64,000 nt of DNA from Prauserella salsuginis. Its GTDB lineage: Bacteria > Actinomycetota > Actinomycetes > Mycobacteriales > Pseudonocardiaceae. The number at the start of each line of letters is the position of its first letter. Within the stretch, counting starts at the first letter, position 1. Shown here in pieces: positions 1 to 64,000 of this stretch. Made by a program: the position numbers and the translations under genes. Location: positions 186,001 to 250,000 of the forward strand of contig NZ_JANBBF010000011.1 in the NCBI RefSeq assembly GCF_024648885.1. Reading direction: 5' to 3'. A model generated the notes under the pieces. That model ran no database searches. It saw only the letters and a list, made by a program, of their open reading frames with translations, and was not told the origin of the DNA.

Positions 1-2298
1 AGCAACCTGGTCAGGGCCTTCGGCCTCAAGTACGCGCCCAGAGCGGCGAGCGGCAAGGTCGTCACTCTCTACCCGGTCGACGATCACCAACTGACGACGT
101 GTCTCGAAGACCTGGACGCCGAACTCGCAGGGAACACCGGCCCGTACATCCTCAGCGACCTGCGGTTCTGCAGTGGGCCGCTCTACGTCCGCTACGGCGG
201 TTTCGCGAAACGCTTCTGCGTGACCGACGAGGGCGAGCGGGTACTGGCGATCGAGCGGCCGGACGGAACACTCGTACCCGACGAGCGGAAGCCGGTGTTC
301 ACGGTTCCGGACTGGGTGTCGGTGCCCGACGTGCTCCGGCCGAGTCTGGAACGGCGCAACGCGACCGGCGCCACCCTGGATTACCGCGTCGTCGAGGCGC
401 TGCACTTCTCCAACGGCGGCGGGGTGTATGTGGCCAGGCGTAACACCGACGACACGGAGATCGTGCTCAAGGAGGCGCGCCCGCACGCGGGCCTGAGCGA
501 CGCCGACACCGATGCCGTCGGCCGGATGGACCACGAGATCTGGGCGTTGCGGCGGCTCGCCGGTATCGACGGCATTCCCGCGGTCCACGAGGTGACCACC
601 GTGTGGGAGCACCAGTTCGTGGCGATGGACCGGGTGCCCGGCATGACGCTGCAGCAATGGCTCGCGCGGCACTATCCGTTGATCGGCGCGGCAGGCGGGG
701 AGGCCGAACGTGCCGCCTACGTGCAGCGGGCCGAGCGCATTCACGCCAACGTGAAACGCCTGATCGAACGGATCCACGAACGCGGCGTTGTGTTCGCCGA
801 TCTCCATCCCGCCAACATCATCGTCGACGAGAACGACGAGGTGGGGCTCGTCGACTTCGAGGCGGCGTTCGAGGCGGGCGCGGGCCGGACGCAGCACATG
901 GGGCACGCAGGCTTCACGTCGGCCACGGCCCTCGACGAGGACATCGACCGCAACGCGCTCGCGATCCTCCGGCTGTGGTTCTACCTGCCGCTGACGAGCG
1001 TGCTCGCGATCGCGCCCGACAAGCTGGACGCGCTGGTCGAGGTCGCCGCGGAGCTGTTCGACCTGCCGGCCGATTTCGCGACATCGATCACCGCCGCGGC
1101 GAAACGCGCCCCGGCGTCGCCGGCCTCGCCGGTGTCCGCGTTGCCGCGGGGCACGCCGGAGCCCGCCGACCGTCGTTGGCGCGACTCCGTCGCCGCCGCG
1201 ATCACGGTCAGCGCGGAACCGGACCGGACCGACCGGCTCTTTCCCGGCGACACCGAGCAGTTCGTCACGGGCGGTGCCGGCTTCGCCCACGGTGCGGCCG
1301 GCGTCCTGTGGTCGCTGCAGGTGACGGGCTACGACGTCGACGAGGAACATCGGCGCTGGCTGCTCGAACGTGCCGACGAACCCGTGGCGGCGCCGGGGTT
1401 CCTGGACGGGGCGCACGGGATCGCGTACGTGCTCGACGAGTTCGGTCACCGGGACGCGGCGGCCGCGCTGATCGACCGTTCGGCCGAGGCAGTCGACCAG
1501 ATGCGTGATGTGAGCTACATGAGCGGCCTGGCCGGGGTGGGGCTGCACTTGCTTCACCTGCACGGGAAGTATGGCTCGACCGGAAGCGGCCGCAGCGGCG
1601 ACCGGCTGTCCGACGCCCTCCGCATCGCGCTGCGGCTGGAGGAGGCGGTGGCCGACGGGCGGGCACACGGCGTCGACAGGCCACCGGGCCGGCTCGGCCG
1701 TGCGGCGGATTCGGGAACCCACGGCGGTCTGATCCGAGGCTGGTCCGGACCCGCGCTGTTCTTTCTGCGGCTGTTCGAGGCGACCGGTGACAAGGGCTGG
1801 CTGGACACGGCGATCGCGGCGGTGCATCGGGATCTGCGGCTGTGCGTCGCCGACGAGGCCGGCAGCTGGCAGGTCGACGGCGGATTCCGGCGCCTGCCGT
1901 ATCTGGACGTCGGTTCGGCGGGAATCGCCGTCGTAGTGGACGAGATTCTCCGGCACGTCGACGACGACGAACTCGAAGCTGCGGTGGCACCGCTCGTCTC
2001 GAGCTGTCACAGCGACTTCGTCATGGACGCAAATCTCTTTCACGGACGCGCCGGACTTATGGGCGTAAATGCTCGACTCGACCGCGGTCGTCCGGGTACA
2101 ATTGATTCCAGGCAGACGGAAAGCCACCTCGAACGTTTGAGTTGGCACGCGCTTGCCTATCGTGGACATGTTTCTTTTCCCGGTGACGGATGTTCCCGCT
2201 TGTCCATGGATTTCGCAACTGGTAATGCGGGCGTCTTGGTTGCCGCGGCTTCCGTGGTGGATGAGAGTGTTCCGCTTCTTCCCTTCCTGTCCGTATGA
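1..2298 (+). CDS. Class III lanthipeptide synthetase LanKC (5' truncated by window)
   Basis: Trifunctional RiPP enzyme: it phosphorylates Ser/Thr of the precursor, eliminates phosphate and cyclises Cys onto dehydroalanine. The frame is open from base 1; 765 residues are visible and the family is about 850-900, so roughly 100 N-terminal residues are missing. Visible order: end of the lyase region (GPYILSDLRF near bases 148-177), a kinase domain (Lys in EIVLKEA, catalytic loop FADLHPAN, DFE in place of DFG, about bases 450-900), then a LanC-like domain with Gly-rich repeats (GGAGFAHGAAG, GLAGVGLHL, LPYLDVGSAG, LFHGRAGL). The zinc ligands (Cys, Cys-His-Gly) of class I, II and IV cyclases are absent, which indicates class III. 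The last 300 bases are visibly less GC-rich than the rest. The two precursor genes begin 64 bases downstream. Confidence 0.93.
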   Translation, partial: SNLVRAFGLKYAPRAASGKVVTLYPVDDHQLTTCLEDLDAELAGNTGPYILSDLRFCSGPLYVRYGGFAKRFCVTDEGERVLAIERPDGTLVPDERKPVFTVPDWVSVPDVLRPSLERRNATGATLDYRVVEALHFSNGGGVYVARRNTDDTEIVLKEARPHAGLSDADTDAVGRMDHEIWALRRLAGIDGIPAVHEVTTVWEHQFVAMDRVPGMTLQQWLARHYPLIGAAGGEAERAAYVQRAERIHANVKRLIERIHERGVVFADLHPANIIVDENDEVGLVDFEAAFEAGAGRTQHMGHAGFTSATALDEDIDRNALAILRLWFYLPLTSVLAIAPDKLDALVEVAAELFDLPADFATSITAAAKRAPASPASPVSALPRGTPEPADRRWRDSVAAAITVSAEPDRTDRLFPGDTEQFVTGGAGFAHGAAGVLWSLQVTGYDVDEEHRRWLLERADEPVAAPGFLDGAHGIAYVLDEFGHRDAAAALIDRSAEAVDQMRDVSYMSGLAGVGLHLLHLHGKYGSTGSGRSGDRLSDALRIALRLEEAVADGRAHGVDRPPGRLGRAADSGTHGGLIRGWSGPALFFLRLFEATGDKGWLDTAIAAVHRDLRLCVADEAGSWQVDGGFRRLPYLDVGSAGIAVVVDEILRHVDDDELEAAVAPLVSSCHSDFVMDANLFHGRAGLMGVNARLDRGRPGTIDSRQTESHLERLSWHALAYRGHVSFPGDGCSRLSMDFATGNAGVLVAAASVVDESVPLLPFLSV

Positions 2299-2361
2299 GC
2301 ATCGGGCCACCAGTGGGTTCGATGATTCGCGCGGCTGGGAAATATCAGAAAGGTGATTAGC

Positions 2362-2445
2362 ATGGCTGTTCTGGACCTTCAGGCTCTGGAGACCTCGGCC
2401 GCGGAGGCGCAGCTTCCGGGTAGCACCGTCAGCAACAACTGCTGA
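2362..2445 (+). CDS. Class III lanthipeptide precursor, copy 1
   Basis: 27-residue peptide. The leader carries VLDLQALE, the LxLQ helix that class III synthetases recognise. The core ends GSTVSNNC, giving Ser21-x2-Ser24-x2-Cys27 with Cys as the last residue. Ser/Ser/Cys triads form labionin in class III products; when the Cys is C-terminal and decarboxylated they form avionin, as in lipolanthines. The ribosome site GAAAGGTG lies about 6 bases before ATG. It follows the synthetase by 64 bases and is duplicated 153 bases downstream. The ring type is inferred. Confidence 0.9.
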   Translation: MAVLDLQALETSAAEAQLPGSTVSNNC

Positions 2446-2514
2446 CGAATTTCTCCAGTAGATCCGCCCGCACTGGGCGGGAAACTTGTCGGAAATACTA
2501 GAAAGGTGATTAGC

Positions 2515-2598
2515 ATGGCTGTTCTGGACCTTCAGGCTCTGGAGACCTCGGCTGCCGAGGCGCAGCTTCCGGGTAGCACCGTCAGCAACAACTGCTGA
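2515..2598 (+). CDS. Class III lanthipeptide precursor, copy 2
   Basis: Encodes exactly the same 27-residue peptide as copy 1. The two genes differ at only two third-codon positions (codons 13 and 14, both Ala), and the identity extends from the shared ribosome site GAAAGGTGATTAGC to about 18 bases past the stop. This looks like a recent tandem duplication kept at protein level, probably a dosage effect. Two strong hairpins follow at 2771-2850, separating the precursors from the exporter. Confidence 0.9.
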   Translation: MAVLDLQALETSAAEAQLPGSTVSNNC

Positions 2599-2770
2599 CG
2601 AGCTTCTCCAGTGGTGCACTTCGACGCGAAGTGCTCTGTGGGAAGTAGGCATCGACACGGTGACCGGTGTTGCCGATCTGCGCTCGCACGGCCCGGAGAA
2701 TCCGCTGCCGCTTGCGCAGCCTCCGGCCGGACGCACAGCTCGGCCCGTATCGACCGTGACTGATGTCGCC

Positions 2771-2850
2771 GTTGCCGGGGAGGCCTCGACCTCCCCGGCA
2801 ACGGGTCCTTTCCGGTGTGGACATCCGACCGATGCGGGCGTCCACACCGG
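2771..2850 (+). terminator. Two tandem hairpins after the precursor genes
   Basis: Hairpin 1: 13-bp perfect stem, 2771-2783 with 2790-2802, 6-base loop, followed by GGGTCCTTTCC. Hairpin 2: 11-bp perfect stem, 2812-2822 with 2840-2850. They lie in the gap between precursor copy 2 and the exporter. A partial terminator or 3' stabiliser here would keep precursor mRNA above the level of the downstream genes; that role is inferred. Confidence 0.7.
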
Positions 2851-2891
2851 ACCCTTGTGCCCGCGCGGGTGGTGGAAGTCGGAGGAGTGGC

Positions 2892-4337
2892 TTGACTCAG
2901 GCGACCTCGTCGTCGGGCGGCTCGGCTCGTACGGGCCGACACCGACCGGCGGACGGGCGACGGCCGGTCTCCCACATCCTTGCGGACTTCTCCGTCACCG
3001 GCCACCGTATCGACGCCAGGGGAGCGCGCAGGGGTGTCGAGTACGGCGGCCGGCACCGCACACCACATCGGCGCGGCGGGTACATCGCGATGCAGATCGC
3101 CTTCGCGATCAACCTGGCGGGCAACGCCATCGGCGCCGCCGGGTTCCCGATCTTCGTGCTCGACAGCACCGGCGACCTCGCGCTCACCGGATGGATCGTC
3201 ACGGTGTCGATGGTCGGCTCGATCATCACGGGCGTCGTCGCCGGTCCGCTCATCGACCGCGCGGGGCTACGCGTCTCCTGGATCTTCTCCATCGTCGTCG
3301 GGACCACCCTGACCGCACTCACGTACGTGCTGTTCGTCTCAGGCGTGCTCGCTCCCTGGCTGCTGCTCGGTATCTCGTTCCTGCGCAACTCGGCCGACGA
3401 ACCCGGGCGGGTCGCCACGTTCGGGCTGCTCCCGACCCTGGCCAAACAGGCCGGTCACTCGCTCGAGAGCGCCAACGCCACGCTACGGTCGATGAACGCC
3501 CTCGCGACGATCTTCGGTCCCATGGTCGCCGGTGGCATCGTCGCGGCGTTCGGCAGCCCGTGGGTGCTCGTCGTCGACGCGGCAGCGGGCGGCCTCGCGG
3601 CGGTGATCGTCATCGTCTTCCTGGCGGTTCCGGGAAGCGCGGCGGCGGAGAAGGGACGAACCGCCGCCGATCTGCGCACTTATCGGCAGCAGTTCGTCGT
3701 GGCCGTGCGGTTCTTCCGCTACGACAAACTGCTGTTGTCGCTGATCATCACGACCACGATCCTGGCGACCCTCGACAGCGCCGTGGGAACCATCGGGCTG
3801 ACCGGCTACGCCTCGGACATCCTCGACGATGCGGCGTGGTACGGCGGTCTGGTCAGCGCCTTCGGCATCGGTTCGCTCATCGGGACGATCACCTACGGTG
3901 TCATCGGCGCACGGCTGCCGCGACGAGCCACGTATTTGGCGGCATATCTCGGTTTCGCGGCCATGCTGTTGCTGCTGACCGTCCAGGTTCACGTCGCGGC
4001 GGCGCTGGCCATCATGGTCGTCGGCGGTATTATGATCAGCCCGATCGACCTGTTGTACCTGCAAGTCCTGCAGGAACGCGTACCCGAGCGCATCTTCGGC
4101 TCGGTGACGAGCATCGTCACGACGATCGTGTCCGGTCCGGGCCCGGTCGGTGTCGCGATGCTCACCTGGCTTCTCGGAGCGGCGGGTACGCGAACCACGT
4201 TCGTGGTAATTGGATGTTGCTATCTGCTGATAGCCGTCGTGCTGTTCTTCGTCCGACCGTTGCACCGGCTGAAACGGCCACGGTTCGACGACGCACAGCC
4301 GACACAGCCGATCATGATCGGAACACTGACACGATAG
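2892..4337 (+). CDS. MFS transporter, probable lanthipeptide exporter
   Basis: Major facilitator permease with about 12 hydrophobic segments, beginning with a helix at MQIAFAINLAGNAIG (base 3090). It contains the inter-helix segment GPLIDRAGLR and ends in a charged tail. Its position directly after the precursors suggests export of the product or self-protection. Start: TTG 2892 sits 6 bases after a strong GGAGG (2881-2885) and gives 481 residues with a 66-residue basic cytoplasmic N-terminus. ATG 3090 would give a conventional MFS without that extension. Many class III clusters export through ABC transporters, so an MFS is noteworthy. The substrate is not proven by sequence. Confidence 0.82.
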   Translation: MTQATSSSGGSARTGRHRPADGRRPVSHILADFSVTGHRIDARGARRGVEYGGRHRTPHRRGGYIAMQIAFAINLAGNAIGAAGFPIFVLDSTGDLALTGWIVTVSMVGSIITGVVAGPLIDRAGLRVSWIFSIVVGTTLTALTYVLFVSGVLAPWLLLGISFLRNSADEPGRVATFGLLPTLAKQAGHSLESANATLRSMNALATIFGPMVAGGIVAAFGSPWVLVVDAAAGGLAAVIVIVFLAVPGSAAAEKGRTAADLRTYRQQFVVAVRFFRYDKLLLSLIITTTILATLDSAVGTIGLTGYASDILDDAAWYGGLVSAFGIGSLIGTITYGVIGARLPRRATYLAAYLGFAAMLLLLTVQVHVAAALAIMVVGGIMISPIDLLYLQVLQERVPERIFGSVTSIVTTIVSGPGPVGVAMLTWLLGAAGTRTTFVVIGCCYLLIAVVLFFVRPLHRLKRPRFDDAQPTQPIMIGTLTR

Positions 4338-4380
4338 ATTGCCGCGTACAGGGCGGTCATCGAACGTTAATGGAGGATGT

Positions 4381-4605
4381 ATGAGTGCCAACGTGAAGTC
4401 GTTGTTCATCGGTGCGGGAATGCTGATCGTGGGCCTGGTGCTCAGGTTCACCACCGAAGGCGTCGAGACGCCGGTGGTCACATTGACGAAGGTCGGCCTC
4501 GTGCTGGCCATTCTCGGCGCCGCCGAGCTGGTCATCACCGGTGCGTGGATGCTGTTCGGCTCCAAGGACAAAGACAAGGAGAAGGATCAGGTCGAGGGCC
4601 ACTGA
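4381..4605 (+). CDS. Small two-helix membrane protein (DUF5708-like)
   Basis: 74 residues with two predicted membrane helices (about residues 6-21 and 36-58), a short polar loop between them and a highly charged C-terminal tail (KDKDKEKDQ). ATG 4381 follows GGAGG by 4-5 bases. It resembles the actinobacterial DUF5708 family in layout (GVExPVVxLTKVGxVL), but this is recognition by eye. It lies 43 bases after the exporter and on the same strand, so it is probably cotranscribed. Function unknown; it could be an accessory or immunity membrane protein. Confidence 0.75.
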   Translation: MSANVKSLFIGAGMLIVGLVLRFTTEGVETPVVTLTKVGLVLAILGAAELVITGAWMLFGSKDKDKEKDQVEGH

Positions 4606-4662
4606 CGCGGCCGGCCGCGGCCGTGCGAATCGGACACATCGAGCATCGGTAGGGCCGTAAGT

Positions 4663-5568
4663 ATGGGACTCGACCCCGAACTGCCGGGCAGGAACGCCAC
4701 CTGGGCGTTCCTGCCGGACCGCATCGAGATCGTCTATTCCAGCAGCAGCGGGATTCCGCGGTTGTTGCGGCGTATCGGACAGCGGTCGGTGCCGCTCGCG
4801 GCGATCGCGCGGGCCGCAGTCATGCACGGCGACGGTGCTCCGGTGTTGTCCCTGCGCATGCATCCGGGAGCGGACCCGCACACCGAGGTCGCCGCGGGAC
4901 AGCTCGCCGAGGACTCGGAGCTGTACCGCCTCGAACTCGACCGTGGCCAGTCCGACCTGGCGGAGTACTACGCCGAGCACATCCGGCTGCTGACCGAGCA
5001 GCACGCCACCACGTGGTCCGAATCGGACGGATTCCTGCTCGGTGCGGAGCCGCCGCCGCTGCATCTGCGGTGCTTCGACGCCGATGCCCATCTCGACGCC
5101 GACAACCTGCACCTGCGGTGGAACGCCGATGCGACCCCGGAGAAGCGCGCCGGTGGCGACCGCACGTATCCGCTGGCGGATCTGCGGGATGTCGAGTGGG
5201 TGCGGCCGGGTGCGTTCAGCGGACAGCTGTCGGTACGGGTGAAGGGTGAATCCGGGGACCGGCCGCCCGCTGAGGAGGATCCCACGACCGTTCTTTTCGG
5301 TTTGGGTTGTGGCACCGTCGCCGACTCTCTACCATTCGGTGCATCACTTCTTGCCGGCATGCGGCGCCATGCGGCGCCCGCGTCGTCCGGAGCGTTGAGC
5401 GGCGGTCGGAGGACCGCCCTCGATGCCGGACCGCAGGAATCCCGCCTGGCGACATCGGTCGACGAGATCGCGAACGCCATTCGTGAGCTGGGATCGCTCA
5501 AGGAAGCCGGTCTGCTCGACGACGCCGAGTTCCAGCGCAAGAAGCAGGAGTTACTGGACCGGTTGTGA
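4663..5568 (+). CDS. DUF4429-type protein with C-terminal SHOCT motif
   Basis: 301 residues without membrane segments. Two similar beta-rich modules are visible, one beginning ATWAFLPDRIEIVY and one around LHLRCFDADAHLDADNLHLRWN, as in actinobacterial DUF4429 proteins. The last 35 residues (IRELGSLKEAGLLDDAEFQRKKQELLDRL region) form a SHOCT motif, a short C-terminal domain found in many bacterial proteins of unknown role. The gene lies in the same-strand run between the small membrane protein and the acyltransferase, with little spacing. Its function is unknown; membership of the RiPP operon is inferred from spacing only. Confidence 0.8.
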   Translation: MGLDPELPGRNATWAFLPDRIEIVYSSSSGIPRLLRRIGQRSVPLAAIARAAVMHGDGAPVLSLRMHPGADPHTEVAAGQLAEDSELYRLELDRGQSDLAEYYAEHIRLLTEQHATTWSESDGFLLGAEPPPLHLRCFDADAHLDADNLHLRWNADATPEKRAGGDRTYPLADLRDVEWVRPGAFSGQLSVRVKGESGDRPPAEEDPTTVLFGLGCGTVADSLPFGASLLAGMRRHAAPASSGALSGGRRTALDAGPQESRLATSVDEIANAIRELGSLKEAGLLDDAEFQRKKQELLDRL

Positions 5569-5612
5569 CCGGAGCGCGCCTCCGGAAACGACTATTACTG
5601 GAGGCTGTGTCG

Positions 5613-6560
5613 GTGTCCGACGCGATGTACTTTCCGGGACTCGTCCCGACGAAATTCTCGGCCGTCGAGACGTTTTTGCGTGAGAACGAGTTCGCGCAGA
5701 AACGCATCCGGGTAGCCGACGAGGTGGTCGGCTACCCGGTTCTCGAGGCCTACGAGAAGGCCGACGTCTACGACTGGGAAGTGTTCGAGGTCGGCTTCAT
5801 GGCGCTGACCCTCGCGCTGGCGGACTGGACGACCGCCAATCTCGGACTCCGGCCGGTGGTGTCGGGCGGGCAGAGTTTCGGTGCGCTCGCCGCGGCCGTC
5901 CACACCGGCTCGTTGTCCTATGAGGACGTCCTCACGCTGGTCCAGCGGAGCACCAAGGTCGAGGTCGACTACTTCGAGTCGCAACCGGAACCGCTCGGGT
6001 GCTTCTTCTTCTACCGCATGGATTCGGCTGCGGTGGACGATCTCGTCGCCGAGTTCCGGGCAGCGGGCCGCGACGTGGAGGTGTCGATCTATCTGGACAA
6101 CACGGTGCACGCCGTGTCCGGTCCGATCGCCGACCTGGAAGTGCTGCGCGAGCGCGTGCGCGAGGAAGGCGGGTTCCCGTTCTACCTCATGAACCGCTCG
6201 GAACACTGCTCGTCCGTCGGACCGCTGCGAGCCCGGCTGGAGGAGGAGGTCTACCGCCACTACGCCTGGCAGGCGCCGACCGTGCCGATGCTCTCCGACG
6301 TCACCGGTGAGCTGCTCACCGACGGACACGCCGTCATGACCGATCTCCTCGACGGCTGGGTGACACCGGTCCGCTGGTCGACGGTGGTCGACGGGATGCG
6401 CTCCAGCGGTGCCCGCCGCGTCGTCATCGTCGGCCCCCGGAACATGTTCGCGCGGATCACCAACAACGTGATGCCGACCGCGGTGGTGACCCCCAAGGTC
6501 GCCGACGACTTCGCGACCGACGGTTTCACGATGCCGGCACCGCTGGAGGTGACGGCATGA
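5613..6560 (+). CDS. Stand-alone acyltransferase, malonyl-CoA:ACP transacylase (FabD) family
   Basis: Loads an acyl unit from CoA onto an acyl carrier protein. In the 315-residue product the nucleophile elbow is GGQSFG (Ser88; the usual motif is GHSxG), a basic residue follows at VQRS (Arg113), and the catalytic His is in SEHC (His199). The substrate-pocket region differs enough from housekeeping FabD that the extender unit cannot be read off. Start: GTG 5613 lies 8 bases after GGAGG (5600-5604); GTG 5565, overlapping the previous stop, and ATG 5625 are in-frame alternatives. Its stop overlaps the next start (ATGA), so it is translationally coupled to the ThDP enzyme. No acyl carrier protein gene is visible in the window. 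Confidence 0.85.
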   Translation: MSDAMYFPGLVPTKFSAVETFLRENEFAQKRIRVADEVVGYPVLEAYEKADVYDWEVFEVGFMALTLALADWTTANLGLRPVVSGGQSFGALAAAVHTGSLSYEDVLTLVQRSTKVEVDYFESQPEPLGCFFFYRMDSAAVDDLVAEFRAAGRDVEVSIYLDNTVHAVSGPIADLEVLRERVREEGGFPFYLMNRSEHCSSVGPLRARLEEEVYRHYAWQAPTVPMLSDVTGELLTDGHAVMTDLLDGWVTPVRWSTVVDGMRSSGARRVVIVGPRNMFARITNNVMPTAVVTPKVADDFATDGFTMPAPLEVTA

Positions 6561-8293
6561 CCGGCCGGACGGGTTCGCGATCCGCGACGTACGACGGTGC
6601 CTGGCACGCGGTCGTCGACTTCCTCCGCACCGCGGGAGTCGACGTGATGACCGGCCTGCCGTCCGACGATCTCGCACTCCTCGACGCGTTGGACTCGGAT
6701 TCGCCGCGGCTGGTCGTGTGCCGGGACCAGCGCAACGCGGCGTTCATGGCGACCGGGTACGCGCTGCAGGCAGGGTCGCCGGGAGTGTGTGTGGTCGGCA
6801 AGGGGCCGGCCGCGACCAACGTGATGACCGGGGTGCTCGAGGCCAAGTTCAGTGGAGCGCCGCTGCTCGTGATCGGCACCGGCACCGCGACCGACCGGCG
6901 GAGCGGCACGGCGTTCCAGGAGCTGGACCAGATGTCGGTGCTCGATCCCGTGGTCGCCTGGTCGGAACGGGTCGACAGCGCGGCCCGCTTGGTGCCGGCC
7001 CTCGAGCAGGCGTGGCGCCGCGCGCAAGGCCCGCCGAGTGGCCCGGTGTACCTGGAACTGCCCGAACAGCTGCTGACCGAGCAGATCACCCGCGGCCGGC
7101 CGTGGCAGACCGACATCGAACCGGCCGGCGGGGTGCGATTCGACGACCGCAGCCCGGTGGTGGAGGCCGTGCGTCGCGCGCGGCGGCCGATCCTGCTGGT
7201 CGGTGGCGGAACGCGGCACCGCAATGCCGACGGTGTCGTGGAGCGGTTCGCCGCCGGTCTGGGCGCAGCGGTGTTCAGCACCGCGTCCGGGCGCGGATGC
7301 TTCGACGAGGACGACGAGCGTTTCCTCGGTCTGTCCGGCCTGTACCTGCGGCCGGCGGCGGCACAGTTGTGGCGGGACTCCGACCTCGTGGTGACGCTGG
7401 GCAGCAGGTTGGAGGAGACGGCGACCTTCGGCTGGCCGGACGTCGCGGACATGCCCCCGGTCGTCCAGGTCAATGTCGACGTCGCCGGCTTCTCGGCCGA
7501 ATGGGACGGACATCGGGTGCTGGGCGACGTCGGCGACGTCCTGCGGGAGTGGATCCCCGTACTCGAGGGTGCCGAACGGGACGAGGCGTGGCAGGAGCGG
7601 ATCGCCGAGGCCCGTCGCCGACTGCGCTCGGACGCGGTGGTTCCTGCCGACGGGGAGCCCGCGCCGGGAACGGTGCGGGTCGCTCGGCTGCTGTCGGCTG
7701 TGGACAGTGTCGTCCCGCGTGATCGCATTCTCGTGCAGGAGAACGGACTGCAGGACATGTGGTCCTACATCTATCCGTACTACGCGTGCGCGGCCGAGGG
7801 CGGCTCGATCGTGCCGTCCGAGCAGACGAGCCTCGGCTTCGGCGCCGCGGGCTCGGGCGGCGTGTTCCTGGCAGCGCAGGGAAAGCCTGTCGTCGCGTTC
7901 GTCGGTGACGGCGCTTTCGCGATGGTGCGAGGCGACCTGGCGACCTTCGCGAAGGAACGTCTGGGCGTGCTGTTCGTGGTAATCTGCAACGGCGGATACG
8001 GCTGGTTGCAGTCGCAATTGGGCGGGCACAGGCGCGCCGGTGAGCGGTTCTCGTTCATCGCACCCGGCGCTGCCGACGCACCCGGTGACGTCGCGCGGAA
8101 CTTCGCAGAGGAACGCGACGTCCACCAGGTCGCCGTCACCGACGAGGCCGCGCTCGACGCGGCGTTGACGAAGGCATACGAACGAACCGCAGCCGGTACG
8201 GTTTCCGTTGTCCATGTCGCGGTGGATCTGAGCGACGCTCCTCCGGGCATCTCCGACATCGAAGGTGACTTCACAGCACCGGATCCCGCCTGA
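6557..8293 (+). CDS. ThDP-dependent enzyme, acetolactate-synthase fold, atypical active site
   Basis: 578 residues with the three-domain layout of acetolactate synthase and pyruvate oxidase: Pyr domain (about 15-175), central domain (about 195-335) and PP domain (about 375-560). The diphosphate/metal motif is GDG at 450-452 with Asn478 about 25 residues on. The position that normally holds the catalytic Glu (RHE in the homologue at 28833-30620) reads R56-D57-Q58, so Glu is replaced by Gln. Glyoxylate carboligase is a known family member without this Glu. The gene is coupled by ATGA to the acyltransferase and lies 29 bases before the ketosynthase. Likely decarboxylation or carboligation in making the acyl chain; the substrate is unknown. 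Confidence 0.85.
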   Translation: MTGRTGSRSATYDGAWHAVVDFLRTAGVDVMTGLPSDDLALLDALDSDSPRLVVCRDQRNAAFMATGYALQAGSPGVCVVGKGPAATNVMTGVLEAKFSGAPLLVIGTGTATDRRSGTAFQELDQMSVLDPVVAWSERVDSAARLVPALEQAWRRAQGPPSGPVYLELPEQLLTEQITRGRPWQTDIEPAGGVRFDDRSPVVEAVRRARRPILLVGGGTRHRNADGVVERFAAGLGAAVFSTASGRGCFDEDDERFLGLSGLYLRPAAAQLWRDSDLVVTLGSRLEETATFGWPDVADMPPVVQVNVDVAGFSAEWDGHRVLGDVGDVLREWIPVLEGAERDEAWQERIAEARRRLRSDAVVPADGEPAPGTVRVARLLSAVDSVVPRDRILVQENGLQDMWSYIYPYYACAAEGGSIVPSEQTSLGFGAAGSGGVFLAAQGKPVVAFVGDGAFAMVRGDLATFAKERLGVLFVVICNGGYGWLQSQLGGHRRAGERFSFIAPGAADAPGDVARNFAEERDVHQVAVTDEAALDAALTKAYERTAAGTVSVVHVAVDLSDAPPGISDIEGDFTAPDPA

Positions 8294-8322
8294 ACCGGCA
8301 CCGAGGAACGAAGGGCACCGCG

Positions 8323-9591
8323 ATGCTTGAGGAAATTCGGAAACTTCGCCGGCGAGTGGTCGTCACCGGACACGGCGCGGTCACGCCGCTCGCACCGGAC
8401 GTCGAAGGGACATGGTCGGCGATGCTCGCCGGCCGGTCGGGGGTGCGCCGGGTGCAGTCGCTGGAGGTCGACGACCTGCAGTCGCAGATCGCTGGCGAGG
8501 TGCGGGACTTCGATCCGGACGCCTACATCGCCCGCAACGTCAGCAGGCGGATGGACCTGTATGCGCAGTATGCGCTGTGCGCGGCGATCCAGGCCGTGGA
8601 GTCGTCGAAGCTGACGATCGACGCGCGGTTGGCGCCGCGTGCCGGGGTGCTGATGGGCAGTGGCTACGGTGCCAACCTGTACAACCAGAGTCTGCCGGAC
8701 ATTCTGCGGGAGAAGGGTCCTCGCCGTATCAGTCCGTTCGCGCAGGTGGCCGGTGCGATCGACAACCCGGTGGGCGAGATCAGCATGCAGTTCGGCGTGA
8801 AAGGGCCGACCCGGGCGCTGAGCACCGCGTGTGCGACCGGCAGCGACTCGGTGGGCGAGGCGGCGCGGTGGATCCAGCTCGGCGTCGTCGACGCGGCGAT
8901 CGCGGGCGGTGCGGACAACTGCATCACGCGCATCGATCTCGCGGCCAGCGGCAACGCGAAGGCGCTGTCGACCCGTAACGACGCTCCGCAGCGGGCCTCC
9001 CGCCCGTTCGACGAGGAGCGCGACGGTTTCGTGATGAGTGCGGGTGCGGGCGCGGTCGTGCTGGAAGAGGCCGAACACGCGATGCGACGGGGCGCGCACA
9101 TTCTGGGCGAGGTGGTCGGATACGCGTCGACGTCGGACGCCCACCACTGGACGGCTCCGCATCCCGAGGCGGAAGGCGCGAAGGCCGCGATGCGGGGCGC
9201 GCTCGAGGATGCCGGTATCGCACCGGCCGATGTGGACTACATCAACGCGCACGGCACGAGCACGCCGGTGGGGGACGAACGAGAGGTCGCCGCGATCCGC
9301 GAGGTCTACGGCGAGCACGCGCCGCGTATCCCGGTGAGCTCGACGAAATCCATGACCGGACACATGATCGGCGCGAGCGGTGCGGTCGAGCTGATCGCCT
9401 GCATGCTGGCGATGCGGGACGGCGTGGTGCCGCCGACGATCAACTGCGAGCATCCGCTGGACGAGGAGATGAACTTCGTGCCGACCACGCCGCAGCATCG
9501 CGACACACGGATCGCGATGAGCAACTCGTTCGGCTTCGGCGGCCGGAACGCGGTGCTCGTCGTGCGGCGCTGGGAGGCCGAGGGCGCATGA
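8323..9591 (+). CDS. Beta-ketoacyl-ACP synthase, KAS II (FabF) type
   Basis: Condenses an acyl chain with malonyl-ACP. 422 residues with the full triad: Cys170 in STACATG, His310 in NAHGTSTPVGD and His347 in TKSMTGHMIGASG, plus the C-terminal NSFGFGG loop. This is therefore an active condensing enzyme, not a chain-length factor. ATG 8323 is preceded by GGAACGAAGGG. It overlaps the enoyl reductase start by 4 bases (ATGA). The absence of neighbouring ACP and ketoreductase genes, and its company with a stand-alone acyltransferase, argue for a pathway-specific enzyme, not the housekeeping fab operon. Confidence 0.92.
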   Translation: MLEEIRKLRRRVVVTGHGAVTPLAPDVEGTWSAMLAGRSGVRRVQSLEVDDLQSQIAGEVRDFDPDAYIARNVSRRMDLYAQYALCAAIQAVESSKLTIDARLAPRAGVLMGSGYGANLYNQSLPDILREKGPRRISPFAQVAGAIDNPVGEISMQFGVKGPTRALSTACATGSDSVGEAARWIQLGVVDAAIAGGADNCITRIDLAASGNAKALSTRNDAPQRASRPFDEERDGFVMSAGAGAVVLEEAEHAMRRGAHILGEVVGYASTSDAHHWTAPHPEAEGAKAAMRGALEDAGIAPADVDYINAHGTSTPVGDEREVAAIREVYGEHAPRIPVSSTKSMTGHMIGASGAVELIACMLAMRDGVVPPTINCEHPLDEEMNFVPTTPQHRDTRIAMSNSFGFGGRNAVLVVRRWEAEGA

Positions 9592-10361
9592 ACGCGGACA
9601 CGGGATTGCTGGCGGGCAAGCGGATTCTGATCACCGGTGTGATCACCGAGACCTCGATCGCGTATCAGGTCGCGCGGGTCGCGCAGGAGCAGGGCGCGCA
9701 GGTCGTGCTGACCGGCTACGGCCGGGTCTCGCTCGTGGAACGGATCGCCACGCGGCTGCCGCAGCCCGCGCCGGTCGTCGAGCTGGACGTCACGGACCCG
9801 GCCGATCTCGCCGCGTTGCCCGGCAGGGTGCGTGAGCACGTCGACGGCCTCGACGGAGTGGTCCACTCGGTCGCTTTCGCCCCGGAAGCCTGTTTCGGCG
9901 ACTTCCTGGCGGCGGAATGGAGCGACGTCGCACCGAGCCTGCACGTCTCGGCCTATTCGATGAAGGCCCTCGCCGTGGCGGTGCGGCCGCTGCTGTCGCG
10001 GGGGAGTTCCGTCGTGGGAATGGACTTCGACGCCAGGGTGGCGTGGCCGGACTACGACTGGATGGGCGTGGCGAAGGCCGCGCTGGAGTCGGTGACCAGG
10101 TACCTGGCACGGGAACTCGGACCCTCGGGAGTGCGGGTCAACCTGGTGGCCTCGGGGCCGTTGCGGACCATGGCGGCGAAGTCGATCCCCGGGTTCGCCG
10201 AGCTGGACACCGACTGGGACCGTAAGGCCCCGCTCGGCTGGGACGCCGTCGACGGCACCGGCGTGGCGAAGTCGGTGTGTGCGGTCCTGTCCGATTGGCT
10301 GCCGACCACGACCGGCTCGATGGTGTGGGCCGACGGGGGCGTGCACGCGGTCGGCAGTTGA
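9588..10361 (+). CDS. Enoyl-ACP reductase, InhA/FabI type
   Basis: NADH-dependent reduction of the enoyl-ACP double bond. 257 residues, SDR fold. It begins GLLAGKRILITGVITETSIA, the InhA nucleotide-binding signature, and has the catalytic set Phe147, Tyr156 and Lys163 in the region MDFDARVAWPDYDWMGVAK, matching InhA Phe149/Tyr158/Lys165. It ends with the usual GGVHAVGS-like segment. Translation is coupled to the ketosynthase. In actinomycetes the housekeeping inhA usually sits beside fabG, so this isolated copy looks like a pathway paralogue. It is the last gene of the run; a hairpin follows at 10371. Confidence 0.9.
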   Translation: MNADTGLLAGKRILITGVITETSIAYQVARVAQEQGAQVVLTGYGRVSLVERIATRLPQPAPVVELDVTDPADLAALPGRVREHVDGLDGVVHSVAFAPEACFGDFLAAEWSDVAPSLHVSAYSMKALAVAVRPLLSRGSSVVGMDFDARVAWPDYDWMGVAKAALESVTRYLARELGPSGVRVNLVASGPLRTMAAKSIPGFAELDTDWDRKAPLGWDAVDGTGVAKSVCAVLSDWLPTTTGSMVWADGGVHAVGS

Positions 10362-10370
10362 GACACGGTG

Positions 10371-10389
10371 CGGCGCGCCCGGCGCGCCG
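10371..10389 (+). terminator. GC-rich hairpin at the end of the biosynthetic run
   Basis: Perfect 8-bp stem CGGCGCGC/GCGCGCCG with a 3-base loop, 9 bases after the enoyl reductase stop. No T-run follows, so termination is plausible but not certain. Confidence 0.45.
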
Positions 10390-10447
10390 ACTGTCACGCG
10401 CCGCTGACCAGGGCGGATGCCCGTCCGGGTGAGAGCGCGTAAGTTAT

Positions 10448-10464
10448 TCTTGATTCATTCAAGA
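10448..10464. promoter_or_regulatory. Putative FurA operator upstream of furA-katG
   Basis: Perfect inverted repeat TCTTGA-N5-TCAAGA in an AT-rich stretch, 21 bases before the furA start. FurA of mycobacteria and streptomycetes represses its own furA-katG promoter at AT-rich palindromes in this position, so autoregulation released by peroxide is the likely reading. Confidence 0.65.
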
Positions 10465-10485
10465 TTTTGCGGCAGACTGGCCGCC

Positions 10486-10914
10486 GTGCCTACGACCACG
10501 GATCTCGAACAGCTGCTGCGCGGGGCTTCCCTGCGTGTCACCCGTCCGCGGGTGGCGGTGCTGTCCGTGGTGCACGAACATCCCCACGCCGACACCGATT
10601 CCGTCATCGGACACGTGCGTGAGGAACTCGGTGAGGTCTCCCATCAGGCTGTCTACGACGTGCTGCGCGCGTTGACGGCCTCCGGACTCGTCCGGCGTAT
10701 TCAGCCCATGGGTTCCGTCGCGCGGTACGAAACGCGCGTCGGGGACAACCATCACCACGTCGTGTGCCGCTCCTGCGGCCGGATCGCCGACATCGACTGC
10801 GCCGTCGGCGAGGCTCCGTGCCTGGAGGCCTCTGACGACCACGGCTTCACCATCGACGAGGCCGAGATCATCTATTGGGGCGTGTGCCCCGACTGTTCCG
10901 CAGTTAGTTCCTGA
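10486..10914 (+). CDS. furA: FurA, redox-sensing Fur-family repressor
   Basis: 142-residue Fur-family regulator. N-terminal winged helix (LRVTRPRVAVL, then HQAVYDVLRALTASGLVRRI), followed by the metal/redox dimer domain with DNHHHVVCRSCG and a C-terminal CPDC. It closely resembles mycobacterial FurA in the stretch GSVARYETRVGDNHHH. GTG 10486 is chosen because the homology starts there; an upstream in-frame ATG would run through the operator. katG follows by 30 bases. The expected role is to repress furA-katG until peroxide oxidises the cysteines. Confidence 0.92.
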   Translation: MPTTTDLEQLLRGASLRVTRPRVAVLSVVHEHPHADTDSVIGHVREELGEVSHQAVYDVLRALTASGLVRRIQPMGSVARYETRVGDNHHHVVCRSCGRIADIDCAVGEAPCLEASDDHGFTIDEAEIIYWGVCPDCSAVSS

Positions 10915-13149
<2,235 letters not shown>

Positions 13150-13171
13150 TTCCGGCCTGACAGCGAAGGCG

Positions 13172-13212
13172 ACGGCCCGTCGCCGGGGACTGACCCCGGC
13201 GACGGGCCGTTT
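13172..13212 (+). terminator. katG terminator
   Basis: Perfect 17-bp stem (13172-13188 with 13194-13210), 5-base loop, followed by TTT. It lies 23 bases after the katG stop. As it is nearly symmetrical it may also serve the convergent gene at 13275. Confidence 0.9.
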
Positions 13213-13274
13213 CGCGTCCCGCGGGCCGCCGACGGCTCGGTTGTCGCCTCGGTCGCCTCGGTCGTCGCGCCGCC

Positions 13275-14438
13275 TCAGCCGTCGCCGGAGCCCTGTTCGT
13301 GTTCCTGGTACTCGGCGCGCCGGCGGCTCTCCCGGTAACCGTAGGCCGCCTGCCGCACGGCCTGGTCGGTCTCCAAACTCGACCCCAGCGCGCCCGCGAT
13401 CCCGCCGAGCGTCGTGAACGCCCACGCCACGGCCAGATACGTGCCGACATCGGTTTCGCTGCCGAGCATGCTCGTCAGCAACGATGCCGGCAGGATCAGC
13501 CACGCCAGCACGAAGTTCACGACGAACAGGATCGCCAGCAGCACGACCACGCCGATGACCAACGTCAGCAGCGTCGAGGCGTTGTACAGCCGCGCCAGCT
13601 CCGGATCCGAGCGGGTGTCCCCGCGCTTCTCCCACAGGTTGTGCGCCGCGATCAGCCACGCCACGAGCGCCGCGATCGCCGTTGCCGTCGTCAGCACCTT
13701 GAACCCGGTGTTCAGCTGATCGCCGACCATCCAGATCGTGCTCGACGACAGTCCGAACGCACTCGTCGCCACCGCGGCCGCCAGCGCCCGCGACAGGCCG
13801 AACACGAGGCGCCACGGCCGGTTGGTTCGCACCATGCCCGTCAGCAGCCGCAGCCTGCCGCGTCGGCCCGGCGTCACGTACCGCACGTCGAGGTGACTGC
13901 CCTCCGTTTCGACCGCTTTGCGGCGAATGGGTGCGAGCACCCCGAGCGCCCGGCTGCTGAGGCCGTGCCGCCGCTGCTCCCGCACCTGTCCCGGTTCGTC
14001 CCGCCCGTGATCGTCGCGGAGCTCGTCGAGCACCTGTCGGATCACCTGGTGGACCCTTCTGCGGGTCTGCAGGCCGCCCATGCCCGGGACCGACACGACC
14101 GCGACACCGCGATCGTGATCGATGTCCGCGACGACGGGGCCCTCCTCCGACCGCACCGGAAGGTCGGTGATGCAGATGGCGTAGGTCCATCCGCGCGAGT
14201 CGCATTTGTGTGCGGTTTGGTCGAGGATCTCCGCGGTGCCCTTGAGCGTGGCCGTCACCGGATCGGCGTCCACCTCGAAGCGCCATTCGCCGTCCAGTTC
14301 CTCCGGCAGCGACTCGGCCAGGTAAGCGGCGATCGTCTCCGGCATGTCCGGATCCGCGATCAGGCCGAGCACGGTGACCCGCTCCGGGGAGTGGTCGTCG
14401 GCCTCGGAGTGGGTGTCATCGCTGGATCGAGACGGCAC
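13275..14438 (-). CDS. Membrane protein of unknown function with soluble N-terminal domain
   Basis: 387 residues from GTG 14438, which has AGGA 6 bases upstream; longer in-frame starts up to 14489 lack a ribosome site. The N-terminal half is soluble (about 200 residues, acidic start, GLIADPDMPETIAAYL). The C-terminal half has four to five hydrophobic helices, including LLTLVIGVVVLLAILFVVNF, and the tail is charged. I recognise no characterised domain. Upstream lies a divergent secreted-protein gene. Function unknown. Confidence 0.75.
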   Translation of the reverse strand: MPSRSSDDTHSEADDHSPERVTVLGLIADPDMPETIAAYLAESLPEELDGEWRFEVDADPVTATLKGTAEILDQTAHKCDSRGWTYAICITDLPVRSEEGPVVADIDHDRGVAVVSVPGMGGLQTRRRVHQVIRQVLDELRDDHGRDEPGQVREQRRHGLSSRALGVLAPIRRKAVETEGSHLDVRYVTPGRRGRLRLLTGMVRTNRPWRLVFGLSRALAAAVATSAFGLSSSTIWMVGDQLNTGFKVLTTATAIAALVAWLIAAHNLWEKRGDTRSDPELARLYNASTLLTLVIGVVVLLAILFVVNFVLAWLILPASLLTSMLGSETDVGTYLAVAWAFTTLGGIAGALGSSLETDQAVRQAAYGYRESRRRAEYQEHEQGSGDG

Positions 14439-14633
14439 TGGTTTTCCTGCTTTCACGGTCGGTGTCGAAGCGGCGCTGGGGCATACCACTCGCGCGGCCG
14501 ATCGTAAACCGATGGGACCAGCCGGTCCGGCGATCGAGCGGCCTGCCGCGGCGGCCGATATCCACCATGACAGTTGATCATCGAGCCCGCGCGCCGGACC
14601 GGCGCAGGCGGGCGCCGACGAGGAGGAGTGAAC

Positions 14634-15047
14634 GTGACGAGACGATCGGTGCGGGCGGCCGCGACCCTGGCGTGTGCGGTCGCGATGGGCGGCCTGACCG
14701 CGGGAACGGCAGCTGCCGCAGTACCCGGAGCCGCCTCACCCGGAGCAGGCACGGGCGAGGAACCCGCGCTCGTGCACGCGAACGCCGTCAACGAGTGTCG
14801 GCTCAACGTGCGCACCGGTCCGGACCCGAGCGCATCGGCGCTGACCACGCTGACCTGCGACAACTACACGACGTGCAGCAACGCGGGCGGGGCCGAACCC
14901 TGCGGGCCGTACGTGACCGGCGGCACCTACAGCTGCGTCGGAGCCGACGGCGCCCAGGTCACGGACAACCGGTGGGCACAGGTGGCCTACCGCGCTCCCG
15001 AGGCGGCCTACGTGGCCGTGGCGTGCGCGGAGTTCCGAGAGGTGTAA
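14634..15047 (+). CDS. Small secreted Cys-rich protein, SH3-like
   Basis: 137 residues with a clear Sec signal peptide (MTRRSVRAAATLACAVAMGG, cleavage probably after TAAAA). The mature part has CRLNVRTGPDPSASALTTL, which matches the start of bacterial SH3 domains that bind peptidoglycan, and about six cysteines, probably disulfide-bonded. GTG 14634 has AGGAGG 7 bases upstream; GTG 14628 is possible. It converges on the MBL-rhodanese gene with a shared terminator. Probable cell-wall-associated role, inferred. Confidence 0.75.
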   Translation: MTRRSVRAAATLACAVAMGGLTAGTAAAAVPGAASPGAGTGEEPALVHANAVNECRLNVRTGPDPSASALTTLTCDNYTTCSNAGGAEPCGPYVTGGTYSCVGADGAQVTDNRWAQVAYRAPEAAYVAVACAEFREV

Positions 15048-15070
15048 CCGCCGCAGGTGAGGACGGGCGA

Positions 15071-15104
15071 GCCTGAACCCGCGGTCGTGGCCGTGGGTTC
15101 AGGC
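15071..15104. terminator. Bidirectional hairpin between convergent genes
   Basis: Perfect 10-bp stem GCCTGAACCC/GGGTTCAGGC (15071-15080 with 15095-15104). The loop has further complementarity. It overlaps the last codons of the minus-strand gene. Confidence 0.6.
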
Positions 15105-16424
15105 GGCTGCGGCGAAATCGTCGTTGATCGACACGACCAGCCTGCCTGCCGCGGCGAGCAGCGACGCGGCGATGCCCGCCCGGTAGCCGGACTTGCAGTG
15201 CACCCACACCTCGCCCGCGGGGACCTCGTCCATCCGCTCCAGCAGCTCGTGCAGCGGAATGTGCACGGCATCGTCGATATGCCCTTCGTCCCATTCGGAC
15301 CGGCGCCGCACGTCCAGCACGTTCACGCGCCGGTGGTGGCGGACCTGGGCCAGGTCGGCGAAGCACGCGGTCTCGAACGAACGCAGCTCATTGCCGAACG
15401 CCCATTCCCGCACGTTGCCGGTCGCGGCGGCCTCGAGCCGGTCGATCCCGATGCGGACGAGTTCCCGCTGGGCCTCGGCGATCTGCTCGGGCGTCTCGCC
15501 GAGCAGCGTCAGCGGCGTGCCCCACGGCAACAGCCAGCCCAGATAGGTCGCGAACGCGCCGTCGATGCCGAAGTTGAGGGTGCCCGCGACGTGCCCTGCG
15601 GCGAACGCCGTCCGCGTGCGGAGGTCGACGACCCACTCGCCGGCGTCGATGCGGCGCCGCAGCTCGGATGCGTCGGCGCGGTGCGGGGGAGTCAGGTCGG
15701 GTTCGGACGGGCCCGCCAGGTTGGCGGGCTCCATGTGCGCGTAGTAGGCCGGATACACGTCCAGTCCGGCGAGCAGGGTCTCCACGTAGGAGCGCTCGTC
15801 GACGGTGAGAGCCGGGTTGACGCGCTTCTCGTGCCCGATCGTCGATGCGTCGCCGGACGTCGGGGTGGCGGAGCAGAAACTGCCGAAACCATGGGTCGGC
15901 AGGACCTGCGTGTCGTCGGGCAACTCGGCCGCCAGCCGGTGGGCCGAGGCGTGCTGGGCGTGTGCGAGGTCCTCGGTGTGCTCCGGTCCGAGCAGGTCCG
16001 GCCGCCCGGTCGAACCGAACAGCAGCGAGCCGCCCGTGAACACCACCGGACGGTCCTCGTCACGGGTCGCGGCGTAGGACAGGTGCGTGAACGTGTGCCC
16101 CGGCGTGGCCAGTGCCCGCACCCGCATCGAGCCGACCTCGACGACGTCGCCGTCCGAGATCGGCGTGCGCTCGAAGGACACCGGGTCGTCGGCGTTGACG
16201 TGGTAGGAGGCGCCGGTCAGTCGTGCCAGGGCCAGTCCACCCGTCACGTAGTCGTTGTGGATGTGGGTCTCGAACACGGCCGCCAGGCGGACACCGCGGT
16301 CCTCCAGCAACGCGAGCACCCGGTCGATGTCCCGCTGCGGATCGACCGCGAACGCCACCTGCCCGTCGTGCACGAGGTAACTGCGATCGCCCAGCGACGG
16401 CGTGTCGATGGTCAGAATCTCCAT
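15099..16424 (-). CDS. MBL-fold hydrolase with two rhodanese domains (persulfide dioxygenase-like)
   Basis: 441 residues. The metallo-beta-lactamase domain (about 1-220) has THIHNDYVTGG and the zinc/iron ligands typical of the ETHE1/glyoxalase II branch. Rhodanese domain 1 (about 250-340) lacks a catalytic Cys. Rhodanese domain 2 (about 350-441) has Cys in WVHCKSGYRAG. This MBL-Rhd-Rhd plan is that of persulfide dioxygenase/sulfurtransferase fusions, which oxidise glutathione- or mycothiol-persulfides and transfer sulfane sulfur. ATG 16424 is preceded by GGAGGGCAC. The gap upstream is filled by a 16-bp tandem array. The thiol substrate is inferred. Confidence 0.85.
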   Translation of the reverse strand: MEILTIDTPSLGDRSYLVHDGQVAFAVDPQRDIDRVLALLEDRGVRLAAVFETHIHNDYVTGGLALARLTGASYHVNADDPVSFERTPISDGDVVEVGSMRVRALATPGHTFTHLSYAATRDEDRPVVFTGGSLLFGSTGRPDLLGPEHTEDLAHAQHASAHRLAAELPDDTQVLPTHGFGSFCSATPTSGDASTIGHEKRVNPALTVDERSYVETLLAGLDVYPAYYAHMEPANLAGPSEPDLTPPHRADASELRRRIDAGEWVVDLRTRTAFAAGHVAGTLNFGIDGAFATYLGWLLPWGTPLTLLGETPEQIAEAQRELVRIGIDRLEAAATGNVREWAFGNELRSFETACFADLAQVRHHRRVNVLDVRRRSEWDEGHIDDAVHIPLHELLERMDEVPAGEVWVHCKSGYRAGIAASLLAAAGRLVVSINDDFAAAA

Positions 16425-16938
16425 CTGCGGTGTGCCCTCCCGGTCACTTACTGACAGCGCGCCGGCGGTGCCGGGCCCCTGCCACGAACGGTAGCAGCGG
16501 ACGACCGCGTTTTCCGTTGTGCCGCTGTGAAATAAGGGCGCTGTGAAATAAGGGCGCTGTGAAATAAGGGCGCTGTGAAATAAGGGCGCTGTGAAATAAG
16601 GGCGCTGTGAAGTATGAGATGCCGTGAAATAAGGGCGCTGTGAAATAAGGGCGCTGTGAAATAAGGGCGCCGTGAAGTAGGGATGCTGTGGAGTAGGGCC
16701 CTGCGAGGTAGGGGCGCCGTCGAACGGGGCACTCGAAGTAACGCTGCCGTCGAACAGGGGCGCCATGGAACAGGGGCGTCGTCGAGCAGGGGCGCCGTGG
16801 AACGGTGCGCGATAACAGGCGCGCGGATGCGTTACGGCGCCAGCACGCAGGGCAGCCGCGGCACAGAGGTTCGCCGCGGCCGTTGCGGCGCCCCGATGCC
16901 GGGGCGCCGCCGGCTGCGGCGAACGGGTTCCGGGTCGC
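16425..16938. other. 514-base gap without a gene, dominated by a repeat array
   Basis: I see no credible coding region. Bases 16425-16527 would hold the promoter of the MBL-rhodanese gene; 16528-16805 are a tandem array (separate entry); 16806-16938 are GC-rich 3' flank of the methyltransferase. Confidence 0.7.
16528..16805. repeat. 16-bp tandem array, AT-richer than the genome
   Basis: Unit GTGAAATAAGGGCGCT. Five copies run head to tail at 16528-16607, then a 17-base variant, then three more copies at 16625-16672. Past 16673 the copies degenerate (GTGGAGTAGGGCCCT, GTCGAACAGGGGCGCC and similar) to about 16805. The purity gradient suggests expansion by slippage from an old array. Confidence 0.92.
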
Positions 16939-17691
16939 TCAGGCGACCGGGGTGCGTGCGACGAGCAGGATCGACTGCCCGAACGGCACGCGCACGTTCT
17001 TCTCGATCGTCTTCGTGACGGGCACGACGTAGCGGTCGTACATCGACACCAGCTTCGGGTTCGGCGATCCCGTGCCGCCCTTGCGGACCGCGGCCCACCA
17101 GGCGAACGCACCCAGGAAGTTGACCGGCTTGGCCACCTCGGGCGACAGCCCGGCGCGCCGCGCGGCGGCGGTCAGCGTGCGCGGGGTGTAGCGGCGGTAG
17201 TGGCCGACCAGGCGGTCGAACTCGCCGTACAACTGCTGGTATCCGGGCACGAACATGATGACCTTGCCGCCCGGCGTCACCGACTTGGACAGGCTGCGCA
17301 GCGCCCCGGCGTCGTCCTCGATGTGTTCGAGCACGTTGATCGCCAGCAGCGTCTCGACCGGGTCGGTGAGACGGCCGTTGCCGTCGCCGTCGAACTGCTG
17401 CACCTCGACGTCGTTGCGGTCGGCGAAGCGTGACTTCATCTGCTGCACGGCTTCCGGGTCGACGTCGGTGACGACGTAGCGCTCGGCGTCGTGATAGCCC
17501 GAGACGAACTCGCCGTCGCCTGCGCCGATCTCGAGCACGGAGCGTCCGGCGTACGGCCGGATCAGTTCGCGCTGGTACTCGAGGTAATTGGGCTTGGCGT
17601 TGTCGCCTTCGAGGCTGCGGCCCGTCGCCGCGGCGAAGGCGCCGTGGCCCTCCTGGGCCGACCCATCCTGTTCAGCGGCCTGCAGTGTCAC
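16939..17691 (-). CDS. Class I SAM-dependent methyltransferase
   Basis: 250 residues. Rossmann SAM-binding motif VLEIGAGDGEFVSGY near residue 50, acidic ribose-binding Asp in VVTDVDPEA, and motif LLAINVLEHIEDD. The sequence then continues with YGEFDRLVGHYRRYTPRTL, a stretch seen in methyltransferases often found beside glycosyltransferases or lipid genes. GTG 17691 has AAGGGG upstream. No operon partner is visible: repeat-filled gaps flank it on both sides. The substrate cannot be assigned. Confidence 0.85.
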   Translation of the reverse strand: MTLQAAEQDGSAQEGHGAFAAATGRSLEGDNAKPNYLEYQRELIRPYAGRSVLEIGAGDGEFVSGYHDAERYVVTDVDPEAVQQMKSRFADRNDVEVQQFDGDGNGRLTDPVETLLAINVLEHIEDDAGALRSLSKSVTPGGKVIMFVPGYQQLYGEFDRLVGHYRRYTPRTLTAAARRAGLSPEVAKPVNFLGAFAWWAAVRKGGTGSPNPKLVSMYDRYVVPVTKTIEKNVRVPFGQSILLVARTPVA

Positions 17692-18103
17692 ACGTTCCCC
17701 TTCCGGTTTGCCGGACCCCGGGGGTGGGTTTGTGCTGGTGTTGGAGGTGGAGCGCCGCCAGGAGCGGCGTGCTCGTGCACCCTCAGCGCAGCCGACCCCA
17801 GTGCCTGGGCTTGCTTGTCCGTTGCCACTTCGGGTTCCCCACGGTAGGGCATTTTAGTTATCGAACATCACCCAGGTTGATATGTATATGTTATGAATAC
17901 CTTAACACTTCCCATTGTGGTCGATGACACAGCGCACAGCTTGTGGAGGAGGTGAAGGCGTGTGACTTATGCATGCAGTTATGCATAACGAGGCGGGCGG
18001 TCCTGGACATTCCGCACCGGTCGACGGAACGGCACGAAACCGTCACTCTTCGGGCTGCACATCGGGTGGTGTGGACAGGCGCGGCGAACGGGCGCGGTGA
18101 TGC

Positions 18104-18168
18104 GACCGGGCACTGCGAACGGGCACTGCGAACGGGCACTGCGAACGGGCACTGCGAACGGGCACTGC
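18104..18168. repeat. 13-bp tandem array
   Basis: Unit GAACGGGCACTGC: one variant copy (18104-18116) followed by four perfect copies (18117-18168). Confidence 0.92.
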
Positions 18169-18420
18169 GAACGGACTGTGAAGGGGGCGTGACCGGGCGC
18201 AGTGGACGGTGGTGCCGGGTCGAGGGGTTGGAACCGGCTTCGGCGCACGGTGAACGGGCCCGTCCTACCGGGGTGCTGTGTCGGGTGGCGCTGTGTGGTC
18301 GGGTGGCGCTGTGTGCCGGGGTGTCGTGCTTGAGCGTTGTGGCGGAGTCCTGTGTCCGAGGCTTGTGACCGGGCGCCGTCTTGTGCCAGGGCTCAGTTTT
18401 GTGCCAGGGCGCAGTCTTGC

Positions 18421-18511
18421 GACCGCCACTGTGTTCCCGACCGCCACTGTGTTCCCGGACGCCGTTGTGTTCCCGGAGGCCGTTGTGTTCCCGGGGCGTG
18501 ACTGCGTTCCC
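18421..18511. repeat. 18-bp tandem array
   Basis: Unit GACCGCCACTGTGTTCCC: two perfect copies (18421-18456), then two diverged copies (18457-18492) and a 19-base copy. Related GTGCCAGGGC repeats sit just upstream at 18382-18412. Confidence 0.9.
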
Positions 18512-18740
18512 GGGACGTGGGTGTCGAGGCTGTCATGGGGCGGAGCGGGGCTTCCGTGAAGCCGGGCTCGTCTCACGGGTCGGGGGTGCCGGGACGCCGG
18601 TCACGGGGCGCAGGTCCGCGGTCGTGTGGCCGGGCCTGCGGGAGGTTCGGGTTCGGGGGTGCGGGGAGCGTGGGTCGATCGGGGCGAGTCGGGCGGGTGT
18701 CGGGCGATGCCGGGGGACCACCGCCCGACACCCGCCGGTG

Positions 18741-19022
18741 TCACGCCGCCTGCGGCGTGGAATCCGCACGCCGGCGACGTGCGAGCTCACGGCGTTCCTC
18801 CTGGGTGAGGCCGCCGAAGACGCCGTAGTCGAGACCGTTCTCCAGTGCGTAGGAGAGGCAGCGGTCACGGACGGGGCAGCGCGCGCAGACCGCCTTGGCC
18901 TGCGCGGCCTGCTGGGAGCCAGGGCCCATGTCGGATACGGGGAAGAACAGTTCCGGGTCCTCGTCGCGGCAGGCGGCGTTGTGCACCCACTCGAGGCCCT
19001 GCGGTCGGTCGAACGTTTCCAT
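18741..19022 (-). CDS. WhiB-family iron-sulfur transcriptional regulator
   Basis: 93 residues. Four cluster-binding cysteines Cys18, Cys46, Cys49 and Cys55 in the WhiB pattern C-x27-CxxC-x5-C. The turn motif GVFGGLTQEER is followed by the basic DNA-binding tail ARRRRA. WhiB proteins bind [4Fe-4S] and act with sigma factors in redox or developmental control. ATG 19022 gives the normal family length. Divergent from the DNA polymerase IV gene across a 387-base gap. Which Wbl subclass it belongs to (WhiB1, WhiB2 or other) is not clear to me. Confidence 0.92.
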   Translation of the reverse strand: METFDRPQGLEWVHNAACRDEDPELFFPVSDMGPGSQQAAQAKAVCARCPVRDRCLSYALENGLDYGVFGGLTQEERRELARRRRADSTPQAA

Positions 19023-19409
19023 GGTGCGGGCGCCCTCCTTTCGCGGCGCGGTTCGGGGTAGGGGTCGAACTCGAATCGTGTGTTCGCCGATTCGTGTCGG
19101 CCACCGGTGCGTGTCCGTGACGGCCGCCGCCGGGGCCACCGGAGATTGCCGCGGTTCGCGATCGGGGCACGCGACTGCCCGCGGGCCGTTTTCCGGCGTG
19201 GTCGGGGATGAATGCACGAGAACGGGCGAACATCTCGTCCAACGGCTGCGGGGACGAACTTGTTCCACGTTCAACGTCTTCTCCGGAGCGATGTCCGTCA
19301 CGTGCCGCGTGCGCCACATTCGCTTCCTGCGTTCGTGCGCCGGGTGCATTTCCGGAACGGGCGCACTCGCGGCCCCGGCGGTGGCCGGTGGTGGCGCATA
19401 CTGAGCGAT
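19023..19409. other. 387-base divergent promoter region, whiB and dinB
   Basis: No convincing gene. It contains the upstream regions of whiB (minus) and dinB (plus). A short direct repeat CGAATCGTGTG/CGATTCGTGTC lies at about 19072-19100. I see no clear LexA/SOS box. Confidence 0.5.
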
Positions 19410-20633
19410 GTGGACTGGGTACTGCACGTCGATCTCGATCAGTTCATTGCTGCTGTGGAGATCGCGCGTCATCCGGAGTTGCAGGGCGAACCCGTCGTCG
19501 TCGGCGGCAAGGGCGACCCTGCACAGCGCGGTGTCGTAGCGACGGCGTCGTACGAGGCGCGCGCGTTCGGCGTGCACTCCGGAATGCCGTTGCGGACGGC
19601 CCAGCGGAAATGTCCCGATGCGATATTCCTGCCCTCCGACTCGCCGGCCTACGAAGAGGTCTCGGAACGCGTCATGGCGGCATTGCGGGAACTGCCGGTC
19701 GTCGTGGAGGTGGCCGGCTGGGACGAGGCGTTTCTCGGGGCCGACACCGATGATCCCGAAGGTCTCGCGCAGCGCGTCCGCGACATTGTGAGAGAGCGCT
19801 GCGGTTTGGAGTCGTCGGTCGGGATCGGCGACAACAAACTGCGCGCGAAGACCGCGACCGGATTCGCCAAGCCGGGCGGAATCCACCGCCTCACGCAGGA
19901 GGACTGGTTGCCCGTGATGGCCCACCGGCCCCCGGACGCGCTGTGGGGTATCGGCAGCCGCACGATGGGTAAGCTCGCCGAACTCGGCATCACGACGGTC
20001 GGCGAGCTGGCCGCCGCCGATCGCGACCGGCTGGCGGCCAGGTTCGGGCCGACCATGGGCCCGTTCTTCCGCGTGCTGGCCCACGGCTGGGGTGACCGTG
20101 AGGTCACCGCCACGCCCTACGTGGCGAAGTCGCGCAGCCGGGAGACGACGTTCCAGGAGAACCTCACCGACCGCGACGCCGCCGATGCGGCCGTGCGCGA
20201 GCTCGCGCGGCGTGTCGCCGACGACGTGACCGCCGAGGGACGGCCCGTCGCGCGCGTGGCCGTGAAGGTGCGGTTCGCGCCGTTCCTGACCCGGACCCGC
20301 AGCACGACGCTTCCCGAGCCGCTCGACCCGGCTACCGAGGGCGAACGGCCGGGCGAGGAGGAGCCGCGGCGATCGGAGGCGGAGTCACCCGAGCCGCGGG
20401 AGTCACCCAGGTCTCCGCAGCCGGAACAGCCTCCGGGACCGGAGTCGCTGGGGGAACCGGAGCCGCCGGGGGTGCCCGAGCTGCGTGCGAAGCCGGAGCG
20501 CACCACGGTCGGTGACGAGCTCGAACGCGCCGCGCTGGCCGTGCTGGACCGGTTCGAGTTCGACCGTCCGGTGCGGCTGCTGGGGGTCCGTGCCGAGTTC
20601 GTCGAGCCCCCTGCGGCCGGCCGCGAGGAATGA
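19410..20633 (+). CDS. dinB: DNA polymerase IV (Y-family, DinB) with long acidic-proline insert
   Basis: Translesion polymerase. 407 residues from GTG 19410, where VDWVLHVDLDQFIAAVE places the first catalytic Asp and the steric-gate Phe. The second acidic pair is WDEAFLGAD. Thumb helix-hairpin-helix motifs (GIGSRTMGKLAELGI) and the little-finger domain (SRETTFQENL, VAVKVRF, RSTTLPEP) follow. Inside the little finger, between RSTTLPEP and VGDELERAALAVLDRFEF, sits an extra segment of about 55 residues rich in Pro and Glu. Longer in-frame starts exist upstream but lack homology. Minus-strand neighbour: whiB. Confidence 0.9.
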   Translation: MDWVLHVDLDQFIAAVEIARHPELQGEPVVVGGKGDPAQRGVVATASYEARAFGVHSGMPLRTAQRKCPDAIFLPSDSPAYEEVSERVMAALRELPVVVEVAGWDEAFLGADTDDPEGLAQRVRDIVRERCGLESSVGIGDNKLRAKTATGFAKPGGIHRLTQEDWLPVMAHRPPDALWGIGSRTMGKLAELGITTVGELAAADRDRLAARFGPTMGPFFRVLAHGWGDREVTATPYVAKSRSRETTFQENLTDRDAADAAVRELARRVADDVTAEGRPVARVAVKVRFAPFLTRTRSTTLPEPLDPATEGERPGEEEPRRSEAESPEPRESPRSPQPEQPPGPESLGEPEPPGVPELRAKPERTTVGDELERAALAVLDRFEFDRPVRLLGVRAEFVEPPAAGREE

Positions 20634-20833
20634 GCTGAGTCACATCTCGGCCGCCGTGACGGCTCTGGGCCCGGTGGGTTCCCCGGAATGTCCGACCGTG
20701 CGGATATCCTGCAGTACGGTGCCTTCCCGCCGGGTTCGGTGAACCGGCCCGGTGCCGACGACCCGCACGAGGCGGCCTGCCCGTGGGTGCGCGGAAGCCG
20801 CCATCGCATCACGAGACCGGGAGAGACGACCCT

Positions 20834-22900
20834 GTGACTGCTTCGGCCGAGACCCTGTACGGGGCCGACGATCTGACCCACCTCGAGGGACTGGAAGCGG
20901 TACGGAAGCGGCCCGGCATGTACATCGGGTCCACCGACAGCCGCGGCGTGAACCACCTGTTCGCCGAGATCGTCGACAACTGCACCGACGAAGGCGTGGC
21001 GGGCCATGCCGACCGCGTCGTCGTCACGCTGCACGCCGACGGCAGTGTCGAGGTGGACGACAACGGCCGCGGCATCCCCACCGACAACCACGCCAAGTCG
21101 GGGATCTCGGGCGTCGAGCTGGTGCTGACCCGGCTGCACGCCGGCGGCAAGTTCGGCGGCTCCGGTTACAAGGCTTCGGGTGGTCTCCACGGGGTGGGCG
21201 CCTCGGCGGTCAACGCCCTGTCGCTGCGGTTCGACGTCCAGGTGCGACGGGCGGGCAAGGTCCACGAGATGTCCTTCGCGCGCGGCGTCGCGGGCGTGTT
21301 CGACGGCGCGGGCCCGAAGGCGAAGTTCACGCCGCAGTCGGGGTTGCGCGTCGCGCGGAAGATGAAGCGCGGTGAGGCCACCGGCACGACGATCCGCTAC
21401 TGGTACGACGCGCGGTACTTCGAACAGGGAGCCGCGCTCGACGTCGAGCACGTGCGCACCAAGCTGCAGCACACCGCGTTCCTCGTGCCCGGTGTCACCT
21501 ACGTGCTGCGGACGGCCACCGACGGTGAGGTCGGCACGATCGAGGAAGAGACGTTCCACTACCCGAACGGTCTCGTCGACATGGTCGAGTACCTCGCGCC
21601 GACCGGCGACCGCGCGGTGTCCGGAACGATCACGATCGCCGGCGAGGGCACCTACAAGGAGAACGCCGCCGACGAGAACGGCGTCATGCAATCCAATGTG
21701 GAGCGCCACGCCGAGGTGGACGTGGCGCTGCGCTGGGGGACCGGCTACGAGCGCACCATCGAGTGCTTCACCAACACCATCCGCAACGTGCACGGCGGTA
21801 CGCACCGGAAGGGCTTCGACCGGGCGCTGACGAAGTCGCTGCAGGAGGCGATCTCGCGTACCCGGGGGCTGCTCAAGCCGAAGGAGGACCCGCCCACCCT
21901 CGACGACATCACCGAGGGCATGACCGCCGTGGTCCACGTGCGCATCCCCGAGCCGCAGTTCACGTCGCAGACCAAGGACGAACTGTCGACCGCGGGCATC
22001 ACCAAGGTGGTCCAGGGCATCGTGGACAAGGAGATCCGCGCCTGGACCGACAACCGCAGGACCAAGTCCGAGGCCAAAACGGTGCTGCAGAAGATCGTCG
22101 ACGCCTCCCGGGTACGGATAGCCCAGAAGCAGCAGAAGGACGCCGCGCGGCGCAAGACGGCGCTCGAGGGTGCCGCCATGCCGCCCAAGCTGGTCGACTG
22201 CCGTGCGACGGGCATCGCGCGCAGCGAGCTGTTCCTCGTGGAGGGCGACAGCGCCCTCGGCAGTGCTCGCAGCGCCCGCGTGTCCGAATACCAGGCGTTG
22301 CTGCCGTTGCGAGGGAAGATCCTCAACGTGCAGAAGGCCGGTCTCGGCGATGCGCTGAAGAACGCCGAGATCTCGAACATCGTGCAGGTCCTCGGTGCGG
22401 GAACCGGGCGGACGTTCGACATGTCGGCGATGCGCTACGGCCGCGTGATCATCATGGCGGACGCGGATGTGGACGGTTCGCACATCCGCACCCTGCTGAT
22501 CACGCTGTTCGCCCGCTACATGCGGCCCGTCGTCGACGAGGGCAGGCTCTACGCCGCGATGCCGCCGCTGCACAAGGTCGTCACCAAGGGCAAGAGCGAG
22601 GAGACGCACTACACCTTCACCGAGCGGGAGATGCAGGAGAAGGTGGCGGAACTCGAGGCGAAGGGCAAGACGATCAAGAAGCCCGTGCCCCGCTTCAAGG
22701 GCCTCGGTGAGATGGACGCCGACGAGCTGTGGGATACGACGATGAACCCCGCGACCCGCGCCGTCCGCCGCATCACCCTCGACGACGCCGAGGCCGCCGA
22801 GGCGGCGCTCGAACTGCTCATGGGCGAAAAGGTCGAACCGCGCCGCAACTGGCTCGTCTCGTCGTCCGAACGCGTCGACCAGGCCGCGATCGACATCTGA
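20834..22900 (+). CDS. Type IIA topoisomerase subunit B (ParE/GyrB-like)
   Basis: 688-residue ATPase subunit. GHKL ATP site EIVDNCTDEG, DDNGRGIPTD and SGGLHGVGASAVNALS; transducer domain; TOPRIM with the catalytic Glu in LVEGDSALGSA and DADVDGSHIRTL; C-terminal PRFKGLGEMDADELWDTTM. GTG 20834 gives the family N-terminus (YGADDLTHLEGLEAVRKRPGM). It pairs with subunit A 100 bases downstream. Actinobacterial housekeeping gyrase lies near dnaA/recF, so this second pair is most likely the topoisomerase IV-like complex that relaxes or decatenates DNA. Confidence 0.93.
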   Translation: MTASAETLYGADDLTHLEGLEAVRKRPGMYIGSTDSRGVNHLFAEIVDNCTDEGVAGHADRVVVTLHADGSVEVDDNGRGIPTDNHAKSGISGVELVLTRLHAGGKFGGSGYKASGGLHGVGASAVNALSLRFDVQVRRAGKVHEMSFARGVAGVFDGAGPKAKFTPQSGLRVARKMKRGEATGTTIRYWYDARYFEQGAALDVEHVRTKLQHTAFLVPGVTYVLRTATDGEVGTIEEETFHYPNGLVDMVEYLAPTGDRAVSGTITIAGEGTYKENAADENGVMQSNVERHAEVDVALRWGTGYERTIECFTNTIRNVHGGTHRKGFDRALTKSLQEAISRTRGLLKPKEDPPTLDDITEGMTAVVHVRIPEPQFTSQTKDELSTAGITKVVQGIVDKEIRAWTDNRRTKSEAKTVLQKIVDASRVRIAQKQQKDAARRKTALEGAAMPPKLVDCRATGIARSELFLVEGDSALGSARSARVSEYQALLPLRGKILNVQKAGLGDALKNAEISNIVQVLGAGTGRTFDMSAMRYGRVIIMADADVDGSHIRTLLITLFARYMRPVVDEGRLYAAMPPLHKVVTKGKSEETHYTFTEREMQEKVAELEAKGKTIKKPVPRFKGLGEMDADELWDTTMNPATRAVRRITLDDAEAAEAALELLMGEKVEPRRNWLVSSSERVDQAAIDI

Positions 22901-22927
22901 CGGCGCCGCCGCGCCCGTACCCGCAGC

Positions 22928-22970
22928 CAGTATCCCAGCGCCCGATATCCCAGCACCGATATCCCAGCGC
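22928..22970. repeat. Short 14-15-bp tandem array between the topoisomerase genes
   Basis: Three copies of GATATCCCAGCGCC-like units. It sits 27 bases after the subunit B stop, inside what should be a bicistronic transcript. Confidence 0.8.
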
Positions 22971-23000
22971 CAGCGCACGAACTAGGAGCCGGACACCACG

Positions 23001-25484
23001 ATGGCACGCCGTAAGAATCCGACCACCCGCGTCGATCCGGCCGCGTTCGACCAGGCCGGCGCCCAGGTCTACGACAACTCGCTGACCGCCGAGATCGAGG
23101 ATTCGTACCTGGAGTACGCCTACTCGGTCATCCATTCCAGGGCCCTGCCCGACGCACGCGACGGTCTGAAGCCGGTACACCGCCGGATCCTGTTCTCGAT
23201 GAACGAGAACGGTTACCGGCCCAGCCACGCGTACGTGAAGTCCTCGCGTGTGGTCGGCGACGTGATGGGCCGGTACCACCCGCACGGCGACGTCGCGATC
23301 TACGACGCGATGGTGCGCCTGGCGCAGGACTTCTCGATGAACGTTCCGCTGGTCGACGGGCACGGTAACTTCGGAAGCCCGGACGATGGACCGGCCGCGT
23401 CGCGATACACCGAGGCCCGCATGTCGCCCGAGGCGATGCTGCTCGTCGGCGAGCTGGGCGAAGAGACGGTCGACATGCGGCCGAACTACGACGGCGAACT
23501 GCTCGAACCGTCCGTGCTGCCGGCGTCGTTCCCGAATCTGCTCGTCAACGGCACGTCCGGCATCGCGGTCGGCATGGCGACGAACATGATCCCGCACAAT
23601 CTCAGCGAGGTCATCGCCGCCGCCCGCTGGCTGATCAACCACCCGAACGCCTCGCTCGACAAGCTGATGGAGTTCGTGCCGGGGCCCGACCTGCCCACCG
23701 GCGGGCAGGTGCTCGGCCTGGACCAGGTGCGCAAGGCCTACGAGACGGGCCGCGGCGTCGTGCGGATGCGCGCGACCGTGGAGACCGGCCCGGTCGAGGG
23801 CAGCAGGCGGCAGGGCATCACCGTCACGGAGCTGCCGTACGGCGTCGGCCCGGAGAAGGTCATCGAGCGCATCACCGACGAGGTCAACAAGACCAAGCGG
23901 CTCACCGGAATCGCCGACGTCAAGGACCTCACCGATCGCGAGAACGGCACGCGGCTGGTCATCGAGTGCAAGGTCGGCGTCAACCCGCAGGCCCTGCTCG
24001 CCGACCTGTACCGGCTGACCCCGCTGGAGCAGTCGTTCGGCATCAACAACCTCGTGCTCGTCGACGGCAAGCCGCAGACGCTCGGCCTCAAACCGCTGCT
24101 CGAGGTGTTCCTGCAGCACCGCTACGACGTCGTCACACGCCGCACGCGCTACCGCAGGCGCAAGCGGGAAGAACGGCTGCACCTGGTCGAAGGTCTGCTG
24201 AAGGCGCTCGTCGATATCGACAAGGTGATCAGGCTCATCCGGCAGAGCGAGAACGCGCAGGCCGCCAAGGAGGGCCTGATGAAGCGGTTCGAGCTCACCG
24301 AGATCCAGGCCACGTACATTTTGGACACCCCGCTGCGGCGGCTCACCAAGTACGACAAGCTCGACCTGGAACAGGAGGACGCGAAGCTGCGCGAGGAGAT
24401 CGCGGAGCTGTCGAAGATCCTGGACGACGACAAGGAACTCAAGAAGGTCGTCTCGGCCGAGCTGGCGAAGATCGCCAAGGACTTCCCGACCGAACGGCGC
24501 AGCGCGCTGATCGACGGTGACCTCAAGGAGGTGCTGGCCGCGTCCAAGCCGGCCGGGCCGCTGGAGGTCGCCGACGACCCGTGTCACGTGGTGCTGTCGG
24601 CCACCGGGCTCGTCGCCCGTACCGCGGCCGAATCGGAGGAGGCGCAGGAAAGCCGTCGCCGCAACGGCCGCGTCAAACACGACGCGGTGCAGGCGGTCGC
24701 CGCCACCACCGCTCGTGGCCAGGTGATTCTGGTGACGAGCGCGGGGCGGGCGTTCAAGGTGGACGTGCTGCCGCTGCCCGTGCTGCCGGAGCAGAGCGGC
24801 ACGGTGTCGCTGCGCGGCGGCATGTCGGCGAAGGAGCTCGTGCCGTTGGCGAAGGGGGAGCGGATCGTCGGGCTCGCGCCGGTCGGTGATCACGTCGGTG
24901 ACTCGCCCGGGTTGGCGCTCGGCACGAAGGCGGGCGTGGTCAAGGTGTGCGCACCCGACTGGCCCGTGCGGTCGGAGGAGTTCGAGGTCATCAACCTCAA
25001 GGAAGACGACGAGGTCGTCGGCGCCGCGTGGCTGGCCGACGGCGAGGAGGAGCTGGCGTTCGTGACGTCGGCGGCGTCGCTGCTGCGGTACTCGGCCTCG
25101 CTGGTGCGGCCGCAGGGGTTGAAGAGCGGCGGCATGGCGGGCGTGAAGCTGTCCGGGGATGCCGAGGTGGTGTTCTTCGGCGCGGTGCGCACGGACGACG
25201 ACGACCACGGCGAACCACTGGTCGTCACGACCACGGGCGAGACCGTCAAGGTGACACCCTTCGCCGAGTACCCGGCCAAGGGCCGGGCGACGGCGGGGGT
25301 GCGTGCGCACCGGCTGCTCAAGGGCGAGGACGCGGTCCGCGTGGCGTGGATCGGACCGAGGCCCGCGGGCAGCTCACGGAAGGGCGACGCGGTGGAACTG
25401 CCCGAGGTCGACGACCGCCGCGACGGTTCCGGCGCCGCGCACCCCGGACCGGAGGTCATCGGTCACCGCATCGAACGCGACTGA
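23001..25484 (+). CDS. Type IIA topoisomerase subunit A (ParC/GyrA-like)
   Basis: 827 residues. Breakage-reunion domain with catalytic Tyr136 in AASRYTEARM, Arg before it, and the winged-helix segment RYHPHGDVAIYD. The C-terminal beta-pinwheel begins about residue 530; I see no canonical GyrA box (QRRGGKG), which favours a topoisomerase IV-like activity over gyrase. At the position of E. coli GyrA Ser83, which anchors the quinolone water-metal bridge, the residue is Val98; the acidic partner Asp102 is kept. The gene is in an operon with subunit B. ATG 23001 has AGGAGCC upstream. Confidence 0.93.
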   Translation: MARRKNPTTRVDPAAFDQAGAQVYDNSLTAEIEDSYLEYAYSVIHSRALPDARDGLKPVHRRILFSMNENGYRPSHAYVKSSRVVGDVMGRYHPHGDVAIYDAMVRLAQDFSMNVPLVDGHGNFGSPDDGPAASRYTEARMSPEAMLLVGELGEETVDMRPNYDGELLEPSVLPASFPNLLVNGTSGIAVGMATNMIPHNLSEVIAAARWLINHPNASLDKLMEFVPGPDLPTGGQVLGLDQVRKAYETGRGVVRMRATVETGPVEGSRRQGITVTELPYGVGPEKVIERITDEVNKTKRLTGIADVKDLTDRENGTRLVIECKVGVNPQALLADLYRLTPLEQSFGINNLVLVDGKPQTLGLKPLLEVFLQHRYDVVTRRTRYRRRKREERLHLVEGLLKALVDIDKVIRLIRQSENAQAAKEGLMKRFELTEIQATYILDTPLRRLTKYDKLDLEQEDAKLREEIAELSKILDDDKELKKVVSAELAKIAKDFPTERRSALIDGDLKEVLAASKPAGPLEVADDPCHVVLSATGLVARTAAESEEAQESRRRNGRVKHDAVQAVAATTARGQVILVTSAGRAFKVDVLPLPVLPEQSGTVSLRGGMSAKELVPLAKGERIVGLAPVGDHVGDSPGLALGTKAGVVKVCAPDWPVRSEEFEVINLKEDDEVVGAAWLADGEEELAFVTSAASLLRYSASLVRPQGLKSGGMAGVKLSGDAEVVFFGAVRTDDDDHGEPLVVTTTGETVKVTPFAEYPAKGRATAGVRAHRLLKGEDAVRVAWIGPRPAGSSRKGDAVELPEVDDRRDGSGAAHPGPEVIGHRIERD

Positions 25485-25513
25485 CCCGGGGCCGCAGGAG
25501 GCGTCGTCGCGGG

Positions 25514-25698
25514 GAGGGATACGAGGTCGAGACACCGGCGTTGCGCCGGCTGCTGGACGAGCGTTCCGACGAGCGCATGGTCTCCAGCACGCTGCTGGCG
25601 GTCGAGACCAGGCGAGCGGCGATCCGTCAGGGTGTGGTGCCGTGCCTCGCGCAGATCTCGCCTTGGAGAGGGTGGGGCTTCCGGTCACATCGCCCGGC
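25514..25698 (+). pseudogene. Remnant of a PIN-domain (VapC-type) toxin gene
   Basis: In one frame bases 25520-25630 read ETPALRRLLDERSDER then MVSSTLLAVETRRAAIR, the pattern of the middle of VapC toxins (ALRRxLDxRPDxxLVSSxLxxVExxRA). No start and no first catalytic Asp are present, and after a frameshift near 25630 the similarity seems to continue as VPRADLALERVGL. No antitoxin is seen. It therefore looks like a decayed toxin fragment in the gap after the topoisomerase operon. Recognition is by eye only. Confidence 0.45.
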
Positions 25699-25726
25699 TG
25701 AGCGCCGAACACGCGCGGTCTCGAAC

Positions 25727-26635
25727 TCAGCCGGGCCAGGCCGAGAGGGTGCGGTCGCTCTCGAATCGGCGGCGCTCGCCGGTGAGCGGGTCGGTGAACT
25801 CGAGGACCTTCGCGAGCAGCTGCAGCGGGTTGCGGAAGTCGTCGAGCGCGGTCTCGTAGGTCACGGGGTAGAACGAGTCGCCCACGATGGGCACGCCGAG
25901 TGAGGCCAGGTGCACCCGCAGCTGGTGCGTGCGGCCCGTTGCAGGCACCAGCCGGTAGCGGCCCAGGCCGTCGCGGGCCTCGACGAGTTCGACGTAGGTC
26001 TCCGCGTTCGGCTCGCCCGGCACCTCCTCGGCGGTGACGACCTCACGGCGCTTGACGATCCGGCTGCGCACCGTGCGCGGCAGCGCGAGCTGCGGGTCGT
26101 GCGGGGCGATCGCCTCGTACTCCTTGTGGACGGTGCGGTCGCGGAAAAGGTTCTGGTACGGGCCGCGCAGTTCGCGCCGCACGGTGAACATCAGCAGCCC
26201 GGCGGTCACCCGGTCGAGCCGGTGTACGGGGCTCAGTTCGGGCAGGCCGAGCTCGTCGCGCAAGCGCACCAGCGCGGTCTGCATGACGTGTTTGCCGCGG
26301 GGGATCGTCGCGAGGAAGTGCGGCTTGTCGGCCACGACGAGGTCGTCGTCGCGGTGGACGATGCCGATGTCGAACGGCACCGGAACCTCGTCGGGCAGGT
26401 CGCGGTGGAACCACACGAAATCGCCGGGGACGTACGGGGTGTCCTCGGTGACCGGGCCGGCGGTCGTGACGAACCTGCCCGCGGCGAGCATGTCGTCGAT
26501 GTAGGCGGGCTCCAGTCGGTGCAGGCGCTGCACCAGGTGGTCGCGCACGGTCGCCCACGTCCCGTCGACGGGCAGCCGCAGCCGCGCGGCGTCGAGTCCG
26601 TTGCGTTGCGGCAGCGGTGAGACGGGACGTTTCAT
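25727..26635 (-). CDS. RNA pseudouridine synthase, RluA family
   Basis: 302 residues. Isomerises uridine in rRNA or tRNA. Catalytic motif HRLDRVTAG (Asp in HRLD), followed by family motifs KEYEAI, RYRLVPATGRTHQLRVHLASLG and PIVGDSFYP. The N-terminal region (TWATVRDHLVQRLHRLEPAYIDDML) is in the S4-like position but is atypical. ATG 26635 overlaps the divergent promoter of the next gene. The target site cannot be told from sequence. Confidence 0.9.
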   Translation of the reverse strand: MKRPVSPLPQRNGLDAARLRLPVDGTWATVRDHLVQRLHRLEPAYIDDMLAAGRFVTTAGPVTEDTPYVPGDFVWFHRDLPDEVPVPFDIGIVHRDDDLVVADKPHFLATIPRGKHVMQTALVRLRDELGLPELSPVHRLDRVTAGLLMFTVRRELRGPYQNLFRDRTVHKEYEAIAPHDPQLALPRTVRSRIVKRREVVTAEEVPGEPNAETYVELVEARDGLGRYRLVPATGRTHQLRVHLASLGVPIVGDSFYPVTYETALDDFRNPLQLLAKVLEFTDPLTGERRRFESDRTLSAWPG

Positions 26636-26669
26636 GTCTCCAGGGTACCGGCGGCGTAGGGTGCCGATC

Positions 26670-27143
26670 GTGGAACGGATCAGCGATGCCGGGCCGCCCA
26701 GTGGTTGGCGGCGGGCACTGGCGCGGGCACCGATCGTGCTGTACCGGCGGGGATTCGGCGGGCTGTTGGGCCGACGGCTCATGTACCTGGTCCACACCGG
26801 CAGGCGGAGCGGGCGTCGGCGTGAGGTGGTGCTCGAGGTCGTGACCCGCGACGCCGGTTCGATCACGGCGTGCTCGGGATTCGGGACGAAAGCCGCCTGG
26901 TATCGCAACGTCATCGAGAACCCGTCAGTAAAAATCCAAAATGGACGGTTGTGCACCTCGGCTACGGCGGTTCCGCTGGACGTCCACACGGGCGTCGAGC
27001 TGATGTCCGAGTACGCGGGCAAGTATCCGAAGCTCGCTACCCGGCTGGCGCGCGTCATGGGCTATCGCGTCGACGGCGGCGACGACGACTTCCGCGCGCT
27101 CGGCCGCGAGGTCAGGTTCGTCCGCTTCGACCACACCGCCTGA
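26670..27143 (+). CDS. Deazaflavin (F420)-dependent oxidoreductase, DUF385/Ddn family
   Basis: 157 residues. Split-barrel flavin/deazaflavin reductase: LVHTGRRSGRRREVVLEVV, SGFGTKAAWYRNVIENPSV and the C-terminal REVRFVRF match the nitroreductase-like family typified by mycobacterial Ddn. These proteins use F420H2, a cofactor common in actinobacteria, to reduce quinones or xenobiotics. GTG 26670 is 9 bases after AGGG; GTG 26661 and ATG 26634 are alternatives. A hairpin about 100 bases downstream probably ends it. Confidence 0.85.
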   Translation: MERISDAGPPSGWRRALARAPIVLYRRGFGGLLGRRLMYLVHTGRRSGRRREVVLEVVTRDAGSITACSGFGTKAAWYRNVIENPSVKIQNGRLCTSATAVPLDVHTGVELMSEYAGKYPKLATRLARVMGYRVDGGDDDFRALGREVRFVRFDHTA

Positions 27144-27569
27144 CGGGGCCGTCGCAGGCGGCTCGTCGAGCACCACCCGCGGTGGTCTCGGGTGAGCCTG
27201 CTCGTAGCGGCGGCCGCCACGCGTCGCCGGTCTGAAGGGCCACGTGGAACGCCCGGCACGTCCGCCGAGAGGCGGCGTGCCGGGCGTTCTCCTCGTCCGG
27301 GGTCCGCAGGCGAGGGGGAGGTGCGCGGTCCCCGGGGGCTGTCGGCCCTCGTTCCCTCGTCTGAGAGCACGATACGACCGCGAACCCCGCCGGGCCATCG
27401 GCTGTGCGGACGATGTCGTACCCGCGAGTGCCCGAGCCCGCCGTCCGCCCTCGTCGCCGCGGTTCCCGCCGTGGTTCCTGCCGCGACCCGGTGCGGGCGG
27501 AGGGATTAGCGCCGCCCGGCGACGGGTAGTCGGCGCAGGACGCGGACGAGACGACCGAGGGGGTTCGCC
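27144..27569. other. 426-base gap without a gene, containing a strong hairpin
   Basis: Bases 27247-27289 form a perfect 14-bp stem GAACGCCCGGCACG/CGTGCCGGGCGTTC whose loop is itself a 5-bp stem (CCGCC/GGCGG), probably the terminator of the preceding oxidoreductase. Nothing else is recognisable; the last 60 bases carry the promoter and ribosome site of the next small gene. Confidence 0.7.
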
Positions 27570-27869
27570 ATGCTGAGTCGTCGTGAACGTGAGGAACTCG
27601 AGCGCATCGGCGGCAAGCTGCAAGACGACGATCCCGAGCTGGCGCGCGCGTTCGGCCGTGGCGGGCCGCCGCGCCGTTGGGCGGGTGGCCGGGTGCTGCG
27701 CCGCGGCCTCGACATGTTCGCGGGCGTGCTGATCGTGCTCGGCCTGGTGACGCTGAACTTCGGCCTGGTGCTGCTGGCGGCGATCGTGCTGGTCGTTGCG
27801 GCTTTCGCGCACGTGCAGGGCTGGGGCGGCGCGACGAACCCGGCGGACCAGGATGACGACGAGGCCTAG
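27570..27869 (+). CDS. DUF3040 small membrane protein
   Basis: 99 residues. The start MLSRREREELERIGGKLQDDDPELA is the DUF3040 signature (an amphipathic helix followed by DDPxLA), then two membrane helices (about 48-84) and an acidic tail. The family is common in actinobacteria and of unknown function. ATG 27570 follows GAGGGGG. Convergent with purC. Confidence 0.85.
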   Translation: MLSRREREELERIGGKLQDDDPELARAFGRGGPPRRWAGGRVLRRGLDMFAGVLIVLGLVTLNFGLVLLAAIVLVVAAFAHVQGWGGATNPADQDDDEA

Positions 27870-27895
27870 CCTCGCCCTGGTACCCGGCCGCGCCG

Positions 27896-27922
27896 GGCGT
27901 AGCCGGTGAATCCGGCTACGCC
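27896..27922. terminator. Bidirectional hairpin between DUF3040 gene and purC
   Basis: Perfect 11-bp stem GGCGTAGCCGG/CCGGCTACGCC with loop TGAAT. It overlaps the last codons of purC. Confidence 0.7.
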
Positions 27923-28758
27923 TGCCAGGTCTCGCCGGTGATGCGCTCGTAGGCCTCGACGTAACGGGCGCGGGTCGCGGCGACGACGTCGGCGGGAACC
28001 TCCGGCCCCGGCGGGGTCTTGTCCCAACCCGTCGAGGTCGCCCAGTCGCGCACGAACTGCTTGTCGAACGCGTGCTGCGGCTGCCCGGGCCGCCACTCGT
28101 CGGCGGGCCAGAATCGGGACGAATCCGACGTCAGGACCTCGTCGCCGAGCGTCAGCACACCGTCGGCGTCCCAGCCGAACTCGACCTTGGTGTCGGCGAC
28201 GATGATGCCCTGTTCGGCCGCGTGCTCGGCACCCGCGCGGTACAGCCCCAGGGTCAGTTCGCGCAGCCGCTCCGCCGTGTCGCCGCCTTCCTGCGCGACG
28301 ACGTCGTCGAACGTGATCGCCTCGTCGTGGCCCGCGTCGGCCTTCGTCGTCGGCGTGAAGATCGGCTCCGGCAGCTTGCTGCCCTCGACTAGCCCGTCCG
28401 GCAGCGACACCCCCGACACGGTGCCCCGCTCGCGGTACTCCTTCAGGCCCGACCCGGACAGGTATCCGCGGGCGATGCACTCGACCTTGACCATCGTCAG
28501 CGGCTTGCAGCGCAGCGCGCGGCCCGCGAACTCGTCCGGGACGGCCGTGGCCGACAGCACATGGTTCGGTACCAGATCCGCGAACCGCTCGAACCACCAG
28601 CGCGACAGCTGGGTCAGCAGCGCACCCTTGTCGGGGATCGGGGTCGGCAGCGTCACGTCGTAGACCGAGATCCGGTCGGAGGCGACCAGCAGGATGTCGC
28701 CGTCGTCGTCGTACAGATCCCTGACTTTGCCCGCGTGGATGTGCTTCACGCGCCTCAT
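27916..28758 (-). CDS. purC: SAICAR synthetase PurC
   Basis: Phosphoribosylaminoimidazole-succinocarboxamide synthase, the purine pathway step that adds Asp to CAIR with ATP. 280 residues, normal length. Signatures: HIHAGKVRDLYDDDGDILLVASDRIS (start), KVECIARGYLSGSGLKEY and the C-terminal DTKVEFGW motif. ATG 28758. No other pur gene is adjacent in the window. Confidence 0.96.
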   Translation of the reverse strand: MRRVKHIHAGKVRDLYDDDGDILLVASDRISVYDVTLPTPIPDKGALLTQLSRWWFERFADLVPNHVLSATAVPDEFAGRALRCKPLTMVKVECIARGYLSGSGLKEYRERGTVSGVSLPDGLVEGSKLPEPIFTPTTKADAGHDEAITFDDVVAQEGGDTAERLRELTLGLYRAGAEHAAEQGIIVADTKVEFGWDADGVLTLGDEVLTSDSSRFWPADEWRPGQPQHAFDKQFVRDWATSTGWDKTPPGPEVPADVVAATRARYVEAYERITGETWQA

Positions 28759-28832
28759 CGTACGGCCGGGTTGTTGCGGCGCCCCGTGGGTAGCCCCGTG
28801 ACGGCCGACAGGAGTCGAAGACGGGAGACGTG

Positions 28833-30620
28833 ATGGCGGAAACGGTCGGTGACCAGGTGTTGCGGCGGCTGCGGGAGTGGGACGTCGAGCAGGTGTTCGG
28901 CTACCCCGGTGACGGGATCAACGGCATCGTGGCCGCGTTCGGCGAGGCAGGCAACCGGCCGCGGTTCGTGCAGTCGCGCCACGAGGAGATGTCCGCCTTC
29001 GCGGCCGTCGGCTACGCCAAGTTCAGTGGCAACGTGGGCGTGTGCCTGGCCACGTCCGGGCCCGGTGCCATCCACCTGCTCAACGGGCTCTACGACGCCA
29101 AGCTCGACCACGTGCCGGTCGTCGCGATCGTCGGGCAGACGGCGCGGACCGCGATGGGTGGCAGCTACCAGCAGGAGGTGGATCTGCAGGCGCTGCTGGC
29201 GGACGTCGCGTCGGCCTACCTGGTGGAGGTCAACACCGCGGAACAGCTGCCGAACGCGCTCGACCGCGCCTTGCGCACCGCATGGGGCCAGCGCACCGTC
29301 ACGGCTGTCATCATGCCGAACGACCTGCAGGAACAGACCTACAGCCCGCCGCAGCACGAGTTCAAACACGTGCCGTCGGCACCGCCGAGCACCCCGCGAT
29401 CCGTCGTCCTGCCCCCGGAGGACGAGATCGCCCGCGCCGCCGAGGTCCTCAACTCCGGTGAGCGGGTGGCGATCCTCGTCGGCCAGGGCGCGCGCAACGC
29501 CGCGCACGAGGTGAGCCAGGTGGCCGAACTGACGGGCGCAGGCGTGGCGAAAGCGCTGCTCGGTAAGGACGTGCTCTCCGACGAACTGCCGTACGTCACC
29601 GGATCGATCGGACTGCTCGGGACGCGGCCGACCTACGAGCTGATGCGTGACTGCGACACGCTGCTGATCGTCGGTTCGAACATGCCCTACAGCCAGTTCC
29701 TGCCCGAGTTCGGCCAGGCAAGGGCCGTGCAGATCGACGTGGACGCCGGTGTGCTCGGGATGCGCTACCCGACCGAGGTGAACCTCGCAGGCGAGGCGAA
29801 GGCCACCCTGCGGGCGCTGCTGCCGCAGCTGCAGCGCAAGAACGCGGCGTCGTGGCGTTCCGGTATCGAATCGAGCGTGTCCGAGTGGTGGGATACCATG
29901 CGGCAGCAGGCCATGCTGAGCGCCGAACCGGTGAACCCGCAGCGCGTGGTGCACGAGCTGTCGGTGCGCCTGCCCGAGGACGCGATCATCACGGCCGACT
30001 CGGGATCGTCGACCAACTGGTTCGCGCGCAACCTGCGCATCCGCGGGCGGATGCGGGCGTCGCTGTCCGGCACGCTCGCCACGATGGGTGCGGGCGTGCC
30101 GTACGCGATCGGGGCGAAGTTCGCCCACCCGGACCGGCCCGTCGTCGCACTCGTCGGCGACGGCGCCATGCAGATGAACGGCCTCGCGGAACTGCTGACC
30201 ATCGCGCGGTACCGCGAGCTGTGGGACGACCAGCGGCTCGTCGTCTGCGTGTTCCACAACGACGATCTGAACCAGGTCACGTGGGAACTGCGGGCGATGG
30301 GCGGAGCCCCGAAGTTCGAGGAGTCGCAGACCCTGCCGGACATGTCGTACGCGGCGTTCGCGGCCGCGCTCGGGTTCGACACCGTCTCCGTGGACGATCC
30401 GGAGCAGCTCGGCCCGGCGTGGGAGCGGGTGCTCGGCGGCCGAGGCCCTGCGCTGCTCGACGTGCGGTGCGATCCCGAAGTGCCGCCGATCCCACCGCAC
30501 GCCACGCTCGAACAGATGACCTCGACCGCCGAGGCACTCGCCAAGGGCGATCCCAACACGTGGCACGTCCTGATGCAGGGTGCGAAGACGAAACTGCAGG
30601 AGTTCCTCCCCGGCCGCTGA
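28833..30620 (+). CDS. ThDP-dependent pyruvate oxidase/dehydrogenase-like enzyme
   Basis: 595 residues with Pyr, central and PP domains. The catalytic Glu is present (Glu51 in SRHEEMSAFAAVGYA), and the ThDP motif is GDGAMQMNGLAELLTIARY followed by HNDDLNQV. Overall layout and the IPPHATLEQ tail fit the PoxB-like family (pyruvate to acetate or acetyl phosphate) found in actinobacteria, but acetolactate synthase-like activity cannot be excluded. Start: ATG 28833, with GGGAG 5 bases upstream; GTG 28830 directly precedes it. A 21-bp repeat array begins 3 bases after the stop. Confidence 0.88.
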   Translation: MAETVGDQVLRRLREWDVEQVFGYPGDGINGIVAAFGEAGNRPRFVQSRHEEMSAFAAVGYAKFSGNVGVCLATSGPGAIHLLNGLYDAKLDHVPVVAIVGQTARTAMGGSYQQEVDLQALLADVASAYLVEVNTAEQLPNALDRALRTAWGQRTVTAVIMPNDLQEQTYSPPQHEFKHVPSAPPSTPRSVVLPPEDEIARAAEVLNSGERVAILVGQGARNAAHEVSQVAELTGAGVAKALLGKDVLSDELPYVTGSIGLLGTRPTYELMRDCDTLLIVGSNMPYSQFLPEFGQARAVQIDVDAGVLGMRYPTEVNLAGEAKATLRALLPQLQRKNAASWRSGIESSVSEWWDTMRQQAMLSAEPVNPQRVVHELSVRLPEDAIITADSGSSTNWFARNLRIRGRMRASLSGTLATMGAGVPYAIGAKFAHPDRPVVALVGDGAMQMNGLAELLTIARYRELWDDQRLVVCVFHNDDLNQVTWELRAMGGAPKFEESQTLPDMSYAAFAAALGFDTVSVDDPEQLGPAWERVLGGRGPALLDVRCDPEVPPIPPHATLEQMTSTAEALAKGDPNTWHVLMQGAKTKLQEFLPGR

Positions 30621-30622
30621 CC

Positions 30623-30706
30623 GCATGTCCTGCACTCAGGCACGCGTGTCCTGCACTCGGCACCGCGTGTTCTGCGCCCAGGCACGCGTGTTCTGCGCCC
30701 AGGCGT
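30623..30706. repeat. 21-bp tandem array, family shared with 38196-38300
   Basis: Four consecutive 21-base units, each GC(G/A)TGT(C/T)CTGC followed by a variable AC/GC-rich half, starting 2 bases after the stop of the plus-strand gene. A fifth, isolated copy is at 30758-30778. The reverse complement of the array at 38196-38300 matches closely. Confidence 0.92.
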
Positions 30707-30815
30707 CGCCCGGCCACCACCCCTCAGGGACGCCCTACCGCGCGACTGCATTTTCGCGCGTGTTCTGCACCCCGGGCGACCGACGCGATCGTGCGGCGTC
30801 GGTCGCCGGCGGTGC

Positions 30816-31643
30816 TCACAGGTCGGTGCCGGCCTCGACCATCTGCATGGACCCGGTGATGTACCTGCCCGTGTCGGACACCAGGTGCAGCACCTGGTCG
30901 GTGACGTCCTCCGGTTGCAGTGCGACGACGGGCAGCGCGTTGAGGTCCTGGGCCGCCGCCTCGAAGTCGGCACGCGTCGGATTCTCGACGTCGGGTGCGA
31001 ACAACCGATATAGCGACTCGTGCAGGATCATGTCCGTCGCGACGGCCGTGGGATGCACGGTGTTGACGCGGATGTTGTGCGGCGCCAGTTCCTTCGCCAT
31101 GACCTTCATCAACATGATCAGCCCGGCTTTGGACGAGGCGTAGTGTGCCGTGTTCGCGTTGGCCTGGACGCCGGCGACCGAACTCGTGATGACGACGGCC
31201 CCGCCGCGGCCGGCGTCGATGATGTGCGGCACCGACGCCTTGAGCGTCTTCCACACACCCGTCAGGTTGATGTCGATCGTGTCCTGCCATGCCTCGTCGG
31301 TCATCTCGAGGGACGGCCCGTGACCGAAGATCCCGGCATTGGCCAGGACGATGTCGAGCCGGCCGAACCGGTCGACTCCGGCGTCGACCGCGGCGGCGAG
31401 TGCCTGCGAATCACGGACGTCGGCTTCCCGCGCGACGATCCGCCGCCCGGTTTGTTCGACGAGCCGCACCGTCTCGTCGAGATCGTCCGCCGTGGCGAGG
31501 GAGTAGGGGATGCTGTCGACCTTTTTCGTCGTGTCGATCGCGATGATGTCGGCGCCTTCCTCGGCGAGGGCCACCGCGTGGCTTCGGCCCTGACCGCGTG
31601 CTGCACCGGTGATGAACGCGACCTTGTCGTCGAACCTGCCCAT
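30816..31643 (-). CDS. Mycofactocin-dependent SDR oxidoreductase
   Basis: 275 residues. NAD-binding TGAARGQG, catalytic Ser (ITSSVAG), Tyr and Lys in YASSKAG. It has the long insert after beta-4 (AIDTTKKVDSIPYSLATADD and on) that marks the SDR family in which NADH is held tightly and re-oxidised by mycofactocin. The mft genes lie 8 kb away in the same window. ATG 31643 is chosen because GGAG sits 6 bases upstream; ATG 31649 is in frame. Likely an alcohol dehydrogenase; substrate unknown. Confidence 0.88.
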   Translation of the reverse strand: MGRFDDKVAFITGAARGQGRSHAVALAEEGADIIAIDTTKKVDSIPYSLATADDLDETVRLVEQTGRRIVAREADVRDSQALAAAVDAGVDRFGRLDIVLANAGIFGHGPSLEMTDEAWQDTIDINLTGVWKTLKASVPHIIDAGRGGAVVITSSVAGVQANANTAHYASSKAGLIMLMKVMAKELAPHNIRVNTVHPTAVATDMILHESLYRLFAPDVENPTRADFEAAAQDLNALPVVALQPEDVTDQVLHLVSDTGRYITGSMQMVEAGTDL

Positions 31644-31896
31644 GGTCATCTCCGTGTCGTCGTTGACTCCGGTGGCGCCCTGGACGGGACGTTATGGCAC
31701 GGGGTGCCGAAGGTCCAGGGCTGGGCGTCGACAACAGCCATACGGTGCAGTCGGTCGGTGCGCTGCGGAGATGCGGCCGTACGGAGTAACGGGACGGTCC
31801 GGCGTCAGTCTCGTCACCGGATTCCGTGCCCCGGCGCCGGGCACGCACACGGCACCCGGAGTCCGCAACACAGCCCCGGCAGTCCGCAACCTCGGG

Positions 31897-33936
31897 TCAG
31901 CGGATCGTGAACTCCCTCGTCACGCCGGTGATCGGCGAGATACGGCCGAGGGCGTTCTTGGCATCCCCGCGGTAGCGGATCCGGTAGGTGCCTGCCGCAT
32001 CCGCCGGCGGCTCCCACGTGATCGTGACCTGGGACGCCGACAGGCCACGGCGTTTCCAGTGCAGCCTGGTCGACCAGTCGCCGTCGTCGGCGACCGTCCG
32101 CCACGCGTGGCCGTCCCAGCGCTGCACCTCGAGGTACGTTCCCCCGCGGTGCAGGTCGTTGCTCGGGTGGGCACCGGCGAACGCCGCCGACACCTGCTCG
32201 CCCGAGGAGTAGACCTCGGCGGGCTGGCTCAGTACGTCGCCGAATCGTTTCCCGACCGGCGGCGTGTCGAGCACGACGCCGGGCTGAAGCCGGAACTGTT
32301 TGCCCGACAGATCCTCGGGTTTGTCGCCGGAGGGCACCTCGCGGCCGTCGCGCATCGCCGTCGCGAGGCCGTGCGCTGTCTGCTGCATCGCGGGCAGCTG
32401 CCACCTGCCGAACAGGGTGCTGCCGCCCTCGTAGTGCTGGACGTCGTACTCCTCCGGCGTGGTCAGGTAGTGGAAGTAGGAGTTGGCGTAGCCCGCGACG
32501 AGCACGTTCCGCAGATCCGCACCCACGGCCTCGGCGACCGTCCGCCGCAGCCGCAGGCCCGCCGTGATGGTGACCTCACCCGGCACACCGATGAGGTACA
32601 GCTCGCCGACGCGTACCAGCTGCACCGGCACGATCTCCTGCACCCACGGGTAGACCTTGTTCATCGCACCGACCGGGGCGAACACGCCCTTCGGTGCCTG
32701 GCATTCCTTCAGCTCCGGCGACGCGCGGTAGAGCACGGAGTGGGAAACCCTGTCCCACAGCGGATTCTCCCCCTCGTCGAATCCGGGGAAGGCCGGACCG
32801 TCCTCCACGCTGCCCGCCGCCATGGCCGCGCCGACCGCCGGTGAGCAGGTGCGATGTGTCCGGCCGTCACCGGTGAACTCGGGTCGAACCTCCACATCGG
32901 ACAGGTTGATGTGGACGAGCCGCGAATCGACCCCGCCCGCGAGGTTCGCGCCCTTCGCGGTCAGCTGCCGCTTCGCGGCACGGTACTGCTTCTCGCCGTT
33001 GGCGGTCGTGCGGCCGAAGTCCTCGGGCGTGGTCGGCGGGGTCAGGTCGAGATTGGGCGTCAGATCACCCGCGTTGGTCTGGGCGAACGCCGAGACGAAC
33101 TCCGGTGCCGGCTCGCCGCGGTAGTCGACGTCGGTGTCCTGCCGTTCCCAGCGGTAGGCGGCGTAGCCCTTGTTGTCGGAACTGACGAGACGGTTGTCGC
33201 CCGACATGCTCGTCGCGTGGACCGGGAACCAGTTGATCGCCCCGACGGGCCTGCCGTCGCGTTCGATCCGCAGCAACGAGGTCTGCGGATCGACGGCGTC
33301 GGGGAAATGGGCCTTGTCGCCGTCGGGGTTGCGGTCGAACGCCGTACGGGACCGGTTGGCGCTCGCGTCGGTGAGCTCGTCGTGGGTGAGCGTCAGTGAC
33401 GCGGGTGCGAGGTCGGCATGGGCACGCTCGGCCGATTCGACGATCCCGGACGTGACCGCCTCGAACGTCTTCCGGTGGAATCCCAGGGTGGTGAGGTTGT
33501 ACAGCAGGTGGTGCGAATGGCCGCCGGGGGCGGCGTGCGAGTGCGTGGCGGTCAGCATGACGTTGCGCTCGGTGTAGGTGTCGCCGTAGCGCTCCGCCAG
33601 CCTGCGCAGCACTTCCTGGCGCACGCTGTTGAAGATCATCGGCGCGTCGACCACGATCAGCAGTACGCGCTCGTTCGTCTCCCGGTCGGCGATGACGAAC
33701 GCACGCGAGCGCTGCCGGTTGTGCAGGCCGGCCGCCTGCTGGTCGATGCGGCCGTAGCCCATCAGGCCGACTTCGGCGATCTCGCCCGTCGCGTCGGCGA
33801 CGCCGCGTCCCACGAGATACGGCTCGGCTGCGTGCACGGCATCCTCTCCCTCGGGCGACCTCGCACCGGCGGGCGCGGTGAGTAGCGACGCGCCGAGGAG
33901 CAGCGTCGTGACCAGGACCAACGCGCGTTTCGGCAT
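31897..33936 (-). CDS. Secreted neutral/alkaline ceramidase
   Basis: 679 residues with a signal peptide (MPKRALVLVTTLLLGASLLT, cleavage near AGA). Hydrolyses N-acyl-sphingosines and perhaps related amides. Zinc-site motif TATHSHAAPGGHSHH, catalytic-loop region SAFAQTNAGDLTPNLD, and the C-terminal immunoglobulin-like domain (about 530-679). In characterised neutral ceramidases the nucleophile is Ser in NxGDxSPN; here that residue is Thr293. The 247-base gap beyond the stop contains CCGCAACACAGCC-like short repeats. Role outside the cell in lipid scavenging or host interaction is inferred. Confidence 0.9.
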   Translation of the reverse strand: MPKRALVLVTTLLLGASLLTAPAGARSPEGEDAVHAAEPYLVGRGVADATGEIAEVGLMGYGRIDQQAAGLHNRQRSRAFVIADRETNERVLLIVVDAPMIFNSVRQEVLRRLAERYGDTYTERNVMLTATHSHAAPGGHSHHLLYNLTTLGFHRKTFEAVTSGIVESAERAHADLAPASLTLTHDELTDASANRSRTAFDRNPDGDKAHFPDAVDPQTSLLRIERDGRPVGAINWFPVHATSMSGDNRLVSSDNKGYAAYRWERQDTDVDYRGEPAPEFVSAFAQTNAGDLTPNLDLTPPTTPEDFGRTTANGEKQYRAAKRQLTAKGANLAGGVDSRLVHINLSDVEVRPEFTGDGRTHRTCSPAVGAAMAAGSVEDGPAFPGFDEGENPLWDRVSHSVLYRASPELKECQAPKGVFAPVGAMNKVYPWVQEIVPVQLVRVGELYLIGVPGEVTITAGLRLRRTVAEAVGADLRNVLVAGYANSYFHYLTTPEEYDVQHYEGGSTLFGRWQLPAMQQTAHGLATAMRDGREVPSGDKPEDLSGKQFRLQPGVVLDTPPVGKRFGDVLSQPAEVYSSGEQVSAAFAGAHPSNDLHRGGTYLEVQRWDGHAWRTVADDGDWSTRLHWKRRGLSASQVTITWEPPADAAGTYRIRYRGDAKNALGRISPITGVTREFTIR

Positions 33937-34365
33937 TCGTTCCACCCACCCACCGACAAAACATGAATGAGTTTCGAATTTTCGGGGTTGGGGTGCCGCG
34001 GCGCAAGGGTGCAGTCGACGAGAACCGGCCACGACCGGGTGAGAATCGGCCGGCATCACCCGAGTGGCGGCACCCGAACGGCGTCCGGGACCGCATTCGT
34101 GGCAGTCCGGTGCGCTGCAGGTTCGGAACAGTTGAGCCTCGAGGTTCGTGGCACTCGAGGCTCGAGAGACGCTGAGCCTCGAGACGCTGAGCCTCGAGAG
34201 ACGTCGAGGATCGAGAGACACTGAGGATCGCGGAACAACGAGACTCAAGAAGTGTCGAGCCTCGAGGAACGCCGAGCCTCGAGGAGTGTCGGAGGTTCGA
34301 GGCTCGGCGTCCGAGATCCGGTGGCCGGTTCGGTTACGCTACGCCGTGGCCGAACCGGTCACGTC
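33937..34365. other. 429-base gap without a gene, half of it repeats
   Basis: Bases 33937-34100 would hold the ceramidase promoter. Bases 34131-34312 are an irregular tandem array (separate entry). No open frame has coding character. Confidence 0.65.
34131..34312. repeat. Irregular array built on GAGCCTCGAG
   Basis: About ten copies of a 14-16-base unit; the purest are two 15-base copies ACGCTGAGCCTCGAG at 34169-34198. Many copies contain the palindrome CTCGAG. It lies 3' of the minus-strand hydrolase gene. Confidence 0.85.
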
Positions 34366-35196
34366 TCAGTGCCGATGGAGATGGTCCAGCAGTAGTGCGG
34401 TCAGCTGTTCCGGGGCCTCCTCGGGTACCCAGTGTGTGACGTCCTCGAGCATCTGGAACTCGTACGGCCCGCTGACCCACTGTTCGGTCGCCAGAGCCGC
34501 CGTCGAGCCGAACGCGACATCCTCGGTACTCCAGACGTAGAGCGTCGGCACCGCGATCGCCTCGATCGCAGCTTTCGGACTGCCCGCCCGGTACCAGTTC
34601 AGCGCCGCCGTCAGGGCACCCGGTTCGGACAACCGCGCGAGGTAGTCGTCCACCCGGCCGCGCGGAACCTTCCACTCGAACATGCGGCGCAGCGGCTCGC
34701 CGCCGTCGGCGAGCATGCGTTTCTCGGTGTCCGAGTTCCGCCAGTCACGCATGTACTGCGAGCGCATCGCCTGGTCCTCGTCGGTGCGGAGCGCATCGCC
34801 CAGCGCGCGGGGATGCGGCGTGGACACCGCGGTGAGCGAGCGCAACCGGTCGGGGTGGCGGTCGGCGGTCCACCACGCGACGGCGCCGCCCCAGTCGTGG
34901 CCCACCAGGTCGAACCGTGACCAGCCGAGCGCGCCGGCCATCGCGACGACGTCATCGACCAGGTGGTCCATCTCGTAGTCGGCGACGTCGGCCGGTCGCA
35001 CGCCGGGCGAGTAACCGCGCTGGTCGGGCGCCACGGCGCGATATCCCTCGTCGCCGAGACGCGCGACCTGGTGTTCCCATTCCACGGCGGCTTCGGGGAA
35101 TCCGTGCAGCAGCAACACCGGACGGCCGTCGTGCGGGCCCGCGGCGATCGCGTCGAAGTCGCCTGCGGACGTGGGGATGCTGAGGTGCTCGATCAC
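34366..35196 (-). CDS. Alpha/beta hydrolase, epoxide-hydrolase-like
   Basis: 276 residues. Oxyanion motif HGFPEA, nucleophile elbow GHDWGGAVAW (Asp nucleophile, as in epoxide hydrolases and haloalkane dehalogenases), then the acid region VWSTEDVAFG and the catalytic His in DVTHWVPEE. Cap-domain Tyr residues, which open the epoxide, are plausible in the middle third. GTG 35196 gives the normal length. Epoxide hydrolase is favoured over dehalogenase, as the halide-binding Trp pattern is not obvious. It lies next to lipid genes. Confidence 0.85.
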   Translation of the reverse strand: MIEHLSIPTSAGDFDAIAAGPHDGRPVLLLHGFPEAAVEWEHQVARLGDEGYRAVAPDQRGYSPGVRPADVADYEMDHLVDDVVAMAGALGWSRFDLVGHDWGGAVAWWTADRHPDRLRSLTAVSTPHPRALGDALRTDEDQAMRSQYMRDWRNSDTEKRMLADGGEPLRRMFEWKVPRGRVDDYLARLSEPGALTAALNWYRAGSPKAAIEAIAVPTLYVWSTEDVAFGSTAALATEQWVSGPYEFQMLEDVTHWVPEEAPEQLTALLLDHLHRH

Positions 35197-35285
35197 GCTC
35201 GCACGGTAGCGGACACCACCGACATCGCGATCACTCCATCGCGGCGGGCTCGCGCACGGTCCGCCGACCGGACCGGACGCACGGT

Positions 35286-36623
35286 TCACACGCCCCAGTC
35301 GGGGCGGAGCGGCATCGACGCGTCGCCGTGCTCGCCGACCGCCACGCCCAGCACCTGTTGCAGCTCCAGCCGGTGCCGTTCGAACGACAGGCGCGAGGCG
35401 GCCATGTACAGCGCCCACACCCGGGCGCGCTGCACACCGGACTCGGCGACCGCCTCGTCCCAGTGGGCGTCGAGGTTGCGGCACCACGCGGCGAGGGTGC
35501 GGCCGTAGTGCTCCCGCAGATTCTCGGCGTGGCGCACCTCGAACCCGTTGTCCTGCATCTCCGACACGATCGTGCCGACGCCCTCGAGTTCGCCGTCGGG
35601 GAAGACGTAGCGGTCGATGAACGGCCCCGTGCGATGGGAGTCGTAGGTGTGGGGCCGCACGATGCAGTGGTTGAGCAATCTTCCGCCGGGGCGCAGTTTC
35701 GACCGCAGGAACCGGAAGTACGACGGCAGTGCCCGCGCGCCGATGTGCTCGGTCAGCCCGATCGACGACACCGCGTCGAAGCCGCTCTCGGCGACGTCGC
35801 GATAGTCCAGGTGCCGCACCTCGGCACGGCCGGCCAGGCCCCGTGCGGCGAGGTCCCGCTGTGCCCACTCGGCCTGCTGCCGCGACAGCGTCACTCCGAG
35901 TGCGGTCACGCCGTAGTGCTCGACGGCGTGGGCGACCATGCCGCCCCAGCCGCAGCCGACGTCGAGCAACCGCATTCCCGGCCGCAGCCCGAGTTTGCGG
36001 CACACGAGGTCGAACTTGTGGAACTGCGCCTCCTCCAGCGTCGAGGCCGGATCGGGGTAACAGGCGCAGGTGTAGGCCATCGACGGGCCGAGCACCAGTT
36101 CGTAGAACCGATTGGACACGTCGTAGTGCCGCGCGATCGCCTCGCTGTCGCGCGCCTTCGAATGCCGCAGCCCGTGCAGCACGCGCCGCGGCCGTGACGG
36201 TGCCTCCTCGACCGGGATCGGCACCGGCCGCAGCAGCTCGCGTGCGTACCCGGTCAGTGCTCGTGCGAGCCACGCCTTGTCGGCCATACTCGGCGACACG
36301 TCGTCGATCGCCTGCAGCACCGCGTACACATCGCCGGTCATGTCGAGCCTGCCCGTGACGTACGCGCGCGCCAGCCCCAGCTCGTTCGGAGCGGTCAGCA
36401 CGTAGCTCAGCGCCCCGGGAGTGCGGATGTGGATGCGGGGCGCCGCATCCGGATCGCCGACCACGGTGCCGTCGTAGGCGGTCACCGTCACCGGCGGGTC
36501 GTCGCCGAGCAGCCGCGTCAACAGCGCGCTCAGCGGCGGTCTGCCACCGGCGCCGGACGCGCCGCCGTGGTGCCGCGGACGCGCGGACGTGGGCGTCGCT
36601 GAGAGGGGACGTGTCGCCGCCAT
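35286..36623 (-). CDS. tmsB: SAM-dependent fatty-acyl methyltransferase TmsB-like (cyclopropane synthase family)
   Basis: 445 residues. N-terminal region typical of the CFA/TmsB group, then a SAM motif LLDVGCGWGGMVAHA, VTLSRQQAEWAQ and the lipid-binding GLTEHIG segment. It lies 7 bases after the FAD oxidase gene (tmsA-like) in one operon. In actinomycetes this pair converts oleoyl lipids to 10-methyl branched (tuberculostearic) chains: TmsB adds a methylene at C10 from SAM and TmsA reduces it. I assign the symbol from the gene pair, not from this protein alone; a plain cyclopropane synthase is the alternative. Confidence 0.85.
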   Translation of the reverse strand: MAATRPLSATPTSARPRHHGGASGAGGRPPLSALLTRLLGDDPPVTVTAYDGTVVGDPDAAPRIHIRTPGALSYVLTAPNELGLARAYVTGRLDMTGDVYAVLQAIDDVSPSMADKAWLARALTGYARELLRPVPIPVEEAPSRPRRVLHGLRHSKARDSEAIARHYDVSNRFYELVLGPSMAYTCACYPDPASTLEEAQFHKFDLVCRKLGLRPGMRLLDVGCGWGGMVAHAVEHYGVTALGVTLSRQQAEWAQRDLAARGLAGRAEVRHLDYRDVAESGFDAVSSIGLTEHIGARALPSYFRFLRSKLRPGGRLLNHCIVRPHTYDSHRTGPFIDRYVFPDGELEGVGTIVSEMQDNGFEVRHAENLREHYGRTLAAWCRNLDAHWDEAVAESGVQRARVWALYMAASRLSFERHRLELQQVLGVAVGEHGDASMPLRPDWGV

Positions 36624-36630
36624 GGTGTCA

Positions 36631-38025
36631 TCACCTCGCTTGCACGCACTTCGCGTAGAGGTCGAGCAGTCGTCCACCGGGGTCGTACCGCTGCTTGACG
36701 GCCCGATACGCCGGTCCGTTGTAGAGCTGCCAGAACGTGTCGGGGTCGTAGAAACTCTCCGAGTACAGCGACTTGCGCCCGCCGAGTGCCGTGACGACCT
36801 CTTCGATACGCCGGTTGTGGGTGCTCTGCGATTCGCCGGGCGCGAGCGGGACCGTGCCCCAGAACCCGAAGTTGACGTACAGCTCGTCCGGGTCCAGTTC
36901 GTACAGCGGCCAGCGCCGGGAGTCCCGCTGGCGAAGCGGGCAGATCCAGATCGGACTGATCGGGATCTCCCGGTGCAGGAAGGAGAGGAACTTCCCGGCC
37001 CTGCCTATCGGCACCTCGACGTCCTGCATCACCGATTCGCGTTCCGGCCTGCCGAGCAGACGCGAGGCGCGAGCGAGCCAGCCGTGCCTGCGCTCGGCGT
37101 CGACCACCTTCCAGTACACATCGGACCGAAGCAGCCGAGGGCCGGCGAGCAGTCGCACGAGCCGGTTCTGTGCGCCGAGCGCGCGGGAGCACCAGAACCA
37201 GTCGGTGTCCCAGCGCCACAGGTAGTCACGCACCGGCAGGTGGTCAACGGGGCGTTCGCGGATCGAGCGGTAGTAGATATCGAGCCACGTGTAGTCGCTG
37301 ACCCGGTCCGGTTCGCCCTCCAGTGACCCGAGCGTCAGATACAGCTCGCCGGGCGCGAAGACGGTGCCGTCGACGAAGTCCGCCTCGTGCTCACGGCAGG
37401 CGCGGGCGAGGCGGTCGAAGAACCGGCCGGAATCGGAGAAGCGGACGTGGTCGAGCCGGACGTAGGGGCGCACCGGTGCCAGCTCGATACGCAGCCGGAG
37501 CGCGTAGCCGAGCGTGCCGTAGGAGTTCGGGAACGCGAAGAACAGATCGCTGTGCTCGCCGTCGGGAGTGGCGGTGACGATGTCGCCGTCCCCGGTCAGG
37601 ATGTCCATCTCCAGCACCGACTCGTGGGGCATTCCGGCGCGGAACGACGACGATTCGATTCCCAGGCCCGTGACCGCGCCCCCGAGTGTGATCGTCTTCA
37701 GCTGCGGCACCACGAGAGGCATCAGGCCGTGCGGCAGCGCGGCGTCGACGAGCTGCTCGTAGGTGACCATGCCTTCGACGTCGGCAGTCCGTGCCACCGG
37801 GTCGACCGACAGCACATGGTCGAACGACGATACGTCGAGCCCCGCGTCCGCCGGAGTGCGCGGGCGGAAGAGGTTCGACGTACGTTTGGCCAGCCGCACC
37901 GGTGCGTCCGGGGGCAGCGCCGCCAGGTCTTCGCGCAGAGCTGTCACACGCCGGGAGTACCCGCTGTGAGCGGACTGCTCGGCGTTTCCGGACCCGGTCG
38001 GATCGGCGGCACCGCTGGAGCGCAT
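36631..38025 (-). CDS. tmsA: FAD-binding oxidoreductase TmsA-like
   Basis: 464 residues of the FAD-linked oxidase (PCMH) family: VDPVARTADVEGMVTYEQLV, then the Gly-rich LKTITLGGAVTGLGIES FAD site and a DIYYRSIRERP-type C-terminal half, similar to DHCR24/alditol-oxidase-like enzymes. Directly upstream of tmsB. Expected to reduce the 10-methylene-stearoyl intermediate to 10-methylstearoyl in membrane phospholipids, using NADPH. ATG 38025; an internal GTG about 26 codons in is possible. I see no tmsC partner. Confidence 0.85.
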   Translation of the reverse strand: MRSSGAADPTGSGNAEQSAHSGYSRRVTALREDLAALPPDAPVRLAKRTSNLFRPRTPADAGLDVSSFDHVLSVDPVARTADVEGMVTYEQLVDAALPHGLMPLVVPQLKTITLGGAVTGLGIESSSFRAGMPHESVLEMDILTGDGDIVTATPDGEHSDLFFAFPNSYGTLGYALRLRIELAPVRPYVRLDHVRFSDSGRFFDRLARACREHEADFVDGTVFAPGELYLTLGSLEGEPDRVSDYTWLDIYYRSIRERPVDHLPVRDYLWRWDTDWFWCSRALGAQNRLVRLLAGPRLLRSDVYWKVVDAERRHGWLARASRLLGRPERESVMQDVEVPIGRAGKFLSFLHREIPISPIWICPLRQRDSRRWPLYELDPDELYVNFGFWGTVPLAPGESQSTHNRRIEEVVTALGGRKSLYSESFYDPDTFWQLYNGPAYRAVKQRYDPGGRLLDLYAKCVQAR

Positions 38026-38337
38026 ACCCCGATCATGGCCCCGAACGTCGTGGCCTGCCAGTTCGAGTCATGCACTCGGAGGAACGAGGGAGGCCGCCGC
38101 GACACACGAAACTCGGGTCACGGGCCGCGCGTCGGTGGGCGTGGCGGTCGATCCGCTGGGAACCGCAACACGGGTCTCGGGCCCGGAACACGCGCGGTGC
38201 TGGGTGCAGGACACGGCGGCGCGAGTGCAGGACACGCGGTGCTGGGTGCAGAACACGCGGTGCCGGGTGCAGGACACGCGGTGCTGGGTGCAGGACACGC
38301 GCGACGGTGGGGGTGGCGCGTGCTCGGGCGCGGCCGG
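38026..38337. other. 312-base gap without a gene, with a 21-bp array
   Basis: Holds the promoter region of tmsA (38026-38130) and the repeat array 38196-38300. Nothing coding is seen. Confidence 0.65.
38196..38300. repeat. 21-bp tandem array, family shared with 30623-30706
   Basis: Five consecutive 21-base units of the form GGTGCTGGGTGCAGGACACG plus one base; unit 2 is the most diverged. The reverse complement (GCGTGTCCTGCACCC...) matches the 30.6-kb units at up to 19 of 21 positions. It starts about 37 bases beyond the stop of the minus-strand methyltransferase, so relative to that gene it has the same orientation as the other array has to its gene. Confidence 0.92.
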
Positions 38338-39189
38338 TCAGGCGGGCTTACGGGCCACGCCGCCGATCACCCGCGACTCCGACGGCACGCGCGCGAACAG
38401 GGTGTCCTCGTCGGGGCGCCACGCGGGCGCGTAGACCAGGCCCGGGTCGACGAGTTCGAAGTCGCCGAAGAACCGGGCGAACTCGTCCGACGTGCGCAAC
38501 TGCCCGGGATTCGTCGTGTTCTCGTAGTAGTCGACGAGGTCGTCGAGGGCCTTGCGCTCGGATTCGCTCGCCGGGTTCTCGTTGGTCATCTGCGACAGCA
38601 CGAGCAGCGAGCCGGGAGGGAGCTGGTTGCGGTAGAACTCGAGCAGTCGGTCGGGGTTCGCCTCGTCCTTGAGGAAGTGCAGCACGGCGTTGACCAGCAT
38701 CACGACGGGTTCGTCGCGGTCGATCAGACCGGTGGCCATGACGCGCGACCACAGTTCGTCGGGCTTCATCACGTCGGCGGCGATCGCGACGTGCCGGTCG
38801 GTGTCGGCGGTGTCGGCCAGCAGCATCTCCGAGTGGGTCAGCGCGATCGGCTCGTTGTCGGTGTACACGACGCGGGTGTCGCACTGCGGCCGCGCCTCGT
38901 CGGCGACCTCGTGGACGTTGCCCACGGTCGGCAGACCCGAACCCAGGTCGACGAACTGGCGCATGCCCGCCTCGGCGGCGCACCAGCGGACCGTGCGGCC
39001 GAGGAACTGCCTGCTGGTGCGGCAGTACTCGCCGAGCTGCGGGATGCGCTCCCGTGCCTTCTCGGCGAAGGCGCGGTCGATGGCGTAGTTCGTCTCGCCG
39101 CCGATGAAGTAGTCGTAGATCCGGGCCGCGGACGGCTTGTCCAGGCTCTCGTTGATCGCGCGCAACGCGTCGTCGGGTTCTGCGCTCAC
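38338..39189 (-). CDS. SAM-dependent methyltransferase of the PF04672 (DUF574) family
   Basis: 283 residues. The start KPSAARIYDYFIGGETNYAIDR is the family signature, followed by the SAM-binding region FVDLGSGLPTVGNVHEVAD, VYTDNEPIALTHS and the C-terminal DPGLVYAPAWRPDED. This family is expanded in actinomycetes and its substrates are mostly unknown. GTG 39189 with GGAGG upstream; the start region is itself repeated in tandem upstream (39184-39251). No operon partner. Confidence 0.88.
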   Translation of the reverse strand: MSAEPDDALRAINESLDKPSAARIYDYFIGGETNYAIDRAFAEKARERIPQLGEYCRTSRQFLGRTVRWCAAEAGMRQFVDLGSGLPTVGNVHEVADEARPQCDTRVVYTDNEPIALTHSEMLLADTADTDRHVAIAADVMKPDELWSRVMATGLIDRDEPVVMLVNAVLHFLKDEANPDRLLEFYRNQLPPGSLLVLSQMTNENPASESERKALDDLVDYYENTTNPGQLRTSDEFARFFGDFELVDPGLVYAPAWRPDEDTLFARVPSESRVIGGVARKPA

Positions 39190-39251
39190 TGTGCCTCCAC
39201 GCTCACTGTCTCCACGTTCACTGCGTTGCCTCCACGCTCACCGTGCTCCAC
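39184..39251. repeat. Repeated ribosome-site/start module of the methyltransferase gene
   Basis: Four units of 15-20 bases, each GCTCAC...CTCCAC on the plus strand, i.e. GTGGAG...GTGAGC on the coding strand. The first unit contains the real GTG start; the other three repeat a GTG triplet and a GGAG-like site farther upstream. Confidence 0.8.
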
Positions 39252-39553
39252 CGCCGTGTCACCAGGTCGCGCCGGGTGTCCGGGACGGACGGCACTTCCC
39301 TCGCGAGGGTGATCGTCGCATCCGCCGCAACTACTCGTGTCACCCGACAGGGCCACACCGCGCTGCACCGCGTCGGTCCGCTCTGCTAGTGTGCTGCGGA
39401 AGCGATGCCCGGCAGCGCGCGTCACGGGGACGCGCGCAGTGGTGCCGGGGTGATGCCCCGGGGTGATGCCTTGGTGGCGCCCCGGGCAGCAGGGCAACTG
39501 GGCTGCAGAGCTGCTGGGCTGCAGAGCATGGGCAGAAGGAATTTGGGGGCCGG
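39190..39553. other. 364-base divergent gap with short repeats
   Basis: Contains the start-module repeats (39190-39251), a GGGGTGATGCC doublet (39446-39470), a CTGGGCTGCAGAG doublet (39500-39526) and the upstream region of the small gene at 39554. No other gene is seen. Confidence 0.6.
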
Positions 39554-39765
39554 ATGATCCGCCGTGACCGGGAATTGCTCGTCCACCTCTCCGCGGTGAA
39601 CACGCGGCTCGGCGAGGCGGTCGTCGAGCTGTGTACCCACCAGGACGGTGGCGAACTGCCCGCCGAGGGGCTGCGTGCACTCGGCGACAACCTGCAGCAC
39701 GTGGCCACACGCCTGCTCACCCGCGCCGCGGAACTCGAAGGGGCCGCTGCGACAGCGGCACTGGA

Positions 39766-39778
<13 letters not shown>
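39554..39778 (+). CDS. Small hypothetical protein, helical
   Basis: 74 residues, predicted all alpha-helical (RELLVHLSAVNTRLGEAVVE, LRALGDNLQHVATRLLTRAAELE). No family recognised. ATG 39554; a GGAATTTGGGGG stretch upstream may be the ribosome site. Its 3' end overlaps the 3' end of mftE by 13 bases on the opposite strand. The codon pattern is GC-rich at third positions, as in real genes of this genome. Confidence 0.6.
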
Positions 39779-40532
<754 letters not shown>

Positions 40533-40536
<4 letters not shown>

Positions 40537-41867
40537 CGGCCTCGGCCCTGGGCGAACGGCCGCTCGGTGAACTGCGGCAACAGGGGAGTGGCCGTGCGGT
40601 GCCGCACGCATCCGGTCCACACTCCGGCGCCGTAGGCCACGTCGTCGGCGATGCGCAGGGCCAGCCGTCCCGGCGAGCCGGTCTGCGCGGCGAACGGCAG
40701 GTACGCCGCCGCGAGCAGTCGACGACCGCGCCGGGTCGGCAGCAGCAGCGGCCACCACACGCGCCGGGACGCGGCGGCCAGCAGCCTGCCTGCACCCAGC
40801 TGGCCACGGGCGGCGAGCCGGACCACTTCCGAGTTCGGTACGTCGCGGGTGGACGTCGACAGTCTCCGTGCCAGCAGCGCGGTCGCGCCCGCGGCCACGG
40901 CCGTAGCGGACAGCGGACGTCCCACGGCCACCAGCGCCCAGGCCGCCGTCGTGACCGCGGACACCCGAGCCGGGGCGAGCCGTTCGGGATGCCGCTGCGA
41001 CAGTGGGGCCGCCGACGTGCCGTAGTCGAACCGTTGCCGCAGCCACGAGCGCACCGTCGGACGCGGTTCGTGCCGCACCACCGAGGCGGGCTCGTACCGC
41101 ACCGCGCCGATGTCGAGGAGCCGCCACACGAGGTCGACGTCCTCGCCGTAGCGCAACTGTTCGTCGAAGCCGCCCGCGGCGGTCAGGGCTCCGCGGCGGA
41201 CCACGAGCGCCGCCGTCGGCACGTAGCTGACCTTGCTCATCGGGCGGACCGGGGCGGGCCGCGCGCCGAGGTCCAAACTGGACTGTTCGAGTTCGTATCG
41301 TGCGAGCAGGCTGTCACCGGGCGAGCTGCGCACGCGGGGCGCGACCGCCACCACCGACGGGTCACCGAAATGGGGAAGCAGCGCGTCGAGCCACCCGGGG
41401 TCGGGCACGGTGTCGGCGTCGAGGAAAGCCACGAACTCGGTGGCCGCCCTGCCGCTGCCCGAGTTGCGGGCCGCCGCCGGGCCGCGCGGGGTCTCGTGAC
41501 GCACGTCGGCGTCCGGTACGGGTTCGGTCGAGCCGTCGTCGACGACGACGTGCCCGCCGCACTCGGCCGTCGCCTCCCGCAGCCGCCGGACGCGCGTCGC
41601 GTCGTCCTTCACCGGGACGACCACGGTGACATCGGACGGTGACGGCCCCGCCGGCGGCCTCGGGTGCAGAATGCCGGCGTCGACGAGCTTGCGCGCCAGT
41701 CGCAGCTGGCCGGGCGATTCGGTGAGTGGTTCACCGGCGGTCCACCCGTCCAGCATCCGCGTACCCGCCGAACCGAGCCGGACCAGGCGCAGCGGTGAGC
41801 CGCCGATCACGACGGCGCCGGTGCGGCGGGCGGCGACGTCCAGGGTGAACCGCGTGCCCGGCTTCAC
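40533..41867 (-). CDS. mftF: MftF, mycofactocin glycosyltransferase (GT2)
   Basis: 444 residues. Builds the oligoglucose chain on mycofactocin. GT-A fold: VTVVVPVKDDATRVRRL, the metal site DAD in FVAFLDADTVPD, and GGFDEQLRYGEDVDLVWRLLD as acceptor/base region, with hydrophobic segments toward the C-terminus (AAWALVAVGRPLSATAVAAGATALLA). The N-terminal 80 residues (TRFTLDVAARRTGAVVIGG) match the MftF-specific extension. GTG 41867 overlaps the stop of the SDR gene (GTGA). Here mftF precedes mftE, the reverse of the M. tuberculosis order. Confidence 0.9.
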
Positions 41868-42655
41868 GGCCGGAACCCGCCGTCGGCGTGCACGACGGTT
41901 CCCGTGATCGCCGAGGACTCCGGCGAACACAGGAACGCCACGACTGCGGCGACCTCGTCAGGGTCGAGGAGTCGCTGGTGGAGCTGGTGGTTCGCGAACT
42001 CGTCCATACTCTCGAGATCGTAGAGGCGAGCCGTCGCGTCGAGGAGGTCGGTGCGGGTCGAACCGGGCGAGACGGCCGTTGCGCACACGCCCGTGCCGCG
42101 CAGGTCCGCGGCCAGGCCTTTGATCAGCCCGACGACGGCGTGCTTGGCCGCGTTGTAACCGGCCAGGTGCCACAGGCCGTGGTGCGCCGCCGACGACGCG
42201 AGCGCGACGAACCGTCCGTTCGGTGACCGCAGCAGTGCGGGCACGGCCGCCCTCGCCAGGTTCGCCACGCCGGTCACGCCCGTGTCGAACAGCGCCGACC
42301 ATTCGGTGTCGGTCGTCTCCCACAGCGGCGTGCCGCCCGCCATCACGGCGGCGCACCCCACCGCGGCGTCGAGGCCGCCGAACTCGGCCTCCGCCGTGGC
42401 GACTGCCGAGCGCAGTGCGTCGGCGTCGCGCACGTCCGCGACCACGTCGGTGACGGCACCCGGGAATTCGCCGGCCACAGTGGACAGCTGTTCCCGGGTG
42501 CCGAGCGGGTAGGTGACCTCGGGCAGTGCATCGGGGTCGTCATCGGGCGCCGTGGCCACGTCGACCGCGACGACCCGCCAGCCCGCCGAGGCGAGCCGGT
42601 GGACCACCGCGGCGCCGATCCCGCGCGCCGCCCCTGTCACCAGCGCAACCGCCAC
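41864..42655 (-). CDS. Mycofactocin-cluster SDR oxidoreductase
   Basis: 263 residues. NAD site TGAARGIG, catalytic Ser in ASSAAHHG and Tyr-Lys in YNAAKHA, C-terminal TGTVVHADGGF. Embedded between mftD and mftF with 6 bases and a 4-base overlap, so it belongs to the mft operon. Such embedded SDRs are known in mft clusters; the expected role is a mycofactocin-linked dehydrogenase. It lacks the long insert seen in the SDR at 30816-31643. Substrate unknown. Confidence 0.85.
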   Translation of the reverse strand: MAVALVTGAARGIGAAVVHRLASAGWRVVAVDVATAPDDDPDALPEVTYPLGTREQLSTVAGEFPGAVTDVVADVRDADALRSAVATAEAEFGGLDAAVGCAAVMAGGTPLWETTDTEWSALFDTGVTGVANLARAAVPALLRSPNGRFVALASSAAHHGLWHLAGYNAAKHAVVGLIKGLAADLRGTGVCATAVSPGSTRTDLLDATARLYDLESMDEFANHQLHQRLLDPDEVAAVVAFLCSPESSAITGTVVHADGGFRP

Positions 42656-42661
42656 GCCGGG

Positions 42662-43834
42662 TCACATACCCCGGGTGAAGCCGTCCGGCACGACCACGTC
42701 GCTGGGCTCCAGATCGTGCACCGACTTCTTGCCGAGTCCGTACAGCGTGCTGTCGATGCCCTGGCGGAGGATCTCCAGCACGTTGTGCACGCCGCGTTCG
42801 CCGCCCGCGGCCAGGCCCCACAGGTAGGCACGGCCGATCAGCACGGCGTTCGCACCCAGAGCGAGGGCCTTGACGACGTCGCTGCCGCGCCGAATGCCGC
42901 CGTCCAGCAGCACCTCGATCTGTCCGCCGACGGCGCCGGCGACGCCGGGAAGGGTACGGATCGCGGCGGGTGTCGAGTCGAGGTTGTTGCCGCCGTGGTT
43001 GGACACCGAGATCGCGCTCGCCCCGATGTCCACGGCGCGTTTCGCATCCTCGGGCCGGTAGACGCCCTTGATGACGAACGGGCCGTCCCACTGGCTGCGC
43101 AGCCAGGCCAGATCGTCCCAGGACGGGGGAGGAGTGCCCATCCACTCGCCGTAGGCTCCGAAGAACGGCGGACCCTTCTGGCCCTGCGGCACGATGTTCG
43201 GGGTGGTCAGATCCGGCAGCGAGCCCGAGCGCAGGTACGTGGCGAGCCAGCCCGGCCGCGTGAGCACCTGCGGAGCGAACTTCACGGCCGTCTTCAGGTC
43301 GACCTTCTCGGGAATGGGCGGCGAGCCCCAGTCGCGGGCGGTCGCGAACACCCAGTCCAACGTGACGATCAGCGCCTTCGCGCCCGCCCGCTTGGCACGC
43401 TCCATACGCGCGAGCATGTCGTCGCGGCTGCCCTGCCAGTACACCTGGAAGTGCGTGTTGTCGTTGACCGCGGCGACCTCTTCGATCGGCTTGGAGGCGA
43501 ACGAGCTCAGCCCGATCGCCGTACCCGACTGGGCCGCGCCCTTGGCGACCGCCACCTCACCGTCCGGGTGCACCGCCTGCACGCCCGTGGGCGAGACGAT
43601 CACCGGGAGCGAGATGTCGGTCCCGAGTACCCTCGTCGCCTGCTCCCGCTCGGGCGGAAGGTCGGCGATCCGCGGTCGCAGGCCGAGTTCGGCGAACGAC
43701 GCCGTGTTGTCGGCCAGGGTTCCGCCTGCCTCCGACCCTGCGTGCAGGGCCAGGAACACCGGTTTCGGCAGCCGCTTGCGGGCGCGCTCGCGCGCCTCGG
43801 CGACCGTTTCGAACCAGTCCTTCGTGCTCGCCAT
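42662..43834 (-). CDS. mftD: MftD, FMN-dependent mycofactocin maturase
   Basis: 390 residues of the lactate/glycolate oxidase-like FMN family. In mycofactocin synthesis MftD oxidatively deaminates the AHDP intermediate to PMFT, the redox-active form. Signatures: LPVIVSPTGVQAVHPDGE, IGLSSFASKPIEEV, KGVYRPEDAKRAVDIGA, VSNHGGNN (active-site His) and LLDGGIRRGSDVVKALALGA. ATG 43834 overlaps the mftC stop by 1 base. Length is normal. Confidence 0.94.
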   Translation of the reverse strand: MASTKDWFETVAEARERARKRLPKPVFLALHAGSEAGGTLADNTASFAELGLRPRIADLPPEREQATRVLGTDISLPVIVSPTGVQAVHPDGEVAVAKGAAQSGTAIGLSSFASKPIEEVAAVNDNTHFQVYWQGSRDDMLARMERAKRAGAKALIVTLDWVFATARDWGSPPIPEKVDLKTAVKFAPQVLTRPGWLATYLRSGSLPDLTTPNIVPQGQKGPPFFGAYGEWMGTPPPSWDDLAWLRSQWDGPFVIKGVYRPEDAKRAVDIGASAISVSNHGGNNLDSTPAAIRTLPGVAGAVGGQIEVLLDGGIRRGSDVVKALALGANAVLIGRAYLWGLAAGGERGVHNVLEILRQGIDSTLYGLGKKSVHDLEPSDVVVPDGFTRGM

Positions 43835-45051
43835 CAGCGCACCTCCTTCGGGGCCGGCATGCCGGCGAGTGGACTGGTGTCACAGGCACGGTCCGGCAGG
43901 CGTTCCGGTTCGGGCGGGCCCCAGCCGATCGCGACCGGCACACCCGCCTGCTTCTTCTTGCCGGGGCGGGAGTGATCCTTGTCCGGCGTCGGTTTCGGCG
44001 CGCCCGCTCCCACGAGTTCGAGGGCACGCTCGCCGTTGCCCTTGACGCACTCGGGGTCGGGGCCGTCCAGGGGAAGTCCGGTGAAGAACTTCGCCGCCAT
44101 GCAGCCGCCCTGGCACGTGTCGAACGCCGAACACGAACTGCACGCCCCGCCGGTCTGCGGTTCGCGCAGGCGTGCGAACAGGTCGGACTCGCGCCACACG
44201 GACGTGAATCCACCCTCGTCACGCACGTTGCCCGCGAGGAACTCGTCGTGGATGGCGAACGGGCAGGCGTAGACGTCGCCGATCGGATCGATCAGGCACA
44301 CCACGCGCCCGGCACCGCACAGGTTGAGCCCGGGCAGCGGCGTCGAGCCCAGCGCGTTGAGGTGGAAGAACGAGTCACCGGTGAGCACGTCCTCGCCGTG
44401 GGCGACGAGCCAGTCGTACAGTTCGAGCTGCTGCTCGGGCAGCGGGTGCAGCTCGTCCCACGTGTCCGCGCCGCGCCCGGACGGCCGCAGCCGGGTGATC
44501 CGCAGCTGGGCGTCGAACTCGTCGGCGATGCGCTTGAACTCGTCGAGCTGGCCGATGTTGTGGCGGGTCATGACCACGCTGATCTTGAACCCGGTGAAAC
44601 CGGCGTCGCGCAGGTTGCGCATCGCGGTCATGGTCGTGTCGAACGAGCCGTCACCGCGGACCGGGTCGTTGACCTCGGGAGTGGCGCCGTCGAGTGACAG
44701 CTGCACGTCCACGTAGTCGGATTCGGCCAGCCACCGCGCGCGTTCCGGCGTGATCCGTACCCCGTTGGTGGAGAACTTCACGCCGACCTGGTGGTCGACG
44801 GCGTACTCGACGATCTCCCAGAAATCCGAACGGATCGTCGGCTCGCCGCCGCCGATGTTGATGTAGAACACCTGCAGCCGCTGCAGGTCGTCGATGACGG
44901 CCTTGCATTCCTCTGTGGACAGTTCCCGAGGATCGCGGCGGCCGGAGGAGGACAGGCAGTGCACGCACGAGAGATTGCAGGCGTAGGTCAGTTCCCACGT
45001 CAGGCAGATCGGTGCGTCGAGCCCGTGCTGGAAATGCTCGACGAGTTTCAT
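43834..45051 (-). CDS. mftC: MftC, radical SAM mycofactocin maturase
   Basis: 405 residues. Radical SAM cluster CNLSCVHC (Cys25, Cys29, Cys32), GGGEPTIR motif, and C-terminal SPASM-type cysteines (CGAGRVVCLIDPIGDVYACP, then CSSCSAFDTCQGGC). It decarboxylates the C-terminal Tyr of MftA and then forms the Val-Tyr cross-link. The C-terminal extension after about residue 345 (PTPDKDHSRPGKKK) is basic and variable. Its ATG follows the mftB stop directly (TAGATG), so translation is coupled. Confidence 0.96.
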   Translation of the reverse strand: MKLVEHFQHGLDAPICLTWELTYACNLSCVHCLSSSGRRDPRELSTEECKAVIDDLQRLQVFYINIGGGEPTIRSDFWEIVEYAVDHQVGVKFSTNGVRITPERARWLAESDYVDVQLSLDGATPEVNDPVRGDGSFDTTMTAMRNLRDAGFTGFKISVVMTRHNIGQLDEFKRIADEFDAQLRITRLRPSGRGADTWDELHPLPEQQLELYDWLVAHGEDVLTGDSFFHLNALGSTPLPGLNLCGAGRVVCLIDPIGDVYACPFAIHDEFLAGNVRDEGGFTSVWRESDLFARLREPQTGGACSSCSAFDTCQGGCMAAKFFTGLPLDGPDPECVKGNGERALELVGAGAPKPTPDKDHSRPGKKKQAGVPVAIGWGPPEPERLPDRACDTSPLAGMPAPKEVR

Positions 45052-45333
45052 CTAGTCACCTCTGACTTCGATCGTGCCCGCGGAGGCGAGCCCCGCGAGG
45101 GCGTCGAGGTACTGGTCGTGTTGGCCGTCGGGTACCTCGGCCGACCGCAGTGCCGCGTGTGCGTCCGGCGTCTTTTCCAGCGCGTGCACGACGTCGACGA
45201 GCAGCCGGGTCTTCAGGAAGGAGAGCTTCCGCGTGGTGAAGTCGTAGACGAGCGCCCCGAACGGTTCCGGCCGCAGAGCGACACTCGGGGAGAGTCGATA
45301 CGGCCGGTCCGGGGCGAATGCCTCAGTAGACAC
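45052..45333 (-). CDS. mftB: MftB, mycofactocin peptide chaperone (RRE domain)
   Basis: 93 residues. PqqD-like RiPP recognition element that binds MftA and presents it to MftC. Conserved core PYRLSPSVALRPEPFGALVYDFTTRKLSFLK. GTG 45333 overlaps the end of mftA by 11 bases in another frame, a tight coupling that helps fix the start. Confidence 0.93.
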   Translation of the reverse strand: MSTEAFAPDRPYRLSPSVALRPEPFGALVYDFTTRKLSFLKTRLLVDVVHALEKTPDAHAALRSAEVPDGQHDQYLDALAGLASAGTIEVRGD

Positions 45334-45421
45334 CGCACATTCCGTCGATGGAGACCTCCTCGACGAGCAGGTCTTCCTCGATGTCCGCCTCGGCGGTGGT
45401 GACCGTGTGGTTCTCGGACAT
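45323..45421 (-). CDS. mftA: MftA, mycofactocin precursor peptide
   Basis: 32 residues starting MSENHTVTTAEADIEEDLLV and ending in VEEVSIDGMCGVY, the hallmark MftA C-terminus. The last Val-Tyr becomes the cofactor. ATG 45421 has GAAAGGT about 9 bases upstream. First gene of the operon. Confidence 0.97.
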   Translation of the reverse strand: MSENHTVTTAEADIEEDLLVEEVSIDGMCGVY

Positions 45422-45446
45422 GGCACGCTACCTTTCACGTCGTTGT

Positions 45447-45485
45447 GTGTGACAGCACACCCGACATTAATGACACCGGGTGTCA
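45447..45485. promoter_or_regulatory. Palindromic operators between mftA and mftR
   Basis: Two inverted repeats in the 80-base divergent gap: GTGTG-ACAG-CACAC at 45447-45460, and a perfect 15-base palindrome TGACACC-G-GGTGTCA at 45471-45485. They are 17 bases or more before the mftR start and are probably the MftR binding sites controlling both directions. Confidence 0.65.
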
Positions 45486-45501
45486 AATGGAAGGGGGTCA
45501 G

Positions 45502-46116
45502 GTGAGTACCGCGGCAAATTCGCCCGGACGGCCAGGTCGGCGCCCTTCGACCAGTCAGGTCGAACTCGAGAAGGTCGCGTTCCGGCTGTTCGACCGGAAC
45601 GGCTTCGACGCCACCACCGTCGACGACATCGCGAAGGCCGCGGGCATCGGCAGGCGCACGTTCTTCCGGTACTTCGACTCGAAGAACGACGTCGTGTGGG
45701 GCGCGTTCACCGACCAGCTCGAATACATGCGCGAACGGTTCGCGGCCCGTCCGCCGGCCGAACCCGTCATGGAATCACTGCGCGCGGTGGTCGTCGACTT
45801 CAACCGGGTGGAGGCCGGCGAGACGGACCGGCACCGCAGGCGGCTCCAGCTGATCCTGCGCGTGCCCGCACTCCAGGCGCACTCCACGCTGCGGTACGCC
45901 GACTGGCGCGCGGTGGTCGCCGAATTCGCCGCTCACCGGACCGGAGTGCACCCGGGCGACCTGCGACCGCAGGCGATCGCCCACGCCGCACTCGGCACTG
46001 CGCTCGCCGCCTACGAGCACTGGCTCGGCGACCCCGGCAGTGACCTGGCCACCGTGCTCGACACCGCGTTCGCCGAGCTGGCACGCGGTTTCGGAGAGGA
46101 GTCCCGATGCAGTTGA
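45502..46116 (+). CDS. mftR: MftR, TetR-family regulator of mycofactocin genes
   Basis: 204 residues. N-terminal TetR helix-turn-helix (LEKVAFRLFDRNGFDATTVDDIAKAAGIGRRTFFRYF) and a C-terminal ligand domain. Divergent from mftA across an 80-base palindrome-bearing gap. Published work on mycobacterial MftR describes repression released by long-chain acyl-CoA, which would link cofactor supply to lipid metabolism. GTG 45502 has AAGGGGG upstream; ATG 45487 is an alternative. Its end overlaps the next hydrolase gene by 10 bases. Confidence 0.9.
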   Translation: MSTAANSPGRPGRRPSTSQVELEKVAFRLFDRNGFDATTVDDIAKAAGIGRRTFFRYFDSKNDVVWGAFTDQLEYMRERFAARPPAEPVMESLRAVVVDFNRVEAGETDRHRRRLQLILRVPALQAHSTLRYADWRAVVAEFAAHRTGVHPGDLRPQAIAHAALGTALAAYEHWLGDPGSDLATVLDTAFAELARGFGEESRCS

Positions 46117-46940
46117 CCGAGACGTTCGACTGGCGTGGCCGTGCCGTCCGCTGGGCCTCGCGCGGTAGCGGCCCGCCCGTCGTGTTCTGCCACGGCACGC
46201 CGTGGTCGTCTCGGTTGTGGGAACCCTTCGCCGATGCCCTGTCGGCCGAGTTCACCGTCTACCTGTGGGACATGCCGGGCTACGGGGCGTCGTCGAAACT
46301 CCCCGAACACGCCGTGTCGCTCGACGTCCAGGGCGAGCTGCTCGCCGAGCTGCTCGAGCACTGGAACCTCGACCGGCCCCACCTGGTCGCCCATGACTAC
46401 GGCGGCGCCGTGTCCCTGCGGGCACACCTGTTGCACGGCTGCGCCTACGCCTCCCTGGCGCTCGTCGACGTCGTCGCGCTGGCCCCCTGGGGATCGGAGT
46501 TCTTCCGGCAGGTGCGCGAGACCCCGGACGCGTTCACGACACTCACCCCGGACATCCACGAAAGCCTCGTACGCACCTACATCAGCGGGGCGAGCCACCG
46601 CGGACTGCGCGAAGCCGATCTCGCCGCGCTCGTCGCACCGTGGCTCGGCGAGGTCGGGCAGCGGGCGTTCTACCGGCAGATGGCCGAAGCCGACCAGGCC
46701 TACACCGACGCGGTGCAGCCCCGGTACGGCGAACTCGACCTGCCCGTGCTCGTCGTCTGGGGCCGCGAGGACACGTGGATCCCGGTCGACCGTGCCCACC
46801 GGCTCGCCGCGACCATCCCGGGCGCCGAACTGGAGCTCATCGACGACGCGGGCCACCTGATCCAACTCGACCAGCCCGCGCGGCTGGCCACTCGGCTGCA
46901 CCGGTGGCTCACCGCGCAGGCGTCCAACAGGGGAACGTGA
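46107..46940 (+). CDS. Alpha/beta hydrolase coupled to mftR
   Basis: 277 residues. Oxyanion motif CHGTPWSS, nucleophile elbow AHDYGGAVSL (Asp in place of Ser, as in haloalkane dehalogenases and epoxide hydrolases), acid in WGREDTWIP and catalytic His in DAGHLIQLD. Overlaps mftR by 10 bases, so it is translated from the same message and may be part of the mycofactocin regulon. Substrate unknown. Confidence 0.82.
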   Translation: MQLTETFDWRGRAVRWASRGSGPPVVFCHGTPWSSRLWEPFADALSAEFTVYLWDMPGYGASSKLPEHAVSLDVQGELLAELLEHWNLDRPHLVAHDYGGAVSLRAHLLHGCAYASLALVDVVALAPWGSEFFRQVRETPDAFTTLTPDIHESLVRTYISGASHRGLREADLAALVAPWLGEVGQRAFYRQMAEADQAYTDAVQPRYGELDLPVLVVWGREDTWIPVDRAHRLAATIPGAELELIDDAGHLIQLDQPARLATRLHRWLTAQASNRGT

Positions 46941-47060
46941 CGGTCGCGGGCGCCGCCGGGGCCGGCCGAGGCCGGATCCGCGACATATCGGTCGAACGGT
47001 CACGATTCTCCCCGTTCACCCAGTAGCAGCGGCAAGATCGTCTCGATGTCGGCAGCCGGT

Positions 47061-47077
47061 CCTGTTGTACGAACAGG
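47061..47077. promoter_or_regulatory. Short palindrome before the phosphoesterase gene
   Basis: CCTGTT-GTACG-AACAGG, 8 bases before ATG 47086. Could be an operator, but also the only candidate region for the ribosome site. Weak. Confidence 0.3.
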
Positions 47078-47085
47078 CTGACCGC

Positions 47086-48921
47086 ATGGCCGTACAACGC
47101 ACTCCCCGGACCCGTCCCCGTAGCCCCCGACTCCGCGTGCTGCTGGCCGCGCTCACCGGTGCGGTCCTGCTGGCCCAGCCCGGCCTCGCCGCGGCGGGCA
47201 ACCCCGCGCCGGAAGCCGCCCGGCCCGGCGGCCCTGCGCACGCCGAGCCGAAGCCTGGCGACCCGGGCACGACCACCTTCGACGTCTTCAGCGACATCCA
47301 GGGTCACATCGACGACTGGGACGCGGTGCTCACCGACGCCGAGCGGGCCGCACCCGGATCCGCCGCCACGGTGATCAACGGCGACATCGTCGACCGCGGC
47401 TACGCCGACGAGTACGCCGAGGTTCGAGAGGTCATGGACGCGCACGATCGCAACCAGCCGTTGCTGACCTCGTTCGGCAACCACGAGGCGTACGCGCCCG
47501 CCTGGTGCGACCAGCAGACGCTGTGCCAACCGAGCTGGCCCAACGGCTTCGTTCCCGAGGACCTTTACGGCACCTACTTCGACTTCGCCGGAACCGACAA
47601 GGTCTACGGCGAACGCGTCGTGAACGGTGTCCCGCTGATCGGCATCGGCCCGGACGAGCTGATGTGGTGGGAGGACCCGAACCTCGACGATCACGTCCAC
47701 ATCGGTTCGGAGCAGCTGGAGTGGTTCCGGGACCGGGTGGAAACCCACGGCCGCACCGGCAAGCCGTTCTTCGTCTTCACGCACTATCCGCTGTCGGACA
47801 CCGTGACCCAGTCGGACGGTGACGCGGGCCGCTACCACCTGATGGAAGAAGAGATCCGCGAGATCCTCGGCGACTATCCGCAGGCCGTGCTCTTCTCCTC
47901 CCACACCCACGCCGACATCGGCCGGGACTGGTGGGCCTCGCGGGTCCGCGTCCCCGGTGGTCACCCGGACGGCTTCACGGCTGTGGACACCGGTGCGGTG
48001 CTGAACCGGCAGTACATCCAGGTCACGACAGGCCCTGCCGGTGCCGTCGTCCGCGCGCGTGATGCGCGGGGCGGCAGCGTGATCAATCAGTTGACCGTGC
48101 CGAAGGCCGACCGGGGAGTCGGGCGCACGACGCTCACGCTGGACACGCCGGTCGAGGCCGCGGCCCCGGGACGGTCAGTGGACGTCACGGCGACGGTGGC
48201 CCGGCTCGGCAACGGCGCCATCGGCGGCGCGACCATCGAACTCGACCTGCCGGACGGTTGGGCGACCGACGCGGACACGACGCGCTCCGTCGGTCCCGTC
48301 AAGCCGGGACAGCGGGAGCGGCTGACCTGGACGCTGCGGGCGCCGAACGCCTTCGCGGACGAGGCGATCGGTGTCGTCGCACGTGACCGGGCCGGCCGGG
48401 AGATCGCCAGGGCCTCCCGGAACGTGGCGGTCGCCGCGGCCCCGAGTGGCGAGACACGCCTCTCCGATCTGCCGCTGCTCGCCGAGACCAACACCCACGG
48501 CCCCGTCGAACGTGACCGCACCAACGGCGGCCCGGCACCGGCCGACCGCGGAGCGATCACGATCGACGGCACGACCTACGAGCACGGAATCGGCATGCTC
48601 GCCCCTGCCTCGGCGACGTTCTACTCGGGCGGCCGGTGTTCGCGGCTGACCGCGCTGGCCGGGCTGGACGACAACATCCCGCAGGGATCGCAGCGGAGGC
48701 CGTACCCGGACGGCGACGCCGGGGACGTCGTGTTCGTCGTCCAGGCCGACGGCACGGAGATCTACCGCAGCGGCGTGGTCCGGCAGGGAGACCCGGCGGT
48801 GGCGGTCGATGCGGCGATCGACGGTGCCGACACCGTGCGGCTGATCGCCGAGGACGCCGACGGCACCTCGACCGGGGACTACGCCGACTGGGGTGACGCG
48901 ACTCTGACCTGCGCAGGCTGA
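47086..48921 (+). CDS. Secreted metallophosphoesterase with NPCBM domain
   Basis: 611 residues. Basic start and hydrophobic signal peptide (LRVLLAALTGAVLLAQPGLA). Calcineurin-like phosphoesterase (about 60-330) with metal motifs DVFSDIQGH, NGDIVDRGY, GNHEA, FTHYPLS and SSHTHADIG. Then a NEW3-like beta domain (about 340-450) and a C-terminal NPCBM-like domain (about 470-611, EHGIGMLAPASATFY), a module otherwise typical of glycosidases that helps carbohydrate binding. This points to a cell-wall or extracellular glycan/phosphate substrate. ATG 47086; a TTG at 47065 is possible. Confidence 0.87.
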   Translation: MAVQRTPRTRPRSPRLRVLLAALTGAVLLAQPGLAAAGNPAPEAARPGGPAHAEPKPGDPGTTTFDVFSDIQGHIDDWDAVLTDAERAAPGSAATVINGDIVDRGYADEYAEVREVMDAHDRNQPLLTSFGNHEAYAPAWCDQQTLCQPSWPNGFVPEDLYGTYFDFAGTDKVYGERVVNGVPLIGIGPDELMWWEDPNLDDHVHIGSEQLEWFRDRVETHGRTGKPFFVFTHYPLSDTVTQSDGDAGRYHLMEEEIREILGDYPQAVLFSSHTHADIGRDWWASRVRVPGGHPDGFTAVDTGAVLNRQYIQVTTGPAGAVVRARDARGGSVINQLTVPKADRGVGRTTLTLDTPVEAAAPGRSVDVTATVARLGNGAIGGATIELDLPDGWATDADTTRSVGPVKPGQRERLTWTLRAPNAFADEAIGVVARDRAGREIARASRNVAVAAAPSGETRLSDLPLLAETNTHGPVERDRTNGGPAPADRGAITIDGTTYEHGIGMLAPASATFYSGGRCSRLTALAGLDDNIPQGSQRRPYPDGDAGDVVFVVQADGTEIYRSGVVRQGDPAVAVDAAIDGADTVRLIAEDADGTSTGDYADWGDATLTCAG

Positions 48922-48986
48922 GTCGCGACCGGCCGAGCTACGCCGGCCCGAGCCGGAACGCGCGGCCCACCACGAGGGATCGGTGA

Positions 48987-49036
48987 TCCGGCCCGGTTGT
49001 CCCTGCTGTGACAGCAGCGACGGAAACCGGGCCGGA
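48987..49036. terminator. Bidirectional hairpin between phosphoesterase and greA-like gene
   Basis: Perfect 12-bp outer stem TCCGGCCCGGTT/AACCGGGCCGGA (48987-48998 with 49025-49036) enclosing an inner stem CTGCTG-TGA-CAGCAG. The genes on both sides converge here. Confidence 0.8.
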
Positions 49037-49069
49037 CCGCCCGGTACCGGCGGTTCACCGCGTAGGTCG

Positions 49070-49534
49070 TCACTCGGGGGGTGTGAGCTCGACGATCTCC
49101 GCCGACACCTGACCACCGGGCGTGCGATAGGTGATCGTGTCGCCCTTCGCATGACCGGCGATGGCGCGGCCGAGCGGGCTGTCGGCGGTCAGGCTGGACA
49201 GCTCGTCGTCCGCCTCAGCCGTGAACCCGACCACGAACAGATCCTCGGTGTCCCCGTCCTCGAACTTCAGCGTCACCCGCGTGCCCGACGGCAACAGCCC
49301 CTCGTTCTGCTCGGCGGTCGGGCCGCCGTGCAGCAGATCCGTGATCTCGGCGATCCGCCGGTCGAGCTTCGACACCGACTCGGCGCGCTCCAGCAGGTCC
49401 GCCTGATCGGCACTGTCGCCCAGCGGATCCTCGCCCAGCCGTGGAGCCAGGGACTCGCGCTGCTGCCGTAGCGCATCCAGTTCCTGCTGGAGGCGCTCAC
49501 GGGTCTTGGCGCTCAAGCCTCCGGTCGACGTCAT
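49070..49534 (-). CDS. greA: GreA/GreB-family transcription elongation factor
   Basis: 154 residues. N-terminal coiled coil with an acidic tip GDSADQAD (the canonical GreA tip is GDLSENAE, so the two key acidic residues are Asp and Asp) and a C-terminal FKBP-like domain (GTRVTLKFEDGDTEDLFVVG, SPLGRAIAGHAKGD). Rescues backtracked RNA polymerase by stimulating transcript cleavage. ATG 49534 with GGGAGG upstream. Divergent enough that it could be a paralogue of the main GreA. Confidence 0.85.
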   Translation of the reverse strand: MTSTGGLSAKTRERLQQELDALRQQRESLAPRLGEDPLGDSADQADLLERAESVSKLDRRIAEITDLLHGGPTAEQNEGLLPSGTRVTLKFEDGDTEDLFVVGFTAEADDELSSLTADSPLGRAIAGHAKGDTITYRTPGGQVSAEIVELTPPE

Positions 49535-49681
49535 CCGGTCCTCCCTCACGTGATCCGACGACGTTCGCGCCGCGATCTACGACATTGTCGACGTTGTGTG
49601 CTCACCTCGCCACGTGTTACCCGGCACGGGCCGTGTTCACCGAGGTCACGTGAGGGAGAACCGAATGAACGGCCGGGCCTG

Positions 49682-52087
<2,406 letters not shown>

Positions 52088-52129
52088 TGTGCCCTGCCGG
52101 TCCGGCCGGATTCGGGGGAGGATCTCCCC

Positions 52130-53803
52130 ATGGCCGAACATGACGTGAAACCTCGCAGCCGCGAGGTGACCGATGGGATGGAACGTGCGGCCGCTCGCGG
52201 GATGCTCCGAGCGGTCGGCATGGACGACGAGGACTTCGCGAAGCCGCAGATCGGGATCGCGTCGTCGTGGAACGAGATCACCCCGTGCAACCTGTCCTTG
52301 GACCGGCTGGCCGAGGCGAGCAAACAGGGTGTGCACGGCGGCGGAGGGTTCCCGATGGAGTTCGGCACCATCTCGGTGTCGGACGGTATCTCGATGGGCC
52401 ACGAGGGGATGCACTTCTCGCTCGTGTCGCGAGAGGTCATCGCCGACTCGGTGGAGACGGTGATGGAGGCCGAACGCCTCGACGGGGCCGTGCTGCTCGC
52501 CGGGTGCGACAAGAGCCTGCCCGGGATGCTCATGGCCGCTGCGCGCCTCGACGTGGCGTCGGTGTTCCTCTACGCGGGCTCGATCCTGCCCGGCAGTGTC
52601 GACGGCCGCGAGGTGACGATCATCGACGCGTTCGAGGCAGTGGGTGCCTGTGCGCGCGGGCTGATCACTCGGGAGGAGGTCGACAAGGTCGAACGCGCCA
52701 TCTGCCCCGGTGAGGGTGCGTGCGGCGGCATGTACACGGCGAACACGATGGCGTGTGCCGCCGAGGCACTGGGCATGTCGCTGCCGGGCTCGGCCAGTCC
52801 GCCCTCGGTGGACCGCCGCCGCGACCGGTTCGCCAGGGCCGGCGGTGAGGCCGTCGTCGGGCTGCTGGCGAAGGGCATCACCGCTCGCGACATCCTCACC
52901 CGCGAGGCGTTCGAGAACGCGATCGCGGTGGTCATGGCACTCGGCGGGTCGACGAACGCGGTGCTGCACCTGCTGGCCATCGCGAGCGAGGCCGAGGTGG
53001 AACTGACCCTCGACGACTTCTCCCGGATCGGTGACCGGGTGCCGCACCTGGCCGACGTGAAACCGTTCGGGCGGCACGTGATGACCGCTGTCGACCGGGT
53101 CGGCGGCGTGCCCGTCGTGATGAAGGCGCTGCTCGACGCGGGTCTGCTGCACGGCGACTGTCTCACGGTCACCGGCAAGACAGTGGCCGAGAACCTCGCC
53201 GAGCTGGCGCCGCCCGAACTGGACGGCGACGTGATCCGCAAGCTCAACGAACCCATCCACCCGACGGGCGGGCTGACGATCCTGCACGGCAGCCTCGCTC
53301 CCGAGGGCGCGGTCGTGAAGAGCGCGGGCTTCGACTCGGCCCGGTTCGAGGGCACGGCGAGGGTGTTCGACGGCGAACAGGCCGCCATGGACGCACTCGG
53401 CTCGTTGCAGCCCGGCGATGTCGTGGTGATCCGCGGCGAGGGCCCGCGCGGCGGGCCCGGGATGCGCGAGATGCTCGCGGTGACCGGTGCGATCAAGGGC
53501 GCGGGGCTCGGCAAGGACGTGCTGCTGCTCACCGACGGCCGGTTCTCGGGCGGCACCACCGGCCTGTGCATCGGGCACGTGGCACCGGAGGCCGCGCACG
53601 GCGGGCCCATCGCGTTCGTCCGGGACGGTGACCCGATCACCCTCGACATGGAGCGGCGCGTACTCGATGTCGGCGTGAGCGACGAGGAACTGGCAAGCAG
53701 GGCGGAGGGCTGGGAGATGCCCCCGGTGCCGCGCAGGACCGGCGTGCTCGCCAAGTACGCGAAAACGGTGGGCACGGCGGCGAAGGGAGCCGTCTGCTCC
53801 TGA
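52130..53803 (+). CDS. ilvD: Dihydroxy-acid dehydratase IlvD
   Basis: 557 residues. Iron-sulfur dehydratase of valine/isoleucine synthesis, forming 2-keto acids from 2,3-dihydroxy acids. Cluster cysteines in [21 protein letters not shown] and [16 protein letters not shown], and the C-terminal [11 protein letters not shown] loop. Full length. ATG 52130. A hexanucleotide array begins 8 bases after the stop. Confidence 0.96.
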
Positions 53804-53808
53804 GGCCT

Positions 53809-53908
<100 letters not shown>

Positions 53909-54026
53909 CGGGCTCTGCCATCGCGGCCGCGGTGGCTCCGTCGAGGCTCGGAGCCGGTGCGGTGGCCGCCTCCGCACCGGCACTGGGCCGTAGGCCCGCC
54001 CGTGTGCGGCGACCGTGCCGGGCACC

Positions 54027-54063
54027 GTGGGTGCATGACGGGCCAGGCCTGTCATGCACCCAC
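54027..54063. terminator. Hairpin between ilvD and cobN
   Basis: Perfect 13-bp stem GTGGGTGCATGAC/GTCATGCACCCAC with an 11-base loop. Convergent genes on both sides; probably bidirectional. Confidence 0.8.
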
Positions 54064-54074
54064 GGGCGAGGACG

Positions 54075-57000
54075 TCACCTGTCTTCCAGGTCGCCCTCGA
54101 TCCGGAGGTAGACCTCCTGCATGGCCGACATCAGTTCCGGGTCCGGCTCGGCCCACAGGCCTCGATCGGCCGCCTCGTTCAGCCGCTCGATGATGCCGCG
54201 CAGCGCCCACGGATTGGCCTGTGCCAGGAAGTCCTGGTTCTCCTTGTCGAGCACGTACGACTCGGTGAGCTTCTCGTACATCCAGTCGTCGACCACGCCG
54301 GCTGTGGCGTCGTAGCCGAACAGGTAGTCCACCGTCGCGGCCTGCTCGAACGCGCCCTTGTAGCCGTGCCGCCGCATCGCCGCCAACCAGCGGGGGTTGA
54401 CGACGCGGGCACGGAACACCCGGGTCGTCTCCTCGGACAGCGACCGGGTGCGGACCGCGTCCGGACTGGTGCTGTCCCCGATGTACGAGCGTGGCGCACT
54501 GCCGGTCAGTGCGCGTACCGCGGCGATCATCCCGCCGTGGTACTGGAAGTAGTCGTCCGAGTCGGCGATGTCGTGTTCGCGGGTGTCGGTGTTCTTGGCA
54601 GCCACCGCGATCCGCCGGTACGAACTCTCCATGTCCTGGCGCGCTTCGGCGCCGTCCAGACCGCGGCCGTAGGCGTAGCCGCCCCACACGGCGTAGACCT
54701 CCGCCAGGTCGGAGTCGTCACGCCAGTTGCCCGAATCGATCAGCGGCAGCAGACCGGCACCGTACGAACCCGGCTTCGAGCCGAAGATCCGGGTCGTGGC
54801 ACGGCGTTCATCGCCGTGGTCGGCCACGTCCGCGCGCACGTGGGCGCGGACGAAGTTCTGCGTCTCCGGCTCGTCCAGCGTCGCCACGAGGCGGACCGCG
54901 TCGTCGAGCAGGTTCACCACGTGCGGGAACGCGTCGCGGAAGAACCCGCTGATGCGCACCGTGACGTCGATCCGCGGCCTGCCCAGCTCGTCGAGCGGGA
55001 TCGGCTCGATACCCGTGACCCGGCGCGAGGCCTCGTCCCACACCGGCCGGACACCCAGCAGCGCGAGCACCTCGGCGGCGTCGTCGCCGGAGGTGCGCAT
55101 CGCCGACGTACCCCACACCGACAGCCCCACCGAGCGGGGGAACTCGTCGTCGTTGTCGGCCCGGTAGCGCTTCAGCAGGGAATCGGCGAGCGATTGGCCC
55201 GTCTCCCACGCCAGTCTGCTCGGGATCGCCTTCGGGTCGACGGTGTAGAAGTTGCGACCGGTCGGCAGCACGTTGATCAGCCCGCGCAGGGGTGAGCCGC
55301 TCGGACCCGCCGGGATGTACCCGCCGTCGAGCGCGTGCAGGATCGCGTCGAGTTCGCCGCTCGTGCCCGCGAGTCGCGGCACGACCTCATCGGCCGCGAA
55401 CCGCAACACCGAGGCCACGTCCGCCCGCACGTCCGTGTCCACGGCGGCGCAGACCTCGTCGACGGCGCCGGGCGACCAGTCGCGCTGCTCCATCGCGTCG
55501 ACCAGTTCGTGAGCGGTGGCCTCGATGCGGTCCACATCGGACTTCGGTGCGTCCTCGCTGAGCCCGAGTGCGGTACGCAGTCCCGGCACCGCGGCCTGGG
55601 TGCCGCCCCACATCTGATTCGCCCGCAGCATCGCCAGCACGAGGTTGACGCGCGCCTCGCCCGCCGGAGCCTCACCGAGGATGTGCAGCCCGTCGCGGAT
55701 CTGCGCGTCCTTGACCTCGCACAACCAGCCGTCGACGTGCAGCAGCATGTCGTCGAACTCCGCGTCGTGCGGCCGCTCCTCGAGACCGAGGTCGTGGTCG
55801 AGCTTGGCCGCCTGCATCAGCGTCCAGATCTGCTGCCGGATCGCGGGCAGTTTGGCCGGGTCCATCGCCGAGATGTTGGCGTGCTCGTCGAGAAGCTGTT
55901 CCAGCTTGGCGATGTCGCCGTAGCTCTCGGCGCGCGCCATCGGCGGTACGAGGTGGTCGATGATCGTGGCGTGCGCCCTGCGCTTCGCCTGTGCGCCCTC
56001 ACCGGGGTCGTTGATGAGGAAGGGGTAGATCATCGGCAGGTTGCCGAGGACGGCGTCCGGTGCGCACGCCGAGGACAACCCGGCGGTCTTACCGGGCAGC
56101 CACTCCAGCGAACCGTGTTTGCCCAGGTGCACCACCGCGTGGGCGCCGAATTCCTCCTCCAGCCAGCGGTAGGTGGCCAGATAGTGGTGGCTCGGCGGCA
56201 GATCCGGATTGTGGTAGATCGCGACCGGGTTCTCGCCGAAGCCGCGCGGTGGCTGGATCATCAGGATGACGTTGCCCGCCTGCAGCGACGCCAGCACGAT
56301 GTCGCCGTCCTCGCCACCGTCGACGTAGAGCTCGCCCGGAGGCGGGCCCCAGTGCTCGATCATCCCCTCGCGCAGTTGCTGCGGCAGCTGGTCGAACCAC
56401 TCCCGGTAGCGCGCGGCGGGCACTCGGATCGGGTTGCCCGCGAGTTGCTCCTCGGTGAGCCACTCCGGGTCCTGGCCGCCGGCCTCGATCAGCGCGTGGA
56501 TCAGTGCGTCGCCGTCGGGCTGATCCGTACCGGTCGGATCGACGCCCGGGAACGCGTCCGGTCCCAGATCGTATCCCTGGGTGCGCATCCGGCGGAGCAG
56601 TTCGACGGCCGAGGCGGGTGTGTCCAGCCCGACCGCGTTGCCGACGCGCGAGTGCTTCGTCGGGTACGCCGACAGCATGAGCGCGATCTTGCGGTCGGCG
56701 GCGGGTGTGTGGCGAAGGCGGGCGTGTGCCAGCGCGATGCGAGCGACCCGCGACGCGCGTTCGGCGTCCGGCACGTAGTGGGGCAGACCGTCCTCGTCTA
56801 GTTCCTTGAACGAGAACGGCACGGTGATGAGCCTGCCGTCGAACTCCGGTACGGCCATCTGGTTGCCCGCGTCCATGGGGGACAGGCCCTCGTCGTTGTC
56901 GAGCCACGTGTCCCGATCGCTGGTCAGGCACATCGCCTGCAACGTCGGGACGTCGAGCGCGGCGAGTTCGGCCACGTCCCACGACTCGTCGTCGCCGCCG

Positions 57001-57674
57001 GCGCCCGCCTCGGACGGCCGGGTGCCGCCTGCGGCCAGTACGGTCACCAGCAGCGCATCGGCGCGCTCGAGCTCGGCCATCATCTCCGGTTCGCGCGAGC
57101 GCAGCGACGCGCAGTATATCGGCAGCGGCCGCCCGCCGGCGGCCTCGACCTGATCGGCCAGCGTGTGCACGAACGCGGTGTTGCCGGACAGGTGGTGCGC
57201 GCGGTAGTAGAGGATCGCGACGACGGGACCGTCGGCCGGGCCGCTCGAGGTCCGCGGCAGCACGCCCCACGAGGGCTGTTCGGCGGGAGGTTCGAACCCG
57301 TCGCCGGTCAGCAGCAGCGTGTCGGACAGAAAACGGTGCAGCTGCGCCAGGTTCTCCGGTCCGCCGTGGGCGAGATACGTGTGCGCCTGGGTCGCGGTGC
57401 CGACGGGGACCGTCGACAGGGCCATCAGCTCCGCGTCCGGCGCCTGTTCGCCGCCGAGCACCACCACGTGCGCACCGCTCTCGCGCACGATGCGGAGTCC
57501 CTCGGCCCACGTGCGCTCGGTGCCGAGGATGCGCACGACGACGATCGGCGCGCCGTCGAGCAGCCCTGGCAGCTCCTCGAGATCGAGGCGGGCGGGGTTG
57601 GCAAGGCGATAGTCGGCGCCGCTCGAGCGCGCACTCAACAGGTCGGTGTCCGACGTGGACAGCAGCAAGATCAC
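54075..57674 (-). CDS. cobN: CobN, cobaltochelatase large subunit
   Basis: 1199 residues. ATP-dependent insertion of cobalt into hydrogenobyrinate a,c-diamide in aerobic B12 synthesis, with CobS and CobT-type partners. Signatures: [62 protein letters not shown] (shown in part elsewhere as the central active region) and the C-terminal [22 protein letters not shown] 57674 has GAGGAGG 7 bases upstream; a start at 57698 is possible. Divergent from cobG. Mg-chelatase BchH is a relative, but context favours CobN. Confidence 0.95.
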
Positions 57675-57995
57675 AGGTGGTTCCTCCTCGGCCGCCAACT
57701 CTCCGGGGGCAGCCGTGGCGAGTCAAGGTGACGTATTGCTCCGCAGTGCGCTGACCTGGGGGAGACGGCACGAAGGGTCCCTTCGTGCCACCCTGATCGG
57801 CGCACGCGGCTTTCGTTGGCAGCGCGCCGTTTCCCGCGCGGGGCCCCGCGGAGCCGGGACCAGCAGCGGCGTGGCCACCATGACCGCGAGCACAGCCGCC
57901 CCCGCCGTGGTGCTCCCGCCCCGCTGGGACCTGTCTCCTCCGCGCCCGAGCCACACGGGGCTGGCGCGGGCGGGACGGCTGCCTAGAGTGGGTCC
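57675..57995. other. 321-base divergent gap, cobN and cobG, with a perfect palindrome
   Basis: Contains GGCACGAAGGG-T-CCCTTCGTGCC at 57767-57789 (11-bp arms, 1-base centre). I looked for a cobalamin riboswitch (B12 box) on both strands and did not find a convincing one. No gene is seen; 57880-57995 is the cobG leader. Confidence 0.65.
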
Positions 57996-59294
57996 ATGGC
58001 CACGACCCCACCCGCCGCAGGCGGACCCGGCGGCGATCGCTGCGGTACCCGGCGCCCCGATGCCGAGCGCCCCGGTGCCGAGCGCCCCGGTGCCGTCCGG
58101 CTGCGTGCGGACGCGTGCCCCGGGGTGCTCGCGACACACGACGCCGCCGACGGTCCGCTCGCACGGGTCCGGCTGCCCGGCGGCGGGCTGTCACCGGCGC
58201 AGGCGCAGGCGATCGCGGCCTGCGCCACAGAGCTCGGTGACGGCGCGGTGCACCTCACCTCCCGCGGGAATCTGCAGCTGCGCGCGGTCAGTGACGTCGA
58301 CGCCCTCGTCGGCAGGTTCGCCGAGGCGGAGCTGCTGCCGTCGCCCGGCCACGAGCGCATCCGCAACATCCTGGGCTCGCCGCTGTCCGGCCTCGCTCGT
58401 CGGCGGGTGCCCGAGACCTCCGAGTCCGGTGGGGCCGGTGGCGCAGGGGACGCCGAACCGGGGAGGATCGCCGACGTCCGCCCGCTCGTGCGCGAACTCG
58501 ACGCGGTGGTGTGCGCCACACCCGAACTGACGGGGCTGCCCGGCCGGTTCCTGTTCGCCCTCGACGACGGCAGTGGTGACGTCGCGGCCGATGCGGACCT
58601 GTGCTGGCGCGCGACGGCGGCCGACACCGGTGCCGTGCTCGTGGCGGGTACCGACACGGGGCTGCGCGTGCCGGCGTCCCGTGCTGCGGCGGCGATGGTC
58701 GCGGGTGCGCAGGCCTTCGACGAGATCCGTGCCACGGCCTGGCGGATCCACGAGATCGACCCGTCACCCGTGGTGGCTGCGCTGCGCCCGTACGCGAGCG
58801 CCGACACCGAGCCCGTGCCGCAGCGGTTCGCCCCTCCTGCGCCGGTCGGCCCCGTCCCGGGGGTCCACGCCGTCGTCGCCGCACCGCGGTTCGGCCAGCT
58901 GTCCGCGGACACGCTGCGTCAGCTGGCCGGCCGCGCCGGTGACGGCCGCGCGCTCACCGTCACGCCGTGGCGCACCGTCGTGGTGCACGACACGTCACCC
59001 GGCGACCTCGCGGTGTTCCCGGACCTCGTCGTCGACCCGGCCGATCCGCTACTCGGGGTGAGTGCGTGTATCGGCGCGCCGCGGTGCGCGAAATCGCACG
59101 CCGACGTGCGCGCCGACGCGCTGGCACTCGCCCCCGACGGGATCAGCGCCCACTTCGCAGGGTGTTCGCGGCGGTGCGGGAGACCGGGCGGATCTCACAT
59201 CGACGTGGTCGCCGCGGAGGGCGGCTATCACGTCGGGGGTACGTTCGTCGGGCTCGACCGGGTCGCCGAGGCCCTGTCCGCGCCGAGCCGGTGA
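57996..59294 (+). CDS. cobG: CobG, precorrin-3B synthase
   Basis: 432 residues. Oxygen-dependent ring-contraction step of aerobic B12 synthesis, with siroheme-type [4Fe-4S] binding. Ferredoxin-like half domains (VRLPGGGLSPAQAQAIAACA, HLTSRGNLQLRAV) and cluster cysteines in ACIGAPRCAKSHAD and AGCSRRCGRPGG. N-terminus contains an internal repeat (PGAERPGA), a small DNA duplication. ATG 57996. First of four same-strand cob genes. Confidence 0.93.
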   Translation: MATTPPAAGGPGGDRCGTRRPDAERPGAERPGAVRLRADACPGVLATHDAADGPLARVRLPGGGLSPAQAQAIAACATELGDGAVHLTSRGNLQLRAVSDVDALVGRFAEAELLPSPGHERIRNILGSPLSGLARRRVPETSESGGAGGAGDAEPGRIADVRPLVRELDAVVCATPELTGLPGRFLFALDDGSGDVAADADLCWRATAADTGAVLVAGTDTGLRVPASRAAAAMVAGAQAFDEIRATAWRIHEIDPSPVVAALRPYASADTEPVPQRFAPPAPVGPVPGVHAVVAAPRFGQLSADTLRQLAGRAGDGRALTVTPWRTVVVHDTSPGDLAVFPDLVVDPADPLLGVSACIGAPRCAKSHADVRADALALAPDGISAHFAGCSRRCGRPGGSHIDVVAAEGGYHVGGTFVGLDRVAEALSAPSR

Positions 59295-59346
59295 CGATCT
59301 CGCCGGGGCGCGTGACCATCCGACCGCACGACACGGAAGGACAGCA

Positions 59347-59976
59347 GTGATCGACTACATCCGCGACGGAGCGGAGATCTACCGCCACTCGTTCGCGACG
59401 ATCCGGGAGGAGGCCGATCTCGCCGTGTTGCCGGACGACGTCGCAGGCGTGGCGGTGCGCATGATCCACACGTGTGGCATGCCGGATCTCGTCGATGACC
59501 TGGCCTACAGCCTGGACTTCGTGGAGGCAGGGCGCCGGGCGCTCGAAGCGGGCGCGCCGATCCTGTGCGACGCCAACATGATCGCCAGCGGGATCACCCG
59601 CAAGCGGTTGCCCGCCGACAACGAGGTCATCTGCACCCTGTCCGACGACCGGGTCCCGCGGCTGGCCGAACAGCTCAACAACACACGCTCGGCGGCCGCG
59701 CTCGAACTGTGGCGGGACCGCCTGCCCGGCTCGGTCGTCGCGATCGGCAACGCGCCCACCGCCCTGTTCCGCCTGCTCGAACTGATCAACGAGGGAGTCG
59801 GCAAGCCCGCGGCGATCATCGGTGTCCCGGTCGGGTTCGTGGGCGCCGTCGAGTCGAAGGACCTGCTGATCACGCGTGGTCCGGCGCCCTATCTGGCCGT
59901 GCGCGGGCGGCGTGGCGGCAGCGCGATGGCCGTGGCCGCGGTCAACGCGCTGGCCACGAAGGAGGAGATCCTGTGA
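59347..59976 (+). CDS. cobH: CobH, precorrin-8X methylmutase
   Basis: 209 residues. Moves a methyl group from C-11 to C-12, giving hydrogenobyrinate. Motifs VRMIHTCGMPDLVDDLAYS (catalytic His), GAPILCDANMIASGITRKRL and GNAPTALFRLLELI. GTG 59347 with GGACAGCA upstream. Overlaps the cobIJ start (GTGA). Confidence 0.95.
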   Translation: MIDYIRDGAEIYRHSFATIREEADLAVLPDDVAGVAVRMIHTCGMPDLVDDLAYSLDFVEAGRRALEAGAPILCDANMIASGITRKRLPADNEVICTLSDDRVPRLAEQLNNTRSAAALELWRDRLPGSVVAIGNAPTALFRLLELINEGVGKPAAIIGVPVGFVGAVESKDLLITRGPAPYLAVRGRRGGSAMAVAAVNALATKEEIL

Positions 59977-61496
59977 GCTCCGGAACCGGCGTGCTGTACG
60001 GCGTGGGGCTCGGGCCCGGTGACCCGGAACTGGTGACGGTCAAGGCCGCGCGGCTGATCTCCGAGGCCGACGTCATCGCCTACCACTGCGCCCGGCACGG
60101 CAGGAGCATCGCGCGGTCGGTCGCCGAGCCGTACCTGCGTGACGGCCAGCTCGAAGAGCGGCTCATGTACCCCGTCACCACGGAGACCACCAACCACCCC
60201 GGCGGCTACGAGGGTGCGATCGCCGAGTTCTACGAGCTCGCCGCGAAGCGCCTGGCCGAGCACCTCGACGAGGGCCGCAACGTCGTCCTGCTGTGCGAGG
60301 GCGACCCGTTCTTCTACGGCTCCTACATGTACATGCACGAGCGCCTCGCCGACCGCTACGAGGCCCACGTCGTTCCCGGCGTGACGTCGGTCAGCGGCGC
60401 GTCCGCCGAACTCGGCCGTCCGCTGGTGCAGCGTGACGAGGTGCTCACCCTGCTGCCCGGCACGCTGCCGGCCCCGGAACTCGCCCGCAGGCTGGCCGAC
60501 ACCGAGGCCGCCGCGGTGCTCAAGCTCGGGCGGACGTTCGGTGCCGTGCACGAGGCGCTGAGCGAGGCCGGCCGGCTCGAGGAGGCGTACTACGTCGAGC
60601 GTGCGAGCTGGCAGGTGCAGCGGGTCGAACCGCTCACCGACGTCGACCCCGAGACGGTGCCGTACTTCTCGCTGGCCGTGGTGCCGAGCCCCGCGTACGC
60701 CTCCCGCAAGGCGGGCGCGGACGAGGCACCGGCACCGGAGGGCGACCGTGCCCGTGGGGACGTCGTGGTCGTCGGTCTCGGCCCGGCAGGCCCGGAGTGG
60801 CTGACCCCCGAGGCCGACGAGGCGCTGCGGGAGGCCGAACATCTCGTGGGCTACGGCCCGTACGTGGCGAAGGTGCCGCAGCGGGCAGGGCAGCAGCGGC
60901 ACGCGTCGGGCAACCGCGTGGAGGCCGACCGGGCCCGCGAGGCGTTGCAGCTGGCCGCGGGTGGTGCGCGGGTCGCCGTCGTGTCATCGGGTGATCCCGG
61001 CGTGTTCGCCATGGCCTCGGCGGTGCTCGAGCAGGCGGAGACGTCCGAGTTCGCCGAGGTCGCGGTGCGGGTCGTGCCCGGGGTGACCGCGGCGCACGCG
61101 GCCGCCTCCCGGGTGGGCGCCCCGCTGGGCCACGACTTCGCGACGGTGTCGCTCTCGGACCGGCTCAAGCCGTGGGACGTCATCGAACGCCGCCTCGACG
61201 CCGCCGGGCAGGCGGACCTCGTCGTCGCGCTGTACAACCCGGCCTCACGCAGCCGCACGACACAGCTGGCGGCCGCGCGCGACGTGCTGTTGCGGCATCG
61301 GGCGGCCGACACGCCGGTCGTGATCGCCCGTGACGTCGGCGGCGCCGAGGAGTCGGTGCGCGTGGAGACGCTGGGCGGATTCGACCCCGCCGAGGTCGAC
61401 ATGCGGTGCGTCCTCATCGTCGGTTCGTCCCGCACGCGGGTGCGGACCCAGCCCGACGGCACCCCTCTCGTCTGGACTCCGCGTAGTTACGACTGA
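59973..61496 (+). CDS. cobIJ: CobIJ, fused precorrin-2 C20- and precorrin-3B C17-methyltransferase
   Basis: 507 residues, two tetrapyrrole methylases in one chain. CobI part (about 1-245): YGVGLGPGDPELVTVKAARL, CEGDPFFYGSYMYMHERL. CobJ part (about 258-500): VVVGLGPAGPEWLTPEA, VVSSGDPGVFAMASAVLE, VALYNPASRSR. They add methyls at C-20 and C-17 on either side of the CobG step, so the fusion channels successive intermediates. GTG 59973 is coupled to cobH. Such fusions are known in actinobacteria. Confidence 0.95.
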   Translation: MSSGTGVLYGVGLGPGDPELVTVKAARLISEADVIAYHCARHGRSIARSVAEPYLRDGQLEERLMYPVTTETTNHPGGYEGAIAEFYELAAKRLAEHLDEGRNVVLLCEGDPFFYGSYMYMHERLADRYEAHVVPGVTSVSGASAELGRPLVQRDEVLTLLPGTLPAPELARRLADTEAAAVLKLGRTFGAVHEALSEAGRLEEAYYVERASWQVQRVEPLTDVDPETVPYFSLAVVPSPAYASRKAGADEAPAPEGDRARGDVVVVGLGPAGPEWLTPEADEALREAEHLVGYGPYVAKVPQRAGQQRHASGNRVEADRAREALQLAAGGARVAVVSSGDPGVFAMASAVLEQAETSEFAEVAVRVVPGVTAAHAAASRVGAPLGHDFATVSLSDRLKPWDVIERRLDAAGQADLVVALYNPASRSRTTQLAAARDVLLRHRAADTPVVIARDVGGAEESVRVETLGGFDPAEVDMRCVLIVGSSRTRVRTQPDGTPLVWTPRSYD

Positions 61497-61512
61497 CCCC
61501 CGGCAGGGACCG

Positions 61513-62070
61513 ATGTCCGACACTCCAGACCCCGTGGACGGCCTGCGTGCACTCATGGGCAGGCCGTCTCGCCGGTTCTTCACGGCCGAGCCGGTGCCGC
61601 GCGAGGACGTCGAGCGCATGGTGGACCTCGCGCGGCGAACCGGTTCGGCGCGCAACCGGCAGCCGTGGCGGTTCGTCGCGGTCACCGCTGCCGACGTGCG
61701 CAGGCAGCTCGCCGGATGCGGTGCGTACGCGGGTCACCTCGCGGGCGCACCGTTGGTCATCGTGCTCCTGACCTGCGATAACGGGTTCCGCGACACGCCC
61801 TTCGACCTGGGCCGGGTCGCTCAGTCGCTCACCCTGGCGGCGTCCGTACTGGGCTACGACACGTGCATGGCCACGTTCTACCCCGATGACAACGTCCACG
61901 CCGCGGACCGCCTGCTGGGGATCGACGGCCCGTGGCACGCCGAGCACGCGATGTCCCTGGGCCGCGCTGCGAGACCTGTGGACGGCGCGGCGGGCAACGC
62001 CGCGTCGGGAGGCTCGGCGGTGCCGACGGGGAGACATCCCGTCTCCGAGCTGTTGACCTGGCACGAGTGA
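61513..62070 (+). CDS. Nitroreductase-family flavoprotein in the cob operon
   Basis: 185 residues. FMN site SRRFFTAEPV and GSARNRQPWRF, then GRVAQSLTLAASVLGYDTCM. It lies 16 bases after cobIJ. BluB, which makes the lower ligand dimethylbenzimidazole of B12, is a member of this fold and would fit the context, but the protein is short and I cannot see BluB-specific residues. General nitroreductase is the safe call. Confidence 0.75.
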   Translation: MSDTPDPVDGLRALMGRPSRRFFTAEPVPREDVERMVDLARRTGSARNRQPWRFVAVTAADVRRQLAGCGAYAGHLAGAPLVIVLLTCDNGFRDTPFDLGRVAQSLTLAASVLGYDTCMATFYPDDNVHAADRLLGIDGPWHAEHAMSLGRAARPVDGAAGNAASGGSAVPTGRHPVSELLTWHE

Positions 62071-62163
62071 GCCGCCGGGGCGCTGCGCACCCGTGATCCG
62101 CCCGGCAGCGGCGTGCCGGTCTCAGCAGCGGTGCAGATCTCAGCAACGACGCGCCGGTCGGCA

Positions 62164-62208
62164 GTGGCGGGCCGCGACCGTGACGGTCACTGCGTCGCGG
62201 CCCGCCAC
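62164..62208. terminator. Bidirectional hairpin between the cob operon and emb gene
   Basis: Perfect 15-bp stem GTGGCGGGCCGCGAC/GTCGCGGCCCGCCAC (62164-62178 with 62194-62208). The loop contains GTGAC-G-GTCAC. It ends 3 bases before the emb stop. Confidence 0.88.
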
Positions 62209-62211
62209 CGC

Positions 62212-64000
62212 TCAGCGGCTCTTGGAGTTGCCGTCGGGCTGCTGCGGGCCCGGCCCGGGGGACTGCCAGCCCCACATTGTCCGTTCACCCGTCTCGACCG
62301 CCGGTTCCGTTCCCTGGCGGTACGGCCTGACCTCGTACAGCGATCCCCACGCCTGGCTGGGCTTGCCCTTGACGTAGCTCGGCACCTCGGGGTCGTCGGC
62401 GACCTCTTCGAGGTTGCCGATCGGCCCGCCGCCCTGGCTGCTGGCGATGTTCGACTCGTGGGCCAACGGCTCGGCGACGATCCGGTACTCGGGCATCTCG
62501 TAGATGCCGTTGCGGATCTGCATCGGCCTCAGGCAGGGGTAGACGAACGAGGCGGGCCAGTCGATGTACACCGGTTCGTCGCCGACGCGTTCGGTCAGCG
62601 TGGTGAACGTGGGCACGCGCGGGGCGGTCACGGCGACCCAGCCGTCCTCGGTGAGGTCGTCGTCGCCCGCGGCGACCCGCACGGCGGTGGCACCGTCCGG
62701 CGCCTTGTCGAGGCTCAGCCGCAGGTCCTTCCACTCGTCCTGACCGTCGCCGGTATCCAGCAGCTTCTCGGTGCCGACGACCTCGAAGCCTTGCGGCGTG
62801 GGCTTGCCGAACTCCAGCTCGATCTGCGTCGCCTTGCCGCCCGGCGCGTAGGCCGACAGCGCGACCTGGTCACCGTCGGCGCGGTCGCCGAGCCCGAACC
62901 AGTCCGTTCGCAGCTGTCCGGTCGGGTTCGCCTGCTCGTTGTAACTGCTCCACATCGGCACCGTTTCCGGGGTGAACCCGTGCGGCGGCTCGGCCAGCGC
63001 GTCGCCGTCGCTGATCGGTTCGGTGTGGAAGCCCTCCTGCACGGGACCGTTCGCCCGCTGCGGTTCCGGCAGATCCCCCGGCCGGTTCTGGTCGGGCTGC
63101 TCCTGCGGCGGGGCGGTGCGCTGCTGTCCCTGTGGCAACCGCTGGAGCATGCTCGACACCGGGTCCCGCTCGACCATCACGTAGTCGCCGAGGCCGCAGC
63201 TCGAGCCCAGCACGTGCTCGACGTTCGCCTTGCCGAACGAGTAGGTGTCCCGCTGTGCGTGGATCGCCTTGGCCATGGACCCGACCTCGGCGGTCACGAA
63301 CAGCCCGCTGACCACGACGAACGCCAGCGATCCACGGAACAGCATCCGGCGTTGCGACGGTTGCGGCGCCTCCGGCCGTCCCGAGCGGATGTTCTCGACG
63401 AACGCGTACAGCGCGAACAGGGCGGCCCCGGCCAGCAGCACCGTGGCGATCTTGATGCCGAACAGCTGGGGCGGCATGTTCCACCACGGCACACCGAGGC
63501 GCGAGATGAACCAGTAGGCGTTCGGGCCGGTCAGCGCCAGCGCGGAGACGCCGAGCAGTCCCACCACGAACAGGGCCTGGTTGCGCCGCGATCGCAGCAC
63601 CGACGCGCTGACCGCCAGTGCCGTCAGCGCGGCCATCGCCGCGCCCACGGCGGCGAAGGCGCCGAAGTGGTGCGTGAACTTGGTCGGTGTCAGCGCCATG
63701 AGCAGGAAGAACACCGCCGTGGTGCCGATGAGGCGACGGCTCGGCCCGAGCGCGGCACCCTTGATCCGGCTGCGCCGGAGCAGCACCGCCAGGCACGCCG
63801 CGGTGCACAGCAGGAGCAGCAACACGGGGAAGCGGCGGGTCGCCGAGCCGTCCGCGGAATCGGCGAACAGCAGCTCGTAGCGGTTCAGCTCCTGGAACCA
63901 CGACAGGTTCGGCCCGACCGCGGTCCGCAGTCGCGTGCCCTCCATGACCGTCGCGAACGTCTGGTCGGCGAACACGACGACCAGCACCAGCAGCCCGGTG
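62212..64000 (-). CDS. Arabinosyltransferase EmbA/B/C family (N-terminal part outside window)
   Basis: C-terminal 596 residues, in frame to the window end. Membrane GT-C enzyme adding arabinose from decaprenyl-phospho-arabinose to cell-wall arabinogalactan or lipoarabinomannan. Visible: several membrane helices (VLLLLLCTAACLAVLL, FFLLMALTPTKFTHHFGAFA) and the C-terminal extracytoplasmic carbohydrate-binding domain (QIELEFGKPTPQGFEV, YIDWPASFVYPCLRPM, YRIVAEPLAHESNIA). Gly-Pro-Gln-rich end. Family size is about 1,050-1,100 residues. Presence supports an arabinogalactan-type cell wall. Confidence 0.93.
   Translation of the reverse strand, partial: TGLLVLVVVFADQTFATVMEGTRLRTAVGPNLSWFQELNRYELLFADSADGSATRRFPVLLLLLCTAACLAVLLRRSRIKGAALGPSRRLIGTTAVFFLLMALTPTKFTHHFGAFAAVGAAMAALTALAVSASVLRSRRNQALFVVGLLGVSALALTGPNAYWFISRLGVPWWNMPPQLFGIKIATVLLAGAALFALYAFVENIRSGRPEAPQPSQRRMLFRGSLAFVVVSGLFVTAEVGSMAKAIHAQRDTYSFGKANVEHVLGSSCGLGDYVMVERDPVSSMLQRLPQGQQRTAPPQEQPDQNRPGDLPEPQRANGPVQEGFHTEPISDGDALAEPPHGFTPETVPMWSSYNEQANPTGQLRTDWFGLGDRADGDQVALSAYAPGGKATQIELEFGKPTPQGFEVVGTEKLLDTGDGQDEWKDLRLSLDKAPDGATAVRVAAGDDDLTEDGWVAVTAPRVPTFTTLTERVGDEPVYIDWPASFVYPCLRPMQIRNGIYEMPEYRIVAEPLAHESNIASSQGGGPIGNLEEVADDPEVPSYVKGKPSQAWGSLYEVRPYRQGTEPAVETGERTMWGWQSPGPGPQQPDGNSKSR

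Follow-up and report, generated by a model that had tools for sequence, protein, structure and literature searches.

A class III lanthipeptide gene cluster with discrete fatty-acid enzymes in Prauserella salsuginis, probably for an N-acylated peptide

The lipolanthines (microvionin, nocavionin, nocaviogua and the goadvionins) are characterized, in the excerpts of their descriptions compared here, by a class III synthetase, a core of the S-x-x-S-x-x-C type, a GNAT and an N-terminal acyl chain made by fatty-acid or polyketide genes. Microvionin has the flavin-dependent Cys decarboxylase MicD, which we take to belong to PF02441. According to the part of the literature consulted (PMC10435860), Gram-positive bacteria are inhibited by microvionin and by the goadvionins, whereas nocaviogua A and B showed no such activity. 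In the lipoavitides of Ren et al. 2024 the N-terminus of a ribosomal peptide is acylated by non-modular fatty-acid synthases, as stated in the title of that paper (PMC13060382), a feature that the cluster described here would share. No paper on the present gene family was among the literature search results, which were consulted apart from the main papers on such peptides (Wiebach 2018 and 2020, Kozakai 2020 and Ren 2024), and novelty is not claimed.

The window, that is the whole 64,000-nucleotide stretch of Prauserella salsuginis DNA analysed, contains all the genes that an earlier note had listed as one run on one strand (LanKC, two precursors, MFS, DUF5708, DUF4429, AT, ThDP enzyme, KS and ENR). 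The named cluster genes inside the window are all on the + strand and have no internal stop. The cluster extends leftwards out of the window to about -5447; positions upstream are numbered by carrying the coordinates of the window on to the left, with 0 at L004 base 20000. LanKC, the class III lanthionine synthetase (-290 to 2298, + strand, 862 aa, of which the N-terminal 97 are encoded before base 1 of the window), has the Pfam domains RamC_N, Pkinase and LANC_like, and its 765 amino acids inside the window score 825 bits against the NCBIfam model lanthi_synth_III NF038151 (cut-off 575). A candidate for the N-acyltransferase expected left of base 1 was found directly before LanKC, a GNAT gene (-976 to -311, L004:19024-19689, + strand) matching PF13302 with 40.1 bits (cut-off 25.4). 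Further upstream, an R2-like oxidase (-2689 to -1754, L004:17311-18246, - strand) and an adenylation-ALDH fusion, A-ALDH (-5447 to -2670, L004:14553-17330, - strand), form a pair divergent from the LanKC run.

The two precursor genes (2362-2445 and 2515-2598, both + strand) lie in a 122-nt direct repeat and encode identical proteins of 27 aa, MAVLDLQALETSAAEAQLPGSTVSNNC, with a core of about GSTVSNNC and a score of 26.3 against the NCBIfam class III model NF038154 (cut-off 22). In P. alba DSM 44590 there are three identical precursors. A perfect 15-bp hairpin (2769-2804, + strand) separates the precursors from the exporter. Compared with shuffled sequences, the region 2755-2815 folds with a dG of -38.8 kcal/mol (z -4.8, 0/200 shuffles as good), the hairpin arms are the same in P. 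alba, and the structure is probably a terminator or attenuator. The MFS exporter (3090-4337, + strand, MFS_1 98.4 bits) could be read from a start at 2763, but this longer ORF was rejected because it begins beside the strong hairpin and because the P. alba and A. jejuensis proteins align from 3090. It is followed by a small membrane-type DUF5708 protein of 74 aa (4381-4605, + strand; PF18969 47.5 bits, cut-off 26.9), chosen over an overlapping ORF of 91 aa (4377-4652), and by a DUF4429 and SHOCT protein (4663-5568, + strand; PF14472 89.9 bits, PF09851 30.7 bits). Left of -5447 lie iron-uptake genes and right of 10417 genes for FUR and a peroxidase, all regarded as neighbours of the cluster; of these flank genes the search of the other clusters covered FUR, which was kept only in P. 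alba.

The acyl-chain genes of the window are separated by 4-base overlaps or 29-base spacing. The discrete acyltransferase (AT; 5565-6560, + strand) scores 31.1 bits against Pfam VinK_C (cut-off 27), and its best PDB match is 5czc/5czd (E 7e-44), presumably VinK, from which the setting differs in that the window cluster is without an ACP gene. The ThDP enzyme (6557-8293, + strand) has three TPP domains and shares fold and domains with the acetolactate synthase and 2-hydroxyacyl-CoA lyase enzymes, its PDB sequence and fold matches being AHAS/ALS. In acetolactate synthase a catalytic Glu activates ThDP, whereas this Glu is replaced by Gln in all 13 rows with that stretch when aligned with AHAS I. 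The enzyme is also below the cut-off of all 25 best-listed NCBIfam models (best 25 of 54). The ketosynthase (KS; 8323-9591, + strand) is of FabF type (TIGR03150 529 bits, cut-off 494) with Cys-His-His present, unlike the KASIII enzyme that reportedly starts the acyl group of the lipoavitides. The last gene (9588-10361, + strand) encodes an enoyl-ACP reductase (ENR) of FabI/InhA type (NF005908 413.7 bits, cut-off 299).

The fusion protein of the divergent pair joins PF00501 (183 bits) and PF00171 (106 bits); in 17/17 rows the ALDH part retains the catalytic Cys and has the general-base Glu replaced. The R2-like oxidase (Pfam Ribonuc_red_sm) resembles the R2-like ligand-binding oxidases in sequence, fold and metal ligands (two Glu and two ExxH, 13/13 rows), and its best PDB and fold matches are R2lox. 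It differs from them in its biosynthetic-cluster setting, in an identity of 16-20% to the R2lox structures listed and in a score of 70.9 bits, under the NCBIfam R2lox cut-off of 194; the predicted model has a mean pLDDT of 63.8. The key residues of KS, AT, ENR, ALDH and R2 are retained in the aligned rows shown. A-ALDH, ThDP and R2-like genes are not named in the parts of the lipolanthine descriptions compared.

LanKC, GNAT, the R2-like protein, ALDH, AT and KS are common to 13 genomes from six genera, which arrange these genes in several ways. The gene order is kept in Prauserella alba, Amycolatopsis jejuensis and Frankia AgB32 (no ENR was found in the last), and the grouping is therefore not due to chance. 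The GNAT is present at all 13 loci, adjoining LanKC in 12 and having another place within the S. iconiensis cluster, while DUF5708 (by tblastn) and DUF4429 are each found in 8/13 clusters. In four g26 genomes R2, A-ALDH, ThDP, KS, ketoreductase (KR) and ENR make up one divergent run, the KR having been Pfam-tested in one of the four, and the acyl genes thus look like one reductive pathway. These are the four of 13 loci with a KR. The ketoreductase that the earlier note had placed left of base 1 is absent from the Prauserella cluster, where neither KR nor DH is among the families of the scanned genes, and the ACP placed there is likewise missing, no ACP being found in the cluster in any of the four genomes tested. 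The complete type II set (ACP, KS, KR, DH, ENR) is thus not contained in the cluster, and host genes could serve.

The KS is retained with no ENR match in the DNA read at five of the 13 loci. Four Crossiella-type loci have the other genes but no ThDP enzyme and no full A domain, so these two are not essential there, unless a second ThDP/A-ALDH locus of Crossiella S99.2 (L022), which the same contig carries at a distance of about 75-95 kb, supplies the missing functions. The expectation that the acyl genes do not occur apart from lanthipeptide genes held for the AT, close homologues of which are beside LanKC in 11/11, but not for the ThDP enzyme, which is found with A-ALDH or with R2-like genes also in fetched loci without LanKC. 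Weaker relatives of the AT (about 30% identity) occur in other settings: at E <= 1e-20 the AT has matches in 7/60 genomes, the two Prauserella genomes and five others (about 4 kb of each read). A family-wide search for R2 gave matches at E <= 1e-15 in 29/390 genomes. Of six further R2 loci that were examined, not one has a LanKC match: ThDP is present in L090 (also with A-ALDH), L092 and L094 (a remote set), whereas L091, L093 and L095 have no query gene. One locus, L075, has lanthipeptide genes and no R2 match. Because ThDP, A-ALDH and R2-like genes occur also without LanKC, the acyl module is portable.

A leader-motif search gave 35 precursors from 15 loci, all of which, including both window copies, end in S-x-x-S-x-x-C. 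They represent 22 distinct precursors with 18 distinct cores, counted by hand over the last seven residues. This spacing matches that of the lipolanthine ring (Avi2, Avi5 and Avi8) in the part of PMC10435860 consulted. It also fits the motif of class III peptides in general, S-(X)2-S-(X)2-5-C, as given in an excerpt of PMC8960859, and the core is therefore not diagnostic of lipolanthines. The label lipolanthine-like is partly supported: LanKC, the precursor C-terminus, KS, AT and ENR and a candidate N-acyltransferase of the GNAT family are present together, while the ACP and an in-cluster flavin-dependent Cys decarboxylase of LanD type are missing.

The decarboxylase predicted left of base 1 did not turn up. 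No LanD/HFCD-type flavin decarboxylase (PF02441) is present inside the cluster in any of the 13 genomes, which separates these clusters from that of microvionin as described in the excerpts compared. The nearest PF02441 match to any cluster is 8 kb outside, in G387 (40.5 bits, cut-off 22.7), and resembles by eye a small PF02441 protein (36.5 bits) of the window genome (G000), which also has CoaBC (Pfam DFP and Flavoprotein). The small protein is found in 7/7 Prauserella genomes, six at 83-100% identity and one at 39%, and in five of the seven the AT is without a match at E <= 1e-20. Being general in Prauserella, the small protein was set aside as the cluster decarboxylase, and it is considered below only as part of an alternative. 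A flavin oxidoreductase (PF13454) adjoins 10/13 clusters and was tried as a C-terminal oxidase; it was rejected since it is absent from the DNA read at both Prauserella clusters. The PF13454 matches of S. iconiensis are at positions beyond the 81-kb cluster contig, and the window genome has one weak partial match, away from the cluster. Decarboxylation of the C-terminal Cys by a dedicated LanD-type enzyme is unlikely, and the ring would then be a labionin or lanthionine with a free carboxylate, or the product of an unknown decarboxylase.

The shared gene set of the 13 genomes and the precursor pattern in 35/35 sequences, both observed together with the gene families and their conserved association, make it likely that the product of these genes is a class III lanthipeptide, about 7-9 residues long, with a fatty acyl group on its N-terminus. 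The adjacency of LanKC, precursors and GNAT also speaks for this, as do the single run of acyl genes in the four g26 genomes and the retained key residues of KS, AT, ENR, ALDH and R2. All the chemical steps, their order and the acyl structure are what we infer. LanKC would phosphorylate and eliminate the two core serines and close the S-x-x-S-x-x-C ring system onto the C-terminal Cys, and the leader would then be cut off by a protease encoded outside the cluster. The A-ALDH fusion, ThDP enzyme and R2-like oxidase may provide an unusual starter or acyl unit and oxidise it: after activation, an acid would be reduced to the aldehyde, which the ThDP enzyme would join or convert, and R2 would oxidise a C-H bond. 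The VinK-like AT would load the unit onto an acyl carrier protein of the host, and the chain would be extended by KS and ENR together with a host ketoreductase and dehydratase. The GNAT would link the chain to the peptide N-terminus and the MFS protein would export the product. Against this proposal count the lack of an ACP in the cluster and of KR and DH in the Prauserella cluster, the Crossiella-type loci without ThDP and A domain, the mean pLDDT of the R2 model, the lack of a known metabolite, and the closest solved structures to the GNAT, which are acetyltransferases. The GNAT family is moreover not confined to lanthipeptides, since in 3/8 genomes with a GNAT match in a class sample LanKC was without a match within the 20 kb examined.

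Several readings differ on the C-terminus and the acyl chain. The product may represent a separate lipo-lanthipeptide family, in which the Cys carboxylate is kept or lost without a flavoprotein and the chain comes from a portable module of A-ALDH, Gln-variant ThDP enzyme and R2lox-like oxidase; this is put forward tentatively. The A-ALDH would then reduce an acid to the aldehyde, the ThDP enzyme form a C-C bond and the oxidase hydroxylate. A true lipolanthine, with avionin formed through Cys decarboxylation by CoaBC or by the small PF02441 protein, flavoproteins whose genes are outside the cluster, is unlikely. The C-terminal Cys of all 35 precursors, a core spacing equal to that of nocaviogua in the part of PMC10435860 consulted, the presence of both candidates in the window genome and the match 8 kb beyond the G387 cluster are in line with it, but no PF02441 match is within any of the 13 clusters, and the small protein is general in Prauserella, mostly without an AT match. 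Still less probable is oxidative decarboxylation of the C-terminal Cys to avionin by the R2-like oxidase in place of LanD, which would be a new enzyme. This was attractive from the 13/13 cluster loci where R2 has intact metal ligands and no LanD was found inside the cluster, and was weakened by the family-wide search: the six further R2 loci lack a LanKC match, so R2 can work without the peptide, and L075 has the lanthipeptide genes with no R2 match. R2lox proteins, moreover, bind fatty acids (PMC6399176, consulted in part), and one of them hydroxylates alkanes (PMC10867098, likewise).

Two other alternatives concern the acyl genes. The ThDP enzyme could resemble 2-oxoarginine decarboxylase and the chain be an omega-guanidino fatty acid from 4-guanidinobutyrate, since microvionin and nocavionin bear a guanidino fatty acid in the excerpt of PMC10373908 consulted. 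The enzyme does match the 5-guanidino-2-oxopentanoate decarboxylase model, but with 160.8 bits against a cut-off of 500 and below the acetolactate synthase models, and the ALDH domain is without the general-base Glu, unlike an acid-forming ALDH. An agmatinase-family gene is present in the S. iconiensis cluster, but tblastn with it gave no match above 70 bits in the window, the left flank and the other loci searched (a set that excluded L096-L099), and this origin of the chain is doubtful. Where clusters contain duplicate FabF- or FabI-like genes, these can confer resistance, and KS and ENR could accordingly be self-resistance copies of fatty-acid targets rather than chain builders. This is very improbable, as both are part of one run with ketoreductase, ThDP and A-ALDH in the four g26 genomes and the KS is kept at the five loci with no ENR match in the DNA read.

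Few hybrids of RiPP and fatty-acid biosynthesis are known, and the present cluster type adds 22 distinct precursors and a conserved candidate enzyme for acyl attachment. It is also a test of whether avionin-type rings form without LanD. An R2lox-type protein, a Gln-variant ThDP enzyme and a candidate acid-reducing A-ALDH fusion are brought together in one module, and because this module recurs in lanthipeptide and other clusters its chemistry can be tested in small systems. If the tentative reading of a separate family with an oxidase that hydroxylates the chain precursor is right, R2lox-type proteins would gain a definite function in the synthesis of natural products.

The best reading of the cluster is that it probably makes an acylated class III mini-lanthipeptide. 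All genes named in the earlier note were found on the plus strand; their frames are intact, they overlap or lie close together, and LanKC scored 825 bits against the class III model (cut-off 575). Two gene calls were kept with corrected coordinates; the DUF5708 gene is at 4381-4605, and the exporter starts near 3090 and not at 2763, since 2763 adjoins a strong hairpin (2769-2804, z -4.8) whose arms are repeated in P. alba. Directly after this hairpin is a second inverted repeat (2811-2851, 17-nt arms, 88%), also found in P. alba, a possible expression control between the precursors and the exporter. The window covers bases 186001-250000 of contig 4; its left edge cuts LanKC, and a further 20 kb leftwards were read (L004, given negative positions, with L004 base 20000 as 0). 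A candidate for the N-acyltransferase predicted left of base 1 is there, a GNAT gene directly ahead of LanKC that ends 20 bases before the LanKC start. Two more genes left of the window, in the opposite orientation to GNAT and LanKC, encode an R2-like protein and an adenylation-ALDH fusion of 925 aa (A-ALDH). Because both are conserved in P. alba, Frankia and Amycolatopsis jejuensis, the cluster is taken to extend from about -5447 to 10361 (15.8 kb) in the 5.64 Mb genome.

When the genome collection was scanned with the ThDP enzyme, 13 loci came up; LanKC and GNAT were found at four (P. alba, Frankia sp. AgB32, Streptomyces iconiensis and A. jejuensis) and not in the DNA fetched at the other nine. 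A search of 390 genomes of the family with the acyltransferase (AT) gave matches in 11 at E <= 1e-70; the AT proteins of the window and P. alba are 94% identical. These 11 genomes together with Frankia and S. iconiensis make up the 13 cluster loci, whose contents were recounted over all the DNA fetched for them. LanKC, GNAT, R2, ALDH, AT, MFS and the ketosynthase (KS) are each present at all 13 loci, the PF13454 flavoprotein at 10, ThDP at nine, the enoyl reductase (ENR), DUF5708 (tblastn) and DUF4429 at eight each and a ketoreductase at four. The A domain is full-length at eight loci, shortened at four and not found at one. The four loci with a shortened A domain, of genus g17 and including Crossiella sp. 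S99.2, are exactly those without ThDP, a pattern suggesting that the ThDP enzyme acts in concert with acid activation. Crossiella S99.2 has another ThDP/A-ALDH locus (L022) about 75-95 kb from its cluster, and four g26 genomes have R2, A-ALDH, ThDP, KS, ketoreductase and ENR in a single run. The rearranged cluster of S. iconiensis includes an arginase/agmatinase-family gene (L025:14648-15811), which may alter the acyl chain of the product; a second KS-like gene is at L025:4262-5569.

When 394 genomes of the class were searched with the GNAT, eight matched at E <= 1e-25. LanKC is present with the match in P. salsuginis, Frankia, G657 (L075), G452 (L078) and G653 (L080); in G796, G775 and G792 the 20 kb that were read gave no match to LanKC. 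L078 represents a second type of acyl-lanthipeptide, and the acyl module was not seen in the DNA read there; at 559-6449, by a contig end, it has LanKC, GNAT, a relative of the PF13454-type flavoprotein and three precursors, which end in SSVSVDC or SGISSDC.

Iron-related genes flank the cluster on the left, where a FecCD-type permease and a periplasmic binding protein form an iron-siderophore-type uptake set (-7875 to -5854, L004:12125-14146). On the right, at 10417-13149, are a FUR-family regulator (PF01475) and a peroxidase-domain ORF (PF00141, 235 bits). FUR has 98% identity in P. alba, is without a match at the remaining 11 cluster loci, and therefore looks like a neighbour.

The two precursors in the window are identical 27-aa peptides in a 122-nt direct repeat. 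All 35 peptides (22 distinct, 27-28 aa) found in 15 loci, the 13 cluster loci with L075 and L078, end in S-x-x-S-x-x-C; the search used the leader motif only, and this pattern overlooked at least two more copies, with an identical ending, in L072 and L073. The spacing equals that of the Avi2-Avi5-Avi8 rings described for nocaviogua (PMC10435860), but S-(X)2-S-(X)2-5-C, the motif given for class III peptides in general (PMC8960859), covers it as well. Cys is the extreme C-terminus in every precursor, which suggests that this terminus matters chemically.

In an alignment with two solved ALDHs, all 17 rows of the ALDH domain keep the catalytic Cys and have another residue in place of the general-base Glu; the domain would for this reason fit a thioester or acyl reductase better than a dehydrogenase that forms an acid. 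The ThDP enzyme has an acetolactate-synthase fold with the cofactor-activating Glu changed to Gln in 13 of 13 rows, a 14th row being without that stretch. The R2-like protein has its full set of metal ligands in 13 of 13 rows and is nearest to R2lox by sequence and by fold, in a model with a pLDDT of only 63.8. R2lox is described with a bound fatty acid (PMC6399176), and alkane hydroxylation is described for one member (PMC10867098). The AT is nearest to VinK-type enzymes. The ACP gene expected left of base 1 did not appear, there being none near the cluster in the four genomes tested.

A LanD-type decarboxylase had also been expected left of base 1. PF02441 was searched in the whole genomes of all 13 cluster carriers, and no match was inside the cluster in any of them; as lipolanthines are defined, there is therefore no support for counting the cluster among them. 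In its other features it functions as they do, and of the lipolanthine-like description in the earlier note the plan stands, a probable acylated class III peptide with a GNAT, and the decarboxylase in the cluster does not.

A flavoprotein encoded elsewhere may decarboxylate the C-terminal Cys. The PF02441 match nearest to a cluster (G387, one of the 13 genomes; 40.5 bits) is 8 kb beyond the ENR gene, and its reading frame is similar, by eye, to the small PF02441 protein of P. salsuginis. The latter is found in seven of seven Prauserella genomes, with 83-100% identity in six and 39% in one. Two matches were found in each of P. salsuginis, P. alba and A. jejuensis, one frame of 424-464 aa, which in P. 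salsuginis is CoaBC (Pfam), and one weak match, which in P. salsuginis is this small protein, flanked by rRNA-methyltransferase-like and rpe-like genes (named by eye). Alternatively, a non-flavin decarboxylase may act on this Cys.

R2 and ThDP were found without a LanKC match at L090 (also with A-ALDH), at L092, where the R2 match is divided between two frames, and remotely at L094; A-ALDH and ThDP were found without LanKC at L018, L020, L022, L023 and L024. L091, L093 and L095 have R2 relatives without any query gene. The acyl module is thus portable, with R2 a better fit to it than to the peptide. A PLP-enzyme gene is near R2-like and ThDP genes at L090:1-10500 (PF00291) and L092:3000-10400 (similar by eye), a different product family sharing the R2/ThDP module. 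At L094:1-10500 remote ALDH, ThDP, AMP-binding, KS and R2-like matches (27-34% identity) lie together with no LanKC match. Other assembly lines use the module too; A-ALDH, ThDP and KS are beside a large PKS-like ORF and an ACP-like ORF in Planobispora takensis (L023:2837-14244) and beside a 2899-aa NRPS-like ORF in Prauserella aidingensis (L024:7245-21666), these ORFs being named by eye. L021:9932-13477 (Kibdelosporangium banguiense) has no LanKC match and seems to be what is left of such a cluster after decay: its ThDP match starts after residue 85, its KS frame is open and its ENR is split between two frames.

The P. salsuginis cluster is a new form of RiPP/fatty-acid hybrid; it follows the plan of the known ones, with no LanD-type gene inside the cluster and with an unfamiliar acyl module.
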